A DNA stretch of 64,000 nucleotides from Pseudonocardia sp. (GTDB lineage Bacteria; Actinomycetota; Actinomycetes; Mycobacteriales; Pseudonocardiaceae): NCBI GenBank assembly GCA_025869365.1, contig JAOZVV010000180.1:1-64000 (forward strand), written 5' to 3'. Below, one piece after another: positions 1 through 64,000 of this stretch. Each line of letters begins with the position of its first letter. Position 1 is the first letter of the stretch. A model generated the notes under the pieces. It saw nothing but the letters and a program-made list of their open reading frames with translations, was not told where the DNA came from and ran no database searches. Made by a program: the position numbers and the translations under genes.

Positions 1-70
1 CCCACTATCGCCGCCGCGAACGACATACCTAACGAACTGCGGCTGGAGTACTAGTCCTGACTCGGTACTT

Positions 71-93
71 ATTGAGTCGTGCGAGATCTCAAT
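71..93. promoter_or_regulatory. Candidate LysR operator (ATTGAG-N11-CTCAAT dyad) upstream of the cat operon
   Basis: Perfect 6-bp inverted repeat with 11-nt spacer, ~90 bp upstream of the LysR start. Confidence 0.4.
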
Positions 94-180
94 CGAGTCG
101 AACCAGGACTTTGTGCGTGCAGCTCGGCGCCCCTACCGTGAGGAACCTGCACCGGACGGCACCCGAAGGAGGGGGACGAC

Positions 181-1116
181 GTGGAGATCCGTCAGCTCCA
201 GTACTTCGTCGCGGTCGCGCAGACCAGGCACTTCGGCCAGGCGGCGGAACGCCTGCACATGAGCCAGTCGCCCCTGTCGCAGGCGATCCGCCAGCTCGAG
301 TCCCAGGTCGGGGCCACGCTGTTCCAGCGCACCACGCGCCGGGTCGATCTCACCCCGGCGGGCGAGGCCTTCCTCCGTGACGCGCTGCGGATCCTCGATT
401 CGGTCGACGCCGCACAGGAACGCGTCCAGCGCATCGGCGAGGGACACAGCGGCGTGCTGAGGATCGGGTCCACCGGACTGGCGGCCTACAAGCAGCTGCC
501 CCAGCTGGCCCGGATCGCCGCCCACGAGCTGCCGGGGCTGATCCTGCGGTTCGTGCCGAACCTGCTCACCCCGGCGAGCGAGGCCGCCCTGGCCGAGGAC
601 CACATCGATCTCGCGCTGCTGCGCCCGCCGTTGCGCCGGGAGGGACTCGTGTCCCGGCTGATCGCCCGTGAACGCTTCACCGTCGCGGTGCCCGCGCAGC
701 ACCGCCTCGCAGGTGACCAGCCCGTCGGGCTGGACGAGCTCCGGGACGAGGACTTCATCGTCTACGGCACCCGGGACTCGGTCGTCGACGCGGCGATCAC
801 CCAGGCCTGCCTGGGCGCGGGATTCCTGCCACGCAGGGCGCACGAGGTGTCCGAGACCTCGGTGATGCTCACCCTGGTCGCCGCCGGCCTCGGGGTGGCG
901 CTGCTGCCCGAGTCCGCCCTCGCGCTGCGCGTCGACGGGGTCCGCTTCGTGGGCCTCGCGGACGACGCGTTCGTGCACCTGGCGCTGGCCTGGCAGGCCG
1001 GCAACCGCGACCCCGCCCTGGCCGCCCTCGTCGAGGCACTGGAGGGGAACGGCTTCGTCTCGCCGACCCCGGCCGAGTTGCCCGCCACACCCGTCCTCTC
1101 CGGAGATGCTCCATGA
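181..1116 (+). CDS. LysR-family transcriptional regulator (CatR/BenM-like)
   Basis: N-terminal LysR HTH (MEIRQLQYFVAVAQTRHFGQAAERLHMSQSPLSQAIRQLE); next to catB/catA/catC. Confidence 0.9.
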   Translation: MEIRQLQYFVAVAQTRHFGQAAERLHMSQSPLSQAIRQLESQVGATLFQRTTRRVDLTPAGEAFLRDALRILDSVDAAQERVQRIGEGHSGVLRIGSTGLAAYKQLPQLARIAAHELPGLILRFVPNLLTPASEAALAEDHIDLALLRPPLRREGLVSRLIARERFTVAVPAQHRLAGDQPVGLDELRDEDFIVYGTRDSVVDAAITQACLGAGFLPRRAHEVSETSVMLTLVAAGLGVALLPESALALRVDGVRFVGLADDAFVHLALAWQAGNRDPALAALVEALEGNGFVSPTPAELPATPVLSGDAP

Positions 1117-2216
1117 AGATCGCACACGTCGAGGCGATCCCGTTCGCGATCCCGTACCGCAAGCCCCTGCGCTTCGCCTCCGGCGAGGTGCACACCGCGG
1201 ACCACGTGCTGGTCCGGGTGCGCACCGACGACGGCCTGGTCGGCGTGGCGGAGGCGCCGCCGCGCCCGTACACCTACGGCGAGACCCAGCAGTCCATCGT
1301 CGCGGTGGTCGAGCGCATCTTCGCCCCGGAGGTCGTCGGCCTCTCGCTGCTGGACCGCGAGGTGATGGCGGCCCGCCTCGCGCGCACGGTCGGCAACCCG
1401 ACGGCCAAGGCCGCACTCGACATGGCCGTCTGGGACGCGCTCGGCAAGAGCCTCGACCTGTCGGTGACCCAGCTCCTGGGTGGGTACACGGACCGGATGC
1501 GCGTGTCGCACATGGTCGGGTTCGCCTCGGACGAGGCGATGGTCGCCGAGACCGAGCGGGTGCGGGACACCTACGGCATCACCACGTTCAAGGTGAAGGT
1601 CGGTCGCCGCCCGGTCGGTCTCGACGTGGGCGCGTGCCGGGCGCTGCGCACCGCGCTGGGCCCGGACGTGGAGCTCTACGTGGACGGCAACCGCGGCTGG
1701 ACGCCGTCGGAGGCGGCCCGCGCCCTGCACGACATGGCGGACCTGGGCCTCACCCTGTCCGAGGAGCTCTGCCCGGCGGACGACGTGCTCGGCCGCCGCT
1801 GGCTCACCGCGCAGACGCACATCCCGACCGTCGCGGACGAGAGCGCCGTGACGCCGGGGCAGGTCACCCGCGAGCTCCTCGACGGAGCCGCCACCATGAT
1901 CAGCATCAAGACCGCCCGCACCGGGTTCGGGACCTCGCAGCGGATCCTGCACCAGTGCGAGGGCCTGGGCGCCGAGGTCGTGATGGGCAACCAGATCGAC
2001 GGGCAGGTGGGCACCGCGTGCAGCGTGGCCTTCGGCGCCGCCCACCGGCACAGCTCCCGGCGTGCCGGCGAGCTCTCCAACTTCCTGGACATGAGCGACG
2101 ACCTGCTCACCGAGCCGCTGGAGATCAGCGGCGGCGAGCTCGCCGTCCGTCCGGGCCCGGGCCTCGGGATCGCCATCGATCCGGACAAGCTCGCGCACTA
2201 CCGCACCGACGCCTGA
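1113..2216 (+). CDS. catB: Muconate cycloisomerase family (enolase superfamily)
   Basis: Enolase-superfamily motifs (TTFKVKVG, VDGNRGW, ADES); in catechol operon; ATGA overlap with LysR stop. Confidence 0.85.
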   Translation: MKIAHVEAIPFAIPYRKPLRFASGEVHTADHVLVRVRTDDGLVGVAEAPPRPYTYGETQQSIVAVVERIFAPEVVGLSLLDREVMAARLARTVGNPTAKAALDMAVWDALGKSLDLSVTQLLGGYTDRMRVSHMVGFASDEAMVAETERVRDTYGITTFKVKVGRRPVGLDVGACRALRTALGPDVELYVDGNRGWTPSEAARALHDMADLGLTLSEELCPADDVLGRRWLTAQTHIPTVADESAVTPGQVTRELLDGAATMISIKTARTGFGTSQRILHQCEGLGAEVVMGNQIDGQVGTACSVAFGAAHRHSSRRAGELSNFLDMSDDLLTEPLEISGGELAVRPGPGLGIAIDPDKLAHYRTDA

Positions 2217-3421
<1,205 letters not shown>

Positions 3422-3512
3422 TCGTCTCGTCCCGCACGGCCGCGGAGACACCCGCACCGCCCGGTGCGGGCGTCGCCGCGGGCCTGTCCGTGATCCACCA
3501 CTGAGGCGGGCG

Positions 3513-4766
3513 ATGGCGAGGGGCACCGGAGAACCACCCGCGGACGTCAGGTTCGAGCGGCCACCCCACCCCCTCGCCGGGCCCGCCCGGCTGTGGCGCG
3601 ACGTCGGGCCGCACTACCTGGCGAACGGCCTGGTCGGGCTGATCTTCGCGGCCACCGGGCCCGTCGCCGTCATCCTGGCCGTCGGGGTCGGGGGCGGACT
3701 GTCCGAGCAGCAGCTCGCCTCCTGGCTGTTCGGGGTGTTCTTCCTCAACGGCCTGCTGACGGTGGCGGCCTGCTGGCTCTACCGGCAGCCGCTGGCGTTC
3801 TTCTGGACGATCCCGGGGACGGTCCTCGTCGGGCCGGCGCTCGGCCATCTCACCTTCGCCGAGGTGGTCGGGGCCTACCTGGTGACCGGGCTGCTCATGG
3901 TGCTGCTCGGGCTGTCCGGATGGGTCCGGCGGGCCATGGCCGCGATCCCGATGCCCATCGTGATGGGCATGGTCGCCGGGGTGTTCCTGAGCTTCGGGAC
4001 CGGGCTCGTGCGGTCCGTGGTGGCCGACGCCGGGATCGCCGCCCCGATGGTGGCGGCGTTCCTGCTGCTCGGTGCCTGGACGGCCGCCGGACGACGGGTC
4101 CCGCCCGTCCTCGGGGCGCTCGGCGTGGGGACCGTCGCGGTCGCCCTCTCCGGCCGGTTCGACCCGCGGGGCGGTACCGGGTGGTTCGCGGCGCCGGTGC
4201 TGCAGGCTCCGCAGTTCTCCGTGCAGGCCCTCGTCGAGCTCGTCGTGCCGCTCGCGATCACCGTGCTGGTCGTGCAGAACGGCCAGGGCGTCGCGGTGCT
4301 GCGCAGCGCGGGCCACGCCGCCCCGGTGAACGTGGTGACGGTCCTCTGCGGCGTGTGGTCGATCCTGGTCGCCGGTGTGGGGGCGGTGTCGACCTGCCTC
4401 ACGGGCCCGACCAACGCACTCCTCACCGCCTCCGGCGAGCGGCACCGCCACTACGTCGCGGGGATCTCGTGCGGGCTGCTCGCGATGCTGTTCGGCCTGT
4501 TCGCGCCGCTGTTCACCCGGCTGATGGTGGCGGCGCCGCCCGCCTTCGTCGCGACGCTGGGCGGGCTGGCCATGCTGCGGGTGCTGCAGGCCGCGTTCGT
4601 GACGGCCTTCGGCTCACGGTTCACACTCGGCGCGCTGGTCACGTTCGTGGTGACCGTCTCGGACATCACGGTGCTGAACATCGGCGGCGCCTTCTGGGGG
4701 CTGATCGCGGGGGTGGCCGTGTCCGGGCTCCTGGAGCGCGGGGACCGGGCCCGCCCCACCGCCTGA
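3513..4766 (+). CDS. benE: Benzoate/H+ symporter BenE family
   Basis: Multi-TM 417 aa protein with BenE-like sequence (IPMPIVMGMVAGVFLSFG, TCLTGPTNALLTA); in cat cluster. Confidence 0.85.
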   Translation: MARGTGEPPADVRFERPPHPLAGPARLWRDVGPHYLANGLVGLIFAATGPVAVILAVGVGGGLSEQQLASWLFGVFFLNGLLTVAACWLYRQPLAFFWTIPGTVLVGPALGHLTFAEVVGAYLVTGLLMVLLGLSGWVRRAMAAIPMPIVMGMVAGVFLSFGTGLVRSVVADAGIAAPMVAAFLLLGAWTAAGRRVPPVLGALGVGTVAVALSGRFDPRGGTGWFAAPVLQAPQFSVQALVELVVPLAITVLVVQNGQGVAVLRSAGHAAPVNVVTVLCGVWSILVAGVGAVSTCLTGPTNALLTASGERHRHYVAGISCGLLAMLFGLFAPLFTRLMVAAPPAFVATLGGLAMLRVLQAAFVTAFGSRFTLGALVTFVVTVSDITVLNIGGAFWGLIAGVAVSGLLERGDRARPTA

Positions 4767-4783
4767 TCCGCCGTGGCGGCAGT

Positions 4784-4835
4784 GAGCACTTCCCCCGAGC
4801 ACTTCCCCCGAGCACTCCTCGCGAGCACTCCTCGG
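4784..4835. repeat. 13-bp tandem repeat, 4 units (GAGCACTTCCCCC x2, GAGCACTCCTCGC/G x2)
   Basis: Direct reading of sequence downstream of benE. Confidence 0.9.
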
Positions 4836-5016
4836 GGAGCCACGACGGGTCCGCCGCCGGTCGCCTCGCGGACCGGGTGGTCCGGATCGGCGGCGGGTCG
4901 GGATCACGGGTCGGGACCTTCGGCCCGCTGTGCCCGACGGGCGGCGCCCCTAGGCTCTGACACAACCTCGTGCCTCGGCCGCACCGCGGTCGGGCCGCAC
5001 GGAAGGGGAGGGTGTC

Positions 5017-5226
5017 GTGAAGCGCGTCGATCATCGGTACCAGTCGGGGCTGGTCGAGGTGCAGTGGGTGGCCGAGTGCGGCCTCTGCGGGAGGCGGGTC
5101 ACCGTCGGGCAGCAGAGGCTCGCCCGTGACTGGGAACGCATGCACGCCCGTCTCGGTTGCCGACGCCTCGTGCCCGACGAGAGTGGCCGCGGCTGGTTGC
5201 CGTGCCGGTCCGACCGCGAGTGGTGA
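5017..5226 (+). CDS. Small hypothetical protein with CxxC motif
   Basis: 69 aa ORF with CGLCGRR; no homology recognised. Confidence 0.4.
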   Translation: MKRVDHRYQSGLVEVQWVAECGLCGRRVTVGQQRLARDWERMHARLGCRRLVPDESGRGWLPCRSDREW

Positions 5227-5557
5227 GCCCGCGGACCGTCGGGTGACCAGGGACATCCGGGTGTGATGGGCTGGTGCGGGCCCGCCCGGGGTCGGATCCC
5301 GGTACGGGCCCGCACCAGCAGGAGGGGCCACCCGTCCGGCCGGGGGTGGGTGGACGGCAGGCCCTGGTCCGGTTCAGCCGCTCTCGATCGTCCCGACCGG
5401 ACGAGTGGTGCGACTGCCCGTGGCGGACGCACGCGGGGGCGGCGAGCCGGCGAAGGGGCACGAGGATGGGGCGGCGCGAGCCGTGCAGGAGGACATCGGA
5501 CCCCGTTCGGGGACGCCGGTGGCACTGTGGGCTCAGGCGGACCGGGCGTGATCGATG

Positions 5558-6283
5558 CTAGCGGTTGCCACCGGACCGTGCACCCCTGTCCGGTAGCCCG
5601 CCGGTCTCCACGATGTCCCGGGCGAGGTCCCTGACCTTGCGGTGCTGTCGCCGTGACGCCGTCCTGAGCAGGTCGAACGCGAGGTCCGGGGTGACGAGCC
5701 GGCGGCACATCAGGATCCCGACCGCCGTGCCGATCTCGCGGCTGGACCGCAGGGCCTCGTCGAGCTCGATGCACCGGCGTCGGGTCCGTGCGCCGATGAC
5801 GGCGAGCGCCGCGTGCGCGGCGAGGATCGTGCCCAGCGACACCGAACGGTCGTCGAAGGCGCGGAGTCCGCGCGCGGAGAGGGTGAGGGCCCCGAGGACG
5901 TCGTCCTCCACGAACAGCCGGAGGGCGAGCATGCTGCGCACCCCCGTCTCCGCGGCGGCCCGCCGGCTGAACCGGGGCCATCGGTCCTCGGCCGTCAGAT
6001 CGGGCACCGAGACCGGGGACCCGACCCGGACCGCGCAGAAGCAGGGTCCCTCGCCGACGGCGTGCTGGAGCGCGTCGACCGCGGCCGCCACGTCGTCGGT
6101 GGGTGCCACGGACACGATGCCGCCGTGGCGGTCGACGACCGAGACCGCGGCGTGGTCGCACCCGGGGACGAGCTCGATCGCGTACGCCGGCACGAGCGCC
6201 TCGACCGCCCCCGCCGTGGGCGCGGCCTGGAGGGCACGGGCCATGGCGGCGAAGCTCTCCGCCGGCTCCGGCGACGCGCTCAT
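5558..6283 (-). CDS. GAF and ANTAR domain-containing regulator
   Basis: GAF-like N-terminus and ANTAR-like C-terminus ([46 protein letters not shown]). Confidence 0.85.
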
Positions 6284-6485
6284 CTCTCGTCCCGCTCTCG
6301 GGGGTGGACGGGGGCCCGCCGGCCCGTCGGGAGCCGGTGGATGGTGTCAGCATCGTCGGTCCGGGATCGCCGGCGACAGGGTCCGAAGTCCCTGTCCGCG
6401 TCGCGTGTCCGGATCTCGGTCACGGGGCCCGGTACGGTCGCCCGCGACGGGGGAGCGGGGATCCGCGAGGTCCACAGGGGGCAGG

Positions 6486-7481
6486 ATGAGGTGCTGGATC
6501 GTCGGCCGGCCGGGTCCGATCGCAGAGGCGCCCCTGCGGGCGACCGAGCGTCCGGCACCCGAGCCGCGTCCGGGTGGGGTGCGGGTGTCGGCGTGCGGGG
6601 TGTGCCGCACCGATCTGCATCTCGCGGAGGGGGATCTGGCCCCGCACCGGCCCGGGACGGTGCCGGGGCACGAGATCGTGGGGGTGGTCGACTCGGTGGG
6701 GCCCGGGACGGGGCGCTTCGTCGTGGGGGACCGGGTCGGTGCCGCCTGGCTGCGCTCGACCTGCGGCGGGTGCCGGTTCTGCCGGCGCGGTGCCGAGAAC
6801 CTCTGCCCGGACGCCCGGTTCACCGGGTGGGACGCCGACGGGGGGTACGCCGAGTTCGCGGTGGTTCCGGAGGCGTTCGCCTACGCGTTGCCCGAGGCCC
6901 TCGACGACGCCGAGGCAGCTCCGCTGCTGTGTGCGGGCATCGTCGGCTACCGGGCGCTGAAGCGGGCCGAGCTGCCGCCGGGCGGCCGGCTCGGGATCTA
7001 CGGGTTCGGGGCGTCCGCCCACGTCGTCGCGCAGGTCGCGATCGCCCAGGGTGCCTCGGTCCATGTCCTGACCCGGTCGGCGGCCGCGCGTGAGCTGGCC
7101 CTGTCGCTCGGGGCGGCGTCAGCGGGCCCCGCGGACGGGGTGCCGCCGGAGCCGCTGGACTCGGCGATCACGTTCGCGCCGGTGGGGGACCTGGTCCCGG
7201 TGGCCCTGCGCGCCCTCGATGCGGGGGGGACCCTGGCGATCGCCGGGATCCACCTGTCCGACATCCCGGCACTCGACTACGCCGCAGAGCTGTTCCGGGA
7301 GAAGCAGCTGCGCAGCGTCACGGCGAACACCCGTGCCGACGGTGAGGAGTTCCTGCGGCTCGCCGCGGCCCTGCGGGTCCGCCCGGCCGTGGACCGGCGG
7401 CCGTTGTCCGAGGCGGACCGCGCGCTGGCCGACCTCGCCGCGGACCGGGTGACCGGGGCCGCGGTCCTGCTGCCGGGCTGA
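6486..7481 (+). CDS. Zinc-dependent alcohol dehydrogenase family protein
   Basis: GHE motif (PGHEIVGVV), four-Cys structural Zn site ([15 protein letters not shown]), Rossmann [12 protein letters not shown]; internal ATG at 6486 chosen. Confidence 0.88.
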
Positions 7482-7654
7482 CCGGCCCGGGTCCCGGGAC
7501 GTCCGGCGTGCGACGGCGCGGGTCGAGGCCTTCGGCCGGGGGTCCTGCAGGGTGCCCGGCCGGGCGAACGCGTCGAGGACGTCGTCCTCGTCGTCCTCGT
7601 CGTCCTCGTCGTGCGGATCCTCGGGCTCGGGGCGCTGCCCGGACCCGGGTCCCG

Positions 7655-7843
7655 TCACCCGATGTACTCGAGGTGGGCGTCCGGCCCCGGGTAGAAGACG
7701 GTCTCGTGCCCGTCCTGCCAGTGCACCCGGTAGTGCTCGCTCCCGTCCTCCTCGACGAGCACGGCGACGATCGTGCCGCGCCGCGGCGCGGTGTCCAGGA
7801 TGGTGGTCTCGACGACGATGTGGTCTCCGACGTGGGCCCGCAC
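7655..7843 (-). CDS. DUF1918 domain-containing protein
   Basis: MRAHVGDHIVVETTILDTAPRRGTIVAVLVEEDGSEHYRVHWQDGHETVFYPGPDAHL; GTG start with AGGAGG upstream. Confidence 0.85.
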   Translation of the reverse strand: MRAHVGDHIVVETTILDTAPRRGTIVAVLVEEDGSEHYRVHWQDGHETVFYPGPDAHLEYIG

Positions 7844-8081
7844 GGCTCCTCCTCGTCCCGACGGTGGGGGTCCACGGTGGCGACCGAGGGCCCGCGGCGG
7901 CAGGGTCCTCCGCCGTCGGCCCGGGGGTCGTCGGTCCCGAAAGGCCGTCCGGGCGGGCCTGCGGCGCAGTGGCGCCCCGCGACGGGCCCGGGGCCGATCG
8001 GCGGGATGGCAGCTGACCGTGACCCGGCGAGCGAGGGCACCGCGCGGGGCACGGGACCTGGCCGCGTGGGTGCGGTGCCGC

Positions 8082-9143
8082 TCAGCCGGTCGCCGGTGTC
8101 CGCAGCAGCGGCAGGAGCTCGTCGCCGATGCGTTGCACCTCGCGGCGGTAGGGCGTGTCGGAGAGGACGAAGTGGGAGACGCCCAGGTCGGCGTAGCGCT
8201 CCAGGGCCGCGGCGACCTCCGCGTGCGAGCCGACCAGCCAGGTGGTGCCCGCGCCGCCCCCGCCGTAGCGGCCGGGTGCGGTGTAGAGGCAGGAGTCGAG
8301 GACGTCACCGCGCTCGGCCAGGTCGAGGAGCCGCTGCTGCCCGACGGAGCCGCGGTGGCCGTCGATCTGGACGTCGTGCTTCGTCGCCATCGCCGCGACC
8401 CGTTGCCGTGCGGCGCGCCAGGCCTCCGCGGAGGTGTCCCGGACGACCGTGGTGACCCGCAGCCCGAACTCCAGCGGCGCGTGCTCGCGGCCGAGCCGCT
8501 CGCCGAGCCCCCGCAGCCGCGCGACCCGTGCCTCGATCCCCTCGAGCGGCTCGCCCCAGAACATCTGGACGTCGGCCTCGGTCGCGGACACCTCCTCGGC
8601 GGCGTCCGACGCGCCCCCGAAGTAGAGCCGTGGATGCCGCCCGCCGGCCGGGCCCGGGACCACCGTGGAGTGCTCCACCTGGAAGAACTCGCCCTTGAAG
8701 GTCACGTCCTCCTCGTGCCACAGCCGGCGGACGAGCTGGAGGAACTCGCGGGTGCGGTCGTAGCGCCGGGCGTAGTCGGACTCGTTGTCGCCGTAGGCCG
8801 CGAGATCGTCCCGCCCGGTGACGACGTTGACGGAGACCCGGCCGCCGGTCAGCCGGCTCAGGGTCGCGGTGGCGCTCGCGAAGTGCGCGGGGTGCCAGTA
8901 CCCGGGCCGGGCGGCGACGAGCGGGACGAACGAGGTGGTCCGCGCGGCGACGGCGGTGGCGATGGTGAAGGTGTCCGGCCGCCCCCAGCCCGTCCCGATC
9001 AGCGCGCCGCCCCAGCCGTGCGCCTCCGCGGACCGCGCGAGCTCGACGGAGTAGTCCAGGCTGCCCCAGCCGTCGACGGTGTCGTCCCCCCGATGGCCGG
9101 GCTCGATCATGTTGGGCAGGTACCAGAGGAACTCGCGGCTCAC
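8082..9143 (-). CDS. LLM class flavin-dependent oxidoreductase, alkanesulfonate monooxygenase (SsuD)-like
   Basis: SsuD-like sequence (TGRDDLAAYGDNESDYARRYDRTREFLQLVRRLW, PRLYFGGASDAAEEV). Confidence 0.85.
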   Translation of the reverse strand: MSREFLWYLPNMIEPGHRGDDTVDGWGSLDYSVELARSAEAHGWGGALIGTGWGRPDTFTIATAVAARTTSFVPLVAARPGYWHPAHFASATATLSRLTGGRVSVNVVTGRDDLAAYGDNESDYARRYDRTREFLQLVRRLWHEEDVTFKGEFFQVEHSTVVPGPAGGRHPRLYFGGASDAAEEVSATEADVQMFWGEPLEGIEARVARLRGLGERLGREHAPLEFGLRVTTVVRDTSAEAWRAARQRVAAMATKHDVQIDGHRGSVGQQRLLDLAERGDVLDSCLYTAPGRYGGGGAGTTWLVGSHAEVAAALERYADLGVSHFVLSDTPYRREVQRIGDELLPLLRTPATG

Positions 9144-9224
9144 AGGGTGATCTCCGTCCGGGGGTGGGGCCCGTGCTCACGTGACGGCGGCGCGGAGCCG
9201 GGTCGGGCACCGGCTCCGGTGGTG

Positions 9225-10076
9225 CTACGCAGCTCTGCGGGCGGACCCCAGGACGCCCGCCACCGCGGACGTCGTGCTCGCCAGCGTCTCCGGCGGGAGC
9301 CCGCGCCTGCTGTGCACCGCGACCGGCAGGGGTGCGGCCGCGGGCAGGTCGGCCCGTTCGACGAGACCCTCGGGCGTGTGGCCCATCGTCGCCAGCAGCG
9401 CGACGCCGAGGCCGGCCCGGGCCGCGGCCAGCACACCGGCCAGATAGGCCGCCTCGCACGCGACCGTGACCGCGCTCCCGGCGCCCGTGAGGGTCGAGAC
9501 CGCGCGGTCCCGCAGCGCGCAGGGTGCGTCGAGCCCGACCAGTGGCACCGGCCCGGCGGGCGGCTCCCAGCCCGGCGCCGCGTACCAGCGCACCTCGAGC
9601 AGGCCGGCGGTGGCGGAGCGCTCGTTCGCGGGGGGTGTGAACAGCAGCGCGAGGTCCAGGTCACCGCGGTCCAGCGCCTCGCGCAGCCCGGTCCCGCGGT
9701 CGAGCCGGTACCGCACGCTGCCCCCCAGCGCGGAACTCAACCGGGGGAGCAGCTGGTCGGCGGCGTGTTCGGTGGACCCGACGCTCAGCTCGCGGGCGGT
9801 CGGCGCGGCGAGCCGGGCGAGCACGTCGTCGTGGATGCTCAGCATCCGGCGGGCCTCGACCAGCAGCGTCTCACCGGCGGGGGTGAGGCGGGAGGCGCGG
9901 CCCGCCCGGTGCAGGAGCGCCGTCCCGCAGGCGCTCTCCAGCCGCTTGACGTGGTCGCTCACCGTGGGCTGGCTGACGTGCAGGGCCGCCGCGGCCCGGT
10001 GGAACCCGCCACACTCCGCGACCGCCACGAAGCTGCGGAGCGGCACGACGTCGAGGGTGCGGGTCTGTGAGGACAC
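9225..10076 (-). CDS. LysR-family transcriptional regulator
   Basis: LysR HTH (VPLRSFVAVAECGGFHRAAAALHVSQPTVSDHVKRLE); GTG start proposed at 10076; divergent from the monooxygenase/ABC operon. Confidence 0.88.
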   Translation of the reverse strand: MSSQTRTLDVVPLRSFVAVAECGGFHRAAAALHVSQPTVSDHVKRLESACGTALLHRAGRASRLTPAGETLLVEARRMLSIHDDVLARLAAPTARELSVGSTEHAADQLLPRLSSALGGSVRYRLDRGTGLREALDRGDLDLALLFTPPANERSATAGLLEVRWYAAPGWEPPAGPVPLVGLDAPCALRDRAVSTLTGAGSAVTVACEAAYLAGVLAAARAGLGVALLATMGHTPEGLVERADLPAAAPLPVAVHSRRGLPPETLASTTSAVAGVLGSARRAA

Positions 10077-10179
10077 GGGCCCAGTCCACCAGAACAGATC
10101 GAGAATGCCTATCGAACGTGATCGGGTCCGGAGCGGCGCAGGGGGCTCGTCCGGGCGAGAAACCGGGACGGCCGGCCGC

Positions 10180-10202
10180 ACCGATCGGATTCCCTGATCG
10201 GT
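10180..10202. promoter_or_regulatory. Candidate LysR operator (ACCGATC-N9-GATCGGT)
   Basis: Perfect 7-bp dyad in the divergent lysR/leader intergenic region. Confidence 0.4.
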
Positions 10203-10257
10203 AGTGATCGGAAGCCCGAGTTGGACGACAGTGACGGCGAGGTGACACGATCGTGCC

Positions 10258-10398
10258 ATGTCGTCGACCCGCGTCCTCGTGTCGCTCACCCTTTCGGGTG
10301 CCGACCGTGCGCGTGGTCCGTTCCTCGGCCTGACCCGCCGGCTCGCGGTCGATCTCGCCCGCACCTCCACCGCGACGTGTCGTCGCGGCCTCTGCTGA
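10258..10398 (+). CDS. Putative Cys-sensing leader peptide (46 aa)
   Basis: MSSTRVLVSLTLSGADRARGPFLGLTRRLAVDLARTSTATCRRGLC*; matches actinobacterial TRR/SRR-x-x-VDLxRxxSxxC leader pattern; upstream of sulfur-type operon. Confidence 0.7.
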   Translation: MSSTRVLVSLTLSGADRARGPFLGLTRRLAVDLARTSTATCRRGLC

Positions 10399-10473
10399 CG
10401 CCCCACCGGCGTTCCAGCGGTCCCTCCGTGGACCCGACCTCACCCTGATCTCCCCGCCGACACCCGTGCGCGT

Positions 10474-10495
10474 CGGTGCGCGATGGCGCGCACCG
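10474..10495 (+). promoter_or_regulatory. Perfect 9-bp hairpin (CGGTGCGCG-ATGG-CGCGCACCG) between leader peptide and first structural gene
   Basis: Direct reading; candidate attenuator/RBS-sequestering element. Confidence 0.5.
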
Positions 10496-10548
10496 GCGCG
10501 CTCGCCGGTGTCCGCGGGAGATCTCCCCCTTCCGTGAAAGGACGAGCC

Positions 10549-11895
10549 ATGGCCCGTCAGCTCAAGCTCGGTGCCGTCCTCATGGGCGTCGGCGGCCCCG
10601 GACAGCACGACGTCTGGACGCACCCCGAGATCCCCGGCGACGCCAGCGTCGACATCGACTGGTACATCGCGCGGGCCCGGCAGGCGGAGGCGGCGCTGTT
10701 CGACCTCGTGTTCATCGTGGACAGCGCCTTCATCACCCCGGACTCCCCGCCGCACTACCTCGCCCGGCTGGAGCCGTTCACCCTGCTCTCCGCGCTCGCG
10801 GTCACGACCCGCAACGTCGGGCTCGTCGGCACGGTGAGCACCAGCTACAACAGCCCGTTCAACCTGGCCCGGCGGTTCGCCTCGCTGGACGTGATCAGCC
10901 GCGGGCGCGCCGGGTGGAACGTCGTCGCCACGGGGGACGGCGGCACCGCCGCGAACTACGGCCTGGACGAGCACTACGACCACCCCACCCGCTACGCGCG
11001 GGCGCTCGAGTCGGTCCGGGTCTGCCAGGGCCTGTGGGACTCCTACGAGGACGACGCCTTCCCCCATGACGTGGCGAGCGGGGTCTTCGTCGATCCCTCC
11101 CGCCAGCACCGCCTCGACCACTCCGGTGAGCACTTCCGCGTCCGCGGCCCGCTGAACCTGATCCGGTCCCCGCAGGGACAACCGGTCATCTTCCAGGCCG
11201 GGAACTCCGAGGAGGGACGCGATCTGGGCGCGTCGATCGGGGACGGCATCTTCACCCACCAGGCGACGATCGAGGAGGGGGTGGCCTTCGCCCGGGAGAT
11301 CCGCGAGCGCGCCGCGGCGAAGGGTCGCGACCCGCAGCACCTCCGGATCATGCCGGGGGTCGAACCGATCGTCGCGGACACCGACGCCCAGGCCCGGGAG
11401 ATCGAGGACCGGCGGCGCGGCGACCGGGACTTCGCCAAGGACCTGGCCCAGTTCGGGCGGCCCTTCGGGTGGCACGACTTCGGCCGCTACGACCTCGACG
11501 CCCCGTTCCCGGACGTCTCCCGCCTGGGGCACAACAACTTCGGCAGCCAGACCGCCACCATCGTGCGGGTCGCGAAGGAGGAGGGGCTGACGCTGCGGCA
11601 GACCGTGCGGCGCTTCTCCGGCCCGCTCCCGTCCCCGTTCGTGGGCAGCGCGGAGACGGTCGCGGACCGGATCCAGGAGTGGTTCGAGGCCGGTGCGCTC
11701 GACGGGGTGAACATCCACGTCACCGTGCCCGGCGCCTTCGCCCGGTTCACCGACGAGGTGCTGCCGATCCTGCGTGCCCGGGGTCTGGTCCGGTCCGCCT
11801 ACGACTCGACGACCCTGCGCGGCAACCTCGGTCTGCCGGTGCCCCCCAACGTCCACACCGTCGCTCGCGAGCGGTCCGCGCGCCTGAGCGCATGA
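10549..11895 (+). CDS. NtaA/SnaA/DszA-family FMN-dependent monooxygenase
   Basis: Family sequence (YNSPFNLARRFASLDVISRGRAGWNVV, LWDSYEDDAF, PQGQPVIFQAGNSEEGRDL). Confidence 0.9.
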   Translation: MARQLKLGAVLMGVGGPGQHDVWTHPEIPGDASVDIDWYIARARQAEAALFDLVFIVDSAFITPDSPPHYLARLEPFTLLSALAVTTRNVGLVGTVSTSYNSPFNLARRFASLDVISRGRAGWNVVATGDGGTAANYGLDEHYDHPTRYARALESVRVCQGLWDSYEDDAFPHDVASGVFVDPSRQHRLDHSGEHFRVRGPLNLIRSPQGQPVIFQAGNSEEGRDLGASIGDGIFTHQATIEEGVAFAREIRERAAAKGRDPQHLRIMPGVEPIVADTDAQAREIEDRRRGDRDFAKDLAQFGRPFGWHDFGRYDLDAPFPDVSRLGHNNFGSQTATIVRVAKEEGLTLRQTVRRFSGPLPSPFVGSAETVADRIQEWFEAGALDGVNIHVTVPGAFARFTDEVLPILRARGLVRSAYDSTTLRGNLGLPVPPNVHTVARERSARLSA

Positions 11896-11918
11896 GCCAC
11901 ACCCACCATCGGAGAGAC

Positions 11919-13481
11919 ATGAGATTCCTCAGTGACAGACGGCCCTCGGCCGCTGTGGTGGCCGCCGTCGTGGCGGTGATCGCCATGGTCGTGGCGGGGT
12001 GTGGCGGCTCGGCCTCCGGCGGGTCCGCGTCGGATTCCACGATCAGGTGGGGGGTCAAGCAGATCCAAGCGAACTGGGACCCCATCGTCACCGGATCGAC
12101 CGGGGCGACCGTCTACCTGACCCCGATCTACGAGTCGTTGTTCACCGTGGACGGGCAGCGCAAGGTGGTGCCGGCGTTGGCGTCGGGTTATGAGTACAAC
12201 GCCGCCGGTGACCAGATCACGATCAGGCTGAAGCCGGGGTTGACGTTCCAGGACGGGTCCCCGGTGGATGCGGAGGCGGTGAAGTTCACCATCGAGCGGA
12301 TCAAGACCCAGGAGAACTCGGCGCTGAAGGGGTCGTACAGCAACGTCAGGTCCGCGACCGTGGTCGATCCGCTCACGGTGCGGTTGGACCTGGGGCAGCA
12401 GGACTACCAGATCCCGTACCTGCTGGCGGTGCGGGGCGGGATGCTGCCGAGCAAGGCCGCGGCCCAGGCGGACCCCGCCAAGCTGAACTCGGCGGCCCCG
12501 GTGGGCGCGGGCCCGTTCAAGGTGGTGTCCTACGACCCGGAGTCGAAGATCGTCCTGGAGAAGTGGGACGGGTACTGGGACGCGGCGTCGATCAAGGTGA
12601 ACCGGATCGAGATCAACTTCGGGATCGACCCGTCGACGCTGGTCGCGGGCCTGCGGTCGGGGGTCTACAACTGGGCCCAGATCGACCCGCAGCAGGCCGA
12701 CGAGGCGAGGAAGGCCGGGTTCGACGTGCTCGCGAGCGTCGACCGGCACTGGTCCACGCAGTTCCTGAGCCTGAACACGAACAAGGCACCGTTCACCGAC
12801 CCCGCCGTGGCGGAGGCCATCCGCTACGCGGTCAACCCGGACGAGTACGCCACGAAGCTCGGCTTCGGCCTGGCCGTGCCCGCCCGCCAGCTCTTCCCCG
12901 AGGGACATCCGGCCTATGTCCCGGCTTTGGACGCCGAGCATCCCTACGACCCGGCGAAGGCGCGGGAGATCCTGGCGAAGGCGGGCTACACCGACGGCGC
13001 GGTGTCCTTCGACCTGTCCGGGATGGCCGTCCTGTCCGGCCAGGTCGCCGAGGTGCTGCAGCAGCAGCTCAAGGCCGTCGGCATCACGGCGAACATCACC
13101 CTGCTCGACCAGGCCAACTGGGGCAAGGGCTACTTCGGCAAGCAGCAGGCGGCCTCGGTCTACGGCTACGTGGGCCGGGACTCGCACGTGCAGGCGCTGA
13201 CGGAGCACTTCGACGCGGGCGGGGTGCTGAACCTGAGCTCACCGACCACCTCGCCGCAGTTCCAGGAGGCGCTCGAAGCGGTGCGGGCCACCCCGATCGA
13301 TGCTCCGGACTACGAGGCGAAGCTGCAGGCGGCGGCACAGGCGGGCTACGAGAACGGCTCCACCGTCGCCCTGTACAGCGTCCCGAGCGTCGTCGCCAAG
13401 GACAGGTCGATCTCGGACCCGCCCGCGATCGACGGCTACCAGAGCTGGAAGGGCGTCCAGTTCACCCCCGGGCCGCAGTGA
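11919..13481 (+). CDS. ABC transporter substrate-binding lipoprotein, family 5 (SBP-1)
   Basis: Lipobox (MVVAGCGG); SBP family-5 features; upstream of two permeases and two ATPases. Confidence 0.9.
   Translation: MRFLSDRRPSAAVVAAVVAVIAMVVAGCGGSASGGSASDSTIRWGVKQIQANWDPIVTGSTGATVYLTPIYESLFTVDGQRKVVPALASGYEYNAAGDQITIRLKPGLTFQDGSPVDAEAVKFTIERIKTQENSALKGSYSNVRSATVVDPLTVRLDLGQQDYQIPYLLAVRGGMLPSKAAAQADPAKLNSAAPVGAGPFKVVSYDPESKIVLEKWDGYWDAASIKVNRIEINFGIDPSTLVAGLRSGVYNWAQIDPQQADEARKAGFDVLASVDRHWSTQFLSLNTNKAPFTDPAVAEAIRYAVNPDEYATKLGFGLAVPARQLFPEGHPAYVPALDAEHPYDPAKAREILAKAGYTDGAVSFDLSGMAVLSGQVAEVLQQQLKAVGITANITLLDQANWGKGYFGKQQAASVYGYVGRDSHVQALTEHFDAGGVLNLSSPTTSPQFQEALEAVRATPIDAPDYEAKLQAAAQAGYENGSTVALYSVPSVVAKDRSISDPPAIDGYQSWKGVQFTPGPQ
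12117..12604 (+). repeat. 488-bp tract identical to 22394..22881 (copy 1, inside SBP-1)
   Basis: Manual base-by-base alignment at constant offset 10277. Confidence 0.92.
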
Positions 13482-14476
13482 TGGCCACCGCGACGAGGTC
13501 CGACGTGCTGCGTGGCCGCGGCAGGCGCCTGGCGGTGTCGGTCGGCAAGCCGCTGGCCGTGTTCGTGCCGGTGTTCCTGCTCGGCACGTTCTTCACCTTC
13601 CTGCTCGGTCACCTTTCGGGCCGTAGCCCCGCCTACATCCAGCTGGGGGACGCGGCGACCCCGGAGGCCGTCGCCGCCGTCGAGCACGAGTGGGGCCTGG
13701 ACCGGCCCTTCGCAGTGCAGTACGTCGACTGGCTCGGGGACATCCTGCACTTCGACCTGGGCGAGAGCTGGTTCAACGGGCACAGCGTCGCCGAGGTGCT
13801 GCTGGACCGGGCGGTGATCACCCTCTCCGCCGCAGGGGTGGCACTGGTCATCGGCGTCGTCGGCGGGTTCGCCCTCGGCGCGCTCGCGGCGCGCTTCCAC
13901 GCCACCTGGGTCGACCGGGCGGTCACCGGCTTCACCACGACGATCTCCGTGCTCCCGCCGTTCGTCGTCGGCATCGCGCTGATCGCGGTGTTCGCCGTGA
14001 GCCTGGACCTGCTGCCCGCGGCCGGCTACGTGCCGCTCGAGGCAGGCCTGGGGCCGTGGCTGTCCCACCTGCTCCTCCCGGCGCTCGCGCTCAGCTTCGA
14101 CACCGTCGCCGACGTCGCGCGCCAGCTGCGGGACGGGCTCGTGTCGGCGAAGCGGGAGAACTACGTGACCGGGGCCCTCGTGCGCGGTCTCGGGCCCCGC
14201 CGGATCTTCTTCGTGCACGTGCTGCGCAACGGCGTCGGGCCCGCCCTGGCCGTGCTCGGGCTGAAGTTCCCGGCGCTGCTCGGCGGCGCCGTCGTGACCG
14301 AGGCGATCTTCGGGCTGTCCGGCTACGGGGTGTTCGCCACCCAGGCGGCCATCCGCGGTGACGTGCCTGCGGTGCAGGGCGTGCTCGTCGTGTCCGTGGT
14401 GCTCGTCGTGGTGTTCAACCTCGTCGTCAACATCGTCCTCAACCGGCTCTCGCCGGCCGCGGCCAGGGGGTTCTGA
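13481..14476 (+). CDS. ABC transporter permease (DppB-like)
   Basis: Multi-TM with RQLRDGLVSAKRENYVTGALVRGLG permease signature; ATG overlaps SBP-1 stop. Confidence 0.9.
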   Translation: MATATRSDVLRGRGRRLAVSVGKPLAVFVPVFLLGTFFTFLLGHLSGRSPAYIQLGDAATPEAVAAVEHEWGLDRPFAVQYVDWLGDILHFDLGESWFNGHSVAEVLLDRAVITLSAAGVALVIGVVGGFALGALAARFHATWVDRAVTGFTTTISVLPPFVVGIALIAVFAVSLDLLPAAGYVPLEAGLGPWLSHLLLPALALSFDTVADVARQLRDGLVSAKRENYVTGALVRGLGPRRIFFVHVLRNGVGPALAVLGLKFPALLGGAVVTEAIFGLSGYGVFATQAAIRGDVPAVQGVLVVSVVLVVVFNLVVNIVLNRLSPAAARGF

Positions 14477-14479
14477 GAG

Positions 14480-15349
14480 ATGATCAAGGTATTGCTCCGC
14501 CTGCCGAGTGCCCGGATCGCCCTCGGGGTGCTGCTGGTCATCGCCGTGATCACGGTCTTCGGTCCGGTGCTGGCGCCCTACGATCCGCTGCAGGGCTCCG
14601 ATCTCACCCTCGCGCCTCCGTCGGCCGGGCACTGGCTCGGCACGGACTACACCGGCCGCGACGTGCTCAGCCGGATCCTGGCGGGCGCACCGCTGAGCAT
14701 CGTGAGCACGTGCCAGGTGGCGGGGATCGCCCTGGTGCTCGGGACGATCCCGGGCATCCTCTCGGTGTACCTCGGGTCGGTCTTCGAGTGGGTCTCGCTG
14801 CGCCTCGTCGACACCCTCGTCGCGCTGCCGTTCCTGGTGTTCGCGGTGGCCATGACCGCGCTGCTCGGCAACGGCATCACCCAGGCCATGATCGCGGTGG
14901 GGCTGCTGGTCGCGCCGCTGTTCTACCGGGTGGCCCGGGCCGCGACGCTGACCGTCGCCCGGTCCCAGTACGTCGAGGCGGCGCTGCTCGCCGGGGCGTC
15001 GACCGGGTGGATCGTGCGTAGGCACGTGTGGGGGAAGGTCCTGCCGCCCATCGCGATCACCCTGGCGACCACCCTCGGCGTGGGGCTCGTGGTGATCTCC
15101 AGCCTGACCTTCCTCGGCATCGGCGTGCAGCCGCCCACCCCGACCTGGGGCGGGATCCTCGCCTCGGACCTGGACTACCTGCCGCAGAAGGCCTACGCCC
15201 CGGTCTTCCCGGCCGTGATCATCCTCGTCACCGTGCTGGCGTTCAACATGCTCGCCGACGCCATCCGGGACGCCGCCGGCCAGTCCGGCCGCGTGCTGGT
15301 CGGGGCCAGGACGGCCAAGGCCAACCGGGCCCGGAGGGTCACGGCATGA
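14480..15349 (+). CDS. ABC transporter permease (DppC-like)
   Basis: HWLGTDYTGRDVLSRILAGAPLS and EAALLAGASTGWIVRRHVWGKVLP signatures. Confidence 0.9.
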   Translation: MIKVLLRLPSARIALGVLLVIAVITVFGPVLAPYDPLQGSDLTLAPPSAGHWLGTDYTGRDVLSRILAGAPLSIVSTCQVAGIALVLGTIPGILSVYLGSVFEWVSLRLVDTLVALPFLVFAVAMTALLGNGITQAMIAVGLLVAPLFYRVARAATLTVARSQYVEAALLAGASTGWIVRRHVWGKVLPPIAITLATTLGVGLVVISSLTFLGIGVQPPTPTWGGILASDLDYLPQKAYAPVFPAVIILVTVLAFNMLADAIRDAAGQSGRVLVGARTAKANRARRVTA

Positions 15350-16263
15350 CGGCCCCCGACACCACCGAAGGAGACCTGATGACGCAGGCCACCGTGGTCG
15401 AGAGCGGCCCCGCCGCCGAACCCGTCGCGGACGCCCACCCGGAGGACGTGCTGGTCCTCCACGACGTCCGCATCCACGACGACCTGAGCGACACCGAGCT
15501 GGTGCACGGCGTCAGCCTGCGGCTGGGCCGCGGGCGGGTGGTGGGCATCGTCGGTGAGTCCGGCAGCGGCAAGTCACTCACCTGCCGGGCCGTCCTCGGC
15601 ATCCTGCCGGACCTGATCGAGGTCTCCGGCGGCTCGATCACGCTGCTGGGGCGCGACGCCGCCACGTTCACACGGCAGGACTGGACGGCGGTGCGGGGCG
15701 CCGGAGTCGGTGCGGTGTTCCAGGACCCGGCCTCGTACCTGAACCCGTCCATCCCCGTGGGCAAGCAGCTCCGGGAGGTGCTGCGGGTGCGGGGCGGCCT
15801 GTCCCGCAAGGACGCGCACCGGCGGGCCGTCGAGCTGTTCGACGCCGTGCACCTGCGGGATCCCGAGCGGGTGTACCGGCAGTACGTGCACGAGCTGTCC
15901 GGCGGGATGCTGCAACGGGTGCTCATCGCGATCGCGATCTCGCTCGATCCCGAGATCCTCATCGCGGACGAGGCGACGACCGCGCTCGACGCCACCGTGC
16001 AGGCCGAGATCCTCGACCTGCTCGCCGAGCTCACCGAGCGGCTCGGGCTGGCGCTCGTGCTCGTCTCGCACGACCTGGCCGTGGTGGCCCAGCTCTGCGA
16101 CGAGGTGCTGGTCCTGCGGGACGGACACGTCGTCGAGCAGGGGCCGACCGCACGGATCCTGCACGACCCGCAGGAGGACTACACCCGGCTCCTCGTCGCC
16201 GAGCACGAGCAGTACGGGCTCGAGCGCTACCTGACGCCGACGGGGGAGCCGACCCGTGTCTGA
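15346..16263 (+). CDS. ABC transporter ATP-binding protein (DppD-like)
   Basis: Walker A GESGSGKS, ABC signature LSGGM, Walker B ILIADE. Confidence 0.92.
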   Translation: MTAPDTTEGDLMTQATVVESGPAAEPVADAHPEDVLVLHDVRIHDDLSDTELVHGVSLRLGRGRVVGIVGESGSGKSLTCRAVLGILPDLIEVSGGSITLLGRDAATFTRQDWTAVRGAGVGAVFQDPASYLNPSIPVGKQLREVLRVRGGLSRKDAHRRAVELFDAVHLRDPERVYRQYVHELSGGMLQRVLIAIAISLDPEILIADEATTALDATVQAEILDLLAELTERLGLALVLVSHDLAVVAQLCDEVLVLRDGHVVEQGPTARILHDPQEDYTRLLVAEHEQYGLERYLTPTGEPTRV

Positions 16264-17122
16264 GCCCCGCCCCATCCTCGAGATCGAGGGCCTCGACGTC
16301 GCGTTCGGACGCGGCCCCGCGCGCAAGGAGGCCCTGTCCGGCGCCACCCTGAGCCTGCTGCCGGGCGAGGCCGTCGGGGTCATCGGCGAGTCCGGGGCGG
16401 GGAAGTCCACGCTCGCCCGCGCCGTGCTCGGGCTGGCCCCGGTCACGGCGGGCTCGGTGCGCGTCGTCGGGCGGGACGTGGCCCGGCTGTCCCGCCGGGA
16501 ACGCCGCGAGTTCGGCCGCAGCGGCGTGGCGCAGTACGTGTTCCAGGACCCGCTGCGCAGCCTGGACCCGGACCAGACCGTGCAGGCCGCCGTGGCGGAG
16601 CCGCTGGAGATCCGGGGGGAGCTCAACCGCGCCGAGATCGCGGCGGCGGTGCGGGCGCAGTTCGCCGCCGTGGAGCTCGACGAGTCGCTGCTCGACCGGT
16701 TCCCCGCCCAGCTCTCCGGCGGGCAGCGCCAGCGCGTCGCCGTCGCGAGGGCGCTGGTCACCGCGCCGCGGCTGCTGCTGCTCGACGAGCCGGTCAGCGC
16801 GCTCGACTCGGCGAACCGGGTCCGGATCCTGCAGCTGCTGGAGCGGCTGCGGGCCACCACGGACATCACGCTGCTGTTCATCTCGCACGATCTCGGGTCC
16901 ATCGCCGGCGTCACCGACCGGACGATCGTGCTGCACGACGGCCGGATCGTTGAGGACGGACCGACCGCCCGGGTCATCACCGCCCCCGAGCACCCGTACA
17001 CCCGGCTGCTCGTGGGCTCCGCGCCGACGCTCACCTCCGGTGCGGCGGACCGCGCCGTCCGCGCGCGGCTGCGGGCCGAGCTCGCCGCGGCGCAGCGGTC
17101 ACTCGCCGAGGCGGCGACATGA
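16256..17122 (+). CDS. ABC transporter ATP-binding protein (DppF-like)
   Basis: Walker A GESGAGKS, LSGGQ, Walker B LLLLDEP. Confidence 0.92.
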   Translation: MSEPRPILEIEGLDVAFGRGPARKEALSGATLSLLPGEAVGVIGESGAGKSTLARAVLGLAPVTAGSVRVVGRDVARLSRRERREFGRSGVAQYVFQDPLRSLDPDQTVQAAVAEPLEIRGELNRAEIAAAVRAQFAAVELDESLLDRFPAQLSGGQRQRVAVARALVTAPRLLLLDEPVSALDSANRVRILQLLERLRATTDITLLFISHDLGSIAGVTDRTIVLHDGRIVEDGPTARVITAPEHPYTRLLVGSAPTLTSGAADRAVRARLRAELAAAQRSLAEAAT

Positions 17123-18162
17123 CGTCCCGACACCCTCACCCGGAGGTCCCCGTGACCGCAACGCCTGCCGAACCCCCCGTCCGCGGGCTGTCCTTCTTCC
17201 TCACCGTCCCGACCGACCCGCGACCGGGGCGGGTCTACGCGGACGCGCTGGACTCGGTCCGGCTCGCCGAACAGCTCGGGTTCGAGACCGCCTGGGTCGC
17301 CGAGGGCCACTTCCAGTTCCTCGGCCTGCCCGCCGCGCTGTCCTTCCTCGCCGCGGCCACCCAGGCCGCGCACCGGATCCGGCTCGGCACCGCGGTGCTG
17401 CCGCTGGCGTTCGACAACCCGATCCGGATCGCCGAGACGGCGGCGTTCGTCGACGCGCTGAGCGGCGGGCGGCTCGAGCTGGGGATCGGCAAGAGCAACC
17501 CGATGTCGACGGCGATCTTCAGCGCGTTCGGCCTGTCCGAGGGCGACCGCGAGACGCTCTACACCGACGCCCTGGACGGGTTCCGGCGCGCGATCGAGCA
17601 CGGCGTGTCGGCGGACGGGAAGCAGGTCCCGCTCTACCCGCCGCCCGCCGGTCTCGCCGACCGGCTGTGGCAGGCGACCGGCAACCCGCGCACCGCGGCC
17701 GCGATCGGACGGGCGGGTGACGGCCTGCTGCTCTTCCGGCTGACCCCGCAGGGCGATCCCGGCCAGGTCCAGTCCGCGCTGATCGACGACTACCTGGGTG
17801 CGCTCCCCGCGGGCGCCGAGTCGCGCATCGGGATCTCCCGGGGGGTGCTGCCGGCGGCGTCCCGCGCGGAGGCGATCGCGCTGGTCGCCGCGGAGCTGGA
17901 GCAGCACCCGGCGCGCTTCCGCGTTCCGGCGGGACCCGCACCGAGCAGCCCCGAGGAGTACCTCGACGCCCTCAACGTCAAGTACGGCAGCCCGGACGAC
18001 GTCATCGAGCAGCTCTCCCGCGACGAGGCCTTCGTCCGCTCCACCGACCGGCTGTTCTCCCTGCCGCTCTCCGCGGGGACCACCGCGTTCCGCGAGGCCC
18101 TGGCGCTGGTGGCGGACGAGGTCCACCCGCGGGTCCGGCCCGCCGTCGCCCACGCCGCATGA
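17119..18162 (+). CDS. LLM class flavin-dependent oxidoreductase
   Basis: Luciferase-like TIM-barrel sequence (LAEQLGFETAWVAEGHF, RIRLGTAVLPL, LSGGRLELGIGKSN). Confidence 0.88.
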   Translation: MTSRHPHPEVPVTATPAEPPVRGLSFFLTVPTDPRPGRVYADALDSVRLAEQLGFETAWVAEGHFQFLGLPAALSFLAAATQAAHRIRLGTAVLPLAFDNPIRIAETAAFVDALSGGRLELGIGKSNPMSTAIFSAFGLSEGDRETLYTDALDGFRRAIEHGVSADGKQVPLYPPPAGLADRLWQATGNPRTAAAIGRAGDGLLLFRLTPQGDPGQVQSALIDDYLGALPAGAESRIGISRGVLPAASRAEAIALVAAELEQHPARFRVPAGPAPSSPEEYLDALNVKYGSPDDVIEQLSRDEAFVRSTDRLFSLPLSAGTTAFREALALVADEVHPRVRPAVAHAA

Positions 18163-18187
18163 CCCTCGACCGACAGGAGCACCGACC

Positions 18188-19024
18188 ATGACCCAGACCC
18201 TGGACCCCGCCACGCGTCACGCCGAGTGGTCGGCCTGGCGGGCCGAGAACGAACGGCGCCGCCGCGACCCGTACGGCTACCTCGCCTACCGCGCCGTGCA
18301 CTTCCTGGAGACCGAGCCCCGCACCTTCCCCGGCGTGCCCGGGGTGTGGACGACGGGCCCCGACGGACCGGTCGTCGAGCTCGGCGCGGGGGAGTCCCTG
18401 CTCGTCGAGGACACCGAGCGGACCGGCACGATCGTGTTCGGGCCCGTCCGCGAGCGGGAGTTCCGCCGGGCCGCGCGGACCGGGGACGTCGTGCTGGAGC
18501 TGTCCCGCCGCGGTGGCCGCGACCTGCTCCGGCCGCTCGACCCCACCTACCGGCTGCGCGCGGACTACGTCGAGACCCCCGCCTTCGAGCACGACCCCGG
18601 GTGGATCCTCCCCGCCGTGCTCGAGCGGTATCCGCAGGGGCGGCCGCAGCAGGTCCGCGCGGCCGTCGCGGGCATCGAGCACACCCACGAGGCCGTGGGC
18701 GAGGTCGTCTTCACGGTCGACGGGGCCGAGCACCGGCTCGTCGTGTTCGGCCGCGACGACGACCCCGGCTCCGGGATCCTGCTGTTCCGGGACGCCACCA
18801 GCGGGGTCACCACCTACGCGGCGAGCCGGTCGCTCGCCCTCCCGCTGCCGGGTGAGGGGGACTCCGACCTCGTTCTGGACTTCAACCGCGCGGGCAACCT
18901 GCAGTGCGCCTACACCGACCATGCACCGTGCCCGCTCGCGCCCGCTCGCAACCGGCTCCCGTTCGCGGTCGAGGCGGGCGAGCGGACACCCGTGCTGCGC
19001 GGCGGGCGGGAGGCGGACCGATGA
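18188..19024 (+). CDS. DUF1684 domain-containing protein
   Basis: DUF1684 C-terminal signature (LDFNRAGNLQCAYTDHAPCPLAPARNRLPFAVEAGE). Confidence 0.85.
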   Translation: MTQTLDPATRHAEWSAWRAENERRRRDPYGYLAYRAVHFLETEPRTFPGVPGVWTTGPDGPVVELGAGESLLVEDTERTGTIVFGPVREREFRRAARTGDVVLELSRRGGRDLLRPLDPTYRLRADYVETPAFEHDPGWILPAVLERYPQGRPQQVRAAVAGIEHTHEAVGEVVFTVDGAEHRLVVFGRDDDPGSGILLFRDATSGVTTYAASRSLALPLPGEGDSDLVLDFNRAGNLQCAYTDHAPCPLAPARNRLPFAVEAGERTPVLRGGREADR

Positions 19025-19803
19025 CCGCGGCGGCGGAGAGCCCCGCCGTCACCGGGTGGAACGCGGTGTGGAGCGAGCCCGACGGGGTGGTCCCGCGGGG
19101 GACCCTGGTCGTGCTCCCGGGGCGCGGTGAGCAGGCCGGCGTCTACGCCCGCCTGGGCCGGCGGCTCTCCGCGGACGGCTACCGGGTGCTGCTCGTCCCC
19201 GACCCCACCGTCGACGCCGCACGGACCACGGAGCAGGTCCGGGCACTGCTCGCGGACGCGGGATCCGGGCCGCACCCGCGCGTGCTGGTCGGCTCGGACA
19301 CCGGGGCGCTCTTCGCGGCGGCGCTCGTCGCCGACGGCTTCCCCGGCGTGGACGCGCTGGTGCTGGCCGGTCTGCCCGTCCACCGGGCGGCGGGGCCCGC
19401 GGGATGGGCGGAGGAGCTGGACGCGCGGACCGCCTGCCCGGTGCACCGCGACGTGCTCGACGGCGCCACCGCGCTCCGCCGGGGCGCGCTCGCCGAGCCC
19501 GTCCCGGAGGAGTGGGTCCGGGCCGCGGTCCCGGAACGGATCGGGGTACCGGTGCTCGGGCTGCACGGCACGGCCGACCCGCTCGGGGCGGTCGACTCCG
19601 TCCGCGACTGGTACGCCCGCCTCGGCGAGGCCGAGCTGGTGGCGATCGTGGGCGGCCGCCACGACGCGCTGAACGACCAGAGCCATCGCACGGCGGCCGC
19701 GACCGTCGTGCTGTTCCTGGAGCGGCTGCGAGCGGGGCTGCCCGAGATCGCCCGCCGCGAGCCGGTCCGGGCCCGGGCGCAGGGCCGACCGGTACCGGCC
19801 TGA
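19021..19803 (+). CDS. Alpha/beta hydrolase
   Basis: Alpha/beta hydrolase-like (VLPGRGEQAGVYARLGRRL, VLVGSDTGALFAAAL, HGTADPLGAVD). Confidence 0.7.
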   Translation: MTAAAESPAVTGWNAVWSEPDGVVPRGTLVVLPGRGEQAGVYARLGRRLSADGYRVLLVPDPTVDAARTTEQVRALLADAGSGPHPRVLVGSDTGALFAAALVADGFPGVDALVLAGLPVHRAAGPAGWAEELDARTACPVHRDVLDGATALRRGALAEPVPEEWVRAAVPERIGVPVLGLHGTADPLGAVDSVRDWYARLGEAELVAIVGGRHDALNDQSHRTAAATVVLFLERLRAGLPEIARREPVRARAQGRPVPA

Positions 19804-21171
19804 GTGGACGACGACGAGAGGAACGGCATGAGCCGCAAGATCCACCTGGCCCTGCACCCGTACGGGGTGGGCGGTCCCGGGCAGCACGGGTTGTGGAAGG
19901 ACCCGAGCATCGCCAAGGACGCCAGCATCGACATCGACTACTACATCCGGCAGGCGAAGGCGGCCGAGCACGCGTTGTTCGACGCGCTCTTCATCGTCGA
20001 CAGCCAGTTCATCAACGCGACCTACCCGGCGCACTACCTCAACCGCCTCGAACCGCTGACGCTGCTCTCCGCGGTCGCCACGCACACCACGCACCTCGGT
20101 CTCGTCGGCACGCTGAGCTCGACGTACAACTCGCCGTTCAACCTGGCGCGGCGGTTCGCCTCGCTCGACCACATCAGCCGTGGCCGGGCCGGCTGGAACG
20201 TCGTCACCAGCTTCGACACCGGCACCAGCCGCAACTACGGGCTCGACGAGCACCTCGACTACCCGACCCGCTACGGGCGGGCGCTGGAGTCGGTGCAGGT
20301 CGTGCAGGGCCTGTGGGACTCCTACGAGGACGACGCCTTCCCGGCGGACGTCGAGCGCGGCGTGTTCGTCGACCCGGACAAGCTGCACGCGCTGGACCAC
20401 GTCGGCGAGCACTTCCGGGTCACCGGACCGCTGAACCTCTCGCGCTCGCCGCAGGGCCAGCCGGTGATCTTCCAGGCGGGCGTGTCGGAGGAGGGGCGGA
20501 CCCTCGCGGCGCAGGTCGCCGAGGGCATCTTCGCCCCCGGCGGCACGTTCGACGAGGCCCGCGCCTACTACGCCGACATCAAGCGGCGCATCGCCGCGGC
20601 GGGCCGGGAGCCCGACCACGTCACGGTCCTCATCCACGGTGGCCCGATCGTCCGCGGCACGGACTCGGCGGCCCGGCGGCGCGCCCGGGAGATCGACGAC
20701 GAGGACCGGGACTTCGACCGCAGCCTCGCGCTGCTGGGCCGGGCCTTCGGCGCGCACGACTTCAGCCGCTACGACCTGGACGCGCCCTTCCCGGACGTGG
20801 CCCATCTCGCGGCGAACGGCGGACGGACCGGGGCCGCGGCGATCATCGCGCGGGCCGGGGCCGAGGGGCTCACCCTGCGCCAGGTGGCCGAGGCGTTCGG
20901 CGAGCGCGGGGAGCCGCCGTTCGTGGGGGCGCCGTCCACGGTGGCCGACACCATCGCGCGCTGGTTCGAGGCGGGCGCGTTCGACGGCCTCAACCTGGCG
21001 TTCCGCAACGACGAGGACCTGGCGTGGTTCGTCGACGGCGTGGTGCCGGAGCTGCAGCGACGCGGTCTGTTCCGCACCGCGTACGAGGCGGAGACGTTGC
21101 GGGGGAACCTCGGTCTGCCGATCCCGGCGAACCGCCACACCCGCGCCCGCACCCTGGTGGACGCGCGATGA
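19804..21171 (+). CDS. NtaA/SnaA/DszA-family FMN-dependent monooxygenase (second copy)
   Basis: Paralogous to 10549..11895 (YNSPFNLARRFASLDHISRGRAGWNVV); alternative internal ATG at 19828. Confidence 0.9.
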   Translation: MDDDERNGMSRKIHLALHPYGVGGPGQHGLWKDPSIAKDASIDIDYYIRQAKAAEHALFDALFIVDSQFINATYPAHYLNRLEPLTLLSAVATHTTHLGLVGTLSSTYNSPFNLARRFASLDHISRGRAGWNVVTSFDTGTSRNYGLDEHLDYPTRYGRALESVQVVQGLWDSYEDDAFPADVERGVFVDPDKLHALDHVGEHFRVTGPLNLSRSPQGQPVIFQAGVSEEGRTLAAQVAEGIFAPGGTFDEARAYYADIKRRIAAAGREPDHVTVLIHGGPIVRGTDSAARRRAREIDDEDRDFDRSLALLGRAFGAHDFSRYDLDAPFPDVAHLAANGGRTGAAAIIARAGAEGLTLRQVAEAFGERGEPPFVGAPSTVADTIARWFEAGAFDGLNLAFRNDEDLAWFVDGVVPELQRRGLFRTAYEAETLRGNLGLPIPANRHTRARTLVDAR

Positions 21172-22202
21172 GCCCGCGCTTCCGGCTGGGTTTCCTCACC
21201 CACGTGCAGGGCCGCGACGGGGGAGCCGGCGGGGCCGCGCAGGCCTACCGCAACGCCCAGGAGCTCTTCGTCGTCGCCGACGAGCTGGGCTTCGACGTCG
21301 GCTGGGTGGCCCAGCACCACGTCTCCGCCGGGGGCGGCGGCCTGTCCTCGCCGTGGCCCTTCCTGGCCCACGCGGCCGCCCGCACCACCCGGATCCGGCT
21401 GGCCACCGCCGTCACGATCCTGCCGCTGGAGGACCCGATCCGGCTGGCCGAGGACGTCTCGGTCGTCGACACGCTCAGCGGGGGGCGGGTCGAGATCGGG
21501 GTCGGGAGCGGCTACAACGACGTCGAGTACGCCGCCTTCGGGCGCGACGTCGCCCGGAAGCGCGAGCTGACGAGCGAGAACCTCGCGATCCTGCGCGCGG
21601 CACTGGCGAACGAGGAGGTCGGCGCCGCGGGGTTCACCGTCCAGCCGTCGGCCGCGGACTTCACCGACCGGATCTGGCAGGGGGTGTTCAGCGCTGCCGG
21701 CGCCGGGTACGCGGCGGCCGCCGGTTCGCAGCTGCTGCTCAACCGCGCCACCTACGGCCACGACGCCCCGACCGACGAGGTGCAGCGCCCTTGGGCCGAC
21801 GCCTATCTCGCCGCGTGGAAGGGGCCGTGGGCACCCCGCATCGGGTTGTCCCGCTTCGTCTACCCCGCTGCGGACCGGCGCACGGCGCTCGCGCAGATCG
21901 GCGACGACGTGCTCCGCGCGGCGCAGCGCTTCGGCGAGCGCGGGGGCTTCCCCGCCGGTCTGGGCGTCGACGAGGCGCTCCGCCGGTTCCACTCGTTCTA
22001 CGGGCACCCGGACGAGATCGTCGCCGAGCTGCAACGGGAACGGGTCCTCCCGGTCGCCACCGACCTGATCACCCAGTTCAACCCGGCCGTGCCGGACCAG
22101 GACTCCGCGATCCGGGCACTCGAGCTGATCGCCACGCAGATCGCCCCCGCGCTGGGCTGGCGTCCCGCGGACCGCGTCCCTTCCCTCATCGGAGAGTCAT
22201 GA
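21168..22202 (+). CDS. LLM class flavin-dependent oxidoreductase
   Basis: Luciferase-like (VVADELGFDVGWVAQHHV, RIRLATAVTILPLEDPIRLAEDVSVVDTLSGGRVEIGVGSG). Confidence 0.88.
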   Translation: MSPRFRLGFLTHVQGRDGGAGGAAQAYRNAQELFVVADELGFDVGWVAQHHVSAGGGGLSSPWPFLAHAAARTTRIRLATAVTILPLEDPIRLAEDVSVVDTLSGGRVEIGVGSGYNDVEYAAFGRDVARKRELTSENLAILRAALANEEVGAAGFTVQPSAADFTDRIWQGVFSAAGAGYAAAAGSQLLLNRATYGHDAPTDEVQRPWADAYLAAWKGPWAPRIGLSRFVYPAADRRTALAQIGDDVLRAAQRFGERGGFPAGLGVDEALRRFHSFYGHPDEIVAELQRERVLPVATDLITQFNPAVPDQDSAIRALELIATQIAPALGWRPADRVPSLIGES

Positions 22203-23755
22203 GAGTCGTCAGCAGGCGGTCCTCGGCAGCCGTCGTCGCCGCCCTGGTGGCCGTGGTGGGGCTGCTCGTCGTGGGCTGTGGGGGCTCCGCGGGCGGCGGG
22301 GCCTCGTCGGACGCGACGATCCGCTGGGGGACGAAGCAGATCCAGGCGAACTGGGACCCGATCGTCACGGGGTCCACCTCCGCGACCATCCTGCTGACCC
22401 CGATCTACGAGTCGTTGTTCACCGTGGACGGGCAGCGCAAGGTGGTGCCGGCGTTGGCGTCGGGTTATGAGTACAACGCCGCCGGTGACCAGATCACGAT
22501 CAGGCTGAAGCCGGGGTTGACGTTCCAGGACGGGTCCCCGGTGGATGCGGAGGCGGTGAAGTTCACCATCGAGCGGATCAAGACCCAGGAGAACTCGGCG
22601 CTGAAGGGGTCGTACAGCAACGTCAGGTCCGCGACCGTGGTCGATCCGCTCACGGTGCGGTTGGACCTGGGGCAGCAGGACTACCAGATCCCGTACCTGC
22701 TGGCGGTGCGGGGCGGGATGCTGCCGAGCAAGGCCGCGGCCCAGGCGGACCCCGCCAAGCTGAACTCGGCGGCCCCGGTGGGCGCGGGCCCGTTCAAGGT
22801 GGTGTCCTACGACCCGGAGTCGAAGATCGTCCTGGAGAAGTGGGACGGGTACTGGGACGCGGCGTCGATCAAGGTGAACCGCATCGAGATCAACTTCGGG
22901 ATCGACTCGTCCACGCTCGTGGCGGGCCTGCAGTCGGGGGTCTACAACTGGGCCCAGATCGACCCGCAGCAGGCCGGGGAGGCGAAGAAGGCCGGGTTCG
23001 ACATCCTGGCGAGCACCGACCGGCACTGGACCTCGATCTTCCTGAGCCTCAACGTGAACAAGGCGCCGTTCACGGATCCGGCGGTGCGTGAGGCCGTTCG
23101 CTACGCGGTCGACCCGGACGAGTTCGCCACGAAGCTCGGCTTCGGCCTGGGGCAACCCGCGCACCAGCCGTTCCCCGAGGGGCACCCGGCGTACGTCCCC
23201 GCGCTCGACGCCGAGCATCCCTACGACCCGGCGAGGGCGCGGGACATCCTGGCGAAGGCCGGGTACGCGGACGGCGCGATCACGTTCGACCTGAACGGCA
23301 TCGCAGGGAACTTCGAGCAGGCGGCCGAGGTGCTGCAGGGCCAGCTCAAGGCCGTCGGGATCATCGCGAACATCCGGCTGCAGGACCAGGCGAACTGGGG
23401 CAAGGGCTACTTCGGCAAGCAGCAGGCGGCCTCGGTCTACGGCTACGTGGGGCGGGACTCGCACGTGCAGGCGTTGACGGAGCACTTCGACGCGGGCGGG
23501 GTCTTGAACCTGAGCTCGCCGACCACCTCGCCGCAGTTCCAGGAGGCGCTCGAAGCGGTGCGGGCCACTCCGATCGACTCGCCGGACTACGAGGCGAAGC
23601 TGCAGGCGGCGGCACAGGCGGGCTACGAGAACGGTTCGACGGTCTCGCTCTATGCCTACCCGAGCGTGGTGGCGAAGGACAGGTCGATCTCGGACCCGCC
23701 CGCGATCGACGGCTACCAGAGCTGGAAGGGCGTGCAGATCACGCGGACCGACTGA
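22199..23755 (+). CDS. ABC transporter substrate-binding lipoprotein, family 5 (SBP-2)
   Basis: Lipobox (LLVVGCGG); near-duplicate of SBP-1 with identical internal tract. Confidence 0.9.
   Translation: MRVVSRRSSAAVVAALVAVVGLLVVGCGGSAGGGASSDATIRWGTKQIQANWDPIVTGSTSATILLTPIYESLFTVDGQRKVVPALASGYEYNAAGDQITIRLKPGLTFQDGSPVDAEAVKFTIERIKTQENSALKGSYSNVRSATVVDPLTVRLDLGQQDYQIPYLLAVRGGMLPSKAAAQADPAKLNSAAPVGAGPFKVVSYDPESKIVLEKWDGYWDAASIKVNRIEINFGIDSSTLVAGLQSGVYNWAQIDPQQAGEAKKAGFDILASTDRHWTSIFLSLNVNKAPFTDPAVREAVRYAVDPDEFATKLGFGLGQPAHQPFPEGHPAYVPALDAEHPYDPARARDILAKAGYADGAITFDLNGIAGNFEQAAEVLQGQLKAVGIIANIRLQDQANWGKGYFGKQQAASVYGYVGRDSHVQALTEHFDAGGVLNLSSPTTSPQFQEALEAVRATPIDSPDYEAKLQAAAQAGYENGSTVSLYAYPSVVAKDRSISDPPAIDGYQSWKGVQITRTD
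22394..22881 (+). repeat. 488-bp tract identical to 12117..12604 (copy 2, inside SBP-2)
   Basis: Manual base-by-base alignment at constant offset 10277. Confidence 0.92.
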
Positions 23756-23782
23756 TTCCGCGACGGGTGGTAGCGCCACGCA

Positions 23783-23845
23783 GCGGGCGTCGACGCGCGA
23801 CGCCCGCCCTCCGACCGGGCGGTGCCGGTGAGGGCGGGCGTCGCG
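23783..23845. terminator. Bidirectional terminator-like hairpins with two mutually exclusive stems
   Basis: 15-bp perfect stem 23796-23810/23831-23845 and competing 10-bp stem 23783-23792/23798-23807, between convergent genes. Confidence 0.7.
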
Positions 23846-23855
23846 GCGCCGATCG

Positions 23856-25316
23856 TCAGAGCGTCGGGACCAGCGCGCCCCACGGCTCGGCCGCCTCGAA
23901 GGCGGCGGCGGCGGTCATGACGCTGAGCTCGTCGTAGGTCCTGCCGACGATCTGCAGCCCGGTCGGCACACCCGCGGAGCTGAAGCCCGACGGGACCGAC
24001 GCGACCGGGCACTGGCCGAGCAGGTTGAACGGGTAGGTCATCGCCCACTGCACGTAGGGGTGGACGGGCTTGCCGTTGATCCGGAAGTCCGGGTCGTCGT
24101 TGGCGTGGTCGGCCTTGAGGGCCGGGGCCGCGATCGTCGGGCAGATCAGCACGTCGTACTCCTCGAGCAGCGGGCCGAGGTGGTTGTACATCTCGGTCCG
24201 CACGTACTGCGTGCGGATGTCACGCACCGCCGAGTGGTTCAGCCCGCGCTCGAGCACCCCCCGCGTGAAGGGATCCATCTCATAGCCCCAACGGGGGAGG
24301 AGGTCGCCGCACGCGGCGGCGAACATCGCCTCCCAGTGGGTCATCCAGGCGTCGTGTGCGGACATGTTCCAGGGGAGATCGACCTCCTCGACCGTGGCCC
24401 CGAGGCTGCGGAAGACCTCCACGGCCGCCCGGGTGTTCGCGGCGACCTCGTGGTCGACCTCGTAGTAGCCGAGATCGGGGGAGTAGGCGATCTTCCAACC
24501 CCGAACGGCCTCGACGTCGTAGGCCGTGGGCAGCAGTTCCTTGGGGCGCACGGTCGAGAGGTCGCGGGGATGCGGTCCGGACATGACGTTCTGCATCAGC
24601 GCCGCATCGGCCACGCTGCGGGTGAGCGGGCCGAAGTGCAGGAACTCCTCCGAGGTCGACGGCAGGAGGCCGGACGGGTTGCGACCGAACGACGGCTTCA
24701 ACCCGAAGATCCCGTTGAACGACGCGGGGATGCGGATCGAACCACCACCGTCGGTGCCGTCGGCGATCGTGGACATGCCCGCCGCCACCGCGACGGCCGA
24801 TCCTCCGGACGAGCCGCCCGAGCTGCACTCGAGGTTCCAGGGGTTGCGGGTGACGCCCCACAGCGGCGTGTGGGTGTGCCCGGCGTGGCCGAACTCCGGC
24901 GTGGTGGTCTGCAGGTGCATGATCGCGCCGGCGTCGAAGAGGCGCTGGACGGTCGGCATCGTCACCTCGGCCCGGACGCCCTCGTAGACCCGGGAACCCC
25001 ACGTCACGACCTCGCCCTCGATCGGGTGCAGGTCCTTGATCGCCACCGGGATGCCTTCGAGGGGACGGGTCGCCTCCCCCGTGAAGTAGCGCTGCTCGGC
25101 GGCTCGGGCCTGCTGCAGGGCCCGCTCGAAGTGCGTGGCGGTCACGGCGTTGACCTTCGAGTTGACGGCCTCGTAGCGGTCGATCTGCGCCTGCAGCAGT
25201 TCGACGGGGGAGAGCTCGCGCCGGCGGAAGAGCTCGATCGCGTCGGTGGCCGTCGTGTAGACGACCGCGTCGGAGGCGGTCGTCGCGCGGCGTTCGTCGG
25301 TGTTGGTCATGATCAC
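23856..25316 (-). CDS. Amidase (amidase signature family)
   Basis: Amidase signature LECSSGGSSGGSAVAVAAGMSTIADGTDGGGSIRIPASFNGIFGLKPSFGR. Confidence 0.92.
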   Translation of the reverse strand: MIMTNTDERRATTASDAVVYTTATDAIELFRRRELSPVELLQAQIDRYEAVNSKVNAVTATHFERALQQARAAEQRYFTGEATRPLEGIPVAIKDLHPIEGEVVTWGSRVYEGVRAEVTMPTVQRLFDAGAIMHLQTTTPEFGHAGHTHTPLWGVTRNPWNLECSSGGSSGGSAVAVAAGMSTIADGTDGGGSIRIPASFNGIFGLKPSFGRNPSGLLPSTSEEFLHFGPLTRSVADAALMQNVMSGPHPRDLSTVRPKELLPTAYDVEAVRGWKIAYSPDLGYYEVDHEVAANTRAAVEVFRSLGATVEEVDLPWNMSAHDAWMTHWEAMFAAACGDLLPRWGYEMDPFTRGVLERGLNHSAVRDIRTQYVRTEMYNHLGPLLEEYDVLICPTIAAPALKADHANDDPDFRINGKPVHPYVQWAMTYPFNLLGQCPVASVPSGFSSAGVPTGLQIVGRTYDELSVMTAAAAFEAAEPWGALVPTL

Positions 25317-25365
25317 TCCTTGACTGGTGAACCGTGCTCTGTGGGCAGTGGGGATGGGGTGACCG

Positions 25366-27315
25366 TCACTCCGGGCCGTGACAGCAGCCGTCGCCGGAGG
25401 TGTCGGAACGGCCCCGCGGAACCGTCCGGGGAAGGTCCAGGATCGGGTTGCGGTCGAAGAAGCCGAACGGCTGCAGCGTGAAGCCGACGTGCTGGCGCGG
25501 CATGACCGGCCAGTCCTCCAGTCGCACCACGTGGTGCATGCCGAACGTGTACCAGACGACCAGGTCCCGGTCGGTGATCTCGCGGTTGGCGGCGGTCCAT
25601 GCCGGAAGGCCGTCGCCTCCCCGGGACTGGTTGGGGTACTCGCCCGCGGGGAACCGCTCGCGTGGGTCGAAGGCGGTCACCCACAGGGTGTTCGTGGCGA
25701 ACGCGGCACGCCGGGACACGTGCGCGTCGGGAGCGGCGGCGAGCGTGATCGCGTCGGTGGGGACGATCCGGTAGGCGACGGGCTCGCCGACGGCGTTGCG
25801 CCGCCGGTGGTTCACGACCTTCCAGAAGCGGTGTTTCGCGGCGTCCGCGCGGCGGATGGCGTCCTGCTCACGTTCGAGGAGCCGGTCGACGGTGTAGAAG
25901 CAACTGCCGGTCGGGTTCTCCTCGGGGACGATGGTGTCCACCTCGTAGACCGCGTTCTCGGCGCCGTCGAGGTCGAAGTCCAGCCGCATGTTGAAGATGT
26001 GCTGGTGGATCGGGGCGAAGAGCCCGTCGCCGTTCAGGGTCTGCCCGTATCTCGACCGCTCCCCGGCGGGCTGGCCGGCGGTGGACAGGATGCCCGTCGC
26101 CTTGACCAGGAACTCGATCGTGCCGTCGAGGTAGAGGTGCCAGTAGAAGCCGTACTCGTAGTTGGCGACCGTGGCGATGAAGGAGATCAATAGCCGCCGG
26201 GAGCGTCGGACCTCCGCGGAGTCCTTGCGGAAGTCGTAGTGCTTCCAGGCGATCGAGTCGTCCTCCTCGTGCATGCAGACGGCGTTGCGGATGACCACGG
26301 GATTGCCGTGGCTGTCGTTGGCGACGCCGTCGAAGTAGCGGATCTCGCCGAGGCAGTCGCATCCGAGCACCAGCGAGTTGGCGAGGGCACCGATGTTGTA
26401 CTCGCCGGCGTCGAAGGCGTTCTTGCGGGACTGCACCGGGGACGGATCGCCGTAGGGCACGACCATCTCGGTGAGTGAGGCCCGGTGCAGCACCGACCGG
26501 TCCTCGTCTCCGTCGCGGTAGTGCACCTGGTGCAGGACGAGGCCTTCGCGGGCGGTGAAACCGATCCGGAACGACCAGTTGGCCCAGCGGACGTGGTGGC
26601 CGTCGACCGTGAAGGAGGGCCCTTCGGGCTGGACGATCTCGAGGGGCTTCAGGTCCGTCCGCGCCGGGCCGACGTCCTGGGGCAGGTAGTTGCCGGTGGC
26701 CCGCGGGACCTCGACGACGCCGTGGTCCTCGATCTCGACGACCTCGCCCGCGTTGAGGTCGTAGACGATGACCAGGTTCTCGGCGGGGTGGGCGTAGGGA
26801 TTGTCGTCGGCGGTCAGCCGGGTGTAGACGAGGGCGCGCATCAGCCTGCGTCCCTGGTCGTCCACCCCGTAGTAGCCGGCGGACCAGGGTTCGACGCACA
26901 CGAGGTCGAGGTCGGTGAGACCCCGGCGGGCGAGCGTCTCGACCACCCGTGGATCGGCCTTGCAGGTGCGTTCGACCTCGTCGAACTCGTCGAGCATGAT
27001 GGGCGGCTGGGTCCCGTGCGGAAGGGTCGTCCACCGGTCGACGGTCCCCGTCCGGAGGTCGACGTCGGCCTCGTACGACGCGTTGGCGGCCCGGTCGATC
27101 AGGACTGCGACCGCCGTGCGCGCGACCTCGGAGTGGTCGCCGCGAAGCGCCTCCTTCGACGGCTCGACCAGGGTGACCGACACGAAGCGGAAGGACTCCG
27201 CCCCTGCCGGACCTGCGCGCAGCACGGCGACGGCACGAGCGATCTCCTCGGGGGACAACGGATCCAACGGGTGGGCGGTCTGCTCGGCGGAGACGGTGGT
27301 GGGCGACGCGGTCAT
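25366..27315 (-). CDS. Primary-amine oxidase (copper amine oxidase)
   Basis: TPQ motif ANYEYGFYWHLYLDG, FDAGEYNIGALANSLVLGCDCLG, HQHIFNMRLDFDLDG; internal ATG start at 27315. Confidence 0.93.
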   Translation of the reverse strand: MTASPTTVSAEQTAHPLDPLSPEEIARAVAVLRAGPAGAESFRFVSVTLVEPSKEALRGDHSEVARTAVAVLIDRAANASYEADVDLRTGTVDRWTTLPHGTQPPIMLDEFDEVERTCKADPRVVETLARRGLTDLDLVCVEPWSAGYYGVDDQGRRLMRALVYTRLTADDNPYAHPAENLVIVYDLNAGEVVEIEDHGVVEVPRATGNYLPQDVGPARTDLKPLEIVQPEGPSFTVDGHHVRWANWSFRIGFTAREGLVLHQVHYRDGDEDRSVLHRASLTEMVVPYGDPSPVQSRKNAFDAGEYNIGALANSLVLGCDCLGEIRYFDGVANDSHGNPVVIRNAVCMHEEDDSIAWKHYDFRKDSAEVRRSRRLLISFIATVANYEYGFYWHLYLDGTIEFLVKATGILSTAGQPAGERSRYGQTLNGDGLFAPIHQHIFNMRLDFDLDGAENAVYEVDTIVPEENPTGSCFYTVDRLLEREQDAIRRADAAKHRFWKVVNHRRRNAVGEPVAYRIVPTDAITLAAAPDAHVSRRAAFATNTLWVTAFDPRERFPAGEYPNQSRGGDGLPAWTAANREITDRDLVVWYTFGMHHVVRLEDWPVMPRQHVGFTLQPFGFFDRNPILDLPRTVPRGRSDTSGDGCCHGPE

Positions 27316-27712
27316 GTGTGCCCGGCTCCTTTCGTCTGGTCGTTCGTGGGACGGGACGGGGGTGAGGTCAGATCGGATCGGCCACGGGCCCGGCGAGCGG
27401 TAGGACAGCCGTGCCACTCCGGTGAGGTTCGGCGAGTCGTAGATCCGGTACGCCACCGCCGCCTCGACGATCGCGCGACGGCCGTCGCGCCCGTGGCGAT
27501 GGAGAGATCACGCCGAACACGAGACCGAGTGGTCGATTTCCGGACGACCGTCGGTGATGTTCTCGGGGATGCAGTGCACCTTCACCTCGCCGATCCGGGG
27601 TGGTGTCAGGGGGTGTGATCGGCGAGTGTAGGGAGGAGATCGGCCGGGCCGCATCGGTCAGCTGACGTATCTGCCCTGGTCACGGGGCTACCCGAGGCTG
27701 CGAGGCGGTCGG

Positions 27713-28729
27713 TCACCGACGGCCGGCGTCGTGTCCCCTCAGCTGGGCGGAGAGGAGCAGCAGACCTTCACGGGTGGCCAGCGCCGCCGCTTCCGCGCGG
27801 GACGACACCTCCAGCTTGGCCAAGATGTGCTCGACGTGCGTGGACACCGTTCGCCGGCTCACGACCAGGGAGGCGGCGATCTCCGGGTTGCTGGCGCCGG
27901 CGGCGAGCAGCGTCAGCACCTGGAGCTCGCGAGCGGTCAGTCCGTACGGCGCGGGCGTCGCACGCTCCGCCACGAGGACGGTCGCCCCCGCGCAGTGCGT
28001 GAGGTCGAGCCGATGGGCGCCCCCGAACTCGTCGAGCCAGAGCAGGCTGCTGTCCCGGCGCGGCAGCGATGCCAGGAGCAACGGCCACAACTGCCCGTCG
28101 GCCCGGAGGATCGGACCGACGTCTCGTCCGGGTACAGGTTGTTGCACGTCGGCGCCGATCACCGCGACGTGCGCGTCGGGATAGGCCTCGTCCGCCAGGA
28201 CCTGGTGCGGCGCCAGGAGGTTGCTCGACCCGGCGAGGATCGGCCGGAACCGCTCGACGATCTCGCGCCTCTCGTCGGTGGCGGCCTGCGGCGCCTCCCA
28301 GCTCATGTGGATGGCGCCCGCGTGCGAGCCGTCCGGCAGCCAGAGACATGCGGTGAGGCCTTCGCGGTAACCCGCGGGGAGCAGGTGGGTCTCGGCGAGG
28401 GCGGTCGCGGCGAACTGGACGTTCCATTCACGGGCCAGGTCCGACCAGCGCAGAGCGCTGCGCACCTGGGTCCTCAGCAACCGGAACCCGGGGTTGTCCG
28501 TATGCGGGACGAAGTCGTCCAGTACGTCCTTCAGCGTCCGGTCGGAGTAGCCGGCGGCGGTCAGCACCTGGTGCTGCGGCGAGAGGGCGAACGGGTTCGA
28601 TGCGGTCAGGGCGATCGCGTCGCACCGGACGAGGTCGCGCAGGAGCTGTACGGCCTGCTCCGCACGCTCCACCAGGCTCGCGGGGAGCCCTGGGCCGCCG
28701 GTCTCGGTGCGAACGGAGTGCGGACCCAT
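27713..28729 (-). CDS. LuxR-family transcriptional regulator
   Basis: C-terminal LuxR HTH (YGLTARELQVLTLLAAGASNPEIAASLVVSRRTVSTHVEHILAKLEVSSRAEA). Confidence 0.88.
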   Translation of the reverse strand: MGPHSVRTETGGPGLPASLVERAEQAVQLLRDLVRCDAIALTASNPFALSPQHQVLTAAGYSDRTLKDVLDDFVPHTDNPGFRLLRTQVRSALRWSDLAREWNVQFAATALAETHLLPAGYREGLTACLWLPDGSHAGAIHMSWEAPQAATDERREIVERFRPILAGSSNLLAPHQVLADEAYPDAHVAVIGADVQQPVPGRDVGPILRADGQLWPLLLASLPRRDSSLLWLDEFGGAHRLDLTHCAGATVLVAERATPAPYGLTARELQVLTLLAAGASNPEIAASLVVSRRTVSTHVEHILAKLEVSSRAEAAALATREGLLLLSAQLRGHDAGRR

Positions 28730-28809
28730 GATTCATCTCCTGGTCGCGTGGACGAGCCAGGATCGTAAGGCGTTCGAGGGTGTTTTCCCACCGATGGTGG
28801 CGGTCTCGG

Positions 28810-29921
28810 TCAGAGACCGGAGCCCGGTCCGGGCGCCGATGATGCGCTCGAGCGTGGTGATGCATGGCGCGGACTCCTCGGGGTTGTCACCAGTCCGCGT
28901 GCCTTGTCGAACATCTCGGCGATGTCGGGTTCGAACCAGTAGACGGCGAGCTTCTGCTTTCCCTGCGGGTAGTCGTACTGCCACGGCCACGCCCTGCCCA
29001 ACTGCTCGCTCAGGACGCCGGGCTGACCGAGAAGGCTTGTCAGGCTCCTCGGTGAGACCGCGGCGCTGGAGTGCTCGACGAGCTCGTCGGCGCGGAACCG
29101 TCGGCCGGGGTGCGCGATCAGGACCCCGAAGAGCTGTCGGCGGCGGTCGTCGAGCTGTTGCCAGAGGGCGACCGCAAGCTCGTGGTCAGTCCCCCGCCAC
29201 TCGGCGTTCGGCCGGCCCTCGAGCCACAGCTTGGTGAGCTCACGCAGGCGCGCGGCCTTCTCGGCCGGAACAGTGATGGTGACATCGACGGTGTCAGGGC
29301 GATCGTCGGGCGGGAGCGTCGCCTTGCCTGCCGCCCACGCGACCCGGTCGAGGACGCCGAGGTCGAGAGCCAGCTCGGAGGCGACCGCAGTGAGAAGCGC
29401 ACGGATCTCCTGGTCGGTCCCGCTGCCTACGAAGGTGCGTATCCGCCGATCGACGGCGATGGCTTGCCCTCCCGCGAGCACGGCGACGTAGTGAGCGGTC
29501 TTCTCGCCGACGCCTTTCAGCTCCAGCAGCGTCGAACGACTGTCAGGGAGCAGGCACCAGGTGCCGAGCTCGCCGACGGTCTGGACGCTCTCGGCCGCGA
29601 GGAGATCGGCGAGCCGGAGCGCGCGGGCGAGCTTCTCCGGGTGCTTCCAGTCGAGGCCGCGCCGAGTCCCTCGGCTGCGACGCGGGCCCGGAAGAGGTCG
29701 ACCGTGACAGCCTCCGGCCAGGCCGACAGGAGACGAGCGACCCGAGGCTTCACGACCGAGGCGAAGTCGATCGCGGCCTGCAACGCGGCGTCGGCGAGTT
29801 GCGCCCCCAAGTGGTCGTAGCGTGCGCTGCCGGCCTCGACGCCTGGGAAGGTCGGGAATCCGGGGAGGAGCCGGACCTTGGCGGTCAACGCCTCGACCCG
29901 TTCCCGGTGAACGAGGTCCAC
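28810..29921 (-). pseudogene. Helix-hairpin-helix (endonuclease III-like) protein interrupted by a frameshift
   Basis: Frame A ...VDLFRARVAAEGLG then frame B RRGLDWKHPEKLARALRLADLL...LLELKGVGEKTAHYVAVLAGGQAIAVDRRIRTFV; -1 shift around 29660-29680. Confidence 0.55.
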
Positions 29922-29922
29922 G

Positions 29923-30117
29923 TCAGAAGGACGGTGTGCGCGCCGCGGTGGTTGTCGGCCAGATGGACTCACTGCGCAGTGCCGCTTCTGGAATTGGCTC
30001 AACTTGGTCAGCGTGGTGGTCAGCGTGGTGGTCGGCGCCCTCCTCGGGTTCGGCGTCGGCACAGTCGACGAGCGGCTCGAACGGAAGCGCGAACGAGCGA
30101 CGGCTCATGACGATCAC
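29923..30117 (-). CDS. Small hypothetical protein
   Basis: 64 aa ORF ending 1 nt before the proposed start of the HhH gene. Confidence 0.3.
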   Translation of the reverse strand: MIVMSRRSFALPFEPLVDCADAEPEEGADHHADHHADQVEPIPEAALRSESIWPTTTAARTPSF

Positions 30118-30245
30118 GCGGGAATGACGGTCAGGTTGATGATCACGGCCACAGCGGTTGCGGCTGCCGCACCGGCCACGAACCCGGTGAGCAACAAGGG
30201 CCGGCGACGCGGAGGCGGTACGTCCGCCTGCTCGCCCGGAGCCAC
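30114..30245 (-). CDS. Small single-TM hypothetical protein (43 aa)
   Basis: VAPGEQADVPPPRRRPLLLTGFVAGAAAATAVAVIINLTVIPA*; positive-inside then hydrophobic segment; stop overlaps the next ORF start. Confidence 0.35.
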   Translation of the reverse strand: MAPGEQADVPPPRRRPLLLTGFVAGAAAATAVAVIINLTVIPA

Positions 30246-30255
30246 CGGTGCTCGC

Positions 30256-31371
30256 TCACGGCGGTATCTCCCGCACCAGGTTGTGGAAGGCGCATTTCCC
30301 GGCCCCGTTGTGCAGGGTGGTGCGCCCGCCTTCTGACCAGCGCCGGAGGTGATCGAGGTGTTCGATCGGGGCGTCGCACTGTCGCTCTGTGCAACGGCCG
30401 CGGTCTCGGGAACGGATCACCTCGGCGAGCACCCCGGTGAAGGCGCGTCGTCGGGAGTCGGCGCCGATCACGATGCCGTCCTCGGTGACCAGCCGCCGCC
30501 AGCTCGCCCGGTCCGGCTCGACCAGGAACTCGGCGGGCACCGGTCCGAAACCGGGCAACTCGACCGGCAGCGGGCCACCCGCCTCGATGAGGGTGTCGAG
30601 CGGGACCAGTACCTGCACCTCCACCCCGACGACCGGCTCGGTCGGGGCGATGCCGGTCAGCCGCTCGACCAGAGTGTCCGCCATGACCTGGCCACGGGAC
30701 CGGGTCACCGGACCAGGTGAAACCCAGTGCTCGTTCACGGCCCTGCGCAGCGCGGCATAGCAAGCGATGCCCTGCTCAGCGGGTAGATGGGCCCGCAGCA
30801 GCGCCATGCCGTCCCCGGCGGGGCCGATGGTGACATGGCGGTCGCGCCGGGCCACGCGGGCCCGCTCGGCGAACTTGTCCGGTGAGACCTCGGCGACGAT
30901 GGTGCGAGCGAGGTCGGTGACCCGGCGTAGACCGAGCGAAGGAAGGTCGTAGGTGGACAGTCGCCGGTCCACCTCGGTGCGCTCGGCGGCGTCGAGGTCT
31001 GCAGCCGCCGCGACGACCGCTGCGACCTTCGGCTGGTCCAGCCGGCCGGCACCGAACTGCTCACGGACCCGGTCGAGTCCGGCGTGCAGGTCGCGGCCGA
31101 TCCGCAGCTGAGCGCGAGCCCGGGTCGGTGAGATCCGCAAAGCGCGACCCAGCCTGTCGACGATGGACGCCTCGACCTGCTCCACCGTCACGTGCTCGGC
31201 GGCGATCTGTTCCAGCCGCCGCTCCACCTCGTGACGGGCGAACGCCCGGACGGACTCGGCGATCTCGGCGTCGACGCTGTTGCGCAGCGCGACGAGTTCG
31301 TCGATCCGCGCCAGCGCATCAGCGGCGGCCGAGACGGCGGTCTCGGTCGACGATGCGAGGGCGAGGGCCAT
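30256..31371 (-). CDS. DUF222/13E12-type HNH endonuclease domain protein
   Basis: HNH motif CTERQCDAPIEHLDHLRRWSEGGRTTLHNGAGKCAFHN with DUF222-type N-terminus. Confidence 0.88.
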   Translation of the reverse strand: MALALASSTETAVSAAADALARIDELVALRNSVDAEIAESVRAFARHEVERRLEQIAAEHVTVEQVEASIVDRLGRALRISPTRARAQLRIGRDLHAGLDRVREQFGAGRLDQPKVAAVVAAAADLDAAERTEVDRRLSTYDLPSLGLRRVTDLARTIVAEVSPDKFAERARVARRDRHVTIGPAGDGMALLRAHLPAEQGIACYAALRRAVNEHWVSPGPVTRSRGQVMADTLVERLTGIAPTEPVVGVEVQVLVPLDTLIEAGGPLPVELPGFGPVPAEFLVEPDRASWRRLVTEDGIVIGADSRRRAFTGVLAEVIRSRDRGRCTERQCDAPIEHLDHLRRWSEGGRTTLHNGAGKCAFHNLVREIPP

Positions 31372-31943
31372 GCCTCCTATTCTGATCGAACAGATGGTCG
31401 AATGGCTGAGGAGGCCGCAGCGAGGAGGCCAGTGGTCGGCTGTCGGCGACTGGTGGTGACGGACAGTGCGCCACTCCGCTGCGCAGTCTGTGGCCGGTGC
31501 AGCTCGTCCGCGCAGAATCGACCGTTCGCCCTTCAGATCAGCTCGCGGCGGCAGCGTCGGTGGGTCACCGACCGGTTGCCGTCCCGTCCTGGCCGGTCGC
31601 GCCGCGCTGGGTCACGGAGAGCTCGTCTCGGGCCCGAGTGGCGGCCACGTATCCATGCCCGTCGCCTGGTGCATGGTCATGACCAGCGGTTTGCCCGGGC
31701 TCGGCTGCTCCCGGTCGACCGCCGGGCACCGCCGACCCACGCTCACCGAGGCCCGCAACACCCGCTCCCTCTGGACACGGTCCTGGACCAGGACGGCGGT
31801 CGTCTCAGGGGTCGTCTGCTGGTCGAGACAGTCCTTGACGGGGGTGGCGATGGTGTTCAGCTCGCCTGTCACCGAGTCGCCCTTCTCGTGGGACGGCGTC
31901 GGGCCGGAGCGGGCCGAGCGGCGCAGTGGAGTCCCGGGTCCGT

Positions 31944-33089
31944 CTAACGGTGGGGGCGGCGAAGCTCGGTGAGCCGCGTCCGGACTGGCGACGTCGGTCT
32001 GCCGCGGAGGTTCAGCGGGGGATCGAGCGTGTCCAGGACCTGAGCCTCGAGGCGGCCGAGATCATCGGGGTCCGGGTAGGGCGCGGTGACGACGACGAGA
32101 TGCTTCGACATCCAGTCGGTCAGCGCTGCTTCGTCGATCTCGGACGAGTCTGCCGCGTGAGCCAGGATCGCGCCGAGCGTCCGGCGGAAGGTCGAGAACT
32201 CGTGCCGATTGCCGAGGTGCATCCCCGCGATGCGGGACCAGAGGGTGTTGGTCGAGCGGCGGCCGCTGGGCCAGCGGGTTGCTCCGGCGAGTCCTGCGTA
32301 GATCAGGCCCGCGGCCACCGGGAGGCCGAGCCCGGCGCTGAGTTCGGCGGCCCCGTCGTCGTCGACCCACCAGCTGTAGAGACCGGGCACCTTGAGCCCC
32401 TCGCTGCCCTGGGCGAGGAAGGCGGCGGGAGAGACGGCGCCGGTGGGGTCGGTGAGTCGCTGGACGAACTCGGCCTCCGGAGCGATCGGAGCTGGGGGTG
32501 AGGACACGCCGTACCAGCTGAGCCGTTGACCGACACCGAGGCCCGCGAGCGGGAGGACGACAGTGGCTCCCTTCGCCTGCAGCAGATCGTGAATGGCGTC
32601 GACGTACGTCGATCCGGCGTGGACCTCGATCGTCTTCCCGGCCAGCGGGCCCGCGAGGAGGGCCAGTCGTTCGACGACCCAGGAGCCCCACGCAGCCCGG
32701 TAGCTGCGGGGCGTGTCCGGGAGGTACCGCTCGTACGGTGCCAGCCACTCATCCGGCGCGATCAGGCCGTGCTCGGCGGACAGGATGAACCACGGCGCCG
32801 GCTGCCGTTCGGCGTAGGCCCGCTGCTTGGTGAACAACGGCGACGTGTAGAGGTCCTTGGCGGCGGCCGGAGCGGAACGTTTGGCCTTCACGCAGGTCAC
32901 GAGGAGAAGATCGGCCACAGAGGACGACCGTAGTGCGTGCGGATCACCCGCTCCTCGACACCCCGAGTGCGCTCTCCTGGGAACGGCCCGCGTCGCGTCA
33001 CGCTCGCCGCGGAGGACGGCGGTCATGTGGTCCGGGGTCGCCGACTCGATTCCGTCCTCGATGAGCTGGTCGATGGCCGTGGTCGGCAT
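31944..33089 (-). CDS. DUF6884 domain + GIY-YIG-like nuclease fusion
   Basis: LLLVTCVKAKRSAPAAAKDLYTSPLF...LSAEHGLI (DUF6884-like) and PGLYSWWV...GLIYAGLAGATRWPSGRRSTNTLWSRIAGMHLG...LDPPLNL; start 33089 has GGAGCAGGACC-ATG, alternative GTG at 32918. Confidence 0.7.
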   Translation of the reverse strand: MPTTAIDQLIEDGIESATPDHMTAVLRGERDATRAVPRRAHSGCRGAGDPHALRSSSVADLLLVTCVKAKRSAPAAAKDLYTSPLFTKQRAYAERQPAPWFILSAEHGLIAPDEWLAPYERYLPDTPRSYRAAWGSWVVERLALLAGPLAGKTIEVHAGSTYVDAIHDLLQAKGATVVLPLAGLGVGQRLSWYGVSSPPAPIAPEAEFVQRLTDPTGAVSPAAFLAQGSEGLKVPGLYSWWVDDDGAAELSAGLGLPVAAGLIYAGLAGATRWPSGRRSTNTLWSRIAGMHLGNRHEFSTFRRTLGAILAHAADSSEIDEAALTDWMSKHLVVVTAPYPDPDDLGRLEAQVLDTLDPPLNLRGRPTSPVRTRLTELRRPHR

Positions 33090-33236
33090 GGTCCTGCTCC
33101 TGGTTGACCACGCGTAACGGATGGTCGAACGTTGCGGAAGCGCGCGTGACCGTCCGTGACAGTGATCATCATCCGGCAGACCCGGCCGAGCGAGTTCGGC
33201 TGTCGAGGGCTCGCTCTCGGTAGTTCCGGCGGCGAG

Positions 33237-33256
33237 TTGTCTAGATGTTCAGACAA
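33237..33256. promoter_or_regulatory. Candidate PhnF operator TTGTC-N10-GACAA upstream of phnD
   Basis: Same dyad and spacing as at 44811..44830. Confidence 0.65.
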
Positions 33257-33365
33257 TGTCACCCGATCGCTACCGCGGAACGGCCGGTGCTCCATCTCGG
33301 AGACCTACGTTGCCGAGCGGCAGGGCTCCTCTCGCCCTGCTCCGCTCGTACGAAAGGTCTCCACC

Positions 33366-34346
33366 GTGCTCTCGTCCCGAACCACGCGCATCGGAACGCT
33401 CACCGCCGCCGCGCTGATCACCGCCGTCGCGCTCACCGCGTGCGGCGCCCCCGCCGATGCGCAGAACGCGTCCGCTGCCTCGTCCGGTTCCGAGTCCGGC
33501 TCCTGGGCGAAGGCCCCGGGCACGATCGTGTTCGGCGCCGTGCCTGACCAGGCCGGCTCGGACTCGAACAACAAGCCGCTGGAGGACTACATCGCCAAGA
33601 CGACCGGCTACAAGGTCGAGTACTACCCGACCTCCGACTACACGGCGCTGATCGCCGCGGCGGTCGCAGGCAAGGTCGACCTGACCAGCTCCGGAGCCCT
33701 GCAGTACGTCATGGCGGTCAACAAGGGCGCGAAGCTCGAGCCGGTCGCGGCGACGCTGACCTCAGCGTCCGTCAAGGACCCCGGCTACTACTCCGAGGCC
33801 ATCGTGCCCGCGGGGTCGCCGATCACCTCGCTCGCCGACGCCAAGGGCAAGAAGGTCTGCTTCGTCGACCCGAACTCGACCTCCGGCTTCCTCTTCGGCC
33901 TGTACCAGCTGAACAAGGCCGGTCTCGACGTGACCAGCACGGGTGCCGACGCGAGCGGCAACCCGACCTTCGCCGACTTCACGCCCTTCTTCGCGGGCGC
34001 CCATGACAAGTCCGAGCAGACCGTCGCCTCGAAGCAGTGCGACGTGGGCTTCGCCGAGGACTCGGTCGCCGAGGCGGGGGCCGCGAAGGGCGAGGTGAAG
34101 GTCATCGGCAAGGAGTACGTGCCGGGCGGACCGCTCGCGATCTCGTCGACGCTGCCGGCCGACGCCAAGGCCAAGCTCACCGGCGCGCTGCAGGGTGCCT
34201 CGCTCGACGCGATCAAGGCTTCCGGCGTCCCGCTCACGGACGGCTTCACGAAGGGATATTTCGGGGCGCAGAAGGAGGACGTCGCCTACTACACGAGCAT
34301 CACCGATCTCTGCGGGTCCATCCCCGCGGCCAAGTGCGCCAAGTGA
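33366..34346 (+). CDS. phnD: Phosphonate ABC transporter substrate-binding protein
   Basis: Lipobox (LTACGAP), PhnD-like (VPDQAGSDSNNKPLEDYIAKTTGYKVEYYPTSDYTALIAAAVAGKVDL). Confidence 0.9.
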   Translation: MLSSRTTRIGTLTAAALITAVALTACGAPADAQNASAASSGSESGSWAKAPGTIVFGAVPDQAGSDSNNKPLEDYIAKTTGYKVEYYPTSDYTALIAAAVAGKVDLTSSGALQYVMAVNKGAKLEPVAATLTSASVKDPGYYSEAIVPAGSPITSLADAKGKKVCFVDPNSTSGFLFGLYQLNKAGLDVTSTGADASGNPTFADFTPFFAGAHDKSEQTVASKQCDVGFAEDSVAEAGAAKGEVKVIGKEYVPGGPLAISSTLPADAKAKLTGALQGASLDAIKASGVPLTDGFTKGYFGAQKEDVAYYTSITDLCGSIPAAKCAK

Positions 34347-34360
34347 CCGGGAGCAGCACG

Positions 34361-35191
34361 ATGACCGCGCCCGTCGTCTCGGTGTCCGGGGTCACGAAGG
34401 AGTTCGGCACCACGCGCGCGCTGCACGAGGTCGACCTCCGGGTGGAGCAAGGAGAGGTCGTCGTGCTGCTCGGCCGGTCCGGGTCGGGCAAGTCGACGCT
34501 GCTCCGCCATCTCGACGGCCTGGAGCGCCCGAGCGCGGGCGCGGTCGAGGTCCTCGGTGAGGACCTCGCCGCGTTGCGGCCCGCAGCGCTGCGGGCCCTG
34601 CGCGGCCGGGTCGGCATGATCTTCCAGCGGTTCGAGCTGGTCGGCTCGCTGACCGTCGTGGAGAACGTCCTGACCGGCGCCCTCGCCCGGCTGCGGGGGC
34701 CGCGCCTGGGGCTGTGGAGCTATCCCCGCTCCCTCAAGCTCGCCGCGCTCACCCACCTCGAGCGGGTCGGCCTGCTGGACAAGACCTACCAGCGCGCCGA
34801 CCAGCTCTCGGGTGGCGAGCAGCAACGGGTCGCGATCGCGCGGGCGCTGATGCAGGACCCGCGCATCCTGCTGGCGGACGAGCCGGTCGCGAGCCTCGAC
34901 CCCGAGTCGAGCGACCAGGTCATGCGACTCATCAGGGAGATCGCCGCCGACGACGGCCTGACGGTCGTGTGCAGCCTCCACCAGGTGGACCTCGCCCTGG
35001 ACTGGGGCGACCGGATCGTCGGCCTGCGCCGCGGCGCGGTCGTGCTCGACACGACCACCGACGGCCTGAACAGGGCCCAGGTGATGGAGATCTACGGCCG
35101 CGTGGCCGCATCGACCGCCGAGCTCATGGCGATCGAGACCGAGCTGGGGGACGTGGTCGCCGGGACGACGGTCCGGGACGGGCAGACGTGA
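34361..35191 (+). CDS. phnC: Phosphonate ABC transporter ATP-binding protein
   Basis: Walker A GRSGSGKST, LSGGEQQRVAIARAL, LLADEP; between phnD and phnE. Confidence 0.9.
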   Translation: MTAPVVSVSGVTKEFGTTRALHEVDLRVEQGEVVVLLGRSGSGKSTLLRHLDGLERPSAGAVEVLGEDLAALRPAALRALRGRVGMIFQRFELVGSLTVVENVLTGALARLRGPRLGLWSYPRSLKLAALTHLERVGLLDKTYQRADQLSGGEQQRVAIARALMQDPRILLADEPVASLDPESSDQVMRLIREIAADDGLTVVCSLHQVDLALDWGDRIVGLRRGAVVLDTTTDGLNRAQVMEIYGRVAASTAELMAIETELGDVVAGTTVRDGQT

Positions 35192-36912
35192 CGGCGGTCA
35201 GGACGGCGCCGGATCCGGCACCCGTTGCGGCGGCTCCGCCGCGACGGCGGATCCCGATGGGCCGGCTCGCCGGACACGGCGCCGTCCTGGTCATGCTCGC
35301 CTTCGGCGTCTACTCGCTGACGACGCTGGACTTCTCCTGGTCCGACGTGGCCACGAGCGTCCGGCAGGCCGCCAAGGTGTTCACGCTGATGGACCCGGTC
35401 AGCCTCCCGCCTCCGGGCGACCTGGCGTACCTGATCGGACTGACGCTCGGCATCGTCGTGCTCGGCACGCTGGTGGCAGCGCTGATCTCGATCCCGGTCG
35501 CCTACGTCTCCGCGGAGAACACCACGCCGGCAGGCTGGCTGCGGGTCGTCGGCCGGGCGATCGGGGTCGTCACCCGTGCCGTGCCCGACGTGGTGCTGGC
35601 CCTGGCGTTCTCGCTGACCTTCGCGCTCGGCAGCTCGCTGCCCGGGATCCTCGCCATCGGGATCCACTCCATCGGCATGATCTCGAAGCTCTTCGCCGAC
35701 GCCGTGGAGCAGATCGACCGCGGTCCGCAGCTCGCGCTGCGGGCCGCGGGCGGATCGCGAGCCCAGGAGTTCTGGTCCGCGGTGTTCCCACAGGTGCTGC
35801 CGTCGTGGATCGCCACGGTGCTGCACCGCTTCGACATCAACCTGCGCGGCTCGGCCATCCTCGGCTACGCCGGGGTCGGCGGCCTCGGCTACGCGATGAA
35901 GGTGGCCTTCGCGGATTTCCCGCAGGGCTACGGGCGTGGGCTCGGCATCGCCGCGGTGATCTTCGTGCTGTGTGTGGTGCTCGAGATCGTGTCGTCGACG
36001 ATCCGCCGCAACCTGCTCGGGATCGACGCCGTCGGCAACAGCCTCGGCCGCCGGATCGTACGGACGGCCACGGGGAACCGCCCCGCCCGCCGTCGGCCGT
36101 CCGGCGGCGCCCCCGCCGGAGGTGTGGAGGCCGCGCTGCGCCGCCCGTGGACCCGGTCCCGCGTCCGCGACCTGAGCTGGACCGGGGCCGCCGTGGTGGT
36201 CGTCGTCGCCTCGTACTGGCTGGCCGACGTCGACTTCTCCCAGGTCACCTGGCAGTACGTGCTGCCGACGGTGCAGAGCTTCTGGCCGCCGAACCTCGGC
36301 AGCCACACCCTCGGCGACTTCCTCCAGGCCCTGCTCGTGACCGTCGAGGTCGCGTTCGGCGCCGCCGTGCTGTCGCTGGTCCTGTCAGTCGTCGTGGGCT
36401 CGCTCGCCGCACGCAACGTCGCGCCGAACGGTGCCGTCCGCGGCGTGTTCCGCACGATCCTGGTGATCTTCCGGGGGGTGCCGGAGCTCGTGCTGGCGAT
36501 CTTCCTGATCATGATCACCGGCCTCGGCGACCAGGCCGGGGTGGTCGCGCTCGCCTTCGGTGGCGTCGGCCTGCTCGGCAAGCTGGTGGCGGACTCGTTC
36601 GAGGAGCTCCCCCCGGGCCCGGAGCGGGCGCTGACCGCCGCCGGCGCCACGCGCGGCCAGCGCTTCCTCGCCGCGACCTGGCCGCGGGGAGTGCCGTCGC
36701 TGATCGGGAACTCGCTCTACCTCGTGGACACGAACATCCGGGCGGCGACGGTGTTGGGCATCGTCGGCGGCAGCGGCATCGGCTTCTACCTCACCAACGC
36801 CTCGACGGTGCTGACGCTGCACGGCCAGGTGACCACGCTGGTGATCATGGTGGTCCTGACCGTCCTCGCCGTGGAGGGCATCGCGGCCTGGCTGCGGAGG
36901 GTCTTCCGCTGA
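35188..36912 (+). CDS. phnE: Phosphonate ABC transporter permease, two PhnE domains fused
   Basis: Two consecutive PhnE-type permease segments (RAVPDVVLALAFSLTFALG...; RGVPELVLAIFLIMITGLG...) in one 575-codon ORF. Confidence 0.9.
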   Translation: MTAVRTAPDPAPVAAAPPRRRIPMGRLAGHGAVLVMLAFGVYSLTTLDFSWSDVATSVRQAAKVFTLMDPVSLPPPGDLAYLIGLTLGIVVLGTLVAALISIPVAYVSAENTTPAGWLRVVGRAIGVVTRAVPDVVLALAFSLTFALGSSLPGILAIGIHSIGMISKLFADAVEQIDRGPQLALRAAGGSRAQEFWSAVFPQVLPSWIATVLHRFDINLRGSAILGYAGVGGLGYAMKVAFADFPQGYGRGLGIAAVIFVLCVVLEIVSSTIRRNLLGIDAVGNSLGRRIVRTATGNRPARRRPSGGAPAGGVEAALRRPWTRSRVRDLSWTGAAVVVVVASYWLADVDFSQVTWQYVLPTVQSFWPPNLGSHTLGDFLQALLVTVEVAFGAAVLSLVLSVVVGSLAARNVAPNGAVRGVFRTILVIFRGVPELVLAIFLIMITGLGDQAGVVALAFGGVGLLGKLVADSFEELPPGPERALTAAGATRGQRFLAATWPRGVPSLIGNSLYLVDTNIRAATVLGIVGGSGIGFYLTNASTVLTLHGQVTTLVIMVVLTVLAVEGIAAWLRRVFR

Positions 36913-36944
36913 CCGCCTGCAGATGACCCTGCTCCGCACGAGGG

Positions 36945-37000
36945 CGGTACAGGGCCGGCGGTACAGGGCCGGTGGTACAGGGCCGGTGGTACAGGGCCGG
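36945..37000. repeat. 14-bp tandem repeat, 4 units (Y-GGTACAGGGCCGG)
   Basis: Direct reading between phnE and the converging acetyltransferase gene. Confidence 0.92.
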
Positions 37001-37020
37001 CGGCGCACGAGCGCCGCCGG
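36997..37020. terminator. Bidirectional hairpin CCGGCGGCGC-ACGA-GCGCCGCCGG
   Basis: Perfect 10-bp stem, 4-nt loop between convergent genes. Confidence 0.75.
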
Positions 37021-37025
37021 CCCGT

Positions 37026-37646
37026 TCAGGCGCCGTGGCGCTCGAGGAACTCCTCGGCCGTGAGGCTGCGGAAGTCCGCGAGCCGGGCGCGCAGGGTCTG
37101 GTGGTCCCAGTCCCACCACGCGAGGGCCTGCAGACGCTCGGCGATCTCCGGTGGCTGGCGGAACCGGATCACCCGCGCCGGCACCCCCGCCACGATGGCG
37201 TACGCGGGCACGTCCGAGGTCACGACCGCCCCCGACGCGACGACCGCGCCGTCGCCGATCGTGACGTCCGGCTTGATCTGCGCCCCGTGGCCGATCCAGG
37301 TGTCGTGACCGATCACGGTCCGGCGCGCCCGCCGCCGCTCGAAGAACTCGGCGTCGTCGTCGGCGTCGTCCCAGTACCTGGTGCTGCGGTACAGGAAGTG
37401 GTGCAGGCTCGCGCGGTCCAGCGGATGGTCGGTCGCACCGATCCGGACGAGGCTCGCGATGTTGGAGAACCTCCCGATCTCGGTGTTGGCGATGTCGCAC
37501 AGCCGGTCGCAGTAGCTGTAGTCGCCGACGGTGACGTTCAGGAGCCGGGTCTGCGCGCCGATCTCGGTGTACCGGCCGAGGACGCTGTCGGTCACCGTGA
37601 CGTCCGGTCCGGTCGCGGGCTGCTCGGTGAGGCGGTGCGCGCTCAC
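37026..37646 (-). CDS. Hexapeptide-repeat acetyltransferase of phosphonate operon
   Basis: Left-handed beta-helix repeats ([53 protein letters not shown]). Confidence 0.85.
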
Positions 37647-38254
37647 ACCTGCTCCGTCCGGGCCGGGGTGGCCAGCCCCGTGACCACGGCGAGCAGCCGG
37701 GCGCCACCCTCGGCCACCGTGGCGTCGTTGCGGATCTCGTGGTCGGCGACGCGCTCCGGTGCGGGATCGGCCCGGGCCAGCCGCCGGTAGACGGCGACAG
37801 CGGACTCCCGGCCGCGAGCGCGCAGCCGCGCGGCGCGGACGGCCTCGGACACCGTGATCCGGACGACGACGACGCGCGCGTACCGCTCCTGCAGCGCGCT
37901 GATCACCCCCCGGGACACGTTCGCGACGACGACCTCGCCCGCGCGGACCGGCTCGTCCACCGAGGTGCGGAGGCCGTAGGCGAGGCCGTGCGCCCGCCAG
38001 GACACCGCGAACCCGCCGCCCTGCTCGGTCTCGGCGAACGCGGCCTCGCTCACGGGCTCGAAGTCCTCATCGGGCCCGGGTGGCCGGGTGATCACCCGCC
38101 GCGGGAAGTGCCCGCCGCGCCCGCAGCGGGCGCGGGCCTCGCCGATCAGCGCGTCCTTACCGACGCCGCTCGCGCCGACGACCGCCACGAAGACGCCGGG
38201 TCCGAGCGGCCCCGTCAGCTCCATCGGCCCCGTCAGCTCCATCGGCCCGGTCAC
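37643..38254 (-). CDS. phnN: Ribose 1,5-bisphosphate phosphokinase
   Basis: P-loop [11 protein letters not shown], PhnN-like ([21 protein letters not shown]); in phn operon. Confidence 0.88.
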
Positions 38255-39417
38255 GAGACCCGCACCCCCTGCCGGTAGACCGCGCGCACCACCGGCACCA
38301 CGTGCCCGCGCGGGTGCTCCGGCGTCGCCGGGAGCATGTGGGTGTGCAGCCGCACCAGGTCGGCGCGGCGGCCGGCGGCGATCACGCCGCGGTCGTCGAG
38401 GCCCACGGCGCGGGCCGGGTTGCCGCTGACCAACCGCACCCCGTCGACCAGCGGGTATCGGTCGTCCGCAGCCAGTTGCACGATCGCCTGCAGCGGGCTG
38501 GCCGGCACGTAGTCCGACGAGAGGATGTCGAGCAGGCCGCGGTCGAGCAGGGCCGTCGCGGCGATGTTGCCCGACTGGCTGCCGCCCCGCACGATGTTGG
38601 GCGCACCCATGACGGTGAGCTGGCCGTGCTCGCGGGCGGCGCGCGCCGCGACCTCGGTGGTGGGGAACTCGGAGATCCCCACGCCGAACGACGCGGACTC
38701 CTCGACGTGTTCCACCGTGGCGTCGTCGTGGGCGGCGAGCGCGATCCCGCGGGCGGCGGCGAGCCCGGCGACGGCCTTGCGGTTCGGCACCGAGTGCACC
38801 AGCGCGATCTCCTTGAGCTGCTCGATGAAGGGCTCGATCCGGTCCGCGGGCAGCCGGCCCTTCCCGAGCATGTACCGGCGGTAGGCGCTGACGTCGGCGT
38901 ACTGGCGCTGCCCGGGGGTGTGGTCCATGAGCGAGACCAGGCGCAGGGACGGGACGTCCTCGAAGGCCTCGAACTCGGCCACGACGCCGGGCGCGGAGAC
39001 CTCGCAGCGCAGGTGGAGGAAGTGCTCGGCGCGGGTGATCCCGGCCAGGCGGGCCTGCTCGATCCCGTCGGCCATGGGCCGGGCGTAGACGGTCTCGTCG
39101 TCGCGGCCCTCCAGGGTGCCGATCCGGACGGCGTCGAAGACGGTCGTCACGCCCGCGCCGCTGAGCTGCACGTCGTGGGCGAGGACGGCGGGCAACGGGT
39201 CCCAGCGGGTGCCGGGGCGGGGCCGCGCGTGCGACTCGAGGTGGTCGGTGTGCAGCTCGACGAGCCCCGGCAGGAGCAGGTCTCCGTCGAGATCCTCCCC
39301 GACCTCTCCACCTGCGGAGAAGTCGGCGATCTCGCCGTCGCGGAGCCGGACGGCTCCCTGGAGGATCTCGTCGTCGAGGACGATGCGGGCGTTGCGCAGG
39401 ACGGTCTCGCGACTCAT
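38251..39417 (-). CDS. phnM: Alpha-D-ribose 1-methylphosphonate 5-triphosphate diphosphatase
   Basis: PhnM-like amidohydrolase (LLPGLVELHTDHLESHARPRPGTRWDP, LMDHTPGQRQY, AAHDDATVEHV, SSDYVP). Confidence 0.92.
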   Translation of the reverse strand: MSRETVLRNARIVLDDEILQGAVRLRDGEIADFSAGGEVGEDLDGDLLLPGLVELHTDHLESHARPRPGTRWDPLPAVLAHDVQLSGAGVTTVFDAVRIGTLEGRDDETVYARPMADGIEQARLAGITRAEHFLHLRCEVSAPGVVAEFEAFEDVPSLRLVSLMDHTPGQRQYADVSAYRRYMLGKGRLPADRIEPFIEQLKEIALVHSVPNRKAVAGLAAARGIALAAHDDATVEHVEESASFGVGISEFPTTEVAARAAREHGQLTVMGAPNIVRGGSQSGNIAATALLDRGLLDILSSDYVPASPLQAIVQLAADDRYPLVDGVRLVSGNPARAVGLDDRGVIAAGRRADLVRLHTHMLPATPEHPRGHVVPVVRAVYRQGVRVS

Positions 39418-40211
39418 CGGGTTCCTTCGTGAGCGGTCGCGGCGGGCAGGTCGGCAGGGGAATCAGCGGCCGAATCGGCGGGGGAGTCGGCGGGGGAGTC
39501 AACGGGGCGCCGGAGGGGGTGCACCGAGTGCAGCCGGAACTCCTCGCCCGGGGCGGGCTCGGTGCAGAGGGCGAGCGCGTCGACGGCGGCGGTCTCGCCG
39601 AGGCAGCCGCTGAACCAGGCCGCCAGGACGTCGTGGACCTCGGCGTAGCGGTTCGGTGGGATCCGGTCCGTGAGGGTCAGGTGGAGGCGGAACTCGTCGA
39701 GGACGTACGGGTATCCCCAGGTCCGCAGCATCGTGCGCTGGCCCGGGGTGAGCGCGTCCGGGTTGCGGCGGGCGGTCTCCGCCGCCGTGGCGGGCGCACG
39801 ATAGCCGTCGAACCCGGTGACGAGCGCGGCGGCGAGCGCGTCCAGCTCCGGGGCGGCGGCCCCCGGCACGAGGGCGAGAAAGCCGCCCAGGCGGCGCAGG
39901 GCGAGCCGCGGCAGCGCGACGGCGTCCCGGGTCGCGGCGAACCGGGCGAGATCCTGCTCCAGCTGTGCGAGCGTGCGGCTCGCGGCCAGCCGGAACGGGG
40001 CCTTGAGGGTGCCGTGGAAGCCGTAGCGCCGGGCGTCGACGGTGATCTCGTCGACGGCCGCGCGGGTCCAGCCGGCCGGGTTGCCGGGTTGCGGCGGGGC
40101 GCCGTCCAGCCGGCGGCCGAGCCAAGCCTCCGCCCGCTCGCGCAGCCGGATCCCGGCCGCGTCGGACGATCCGGTGCCGGGTACGGCGTAGATCGCGTAC
40201 CGGGCCGTCAC
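39414..40211 (-). CDS. DUF1045 phosphonate-operon protein (2H phosphoesterase-like)
   Basis: Two HxT motifs (GFHGTLKAPF, RLHLTLTDRIP); GTG start overlapping phnL stop. Confidence 0.85.
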   Translation of the reverse strand: MTARYAIYAVPGTGSSDAAGIRLRERAEAWLGRRLDGAPPQPGNPAGWTRAAVDEITVDARRYGFHGTLKAPFRLAASRTLAQLEQDLARFAATRDAVALPRLALRRLGGFLALVPGAAAPELDALAAALVTGFDGYRAPATAAETARRNPDALTPGQRTMLRTWGYPYVLDEFRLHLTLTDRIPPNRYAEVHDVLAAWFSGCLGETAAVDALALCTEPAPGEEFRLHSVHPLRRPVDSPADSPADSAADSPADLPAATAHEGTR

Positions 40212-40915
40212 GCCGCGGCCCCGGCGCGCGGGGCGAAGGCCTCGACGTCCACGATCCGGTCGGCGACGGCGTCCCGGACCGCCGGGTCGTGGAAGATCCC
40301 GAGCATGCCGACCCCCCGGCTGCGCTTCTCGTGGATCAGCGCGATCACGGCGTCCCGGTTGCGGGAGTCGAGCGACGCCGTCGGCTCGTCGAGGAGCAGC
40401 AGCGGGAGATCGGGCAGGAACCCGCGGGCGATGTTGACCCGCTGCTGCTCGCCGCCCGAGAACGTCGCCGGCGGCAACGCCCACAGCCGCTGCGGGATCG
40501 ACAGGCGGGTGAGCACGGCCGCCGCGCGTTCGCGGGCCTCGTCGTGCGGGACACCGCGCTCGACCAGCGGCTCGGCGACGACCTGCAGCGCGGGCACCCG
40601 AGGCACGCAGCGCAGGAACTGGCTGACGTAGCCCATGGTGTCCCGCCGGGCCGCGAGCACCGCCCGTGGATCGGCGGTCGCGACGTCCACGCCGCTCCCC
40701 AGCAGGATCCGCCCTCGGTCGGCGGCGTAGTTGCCGTGGACCAGCTTGAGGATCGTGCTCTTGCCGGCGCCCGACGGCCCGCCGAGGACCACGCACTCGC
40801 CGGGGAACACCTCGAACGCGAGATCGGACAGCACGGCGAGCCGCTGCCCGCCCTGCAGATGCATGGTGAAGGTCTTGTCGATTCCGGAGACGGCCAGGAT
40901 CGGTGTGCGGTTCAT
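40208..40915 (-). CDS. phnL: C-P lyase system ATP-binding protein PhnL
   Basis: ABC ATPase (GGPSGAGKSTILKLVHGNY, FSGGEQQRVNIARGFLPDLPLLLLDEPTASLD). Confidence 0.9.
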   Translation of the reverse strand: MNRTPILAVSGIDKTFTMHLQGGQRLAVLSDLAFEVFPGECVVLGGPSGAGKSTILKLVHGNYAADRGRILLGSGVDVATADPRAVLAARRDTMGYVSQFLRCVPRVPALQVVAEPLVERGVPHDEARERAAAVLTRLSIPQRLWALPPATFSGGEQQRVNIARGFLPDLPLLLLDEPTASLDSRNRDAVIALIHEKRSRGVGMLGIFHDPAVRDAVADRIVDVEAFAPRAGAAA

Positions 40916-40922
40916 GTGCGGA

Positions 40923-41693
40923 TCACCCCTGCAGGACCGAGGAGACGAGGAGCTGCGTGTACGCGGCGTGCGGGTCGTCGAGGACCCGGTCCGTGAGGCC
41001 GGACTCGACGACGCGTCCGTCCTTCATGACGAGCGTGCGGTGCGAGACGAGCCGGGCGACAGCGAGATCGTGGGTGACGACGACGACCGCGAGGCCGAGA
41101 TCGAAGACCAGGCCGCGGATCAGGTCGAGCAGGCGGGCCTGCACGGACACGTCCAGGCCGCTGGTGGGCTCGTCCATGAACACCAGCCGCGGGGAGACCA
41201 CCAGGTTGCGGGCGATCTGCAGCCGCTGCCGCATGCCGCCGGAGAAGGTGGTGGGGTGGTCGTCGATCCGGTCGGCGGGGATCTCCACCCGCTCGAGCCA
41301 TCCGGCTGCGGCCTCGCGGATGCGCCCGTAGTGGCGCCAGCCGTTGGCCATCAGCGGCTCGCCGACGTTGCCGCCGGCGCTGACGTGCATCCGCAGCCCG
41401 TCGGCCGGATCCTGGTGCACGAAGCCCCATTCGCTGCGCCACAGCCGCCGCACGGCGGCCTCGGACTCCTCCCCGAGATCGATCACCCGCCCGTCGGCCA
41501 TCCGGTAGCGGATGCTGCCCTCGGACGGCCCGAGCCGCTGCGACAGCGTGCCGAGCAGGGTCGACTTGCCCGATCCCGACTCGCCGACGACGGCGAGCAC
41601 CTCGCCGGGCCACAGGTCGAGGTCCACGTCCCGGCATCCGTGGCGCAGGCCGTAGCGGTGCCCGGCGCCCCGGACCTGCAGCAGGGGTGTCAT
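40923..41693 (-). CDS. phnK: C-P lyase system ATP-binding protein PhnK
   Basis: ABC ATPase (GESGSGKSTLLGTLSQRL, FSGGMRQRLQIARNLV, LVFMDEPTSGLDVSVQ); ATG at 41693. Confidence 0.92.
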   Translation of the reverse strand: MTPLLQVRGAGHRYGLRHGCRDVDLDLWPGEVLAVVGESGSGKSTLLGTLSQRLGPSEGSIRYRMADGRVIDLGEESEAAVRRLWRSEWGFVHQDPADGLRMHVSAGGNVGEPLMANGWRHYGRIREAAAGWLERVEIPADRIDDHPTTFSGGMRQRLQIARNLVVSPRLVFMDEPTSGLDVSVQARLLDLIRGLVFDLGLAVVVVTHDLAVARLVSHRTLVMKDGRVVESGLTDRVLDDPHAAYTQLLVSSVLQG

Positions 41694-42568
41694 GCGATCG
41701 CCTCCGTCCCGGTGGCCGACTCGGTGCCGGACCGGGTGGCGGTCCGCTCGCAGTGGTCGGTGTCGGAGCACACGAACATCGAGCCCCCCGCGTCGTCGGT
41801 GATGACCTCGTCGAGGTAGCCGCCGGTCGAGCCGCAGAGCGCGCAGGGCTCGTCGAACCGCTGCGGCTCGAAGGGGAAGTCCTCGAAGCCGAGGCTCTCC
41901 ACGCTCGTGAACGGCGGAACGGCGTAGATGCGCTTCTCCCGGCCCGCGCCGAACAGCTGCAGCGCCGGGTTCCGGTGCATCTTGGGGTTGTCGAAGCTGG
42001 GGATCGGCGACGGCGACATCAGGTAGCGGCCGCCGACGAGCACCGGGTAGTCGTAGGTCTTCGCGATGTGCCCGAAGCGGGCGATGTCCTCGTAGAGCTT
42101 GACGAACATCAGTCCGTACTCCTCCAGCGCGTGCAGGCGGCGGGTCTCGGTCTCGCGGGGCTCGAGGAACCGCAGCGGCTCGGGTATCGGCACCTGGTAG
42201 ACGAGCACCTGGCCTTCGGACAACGGGGTCTCGGGGATGCGGTGGCGGGTCTGGATGATCGTCGCCTCGTCCGTCCGGGTCGTCGTGGCGACGCGGGCGA
42301 CGGAGGCGAAGAAGCTGCGGATCGAGACGGCGTTGGTGGTGTCGTCCGCGCCCTGGTCGATGACCTTGAGGACGTCGTCCTCGCCGATGACGGCCGCCGT
42401 GACCTGCACGCCGCCGGTGCCCCACCCGCGTGGCATCGGCACCTCGCGGCTGGCGAAGGGCACCTGGAAGCCGGGGATCGCGACGGCCTTGAGCAGGGCC
42501 CGGCGGATCATCCGCTTGGTCTGCTCGTCCAGGTAACCGATGTTGTAGACGGCCTGTCGGGCGCTCAC
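41690..42568 (-). CDS. phnJ: Alpha-D-ribose 1-methylphosphonate 5-phosphate C-P lyase
   Basis: Radical SAM-type CX2CX21C cluster CALCGSTGGYLDEVITDDAGGSMFVC; GTG start overlapping phnI stop. Confidence 0.95.
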   Translation of the reverse strand: MSARQAVYNIGYLDEQTKRMIRRALLKAVAIPGFQVPFASREVPMPRGWGTGGVQVTAAVIGEDDVLKVIDQGADDTTNAVSIRSFFASVARVATTTRTDEATIIQTRHRIPETPLSEGQVLVYQVPIPEPLRFLEPRETETRRLHALEEYGLMFVKLYEDIARFGHIAKTYDYPVLVGGRYLMSPSPIPSFDNPKMHRNPALQLFGAGREKRIYAVPPFTSVESLGFEDFPFEPQRFDEPCALCGSTGGYLDEVITDDAGGSMFVCSDTDHCERTATRSGTESATGTEAIA

Positions 42569-43647
42569 GCGTGGGCCTCCTCGAACTCGGCGTTGAGCTT
42601 CCGGACGAGCATCAGCTCGGCCTGGAAGTCCACGTAGTGGGGCAGCTTCAGGTGCTCCACGAACCCGGTGGCGGCCACGTTGTCCCCGTGGCTGATCACG
42701 AACTCCTCGTCCTGGACGGGGGAGGCGACGCGCTCGTCGAACTCCGCACCGCGCAGCGCCCGGTCGACGATCGACATCGACATCGCCTTGCGCTCGCTGC
42801 GGCCGAAGGCGAGGCCGTAGCCACGGGTGAACTGCGCGGGCGTCTCCGCGCTGCCGGTGAACTGGTTGACCATCTGGCACTCGGTGACCTCGATGCGCCC
42901 CAGGGGGACGGCGAAGCCCAGCTCGGGCGCGTCGAACTCCACCTCGACCTCGCCGACCCGGACCTCCCCGGCGAAGGGGTGCGTGGTGCCGAAGCCGCGC
43001 TGGCTCGAGTAGGCGAGCCCGAGCAGGAAGCCCTCGTCGCTGCGGGCCAGCGCCTGGAGCCGCTCGGCCCGGCTCATCGGGAAGACCGACGGTTCGCGGG
43101 TCAGGTCGCCCGGCTCCGCCGCGTCCTGGCCGGGCCGGGCGTCCGGCTCGATCAGCGCGCCCACCCCCAGCAGGTCCGCGACGCGCGGCATGGCCGGGTC
43201 GTCCGCGTCGGGGGACCCGTCGTGCCGGTCGGGTACGTCCGCGCCGGAGCTCGGAGTGGAGAACAGCCGGTGCGTGTAGTCGAAGGTCGCCCCGAGCTGC
43301 TGCCCGCCGGGCAGGTCCTTGAAGGTGGCCGAGATCCGACGCTGCGGCGCCAGCCCCGCCGTGTCGACGGCGCAGGTGTAACCGAAGCGCGGCAGGGTCG
43401 TGCGGTAGGAGCGCATCAGCGTGACGGCCTCGAGGACGTCCCCCTGCGCCTGCAGCACCGCGCGGGCCGCGAGCGCCGGGTCGTAGAGCGAGCCCTCGGT
43501 CATGACCCGGGACACGAGCACCCCCAACTGGCCCTCGACCTGCGCCGGGTCGATCGCGGGCAGCTCCGGGTGCCCGCGGCCCTGCTCGGCCAGGAGCGCG
43601 TGCGCGTTCGCGATGGCGCGCTCCCCGCCCTTGACGGCGACGTACAT
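42565..43647 (-). CDS. phnI: C-P lyase core complex subunit PhnI
   Basis: MYVAVKGGERAIANAHALLAEQGRG; PhnI family; operon position. Confidence 0.93.
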   Translation of the reverse strand: MYVAVKGGERAIANAHALLAEQGRGHPELPAIDPAQVEGQLGVLVSRVMTEGSLYDPALAARAVLQAQGDVLEAVTLMRSYRTTLPRFGYTCAVDTAGLAPQRRISATFKDLPGGQQLGATFDYTHRLFSTPSSGADVPDRHDGSPDADDPAMPRVADLLGVGALIEPDARPGQDAAEPGDLTREPSVFPMSRAERLQALARSDEGFLLGLAYSSQRGFGTTHPFAGEVRVGEVEVEFDAPELGFAVPLGRIEVTECQMVNQFTGSAETPAQFTRGYGLAFGRSERKAMSMSIVDRALRGAEFDERVASPVQDEEFVISHGDNVAATGFVEHLKLPHYVDFQAELMLVRKLNAEFEEAHA

Positions 43648-43648
43648 G

Positions 43649-44275
43649 TCAGGCCTCTCCTTCGGGACGGGGGTGCAGCCGGGTGGTGCGGGGGAGCGCG
43701 GCGACGGTGTCCTCGCCGACCAGCAGGAGATCGACGCCGCGGGGGAAGGCCGCAGTGTTCGCCGTCCACTGCGGGAGGAACCCGGCGTCGGCCCACGGGG
43801 CGGTGAGATCGGCCGTGCCGTCGATCCCGGGACCCGTCGCGCTGAACCGGGCCGTTCCCGTGGCGCCGCGGACGTCGAGCAGGACAGTGGCCGAGTGATG
43901 CGGTGCCTCGTCGGTGCCGCACCGGAGCCGGGCCAGCGGGGGCAGCGAGGCGGGGTCGGCGACGACGAACTGCGCGTCGGCCGGGTCGGTGACGAGCCGC
44001 GTCCCGGTGTGGAAGGCCAGCCAGGTGGCGGTCTCCGCGTCGGTGCCGAGGGGGCCGGCGAGCCACGTGGCGCAGCCCTCGTCGAGCAGGGTCAGTGCCA
44101 CGGCGCCGAGGCCGCGACCCAACGCCGGGGGTGGCTGGGCGGGGCCGCCGAGGGGATAGGAGCGCGTCGGGTGTGCGAGCGCGTCGAGGACGGCGCGGAA
44201 CGCGCGTTGAGCGTCTCGGGTCGGATCGGCGAAGCCGGGGGCCGGGATCGTGGGTGTGCGTGCCGCCGTGCTCAC
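43649..44275 (-). CDS. phnH: C-P lyase subunit PhnH
   Basis: PhnH-like (PGFADPTRDAQRAFRAVLDALAHPTRSY); operon position. Confidence 0.9.
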   Translation of the reverse strand: MSTAARTPTIPAPGFADPTRDAQRAFRAVLDALAHPTRSYPLGGPAQPPPALGRGLGAVALTLLDEGCATWLAGPLGTDAETATWLAFHTGTRLVTDPADAQFVVADPASLPPLARLRCGTDEAPHHSATVLLDVRGATGTARFSATGPGIDGTADLTAPWADAGFLPQWTANTAAFPRGVDLLLVGEDTVAALPRTTRLHPRPEGEA

Positions 44276-44790
44276 GAGTGCTCCCTGGAGACGGTGAAGA
44301 AGTCCACCCGGGTACGGCGGGCGGCGTCGCGGCGGCGCCGGTCCCGCTGCGCCTGCGTGCGCGCGAGCGGGGCGATGACCTCGTCGAGCACCCGGTCGTG
44401 CAGGCCGGGATCGGCCAGCAGACCGTCGAAGGCCGCGGCCAGCCGGGCGTGCTCGAGATCGCTGCCGAGCACGTACGCGTGGCCGAGCACGTCGTCCTGC
44501 AGGCCCGCCCCGTGCAGGCGGACCGTGGCCCGGGTGACGGTGGCCTCGCCCAGGTTGAACCGCACGCCGCCGGCGTCGGTCCGGCCCCGGACCATCACCA
44601 GCCCGGCCTCAGGGCCGCGGACGGGGTCCACCACGGGAGCGGGCCGCCACGCCTGCCAGGCCGCCGCGAGGTCCGCGACGTCGGCGAGGGCGAGCGTGCG
44701 CATCGACTCCCGGCGCGCGACGATCTCCGGTGCCGTCTGTGTGGTCACGGGTGCAGTGACGGATGTGGTCCCGGGGGTGGTCGACGTCAT
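44272..44790 (-). CDS. phnG: C-P lyase subunit PhnG
   Basis: PhnG-like (VARRESMRTLALADVADLAAAWQAW...VRFNLGEATVTRATVRL). Confidence 0.9.
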   Translation of the reverse strand: MTSTTPGTTSVTAPVTTQTAPEIVARRESMRTLALADVADLAAAWQAWRPAPVVDPVRGPEAGLVMVRGRTDAGGVRFNLGEATVTRATVRLHGAGLQDDVLGHAYVLGSDLEHARLAAAFDGLLADPGLHDRVLDEVIAPLARTQAQRDRRRRDAARRTRVDFFTVSREHS

Positions 44791-44805
44791 CGGGTGCCTC
44801 CTTCC

Positions 44806-44835
44806 TCAAGTTGTCTAACTTTCTCGACAACTTGA
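44806..44835. promoter_or_regulatory. Candidate PhnF operator TCAAGTTGTC-N10-GACAACTTGA in the phnG/phnF divergent region
   Basis: Perfect 10-bp inverted repeat directly upstream of the phnG RBS; core shared with 33237..33256. Confidence 0.75.
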
Positions 44836-44926
44836 CCGTAGCCCGCCCGCTGCACCGGCACAGCCAGCACCGGGTGAACTTTGCGGGAACGGGAGGGCCG
44901 GCCCGGGATCGGTAGGGTTCCTGCAC

Positions 44927-45688
44927 ATGGGCACGGGGAGCAGGCCGACGGGCAGCAGGTCGACCAGCGGCTACTCGGCGTGGCGGATGATCGCGGACGA
45001 GCTCCGCGGCGAGATCGTCGGCGGGACGGTGCCGCCCGGCTCGAAGCTGGCGTCGGAGACCGAGCTCGCGCAGCGGTTCGACGTGCACCGCCACACGGTG
45101 CGCCAGGCCGTTGCCGCACTGGCGGCGGACCACCTCGTCGTCGCCCGGCGGGGTAGCGGCACCTTCGTGGCCGAGCACACCGTGCTGGTGCACCGCATCG
45201 GCCTGCGCACCCGCCTCACGGACAGTCTGGGCCCGCGCGGCGCGGCCGCCTCCGGACGGCTGCTCGAGTCGGCGGTCGAGACCGCACCGCCCGCCGACAT
45301 CGCCGAGCGCCTGCGACTGGCGGACCGGCCGGCGCTGCGACTCGAGCTGGTGAGGTCCGTGGACGGCCTGCCGATCGCGCGCGGGACGGCGTGGCTGGAC
45401 GCGGAACGCGTGCCCGGCCTCGTCGAGCACTACGGGCCCGAGGGCTCGATGACGGCAGCACTGCGCGCCGTCGGCATCCAGGACTACCTGCGGGACTCCA
45501 CCATGATCAGCGGCCGCGCCGCCACGGCCGCCGAGGCGGCGGAGCTCGAGCTCCCCGCCGGGTCCATGGTGCTGGTCGTGCGGGCGCTCAACACCCTTCC
45601 CGAGGGCTCGCCGCTGCTCTACAACGTCACCCGGTTCGCGGCTGCCCGGGTCGAGCTCGACGTGCAGCACTCGATCGACGCCCCGTAG
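44927..45688 (+). CDS. phnF: GntR/HutC-family regulator of phosphonate genes
   Basis: GntR wHTH (GGTVPPGSKLASETELAQRFDVHRHTVRQAVAALAADHLVVARRGSGTFVAE), divergent from phnG. Confidence 0.9.
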   Translation: MGTGSRPTGSRSTSGYSAWRMIADELRGEIVGGTVPPGSKLASETELAQRFDVHRHTVRQAVAALAADHLVVARRGSGTFVAEHTVLVHRIGLRTRLTDSLGPRGAAASGRLLESAVETAPPADIAERLRLADRPALRLELVRSVDGLPIARGTAWLDAERVPGLVEHYGPEGSMTAALRAVGIQDYLRDSTMISGRAATAAEAAELELPAGSMVLVVRALNTLPEGSPLLYNVTRFAAARVELDVQHSIDAP

Positions 45689-46074
45689 GTCCCGGCGCGG
45701 ACGCCGGCGACCGCAGCTGCGGATGCCGTGCTCAGCGACCGTCCCGGCGGGTTCGACGGTGCCGTGCGATGTCGCGGACGGCGGTCGGCGTGATGGCAGG
45801 CCGAGCACGATGGAGGCCGAGCACGATGGAGAAGGGGCCGCCGGTCGTCAGAACGGCGCGAGCCGTGTGGATCGAGGGCTCTGCGACGAGCTCGCCGGGG
45901 CCGCCACGATGGTCACGACGCCACCGGGTGCAAGGAGAGCCAGGCCCACCAGGCGTCAGGGGGCGTCACGGGGACCGGACGGGTACGTCGTCCTCGGCTG
46001 CGATGTCCCGCTGGTGCGTCGGGTCGCCCCCGTCGTTCGGCAGGTGGGGTCCGGGCGGGGTGGGGTTCGGTCGG

Positions 46075-46119
46075 CGAGGACGGCGCGGACGGCGAGGACG
46101 GCGAGGACGGCGGGCAGGC
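46075..46119. repeat. Degenerate 9-bp tandem repeat (GAGGACGGC-like)
   Basis: gaggacggcgcggacggcgaggacggcgaggacggc. Confidence 0.7.
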
Positions 46120-46341
46120 TGTTCCAGCCGGAACTCCCGACCGTCGTGGTGGGAGCGGGTGCGCCGGGTGGGGTGCCCGGGAAACCGTTGGGAACATCAA
46201 GTCCACCCCCTGACGGTGCTCTCGTCAGCGGGCCACGTGACATTTCCAGGCTTACGCGCGTGGATCACGCCGGCGAGAAAGTCGTCCCGTTCGCCGCATA
46301 GAGGTAGTTCGAACCGGGGTCTGCACGCTAGGAATGGCGCC

Positions 46342-46665
46342 GTGCTTTTCATGGTGTTTGCGGCTTCTGTCGCATTCTGGGCTGCCGTGGTCGGCACCGT
46401 CGGTGTCGTGGCGGAATGGCATCTCGCGGTGGTGGTGTCGCTGTACGTAGCAGCGGCGGCCGGCGCGGGAGTCGCGCGGGAGATCGCCCGACGGACCGCC
46501 CTCGACCGCGCCCGAGCCGCTCCCGACGTCGGTCGGATGGCCGCCGACCTGGACCGGGGTGACGATCCCGGGCACGTACAGCGGCTCTCGTCGGTCCCCG
46601 GTGGTCGGCGCAGTAGCCGAAGGGGTGGCTGCCGCGGTCTGTGTTCTCGCGACGGACTTCCCTGA
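46342..46665 (+). CDS. Small hypothetical membrane protein
   Basis: Hydrophobic N-terminus MLFMVFAASVAFWAAVVGTVGVVAEWHLAVVVSLYVAAAAGAGVAREIARR. Confidence 0.4.
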   Translation: MLFMVFAASVAFWAAVVGTVGVVAEWHLAVVVSLYVAAAAGAGVAREIARRTALDRARAAPDVGRMAADLDRGDDPGHVQRLSSVPGGRRSSRRGGCRGLCSRDGLP

Positions 46666-47070
46666 GTGAGTGAGCGTGGAGATCTGTCCTTATGGGCGGC
46701 CAGGGTGATCATCAATCCTGATGACGGCATTCGGCGAACGGCCGGCGCTGACGATCACGTCGGCAGCGTTCCGGGCTCAGAACGTGAACAGCCCCCACGG
46801 TGCGGGAACACCCTGGGGCCGGCCGATCGGACCGAGAACGACGTGGGCAAGGGTAAGTGACTTCGGGCTGCACGCAAGAATCACGGCGCCACGAAGGTGG
46901 ATCCCGAACCGCTCGTGTGGCTGATGCGCTGCGACCTGTGCGGGCATGAGTTCGACGAGCATCCGATCATGGATCGATTCGACCTCATTGGCTTCGGCGT
47001 CACGATGCGCGAGGTCCGGGCCGTCGGTAGCTGCCCTCCCGAGGGCTGCCGCGGCCTGGCGCGGAGGCCC

Positions 47071-47326
47071 TACGACCTGCGCCACGCGTGGCGTGTCGAC
47101 CTGGCTGGGTGGAGGGGTGCCCTCGACTCGGGTCGCCGGGTGGGCCGGTCACCCGGTCGCGGTCCTTCACCAGATCTACGCGAAGGTCATCGTCGGCCAG
47201 GAGTACAGCGCCCGCAGGCGGATCGAGACCGCCCTCGGACTGCCACCCGAGCTGCCGGAAGGGCCGGATCCCTCGGCCGCGGACAGGCCGCAGATCGGCC
47301 GCGATCAGGCCGCAGGAAGCCGCTGA
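47071..47326 (+). pseudogene. Tyrosine-recombinase (integrase) C-terminal remnant, frameshifted
   Basis: RPYDLRHA in one frame, then GVSTWLGGGVPSTRVAGWAGHPVAVLHQIYAKVIVGQEYSARRRIETAL in another; matches actinobacterial integrase C-termini. Confidence 0.75.
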
Positions 47327-47373
47327 CGGCTGGACCGTGTTCGGCACGGTCGGACGACCGCGGTCGGTCGTCG

Positions 47374-47411
47374 GTGGTGTCTGCGCAGGTGAGTGGTGTC
47401 TGCGCAGGTGA
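47374..47411. repeat. 19-bp tandem duplication (GTGGTGTCTGCGCAGGTGA x2)
   Basis: Direct reading, between integrase remnant and tRNA. Confidence 0.92.
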
Positions 47412-47439
47412 ACGGCCTGAAAGGGCCGGTCGGAAGGTG

Positions 47440-47513
47440 TGCCCCCGGTGAGACTCGAACTCACACTGGACGGATTTTGAGTCCGCTGCCTCTGCCGATT
47501 GGGCTACGGGGGC
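47440..47513 (-). tRNA. tRNA-Leu (anticodon CAA)
   Basis: GCCCCCG/CGGGGGC acceptor, GTGAG-TTCGAGT-CTCAC T-arm, anticodon arm GCGGA-CTCAAAA-TCCGT; 5-nt variable loop; no encoded CCA. Confidence 0.9.
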
Positions 47514-47640
47514 CCGGTCGTCTCCGTACCTCGCGTGCAGTGTTTCCGCACACGGAGGACCGAATCCGCTCGGGGGTGACCACCTTATCCCGCTAGCATT
47601 GGTCCCTGCGTTCGACCCGTCCGTTGAAGGAGAAGCTCCC

Positions 47641-48270
47641 GTGAGCCAGCCAGTGTCCGAGGACAACCGCGTCGACGGCGGACCCGCCGTCGGCTGGCGG
47701 GTGCTCGTCGTCGAGGACGAGGCGCTGATCCGCCTCGACCTGACCGAGATGCTCGGCGAAGAGGGTTACCAGATCGCGGGGGAGGCCCCCGACGGCGAGG
47801 CGGCGGTGCAGATGGCCCGCGAGCTCAAGCCGGACCTCGTGATCATGGACGTCAAGATGCCCAAGAAGGACGGGATCGAGGCGGCGGCCGAGATCGTCGA
47901 GGAGCGGATCGCGCCCGTCGTCATGCTGACGGCGTTCAGCCAGCGTGACCTGATCGAGCGCGCCCGCGACGCCGGCGCGATGGCCTACCTCGTCAAGCCG
48001 TTCGCCCGGCACGAGCTCGTGCCCGCCATCGAGCTGGCCGTCTCCCGGTTCGCCGAGAAGCGCGCGCTCGAGGACGAGGTCGCCTCGCTCAACGACCGCT
48101 TCGAGACCCGCAAGGTCGTCGACCGCGCGAAGGGGCTGCTCATGGCCCGGCAGAACATGACCGAGCCCGAGGCGTTCCGCTGGATCCAGCGCACCGCGAT
48201 GGACCGGCGCACCACGATGAGGGCCGTCTCCGAGGCCGTCATCGAGGGGCTCGCGCCCCCCAAGGCCTGA
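47641..48270 (+). CDS. pdtaR: ANTAR response regulator (PdtaR-like)
   Basis: Receiver domain VLVVEDEALIRLDLTEML...MDVKMPKKDG...VMLTAF...VKPF plus ANTAR domain; GTG start with GAAGGAG upstream. Confidence 0.9.
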   Translation: MSQPVSEDNRVDGGPAVGWRVLVVEDEALIRLDLTEMLGEEGYQIAGEAPDGEAAVQMARELKPDLVIMDVKMPKKDGIEAAAEIVEERIAPVVMLTAFSQRDLIERARDAGAMAYLVKPFARHELVPAIELAVSRFAEKRALEDEVASLNDRFETRKVVDRAKGLLMARQNMTEPEAFRWIQRTAMDRRTTMRAVSEAVIEGLAPPKA

Positions 48271-48281
48271 CCCGCGGGCTC

Positions 48282-48318
48282 ACGAGGGCCGCTCCGACAC
48301 CGTCGGGGCGGCCTTCGT
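48282..48318 (+). terminator. Terminator-like 17-bp stem (two G-U pairs) after pdtaR
   Basis: ACGAGGGCCGCTCCGAC-acc-GTCGGGGCGGCCTTCGT. Confidence 0.7.
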
Positions 48319-48632
48319 CGTGTCCGGCCCGGATCCGTGAGGTCGTCGACGGACATCGCGGCGACACGTGATCGTAAGCAAGGGTAAGCGGTTTCCTGCA
48401 GGTCCAGGCGTTACTTGTTGATCTTCGCCGGAACGGGATCGTGACCTTGATGTCACTCTGTGTCAATCCCTGATCACCGAACGGATATTCGGGTTGCGGT
48501 CTGGTAAAGAGCCCTGGCGGTGTGATGACGCGGAACCTGTCCGTGTCCTAACGTCCGCCACGCTCTCGGCAGCTCCGCGGGGGCCCGGTGGCGTCGGGGC
48601 CGCCGTTCACGGGTTGCACGGAAGGACATGAC

Positions 48633-49865
48633 ATGGATCGGAAGCGGACGGTCGTCGCGACTGCCGCCTTGATCGCCGGCGCGCTCGCGCTGACGGCGTG
48701 TTCCACGAACCGGACGGAGGCGGGTGGCGCCAGCAGCGGCTCGTCCTGCGACACGAGCAAGGGCACGCTCGTGGTCGGGTTCGTCGCACCGCTCTCCGGC
48801 GGGCTCTCGGCCCTCGGCCTGGGCATGAAGAACTCCGCGGACCTCGCGGTCAACGAGGCCAACCAGCAGTGCAAGGTGCCGGGCTACAAGCTGGCGCTGC
48901 AGGCCGAGGACGACCAGTCCACCGCCCAGATCGCCGGGCAGGCCGCCACCAAGCTCGCGTCCGACCCGAACGTCGTCGGCGTCATCGGCACCCTGAACTC
49001 CTCGACGGCGCAGTCGGTCGCGCCGATCCTCGCGCAGAAGAAGATCGTCGAGATCTCGCCCGCGAACACCAACCCCTCGCTGACCCAGGGGGACAACGCG
49101 GCCTCGCCGGCGCGTCCCAACGCGACCTACTTCCGCGTCGCCACGACGGACGCGGTCCAGGGCCCGTTCGCCGCGCAGTACCTCGTCGGCACCGCCGGCA
49201 AGAAGAAGATCGCCGTGATCGACGACGGCAAGACCTACGGCGCCGGCCTCGCGGCCGCGTTCGCGGCCGAGGCGCAGAAGCGCGGCGCCACGATCGTCGC
49301 GTCGGAGAAGGTCGGCGAGAAGGACACGGACTTCTCCGGCGTCATCTCCAAGATCCGCCCGCTGAGCCCGGACGCGGTCTACTACGGCGGCGAGTACCCG
49401 GTCGCCGGCCCGCTGTCCAAGCAGCTCGCGGACGCCGGCCTGAACATCCCGCTGATGGGTGGCGACGGCATCGTCGACGACACCTACGCCTCGCTCGGCG
49501 GCCGTGAGGGTGACCTCGCGACGTCGGTCGGCGCCCCGGCGGAGCAGCTGCCCAGCGCCAAGGCCTTCATCGACGCCTACAACGCGGCGGGCTACAAGGA
49601 GCCCTTCAGCACCTACGGCGCGCTGACCTACGACGCCACGAACGTGCTGATCGCGGGCGTCGGCAAGGGCGTCGGCACCGGCACCTTCGGCGACGGGTCC
49701 CGGGACGCGGTGCTGCAGGCGGTCCAGTCCACGAGCATGGACGGTGCCACCGGCAAGATCTCGTTCGACCAGTTCGGGGACACCACCAGCAAGGTGCTGA
49801 CCATCTACCAGGTCAAGGGCGGCAAGTTCGCGCCGGTCGAGAGCGGCGAGTTCAAGGCCAGCTGA
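48633..49865 (+). CDS. livK: Branched-chain amino acid ABC transporter substrate-binding protein
   Basis: Lipobox (LTACSTN), LivK-like fold sequence; upstream of livHMGF. Confidence 0.9.
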   Translation: MDRKRTVVATAALIAGALALTACSTNRTEAGGASSGSSCDTSKGTLVVGFVAPLSGGLSALGLGMKNSADLAVNEANQQCKVPGYKLALQAEDDQSTAQIAGQAATKLASDPNVVGVIGTLNSSTAQSVAPILAQKKIVEISPANTNPSLTQGDNAASPARPNATYFRVATTDAVQGPFAAQYLVGTAGKKKIAVIDDGKTYGAGLAAAFAAEAQKRGATIVASEKVGEKDTDFSGVISKIRPLSPDAVYYGGEYPVAGPLSKQLADAGLNIPLMGGDGIVDDTYASLGGREGDLATSVGAPAEQLPSAKAFIDAYNAAGYKEPFSTYGALTYDATNVLIAGVGKGVGTGTFGDGSRDAVLQAVQSTSMDGATGKISFDQFGDTTSKVLTIYQVKGGKFAPVESGEFKAS

Positions 49866-49917
49866 CGTCGGTCCCGAGAGGGACTGTTCGAAAGAGTCAG
49901 CCGGAAACAGTCGAACG

Positions 49918-49957
49918 GCAGAGCGGGGGCGGGGGAGACATCCCGCCCCCGCTCTGC
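49918..49957 (+). terminator. Strong intra-operon hairpin between livK and livH
   Basis: Perfect 16-bp stem GCAGAGCGGGGGCGGG-ggagacat-CCCGCCCCCGCTCTGC. Confidence 0.8.
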
Positions 49958-49980
49958 ACGTGGTGGAGGAGAATCCTCAC

Positions 49981-50910
49981 TTGTTGTCCACGTTCCTGTC
50001 CCAGATCGCGAACGGGCTGGTGCTCGGTTCGCTGATCGCCCTGATCGCGCTGGGCTACACGATGGTCTACGGGATCATCACCCTGATCAACTTCGCGCAC
50101 GGCGAGATCTTCATGGTCGGGGCCTACGGGGGCCTGGCCTCCATGACCTACCTGCTGCCGACGGTCATCACGCAGCGCTGGTACTTCGCGCTCCCCATCG
50201 TCCTCGTCGTCGGCGCCCTCGTCTCGATCCTGGTGGCCGTGGCGATGGAGCGGTTCGCCTACCGCCCGCTGCGCAACGCACCCCGCCTCGCCCCGCTGAT
50301 CACCGCGCTCGGTGTCTCGGTGGCGCTGCAGGAGGCCGTGCGCGTGTTCTACCCCGGGGCCACCGCGGCGATCCCGTTCCCCGACCTGTTCATCCAGGGC
50401 ACCCTGATCATCCCGATCGGCGACGGCGTACCGATCCGGTACACGGGCATCCTGCTCATCGTGCTCTCCCTCGTGCTGGCGTTCGGGCTGGAGCGCTTCG
50501 TCGAGCGGACCCGGATGGGCCGTGCGATGCGGGCGACCTCGCAGGACCGCGACGTGGCCCGCCTGATGGGCATCAACCCGGACCGCGTCATCGTGCTCAC
50601 CTTCGCGATCGGCGGGGCGCTGGCCGGGATCGCGGGCGTGCTCTACGGCAGCTACCTCAACAACATCAACATCGACATGGGCTTCCAGAACGGCATCTTC
50701 GCGTTCACCGCAGCCGTCCTCGGCGGCATCGGCAACATCCGCGGTGCCGTCATCGGCGGCCTGGTGATCGGGCTGGTCAAGGCCCTGGGCGGGCAGTACC
50801 TGCCGGGGGGCACCGCCTACGACTACGTCTGGATCTTCGTGGTCCTGATCATCGTGCTGGTGTTCCGGCCGCAGGGCTTCTTCGGTGAGACGGAGAGGGT
50901 TCGAGCATGA
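49981..50910 (+). CDS. livH: Branched-chain amino acid ABC transporter permease LivH
   Basis: LivH-like (YTMVYGIITLINFAHGEIFMVGAY); TTG start at 49981 after GGAGGAG proposed (ORF opens at 49960). Confidence 0.9.
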   Translation: MLSTFLSQIANGLVLGSLIALIALGYTMVYGIITLINFAHGEIFMVGAYGGLASMTYLLPTVITQRWYFALPIVLVVGALVSILVAVAMERFAYRPLRNAPRLAPLITALGVSVALQEAVRVFYPGATAAIPFPDLFIQGTLIIPIGDGVPIRYTGILLIVLSLVLAFGLERFVERTRMGRAMRATSQDRDVARLMGINPDRVIVLTFAIGGALAGIAGVLYGSYLNNINIDMGFQNGIFAFTAAVLGGIGNIRGAVIGGLVIGLVKALGGQYLPGGTAYDYVWIFVVLIIVLVFRPQGFFGETERVRA

Positions 50911-52670
50911 GCGCCACCACCGAGGCACCGCCCGCAGCGGTCGCCGCCCCGGCGCCGCCGCGGCACACCGGCCGCCTCGCCGGCCTGATGAACGCGGTCG
51001 CGCCCCGCGCCCGCCTCGTCGCGATCGTCGGCGGCATCCTGGCGATCGTCGGCTCGCAGTTGCCGTGGGCGACGTTCGTCCTCAACGAGGGCGCCTACCC
51101 GGAGCTCGCGACCCTGCCCCTGGGGTTCACCGGCTTCCGGCTCCACCTCGTCGTGCTCGGGCTCGCGACGATCGTCGTCGCGGTGCTGCGGGTGCCGGCC
51201 GTCCACCGGATCGTCCGCGCCCTGGGCATCGGCGCCACGGCCGTCGCGGTGATCAACGGCCTCTACATCACCGCCGAGGGTGGCGGGCTCGGCGCGATCA
51301 CGGCGTCCGACGGCGCCGTCGCCTTCGGGGCGGTCGTCGCCCTGATCGGCGGTGTGCTGATCATCCTGGCCGGCGCGGCGGGCGGGGTGGAGCCCCGGCC
51401 CGAGCTCGACTGGGCCCTGCCGCTCTGGATCGAGTGGATCCTGCTCGTCGTGATCTTCGTGCTGATGCTGCTGGTCGTGGCGGCGGGGCTGACCAGCGGT
51501 GGTCAGGGAGGGGTCGTGAACCCCTACTCCGGCGCGGTCTTCCTGTCCTTCCTCGGGGCCGCGGGTGGCGCGTTCGCCGCCCTCAACGCCTCGGGCCTGC
51601 TCGGGTACGTCGCCACGCTGTCCGAGCGGCACCGGGTCTTCAGCGTGATCGTCCTGCTCGTCGTCGCGCTGGGCCTCCCGCTCACCAGTGCGGGCACCGA
51701 GTACTGGATGACGGTCGCCTCGAACATCGGCGTCTACGCCGCGACGGCGATCGGGCTCAACATCGTCGTCGGGCTCGCGGGCCTGCTGGACCTCGGCTAC
51801 GTCGCGTTCCTCGGCATCGGCGCGTTCGTCGCGGCGAACCTGTCCGGCGCCGCGGCGTCGACGATCGGGATCCACCTGCCGTTCCTGCTGGTCATGGTCA
51901 TCTCGGCGGTCGTGGCGGGCATCTTCGGCGCGATCGTCGGCTCCCCGACGCTGCGGGTGCGCGGTGACTACCTCGCGATCGTCACGCTGGCGTTCGGTGA
52001 GATCTTCGTGCGCAGCGCCCAGAACAACATCGGCGGCCTGACGGGCGGGGCGAACGCGATCCCCAACATCCCGGCGGTCGCGGTGGGGGGCTTCAAGTTC
52101 AACGACTCGATCACGATCGGCGCGCTGCGGCTGCCCTCCGGGGTCATGTACTACGTCCTGATCGTGCTGCTCGTCGCCGGCGTCATGCTGGTGTTCGGGA
52201 ACCTGAAGAACTCCCGGCTCGGCCGCGCGTGGATCGCGATCCGGGAGGACGAGGACGCCGCCGCCGCGATGGGCATCCGGACCGGCCCGATCAAGATCCT
52301 GGCGTTCCTGCTCGGCGCGATGCTCGCCGGCCTGGCCGGTGCGTTCTTCGCGCACAAGACGGGCGTCGTCGCCTACGACAGCTTCCGGTTCCTGGAGTCG
52401 GTGACGCTGCTCGCGGCCGTCATCCTCGGCGGTATGGGGACGATCCCGGGCGCGGTGCTCGGCGCGTCGATCCTGTTCGTGCTGCCGGAGAAGCTGCGTG
52501 AGTTCTCGGACTACCGGCTGCTGATCTTCGGGCTCGCCCTGGTGCTGATCATGCGGTTCCGGCCGCAGGGCATCGTGGCGGACAAGCACCGCAAGGCGGA
52601 GCTGGCCGAGATTCCCGAGGACGCCGCCAAGGAGGGCCCGGGGCCCCTGCCGACGAGTGTGGCGCCGTGA
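50907..52670 (+). CDS. livM: Branched-chain amino acid ABC transporter permease LivM with N-terminal extension
   Basis: LivM core (LDLGYVAFLGIGAF, GDYLAIVTLAFGEI, FRFLESVTLLAAVILGGMGTIPG) preceded by >200 aa of extra hydrophobic sequence. Confidence 0.9.
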   Translation: MSATTEAPPAAVAAPAPPRHTGRLAGLMNAVAPRARLVAIVGGILAIVGSQLPWATFVLNEGAYPELATLPLGFTGFRLHLVVLGLATIVVAVLRVPAVHRIVRALGIGATAVAVINGLYITAEGGGLGAITASDGAVAFGAVVALIGGVLIILAGAAGGVEPRPELDWALPLWIEWILLVVIFVLMLLVVAAGLTSGGQGGVVNPYSGAVFLSFLGAAGGAFAALNASGLLGYVATLSERHRVFSVIVLLVVALGLPLTSAGTEYWMTVASNIGVYAATAIGLNIVVGLAGLLDLGYVAFLGIGAFVAANLSGAAASTIGIHLPFLLVMVISAVVAGIFGAIVGSPTLRVRGDYLAIVTLAFGEIFVRSAQNNIGGLTGGANAIPNIPAVAVGGFKFNDSITIGALRLPSGVMYYVLIVLLVAGVMLVFGNLKNSRLGRAWIAIREDEDAAAAMGIRTGPIKILAFLLGAMLAGLAGAFFAHKTGVVAYDSFRFLESVTLLAAVILGGMGTIPGAVLGASILFVLPEKLREFSDYRLLIFGLALVLIMRFRPQGIVADKHRKAELAEIPEDAAKEGPGPLPTSVAP

Positions 52671-53643
52671 GCCCGGCGGGGTCGAGCCCGGCGGAGTCGA
52701 GTGAGGAGAAGATGGATCCCGATCAGCCAGGTCCCGACACGACCGAGGAGCTCCCCCCGGAACTGCAGGCGCCGCCCGAGGAGGTCGTCGCGGTCCTCGC
52801 CGAGGACATGCACGTCGCGACGGGCACGCGCGAGCCGATCCTGGAGTCCTCGGGCGTCTCGATGGTCTTCGGCGGCCTGCGGGCGCTGAACGAGGTCACG
52901 TTCTCGCTGGGGGAGGGCGAGATCATCGGCCTGATCGGCCCGAACGGCGCGGGCAAGACGACGTTCTTCAACTGCCTGACCGGGCTGTACTCGCCGACGT
53001 CCGGGCAGGTCACCCTCCGCGGCAAGCCGATGCCGAAGGACCCCGCGCGGGTCACCGCGGCCGGGGTGGCCCGGACGTTCCAGAACATCCGGCTCTTCCC
53101 GAGCATGACCGCCATGGAGAACGTCCTGGTCGGGCGGCACGTGCGGATGAAGCAGGGCCCGGTGTCCTCGCTGCTGCACGGGCCGCGCTTCCGCAGGAGC
53201 GAGGACGAGGCGCACGACCGGGCGGAGAAGCTGCTCGCGTTCGTGGGCCTCGGCCGGTTCTCCGACGAGCTGGCCCGGAACCTGCCCTACGGGGACCAGC
53301 GGCGGCTCGAGATCGCCCGCGCGCTCGCCACGGACCCGTCGGTGCTGCTGCTCGACGAGCCGACGGCGGGCATGAACGCCCAGGAGACCGAGGCCACCCG
53401 GCAGCTGATCTTCGCGATCCGGGACCTCGGTGTCTCGGTCGTGGTGATCGAGCACGACACGAAGTTCATCTTCACGCTGTGCGACCGGGTGCTGGTGCTG
53501 GTGCAGGGCGAGCTGCTCGTCGAGGGCTCGCCGGACGAGGTGCGGGGCGACCCCCGCGTCGTCGAGGCCTACCTGGGCGCACCGCCCGAGGAGGTCGAGG
53601 CGCAGATCCACGCCGGCGCCACCACCGAAGGAGGAACCGACTG

Positions 53644-53644
<1 letters not shown>
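52667..53644 (+). CDS. livG: Branched-chain amino acid ABC transporter ATP-binding protein LivG
   Basis: Walker A GPNGAGKTT, LPYGDQRRLEIARALA, LLLDEPTAGMN. Confidence 0.92.
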
Positions 53645-54366
<722 letters not shown>

Positions 54367-54381
54367 GACCGGCGCGCGAGT

Positions 54382-54412
54382 GGCTCGAGCGTCGCCCGAG
54401 GGCGCTCGAGCC
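54382..54412 (+). terminator. Hairpin after livF (GGCTCGAGCG-N11-CGCTCGAGCC)
   Basis: Perfect 10-bp stem between convergent genes. Confidence 0.65.
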
Positions 54413-54433
54413 GCTCGAGCGGCGGTGGCGCGG

Positions 54434-54859
54434 TCACACCTCGGGCCTGGTGTCCCGGTGCAGGCAGGTCAGCCGGGCCGTACAGGTCCGGCGGCCCTGG
54501 TCGTCGGTCATGACGATCTCGGTGGTCGAGGTGCTGCGCCCGACGTGCAGCGGCCGCGCCACCCCGGTGATCCAGCCGTCGGTCGCGGCCCGGTGGTGCG
54601 TGCAGGCCAGTTCGAGGCCGACGGGGAACCGCTCGGGCATGGCGTGCAGGGCCGAGAGCACCGACCCGAGCGTCTCGGCGAGCACCCCGCTGGCGCCGCC
54701 GTTGAGCAGGCCGTACGGCTGGCGGTTGCCCGCGACGGGCATCCGGCCGACCACCTCCTCGAGGGATCGGCTGACGATCTCGATCCCCATCTTCTCGGTG
54801 AGCTGCTCGGCGAGCATCTCGGGCGACATCGGGGGGACGGCTGAGGCGTCGATCGGCAC
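54434..54859 (-). CDS. PaaI-family hotdog thioesterase
   Basis: Hotdog thioesterase signature (YGLLNGGASGVLAETLGSVLS, HHRAATDGWITGVARPLHVGRS). Confidence 0.85.
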   Translation of the reverse strand: MPIDASAVPPMSPEMLAEQLTEKMGIEIVSRSLEEVVGRMPVAGNRQPYGLLNGGASGVLAETLGSVLSALHAMPERFPVGLELACTHHRAATDGWITGVARPLHVGRSTSTTEIVMTDDQGRRTCTARLTCLHRDTRPEV

Positions 54860-54868
54860 CGGACGACC

Positions 54869-55690
54869 CTAACCGGCGGGCCGGTGGGTCACGAAGATCG
54901 CCGTTCCGGGGAACAGCTCGCCCCGCAGCCGGGACCACTGGCCCCAGACCCGGTCGTGCCCCTCCGGCCACTCCGGCTCCACCAGGTCGTCGAGCACGAG
55001 CCCGGCCGCGGTGAGGTCCCGGATCCGGTCGCCGAGGGTGCGGTGGTGCTCGACGTAGGTGGCCCGGCCGGCGTCGTCGACCTCGAGGTAGGGGGTCCGG
55101 TCGAAGTAGGACTGGGTGACGGTGAGCCCGTCCGGGCCCGGGTCGTCGGAGAACATCCAGCGCATCGGGTGGTTGACCGCGAACACCCAGCGCCCGCCCG
55201 GGCGGAGCACGCGGAAGACCTCCCGCATCACCGCGACCGGCTCGGCGACGAACGGGACGGCGCCGAACGCCGAGCAGGCGACGTCGAACGCCCCGTCGGC
55301 GAAGGGCAGCCGCTCGGCCCCGGCCTGGACCAGGGGCACCGCGATCCCGGTCGAGCGGTTCAGCGCCGCGGCGTGCCGCAGCATCCCGCCGGACAGGTCC
55401 AGGGCGACGGCCCGCGCCCCGTTCGCGCGCAGCCAGCGCGCGCACGGGGCCGAACCGCAGCCGACCTCCAGCACCCGCGCCCCCCGGACGTCCCCGAGCA
55501 GCCGGGCGTCGGCCTCGCGCAGGCCCTCCGGGCACCAGACGAAGTCCGCGTCGCCGATGTCCCCGGCGTGCTCGGCGAGGTAGTCGTCCGCGTCCGCGTC
55601 CCACCAGGCCCGGCTCGCGCGCTCGGACTCCGCCGACCCGACGGACCGCCGGGCGACCCCGGCCGTGCGCAGGATCTCCTCAGCGCTCAT
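54869..55690 (-). CDS. Class I SAM-dependent methyltransferase
   Basis: Motif I VLEVGCGSAPCARWL, VALDLSGGML, VFRVLRPGGRWVF; ATG at 55690. Confidence 0.88.
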   Translation of the reverse strand: MSAEEILRTAGVARRSVGSAESERASRAWWDADADDYLAEHAGDIGDADFVWCPEGLREADARLLGDVRGARVLEVGCGSAPCARWLRANGARAVALDLSGGMLRHAAALNRSTGIAVPLVQAGAERLPFADGAFDVACSAFGAVPFVAEPVAVMREVFRVLRPGGRWVFAVNHPMRWMFSDDPGPDGLTVTQSYFDRTPYLEVDDAGRATYVEHHRTLGDRIRDLTAAGLVLDDLVEPEWPEGHDRVWGQWSRLRGELFPGTAIFVTHRPAG

Positions 55691-56005
55691 GATGTTGTAC
55701 CGGGCGTCTGCCGGGGCATGCTCGAACCGCGTTCCACGACTGGATCGTCCCAGTTCGCAACGGGGGACCCGCATTGCCCTGCTGATCCCGACCCGCGTAG
55801 CATGACGAGCGCACTGTGGTCAACGTAACGCCTCGCCCGCGAGGCCTACGGGCACACCGGCACTGACCAGTCCGAGCCGCCAGTGCTGACTGCAGAACCG
55901 ACGATCGAGGGTGACTGTCACACGCACCACCAGTCACGGCTAGACAACACCAGACGGCCCGCAGAAGCGGCCACCACGAAGCCATCCACCGGAGCACTCC
56001 ACTAC

Positions 56006-57481
56006 ATGTCCACCGACACCACCGCCGCCCCGACCCACACGACTCCGCAGGTCGCCGTCAACGACATCGGGTCGGAGGAGGACTTCCTCGCCGCCATCGA
56101 CAAGACGATCAAGTACTTCAACGATGGCGACATCGTCGAGGGCACGATCGTCAAGGTCGACCGTGACGAGGTCCTGCTCGACATCGGTTACAAGACCGAG
56201 GGCGTCATCCCCTCCCGTGAGCTCTCCATCAAGCACGACGTCGACCCCGCTGAGGTCGTCTCCGTGGGCGAGTTCGTCGAGGCCCTGGTCCTCCAGAAGG
56301 AGGACAAGGAGGGCCGGCTGATCCTCTCCAAGAAGCGCGCGCAGTACGAGCGCGCCTGGGGCACGATCGAGGCCCTCAAGGAGGCCGACGAGCCGGTCGA
56401 GGGCACCGTCATCGAGGTCGTCAAGGGCGGCCTGATCCTGGACATCGGGCTCCGCGGCTTCCTCCCGGCCTCGCTGGTCGAGATGCGCCGCGTCCGCGAT
56501 CTGCAGCCGTACGTCGGCCGCAAGATCGAGGCCAAGATCATCGAGCTGGACAAGAACCGCAACAACGTGGTCCTGTCCCGCCGCGCGTGGCTGGAGCAGA
56601 CCCAGTCCGAGGTGCGCAGCGAGTTCCTCAACCAGCTGGCCCGCGGCCAGGTGCGCAAGGGCGTCGTCTCCTCGGTGGTCAACTTCGGTGCGTTCGTCGA
56701 CCTCGGCGGGGTCGACGGCCTGGTGCACGTCTCCGAGCTGTCCTGGAAGCACATCGACCACCCCTCCGAGGTCGTCGAGGTGGGCCAGGAGGTCACGGTC
56801 GAGGTCCTCGACGTCGACCTGGACCGCGAGCGCGTCTCCCTGTCGCTGAAGGCGACGCAGGAGGACCCGTGGCGTCTGTACGCCCGGACCCACGCGATCG
56901 GCCAGATCGTCCCGGGCAAGGTCACCAAGCTCGTCCCGTTCGGCGCGTTCGTGCGCGTCGAGGAGGGCATCGAGGGCCTGGTGCACATCTCCGAGCTGGC
57001 CGAGCGCCACGTCGAGATCCCGGAGCAGGTCGTCCAGGTGGGGGACGACTGCATGGTCAAGGTCATCGACATCGACCTGGACCGCCGCCGGATCTCGCTG
57101 TCGCTCAAGCAGGCGAACGAGGGCATGACGGTCGACACCGAGTTCGACCCGACGCGCTACGGCATGGCCGCCGAGTACGACGACCAGGGCAACTACCTCT
57201 ACCCCGAGGGCTTCGACGTCGAGACCGGCGACTGGCTCGAGGGCTACGACGAGGCTCGCCTCGCCTGGGAGACCCAGTACGCCGAGGCGCACGAGCGCTA
57301 CGAGCAGCACATGACCCAGATCAAGAAGGCTGCCGAGGCCGAGGCCGAGGCGACCGTCGAGGGCACCGGTGCCGCGAACTACTCCTCGCAGGGCGGTGGC
57401 GCCCCCGCGGAGAGCGGTGGCTCGCTCGCCAGCGACGAGCAGCTCGCCGCGCTGCGGGAGAAGCTGTCCGGCGGGGCGTGA
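56006..57481 (+). CDS. rpsA: 30S ribosomal protein S1
   Basis: Four S1 repeats (VKGVVSSVVNFGAFVDLGGVDGLVHVSELSW etc.). Confidence 0.97.
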   Translation: MSTDTTAAPTHTTPQVAVNDIGSEEDFLAAIDKTIKYFNDGDIVEGTIVKVDRDEVLLDIGYKTEGVIPSRELSIKHDVDPAEVVSVGEFVEALVLQKEDKEGRLILSKKRAQYERAWGTIEALKEADEPVEGTVIEVVKGGLILDIGLRGFLPASLVEMRRVRDLQPYVGRKIEAKIIELDKNRNNVVLSRRAWLEQTQSEVRSEFLNQLARGQVRKGVVSSVVNFGAFVDLGGVDGLVHVSELSWKHIDHPSEVVEVGQEVTVEVLDVDLDRERVSLSLKATQEDPWRLYARTHAIGQIVPGKVTKLVPFGAFVRVEEGIEGLVHISELAERHVEIPEQVVQVGDDCMVKVIDIDLDRRRISLSLKQANEGMTVDTEFDPTRYGMAAEYDDQGNYLYPEGFDVETGDWLEGYDEARLAWETQYAEAHERYEQHMTQIKKAAEAEAEATVEGTGAANYSSQGGGAPAESGGSLASDEQLAALREKLSGGA

Positions 57482-57540
57482 GTCCCCTCGGAAGCGTGAG
57501 ATCCGGGTCGTGACCCGGGTTTCACCCTCCTGACGATCTC

Positions 57541-57580
57541 GACACGGCCCCGGTGACCACACGGTCACCGGGGCCGTGTC
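57541..57580 (+). terminator. Strong terminator hairpin after rpsA
   Basis: 18-bp perfect stem GACACGGCCCCGGTGACC-acac-GGTCACCGGGGCCGTGTC. Confidence 0.85.
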
Positions 57581-57735
57581 GTGTCCGGGCCCGCGGTGCG
57601 TGCGTGGCCGCCGCCCGAGAAGTCGATCACTGACGGTGGCGGAGAACCCCACGCAGGATCACGGTTGGGCTGCATTCCGTGACGATCCGGGCGCGTCGGA
57701 GGACCTGATCATGTGACGGGCCCTACGGTTGGCTC

Positions 57736-58488
57736 GTGCGGTGGGGGGCCAACCGGCGAGCGGGCGCCGGGACGTGTGGGGTGATCGCGGTACTCGCGGC
57801 GGCCCTGTCGGGCTGCGGGCTGGTCAACGCGCAGGAGCCCGAGCGGCTCCCCGTCCCCACCTTCAGCGAGTCCAGCAGCGCCACCGCGAGCGCGGGGGAC
57901 GGCGTCGTCGACGAGGGACTGCCGGACGACTGCGCGACGCTGCTCTCGGCGGACGACTTCGCGGCGCTCGGCGCCCAGCCCGTCGGCTCGGTGACGCTGC
58001 GTACGGTGCGGGGCATTCCCGAACCGTCGGTGAACCGCACCGAACGCGTCGCCTGCAGCTACTCCGGCACGGCCGGTCCGGCCAAGGCGCGCAAGCTCCT
58101 CGATCTCAACGTCGGCCGCTACACCGACGCCACCGCGGCGTCGAAGCAGTGGACGCTGAACACGGCCGCCGAACGGGACGGATCGCCGTCGCGGGACCTC
58201 GTGCTCGGCAGCGCCTCGGCGGTCCTCATCGAGCGGCGCACGGAGTCGGTGCTGGCGGTGGTCTACGGGATCGACACGCTGACCTTCATCCTGCCCGCGC
58301 AGGAGCCCGTGGCGGGCAAGGCTCCCGGGGACCGGCTCGTCGACCTCGCGCTGCGGGTGCTGCCGAAGGTCGGGGCCACCCAGCCCGCGCCGCCGCCGGT
58401 GACGACTCCGCCGCCGGGGCCGGCGATCCCCGCCTCGGACGGCACCCGCGCCCCCGGGCCGAGCGCGGTCGCGGCCGAGAACCGCTGA
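57736..58488 (+). CDS. DUF3558-like lipoprotein
   Basis: Lipobox (AALSGCGLV) and DUF3558-like body ([14 protein letters not shown]...RVACSYSG); Pro-rich tail. Confidence 0.75.
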
Positions 58489-58525
58489 GTCCGGGGGCCG
58501 GGGCCCTCCCTGTAGCGTGATCGTC

Positions 58526-59734
58526 ATGCTGCGGGTGGGGCTGACGGGTGGGATCGGATCCGGGAAGTCGACGGTCTCGCGACGGCTGGTCGAGCTGGGC
58601 GCGGTCCTCGTGGACGCGGACCGGATCGCGCGCGAGGTCGTCGCCGCGGGGACCGAGGGCCTCGCCGCGGTCGCCGCGGCGTTCGGGGACCAGGTGATCG
58701 GGCCGGACGGCGAGATGGACCGGCCGGCGGTCGCCTCCCTCGTCTTCGGGGACGCCACGGCCCTCGCGACCCTGAACGGGATCGTGCATCCGCTCGTCGG
58801 GAGGCGCTCCGCCGAGCTGGTCGCCGCGGCGGCGCCGGACGCGGTCGTGGTCCAGGACAGCCCGCTGCTGGTCGAGAGCGGGATCGCCGCCGCATCGCCG
58901 CTGGTGGTCGTCGTGCACGCGGACGCGGAGGTCCGGGTCTCCCGGCTCGTCGGGAGCCGGGGGATGGGCGAGGCGGACGCGCGGGCCCGGATCGCCGCGC
59001 AGGCGACGGACGAGCAACGGCGGGCGGCGGCGGACGTCTGGCTGGACAACAACGGGTCGCCGGAGGAGCTCACGGCCGCGGTCGACGCCCTGTGGCGCGA
59101 GCGGCTCGTGCCGTTCGAGGAGAACCTGCGGCTGCGCCGTCCGGTCCGGGGTGGCCCGCCGCGCCTCGTCGACCCGGACCCGGCCTGGCCCGCGCAGGCC
59201 GCCCGGCTCATGACGAGGATCGCCGCCGCGGCCGGGGGGAAGGGCCGCGGCGTCGCGCACATCGGATCCACCGCGGTGCCCGGCCTGCCGGCCAAGGACG
59301 TGATCGACGTGCAGCTGGCCGTCCGCTCCCTGGCGGACGCGGATGCGATCGCCCAGGACCTGGCCGACGCCGGATTCCCGGCCCGGCCGGAGATCACCCG
59401 GGACAACCCGAAGCCGGCGGACCCGGACCCGGAGCGGTGGCGCAAGCGGTACCACTCCTCCGCGGACCCGGGGCGGCCGCTGCACCTGCACGTGCGGGAG
59501 GAGGGCTCGCCGGGCTGGCGCTACGCGCTGCTCGTGCGGGACTGGCTCCGGGCGGACACCGCCGCGCGCGAGGAGTACCTGGCCGTCAAGCGCGCGGCGG
59601 CGGCGGAGTTCGCGGACGACCCGGACGCGGCCCGCTACGCCGACCGCAAGGAACCGTGGTTCGACGCCGTGCTGCCGCGGGCGGAGATCTGGGCGAAGGA
59701 CACCGGATGGGCACCGGACAGATCGTCCGGATGA
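58526..59734 (+). CDS. coaE: Dephospho-CoA kinase fused to GrpB/UPF0157 domain
   Basis: CoaE P-loop [16 protein letters not shown]; GrpB-like [22 protein letters not shown] and [24 protein letters not shown]. Confidence 0.92.
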
Positions 59735-59870
59735 CGGTTGCCACTACGCCGACCGGACGTACCTGCGAACCTGTAACGGGGCCCCGTCGTTCTTCGAAAG
59801 GTAGACGAGGCCTTCGGCGCGGCGCGAGCGCGGCGTCGCGGGTCCGAGGGTGTATCGAGGGGGACGAACG

Positions 59871-60575
59871 GTGAGCGCACTGGCCGAGGACGACCTCGTC
59901 GGCGGTGAGACGGACGGCGACGCCGTACGTCCCGCGGACGCTGCCGTGCCGGCCGGTGTCGAGCAGGACCGGCCCTCCTCGGGTCCGGGTGACCTGCGCG
60001 CGGACTTCGGCGCCCACTTCGAGGCGCACTACCCGAGGCTCGTCGCTCAGCTCTTCGCGATCACGCTGGACTCCGGCGAGGCCCACGAGCTCGTCCAGGA
60101 CGCGTACTCGAGGGCCTGGCGGCGGTGGTCGGACATCGGCCGGGGGCCGGACCCCGCCGGCTGGGTCCGCCGCGTCGCGGTCCGCTCGTCGATGCGGAGC
60201 TGGCGCCGGCTGCTGTCCCGGGCCGGACTGCGCAGCACCCGCATCCCGGACTCCGAGACCGTGGACCCGCGCACCCGGGCCGTCCTGCACGCGCTGGCCC
60301 GCCTCGGCGCGCCGGAACGCCGGAGCATCGTGCTGCGGCACATGGCGGGGATGCCCACCGCGGAGATCGCCGCCCTCGAGGGCGTGTCGGCCGGTGCGGT
60401 CCAGGCGCGGCTCGCCCGGGCGGACCACGTCGTGGCCGAGGGGATGGCGGACGTGCTGCCGCAGGTCCTCGGCGTGGAGCCCGTGGAGCACCGGGTACCG
60501 TCCGCCCACGAGGCCTACACCGGCCTTTACGACCGCGGGTACGAGTGGACCGACGACGAGGGGACATACCGGTGA
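59871..60575 (+). CDS. ECF-type RNA polymerase sigma factor
   Basis: Sigma2 (EAHELVQDAYSRAWRRW) and sigma4 (ERRSIVLRHMAGMPTAEIAALEGVSAGAVQARLARA) regions; GTG start. Confidence 0.85.
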   Translation: MSALAEDDLVGGETDGDAVRPADAAVPAGVEQDRPSSGPGDLRADFGAHFEAHYPRLVAQLFAITLDSGEAHELVQDAYSRAWRRWSDIGRGPDPAGWVRRVAVRSSMRSWRRLLSRAGLRSTRIPDSETVDPRTRAVLHALARLGAPERRSIVLRHMAGMPTAEIAALEGVSAGAVQARLARADHVVAEGMADVLPQVLGVEPVEHRVPSAHEAYTGLYDRGYEWTDDEGTYR

Positions 60576-61192
60576 CCAACCCGCACGGACGGGTCTCGGA
60601 CGAGCTGCGCAGGCTCGACGACGAGCTCGCGGCCGGGGTGACGCTCCCGTCCCTCGACGTCGTCATGCGGCGTGCGGGCACGCTGACCCGCGCGAGCACC
60701 GCCGCGGCGGCCGCCGTCATCACCGTCGGCGGTCTCGGCGGGGTCACCGCCGTCGGGGTGGCCACCGCGCCCACCGCCGACGTCGTGGCCGTCGCGCCCG
60801 CGGCGGAGGTCCCGGTCACGGCGCCGCCCGCCACCACACCCCCGGTCTCCGTGCCGCCTCCCGCGGTGGCCCCTCCGGTGGTCGAGCGCGAGGACGTGGA
60901 CCCCACCACGCGCGCGCCCCGGCGCACCACGACCCGCCCGGTCGCGCCGCCCGTCGTCGCGCCGCCGGTCGCCACCACGACCCCGGCCCCGGTGACGACC
61001 ACGACGAAGCCTCCCGTCACCACCACGAAGCCGAGCACCTCCGTACCGGCGGACGAGGGTGAGGACGACGAGCAGGAGAACGACGAGGGCACGCCGGACC
61101 CGCCGACGTCGAACACCGCGCTTCCGTCGTCCTCGGTGACGCCGACCTCCGTCGTGTCGCCCTCCGTGTCCTCGGGTGCCGGCATCGCCTGA
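60572..61192 (+). CDS. Single-TM Thr/Pro-rich protein coupled to sigma factor (possible anti-sigma-like)
   Basis: GTG overlaps sigma stop; short cytosolic segment, one TM, low-complexity T/P-rich extracytoplasmic part. Confidence 0.65.
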   Translation: MTNPHGRVSDELRRLDDELAAGVTLPSLDVVMRRAGTLTRASTAAAAAVITVGGLGGVTAVGVATAPTADVVAVAPAAEVPVTAPPATTPPVSVPPPAVAPPVVEREDVDPTTRAPRRTTTRPVAPPVVAPPVATTTPAPVTTTTKPPVTTTKPSTSVPADEGEDDEQENDEGTPDPPTSNTALPSSSVTPTSVVSPSVSSGAGIA

Positions 61193-61197
61193 CGCGG

Positions 61198-61728
61198 TCA
61201 GCCGGCGGGCCGTACCCGACCCGGTCCGTTCCAGGTGAGCGTGATGCCCTCCGTGGCCAGCCAGGCGTCCAGGTCGTGGCCGTGCGCCGCGAGGGCGGCC
61301 ACCGTGTCGTGGGTGCGGTGCATCGCGTACTCGGCGGCGGCGGCGTCGATCAGGCCGGCGCCGACGGCCTGCACGAACTCGTCGACGTCGAGGACCCGGC
61401 TCCACTCGCCGGCCCCGACGACGATGTCCAGGTAGAGATCGGTCATCCGCCAGACCCCGCCGGGCTCGGGCTCGATCAGCGCGATGTCCAGGTAGAAGTC
61501 CTGGTCCCGGTGGTGACCGGGGTTCCAGGACCAGTCGCTCACACAGATCCCGAGCTCCGGCAGCAGCCAGGACTCGATCCAGTGGGCGCTCTCCCGGCCC
61601 ACGATCGCGCGGCTCATGTAGAGGCCGAACGGGGTCTCCCGGTACTCCGCGACCTGGCGGCGGAAGCCCTTGTTGTCGATGTTGACGGAAGCCGGCACGT
61701 CGAAGGTCTGGATCTTCGGCGGGTGCAT
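61198..61728 (-). CDS. DUF402 domain-containing protein
   Basis: DUF402-like sequence ([20 protein letters not shown]...[40 protein letters not shown]). Confidence 0.82.
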
Positions 61729-61783
61729 CCTGCGATCCTGCCGGACTTCGCGGCGCCGGGGGAGGACTCGCCGACACGAAACC

Positions 61784-61872
61784 GGTTGCCAGACGAGTGG
61801 TTGCCAGACGAGTGACTGCCAGACGAGTGGTTGCCAGAAGACTGGCTGCCGGAAACTGGCTGCCGGAAAACT
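61784..61872. repeat. 15-bp tandem repeat, ~6 units (GGTTGCCAGACGAGT and decayed variants), upstream of uvrB
   Basis: Direct reading. Confidence 0.92.
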
Positions 61873-61900
61873 GTCGGGGGTAGCTCGTACCCTGGTTCCC

Positions 61901-64000
61901 GTGGCATTCGCGACAGAGGTCCCCGGCAGCGCTTCCCGTGAGAACGAGGAGCTGCCGCTGGCACACTCGGAGCACCGCCCGGTCGGGGAGATCCCCCGCA
62001 CCGGCGGTCGGTTCGAGGTGGTCAGCGACTACGAGCCCGCGGGGGACCAGCCCGCGGCCATCGCCGAGCTCGAGACCCGGATCAGGCGGGGCGAGCAGGA
62101 CGTCGTGCTGCTCGGCGCCACCGGCACCGGCAAGTCCGCCACCACCGCCTGGCTGATCGAGAGGCTGCAGCGCCCCACGCTGGTGATGGCGCCGAACAAG
62201 ACACTGGCCGCGCAGCTGGCCAACGAGCTGCGGGACATGCTCCCGAACAACGCGGTCGAGTACTTCGTCTCCTACTACGACTACTACCAGCCCGAGGCGT
62301 ACATCGCGCAGACGGACACGTACATCGAGAAGGACTCCTCGGTGAACGACGACGTCGAGCGGCTGCGGCACGCCGCCACGCAGAACCTGTTGTCCCGCAG
62401 GGACGTCGTGGTGGTCGCGTCGGTGTCCTGCATCTACGGTCTGGGCACCCCGCAGTCGTACCTGGACCGGTCCGTCGAGCTGAAGGTCGGCGGCGAGGTC
62501 GAGCGGGACACGCTGCTGCGTGCGCTGGTGGACGTGCAGTACACCCGCAACGACGTCGCGTTCGCCCGCGGCACGTTCCGGGTCCGCGGGGACACCGTCG
62601 AGATCATCCCGGCGTACGAGGAGCTGGCGATCCGCATCGAGTTCTTCGGTGACGAGATCGAGGCCCTCTACTACCTGCACCCGCTCACCGGGGACGTCGT
62701 CAGGCAGGTGGACCAGGTGCGCATCTTCCCCGCCACGCACTACGTCGCGGGCCCGGAGCGGATGGAGCGCGCGGTCCGGGACATCGAGCAGGAGCTGGAG
62801 GAGCGGCTCGCCGAGCTGGAGAACCAGGGCAAGCTGCTGGAGGCCCAGCGGTTGCGCATGCGCACCCAGTACGACCTGGAGATGATCCGCCAGGTCGGGT
62901 TCTGCTCGGGCATCGAGAACTACTCCCGGCACATCGACGGCCGCGGCGCCGGCACCGCGCCCGCCACGCTGATCGACTACTTCCCGGACGACTTCCTGCT
63001 CGTCATCGACGAGTCGCACGTGACCGTCCCGCAGATCGGCGGCATGTACGAGGGGGACATGTCACGGAAGCGCAACCTCGTCGAGTTCGGGTTCCGGCTG
63101 CCCTCAGCGGTGGACAACCGGCCGCTGACCTGGGAGGAGTTCGCGGACCGGATCGGCCAGACCGTGTACCTGTCCGCGACGCCCGGCCCGTACGAGCTCT
63201 CCCGCACCGGCGGCGAGTTCGTCGAGCAGGTCATCCGGCCCACCGGGCTGGTGGACCCGGAGATCGTGGTGAAGCCCACCAAGGGCCAGATCGACGACCT
63301 GGTGGGCGAGATCCGCGAGCGCGCCGAGAAGGACGAGCGGGTGCTGGTCACCACGCTCACCAAGAAGATGGCCGAGGACCTCACGGACTACCTGCTCGAG
63401 CTGGGGATCCGGGTCCGCTACCTGCACTCCGAGGTCGACACCCTGCGCCGGGTGGAACTGCTGCGCCAGCTCCGGCTCGGCGAGTACGACGTGCTGGTCG
63501 GCATCAACCTGCTCCGCGAGGGTCTGGACCTGCCCGAGGTCTCGCTCGTCGCGATCCTGGACGCGGACAAGGAGGGCTTCCTCCGCTCCGGCACGTCGCT
63601 GATCCAGACGATCGGACGCGCGGCGCGGAACGTGTCCGGGCAGGTGCACATGTACGCGGACAAGATCACGGACTCCATGCGGTTCGCGATCGACGAGACG
63701 GACCGCCGCCGGGCGAAGCAGGTCGCCTACAACACCGAGAAGGGCCTCGATCCGCAGCCGCTGCGCAAGAAGATCGCGGACATCCTGGACCAGGTCTACC
63801 GGGAGGCCGAGGAGACCGAGGTCCAGATCGGCGGCTCCGGCCGGAACCAGTCCCGGGGCAAGCGGGCCGCGGGGGAGCCGGGCCGGGCGAGCGCCAGCTC
63901 GGGCGTCGCGAGCGGGCAGGACACGAAGAACATGCCGCGTGCGCAGCTGGCGGACCTCATCCAGTCGATGAGCGATCAGATGCTGGCCGCGGCCCGGGAC
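61901..64000 (+). CDS. uvrB: Excinuclease ABC subunit B (truncated by window end)
   Basis: [100 protein letters not shown]; open frame to base 64000. Confidence 0.97.

Follow-up and report, generated by a model that had tools for sequence, protein, structure and literature searches.

A putative cysteine-sensing leader peptide, a member of NF042934, ahead of an organosulfur operon in Pseudonocardia

The window analysed here, a stretch of 64,000 nucleotides that its nearest relatives assign to Pseudonocardia, carries a 46-codon open reading frame (10258..10398, + strand) that is a genuine leader gene, and the leader at this locus is an ordinary representative of NCBIfam NF042934, a family known but so far unexplained. 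Comparison with its relatives makes it likely that the peptide senses cysteine and controls the operon that follows; this estimate covers the sensing part. In the mechanism proposed, transcription would start at the ATG at 10258 and the first ribosome would translate the leader at once. With Cys-tRNA plentiful, the ribosome would pass the single UGU at codon 41, end six codons later and leave, exposing a naked C-rich spacer, and the operon would then be shut off early, most likely by Rho. With cysteine short, the ribosome would pause once UGU occupies the A site, perhaps aided by contacts between the exit tunnel and the R-VDL-R segment, and expression of the 13-kb operon for uptake and monooxygenation of sulfur compounds would follow. 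The cysteine response, the help from the nascent chain and Rho as the output are the parts of this scheme that we infer. If it holds, the organosulfur operon belongs to a cysteine regulon of Pseudonocardia that is genome-wide and sensed by ribosomes.

The leader reading frame, its orthologs and its promoter

The reading frame runs from the ATG at 10258 to a TGA at 10396-10398 and encodes MSSTRVLVSLTLSGADRARGPFLGLTRRLAVDLARTSTATCRRGLC, with Cys codons at positions 41 (TGT) and 46 (TGC). The first-pass annotation had described a 46-residue frame with Cys as its last codon and another five codons earlier, and both coordinates and codons are as it gave them. Its proposal that this is a leader peptide with a family motif is also supported, since the product matches NF042934 (cis_reg_atten, 'putative leader peptide') and is conserved in all eight orthologs examined. 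The score of 27.2 bits is just over the curated cut-off of 27, at the edge of the family; the leader thus combines a score above the cut-off with the position of a short frame ahead of sulfur-metabolism genes in Actinomycetes. It shares the core motif and the position of the Cys with the family, and at 46 residues is longer than its kin (median 24 among leaders with a clear -10 start). A search against Rfam gave no match. Small reading frames are common in GC-rich DNA, and the region could on that ground be an ordinary 5' untranslated region with a frame arisen by chance. This is highly improbable, as a strict form of the motif (R[RL]x[VI]D[LFQ]xR-N5-C-short-stop) occurs once in the 64,000-nt window and in none of 150 dinucleotide shuffles, and the frame is conserved in every Pseudonocardia ortholog examined.

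In these eight orthologs (L043-L049 and L094), the leader is retained 41-155 nt upstream of the monooxygenase gene. An alignment of the window with seven of them, leaving out the more diverged L048 (strain MH-G8), keeps the upstream block CGAGTTGGAC, a CAC-ATC block, the codons of the core peptide and the Shine-Dalgarno (SD) sequence. A diverged leader (e.g., LTSRRWLDQGRIAATLCS) precedes more distant orthologs from Nakamurella, Phytohabitans, Asanoa, Frankia, Actinokineospora and a Frankiales metagenome-assembled genome, and orthologs from Microbacterium, Nocardioides, Rhodococcus and Pseudomonas have no leader with such a pattern. Conservation of the frame ahead of orthologous operons, which the first-pass annotation had predicted together with that of the terminal Cys, is therefore confirmed for the frame alone. 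The terminal Cys46 (UGC, 10393..10395, + strand) is replaced by Arg in P. pini, whose monooxygenase is 91% identical to that of the window and whose leader ends in GLR-stop, and it is absent elsewhere; the sole other ortholog with a near-terminal Cys, L049, has one unrelated to Cys46. The importance given to the last codon falls with this, and Cys46 is ruled out as the sensor.

Upstream of the leader, a candidate -35 element (TTGGAC, 10221..10226, + strand) lies within CGAGTTGGAC and is invariant in the eight aligned Pseudonocardia sequences; GTTGGAC is present in distant orthologs as well. A candidate -10 element (CACGAT, 10246..10251, + strand), part of the conserved CAC-ATC block, ends 6 nt before the ATG, with TTGGAC 19 nt further upstream. 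Across the family, TANNNT stands 5-8 nt (peak 7) before in-frame starts in 24 of 177 cases and before out-of-frame starts in 1 of 182. The spacing of the -10 element to the ATG at 10258 agrees with a leaderless transcript such as mycobacteria have, and the transcript probably begins at this ATG. Further upstream lies a dyad, CCGATC-N19-GATCGG (10181..10211, unstranded), whose centre is at about -62 relative to the start site proposed here. Its pairing is retained in all six orthologs with sequence at this position, and some changes inside the dyad affect both sides; it is a probable operator, with a LysR regulator as the candidate to act there. A divergent LysR-family regulator gene (9225..10076, - strand, start approximate) is also found in six orthologs; gene and dyad together suggest a second control, at the level of transcription.

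The UGU codon and the conserved peptide core

The codon proposed as the sensor is Cys41 (UGU, 10378..10380, + strand), nine codons past the Asp of the VDL motif. The Cys at this register is UGU in 76 of 78 Pseudonocardia leaders, compared with 3 of 41 for the other Cys codons between motif and stop and 29 of 282 (10%) in coding sequence of the same loci. The same is seen class-wide, where the register Cys is UGU in 47 of 47 leaders and other Cys codons from the motif on in 22 of 90, and in all 8 leaders of distant orthologs. The corresponding p-values, about 1e-25 and 6e-20, take the sequences to be more independent than they are, since related ones are among those counted. The codon choice was not selected by the search, since the profile by which leaders were found is a protein profile. 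UGU at a fixed register thus appears to be a sharp codon rule across the family, and apparently an unreported one; neither the fixed UGU nor its register was found in the literature searched. UGU is presumably decoded only by wobble. No tRNA-Cys is among the 30 tRNAs listed for the draft genome, and in the window a tRNA-Leu (CAA) gene lies at 47440-47513 on the minus strand.

The core of the peptide, RLAVDLAR (10339..10362, + strand), contains Arg(-4) at 10339, Asp(0) at 10351 and Arg(+3) at 10360. All three residues are present in each of 81 Pseudonocardia leaders found by HMM or by orthology, an invariance inflated by ascertainment, as the profile rewards conserved residues (the codon choice is unaffected). 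They are encoded in this set by six, two and four different codons, respectively. The peptide itself is therefore under selection, as the residues stay fixed while their codons vary. Leaders of a few distant orthologs have lost Arg(-4), and those of a few have lost Arg(+3).

In only 3 of the 81 leaders is the Cys of the register missing, and all three have a stop codon exactly there. This variant, RRHVDLCRTAxAx-stop, occurs in the Pseudonocardia genome of the window (L039, C87:9956-9997) and at L201 and L212. A pattern search that required the stop at this position finds it in 8 of 64 Pseudonocardia genomes; the unbiased count is the 3 of 81. UGC occupies the register at just two loci, L199 and L211, in two Pseudonocardia genomes, both ahead of a sulfite reductase gene. 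A hairpin that presents UGU in its loop (CCGCGACG-UGU-CGUCGCGG) was considered and rejected. It is kept in most orthologs, broken in CNS-139 and shows no pair-preserving changes, and is probably a by-product of the conserved codons.

When the A site holds UGU, the residue in the P site is 12 positions from R(-4), 8 from D(0) and 5 from R(+3). This matches the spacing of W12, D16 and I19 from P24 in E. coli TnaC (PMC10941005), and a TnaC-like reading would have the nascent peptide arrest the ribosome in response to a small molecule and not to Cys-tRNA. The three leaders with a stop exactly at the UGU register are in keeping with such arrest. However, UGU specifically is kept there rather than any amino acid codon, which indicates decoding, and the match in spacing may be due to chance or to a shared constraint of the tunnel. 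We know of no ligand. On balance, arrest by a small molecule is unlikely, and the likeness to TnaC is treated as a lead that makes no claim to membership. TnaC resembles the leader in the way it works and has no homology to it; a stop codon occupies the A site there and a sense codon here, and the presumed signal is free amino acid in TnaC and starvation in the window leader.

Sensing by decoding of UGU remains the preferred reading. A bolder, tentative extension is that the whole NF042934 family acts as a nascent-chain-assisted single-codon sensor, in which R-VDL-R would slow the ribosome at a fixed register and the wobble-decoded UGU (rarely a stop) would supply the response to Cys-tRNA; a run of Cys codons would then be unnecessary. 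From the fixed UGU and its register follows a directly testable prediction on a single codon as an amino-acid sensor.

Spacer, stem and output step

The leader stop is followed by a C-rich, G-poor spacer (10399..10458, + strand), a candidate Rho loading region. The C-G skew of the 60 nt after the leader stop is 0.42 in the window, 0.22 in Pseudonocardia leaders and 0.19 class-wide, and in the comparison sets it drops to 0.01 in the sequence preceding the leader, 0.02 ahead of other genes and 0.07 past the stops of genes (0.22 vs 0.01, p about 2e-12). By its composition, the spacer looks as a Rho loading site would. In TnaC, the arrested ribosome keeps Rho off the Rho site (PMC10941005), and the Rho-sensitive region next to the end of that leader is likened to the candidate spacer here. 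Many paralogous leaders have short spacers, with a lower quartile of 69 nt, which may not give Rho enough room.

The first-pass annotation placed the switch further downstream, in a perfect 9-bp hairpin at 10474-10495 (CGGTGCGCG-ATGG-CGCGCACCG). The hairpin exists, but it is merely the tip of a 33-pair stem (10447..10523, + strand). In the corresponding reading, classical transcription attenuation, this stem would be a terminator whose formation is prevented by stalling in the leader. The stem is indeed very stable, with a folding z of -6.2 for the spacer; P. pini keeps 29 of the 33 pairs, two of them through changes on both sides; and a leader segment, GAUCUCGCCCGC, resembles the 5' arm of the stem. 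Against this, the stem has no terminator U-tract, and it is lineage-specific, occurring only in the window and P. pini among the orthologs examined. Spacer folding in the orthologs is weak (z of -0.3 to -2.0), with no significant fold in the six others, and supporting covariation is found neither in the 8-species alignment nor anywhere beyond P. pini. In addition, a ribosome paused at UGU would end about 54 nt short of the stem. No conserved intrinsic terminator with a U-tract and a competing hairpin is present, and a terminator role for the stem is quite improbable. The 9-bp hairpin is accordingly rejected as a conserved switch or terminator, and as a mobile repeat it is ruled out by its single copy in the genome. 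Of the annotation's account of stalling at Cys codons, UGU at Cys41 survives as the proposed sensor, whereas Cys46 and the hairpin do not. The loop of the hairpin holds an ATG at 10483 that is in frame with the monooxygenase; the conserved SD sequence points to 10549, which is thus taken as the real start.

Translational attenuation shares the sensing step with the preferred explanation and differs from it only in the output: as long as no ribosome is paused, the leader RNA would fold over the ribosome-binding site downstream, which pausing at UGU would set free. The literature on the cysA2 member of NF042934 speaks for this reading, as does a slight rise in predicted SD accessibility across 55 leaders with a ribosome at UGU (0.306 to 0.361, p = 0.035), compared with 0.316 (p = 0.57) at a control position of the ribosome. 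The gain is larger in short spacers. However, for the operon of the window the prediction moves only from 0.47 to 0.48, orthologs show no consistent gain from unmasking by a ribosome at UGU, and the 8-species alignment contains no conserved pairing between leader and SD. Masking of the SD by the leader at the window operon is thus a candidate that folding does not bear out. For the output step, Rho is narrowly preferred and still held tentatively, unmasking of the ribosome site is a serious but somewhat doubtful contender, and some other output is a less likely possibility.

Related leaders and the sulfur regulon

Mycobacterial members recovered in the class-wide search read LTKRRAVDLCRVAGCCCCCCSC and lie upstream of genes that, from their sequences, we take to be DUF4395 and cysA2. 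Canestrari and co-workers reportedly described translational attenuation by mycobacterial polycysteine leaders in 2020. Mycobacterial cys leaders without terminators had been predicted earlier, with Rho suggested (PMC1262725), and cysteine attenuation has been proposed for the polycysteine uORF at the cysA2 locus (PMC4633059). Two papers cite a demonstration of cysteine-responsive attenuation in M. smegmatis (PMC9031893; PMC13236596), and the latter describes a translational attenuation model for mycobacterial polycysteine leaders. The cysA2 leader shares the motif and the UGU register with the window leader, and the mycobacterial polycysteine leaderless uORFs (cysA2 and others) have Cys codons, sulfur genes and, probably, a leaderless start in common with it. 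They differ in that they carry a run of Cys codons, whereas the window leader has a single conserved one and no run near the stop; its downstream operon is also another one, and its spacer is long, with a lineage-specific stem. The leader is filed under NF042934 and not with the polycysteine leaders because just one Cys codon is conserved, Cys46 being species-specific. The cysA2 leader of mycobacteria belongs in one family with the unnamed NF042934 leaders, a homology that supports the sensing idea. The cysS leader uORFC-8-2 of Rhodobacterales (PMC8632094) also has Cys codons in a short uORF, but it is alphaproteobacterial, UGC dominates in it and an intrinsic terminator is present.

Of 198 Actinomycetes genomes sampled, 131 carry NF042934, and a sample drawn from the whole phylum gave matches in that class alone. 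A profile search of the Pseudonocardia genome itself gave about 13 leaders, mostly before sulfur genes (names partly assigned by eye). The genes downstream include sulfite reductase with CysD/CysN, a CysK-like protein, DUF4395 with a thiosulfate sulfurtransferase (rhodanese), MetY/MetX, TauD, SfnG-like and other luciferase-like monooxygenases, and an SBP_bac_5 transporter. By Pfam and NCBIfam, the first genes after 68 Pseudonocardia leaders include 13 luciferase-like monooxygenases, 8 sulfite reductases, 6 SBP_bac_5, 5 DszC/SfnB, 3 TauD, 3 OsmC and 2 rhodanese. This regulon context, the family match, the conservation in orthologs and the kinship with the mycobacterial cysA2 uORF all support the earlier suggestion that the leader regulates the downstream operon by cysteine or sulfur. 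Elsewhere in the same genome (L040, C169:20021 and 21382), two leaders flank an SfnG-type monooxygenase gene at a distance of 1.4 kb from each other, the second lying just past the gene.

The first gene of the operon in the window (10549..11895, + strand; TIGR03860) encodes an NtaA/DmoA-family FMN monooxygenase (YtnJ/MoxC-like), so that an NtaA-type enzyme does follow the hairpin as annotated, with its ATG at 10549. Its SD region, GAAAGG (10537..10542, + strand), is conserved in orthologs as GAAAGG/GAGAGG, and its closest solved structures are nitrilotriacetate monooxygenase and YtnJ/MoxC. YtnJ-type enzymes take part in the salvage of S-modified cysteines; such a role of the first enzyme would fit cysteine feedback. 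The rest of the putative co-directional operon (11896..23755, + strand) encodes two SBP_bac_5 proteins, permeases, ABC ATPases, luciferase-like monooxygenases, a DUF1684 protein and an alpha/beta hydrolase. A second NtaA-family monooxygenase in the same operon (19804-21168) is 60% identical to the first. The two SBP_bac_5 genes (11889-13478 and 22184-23752) share long identical stretches, a pattern that would fit a recent duplication or gene conversion.
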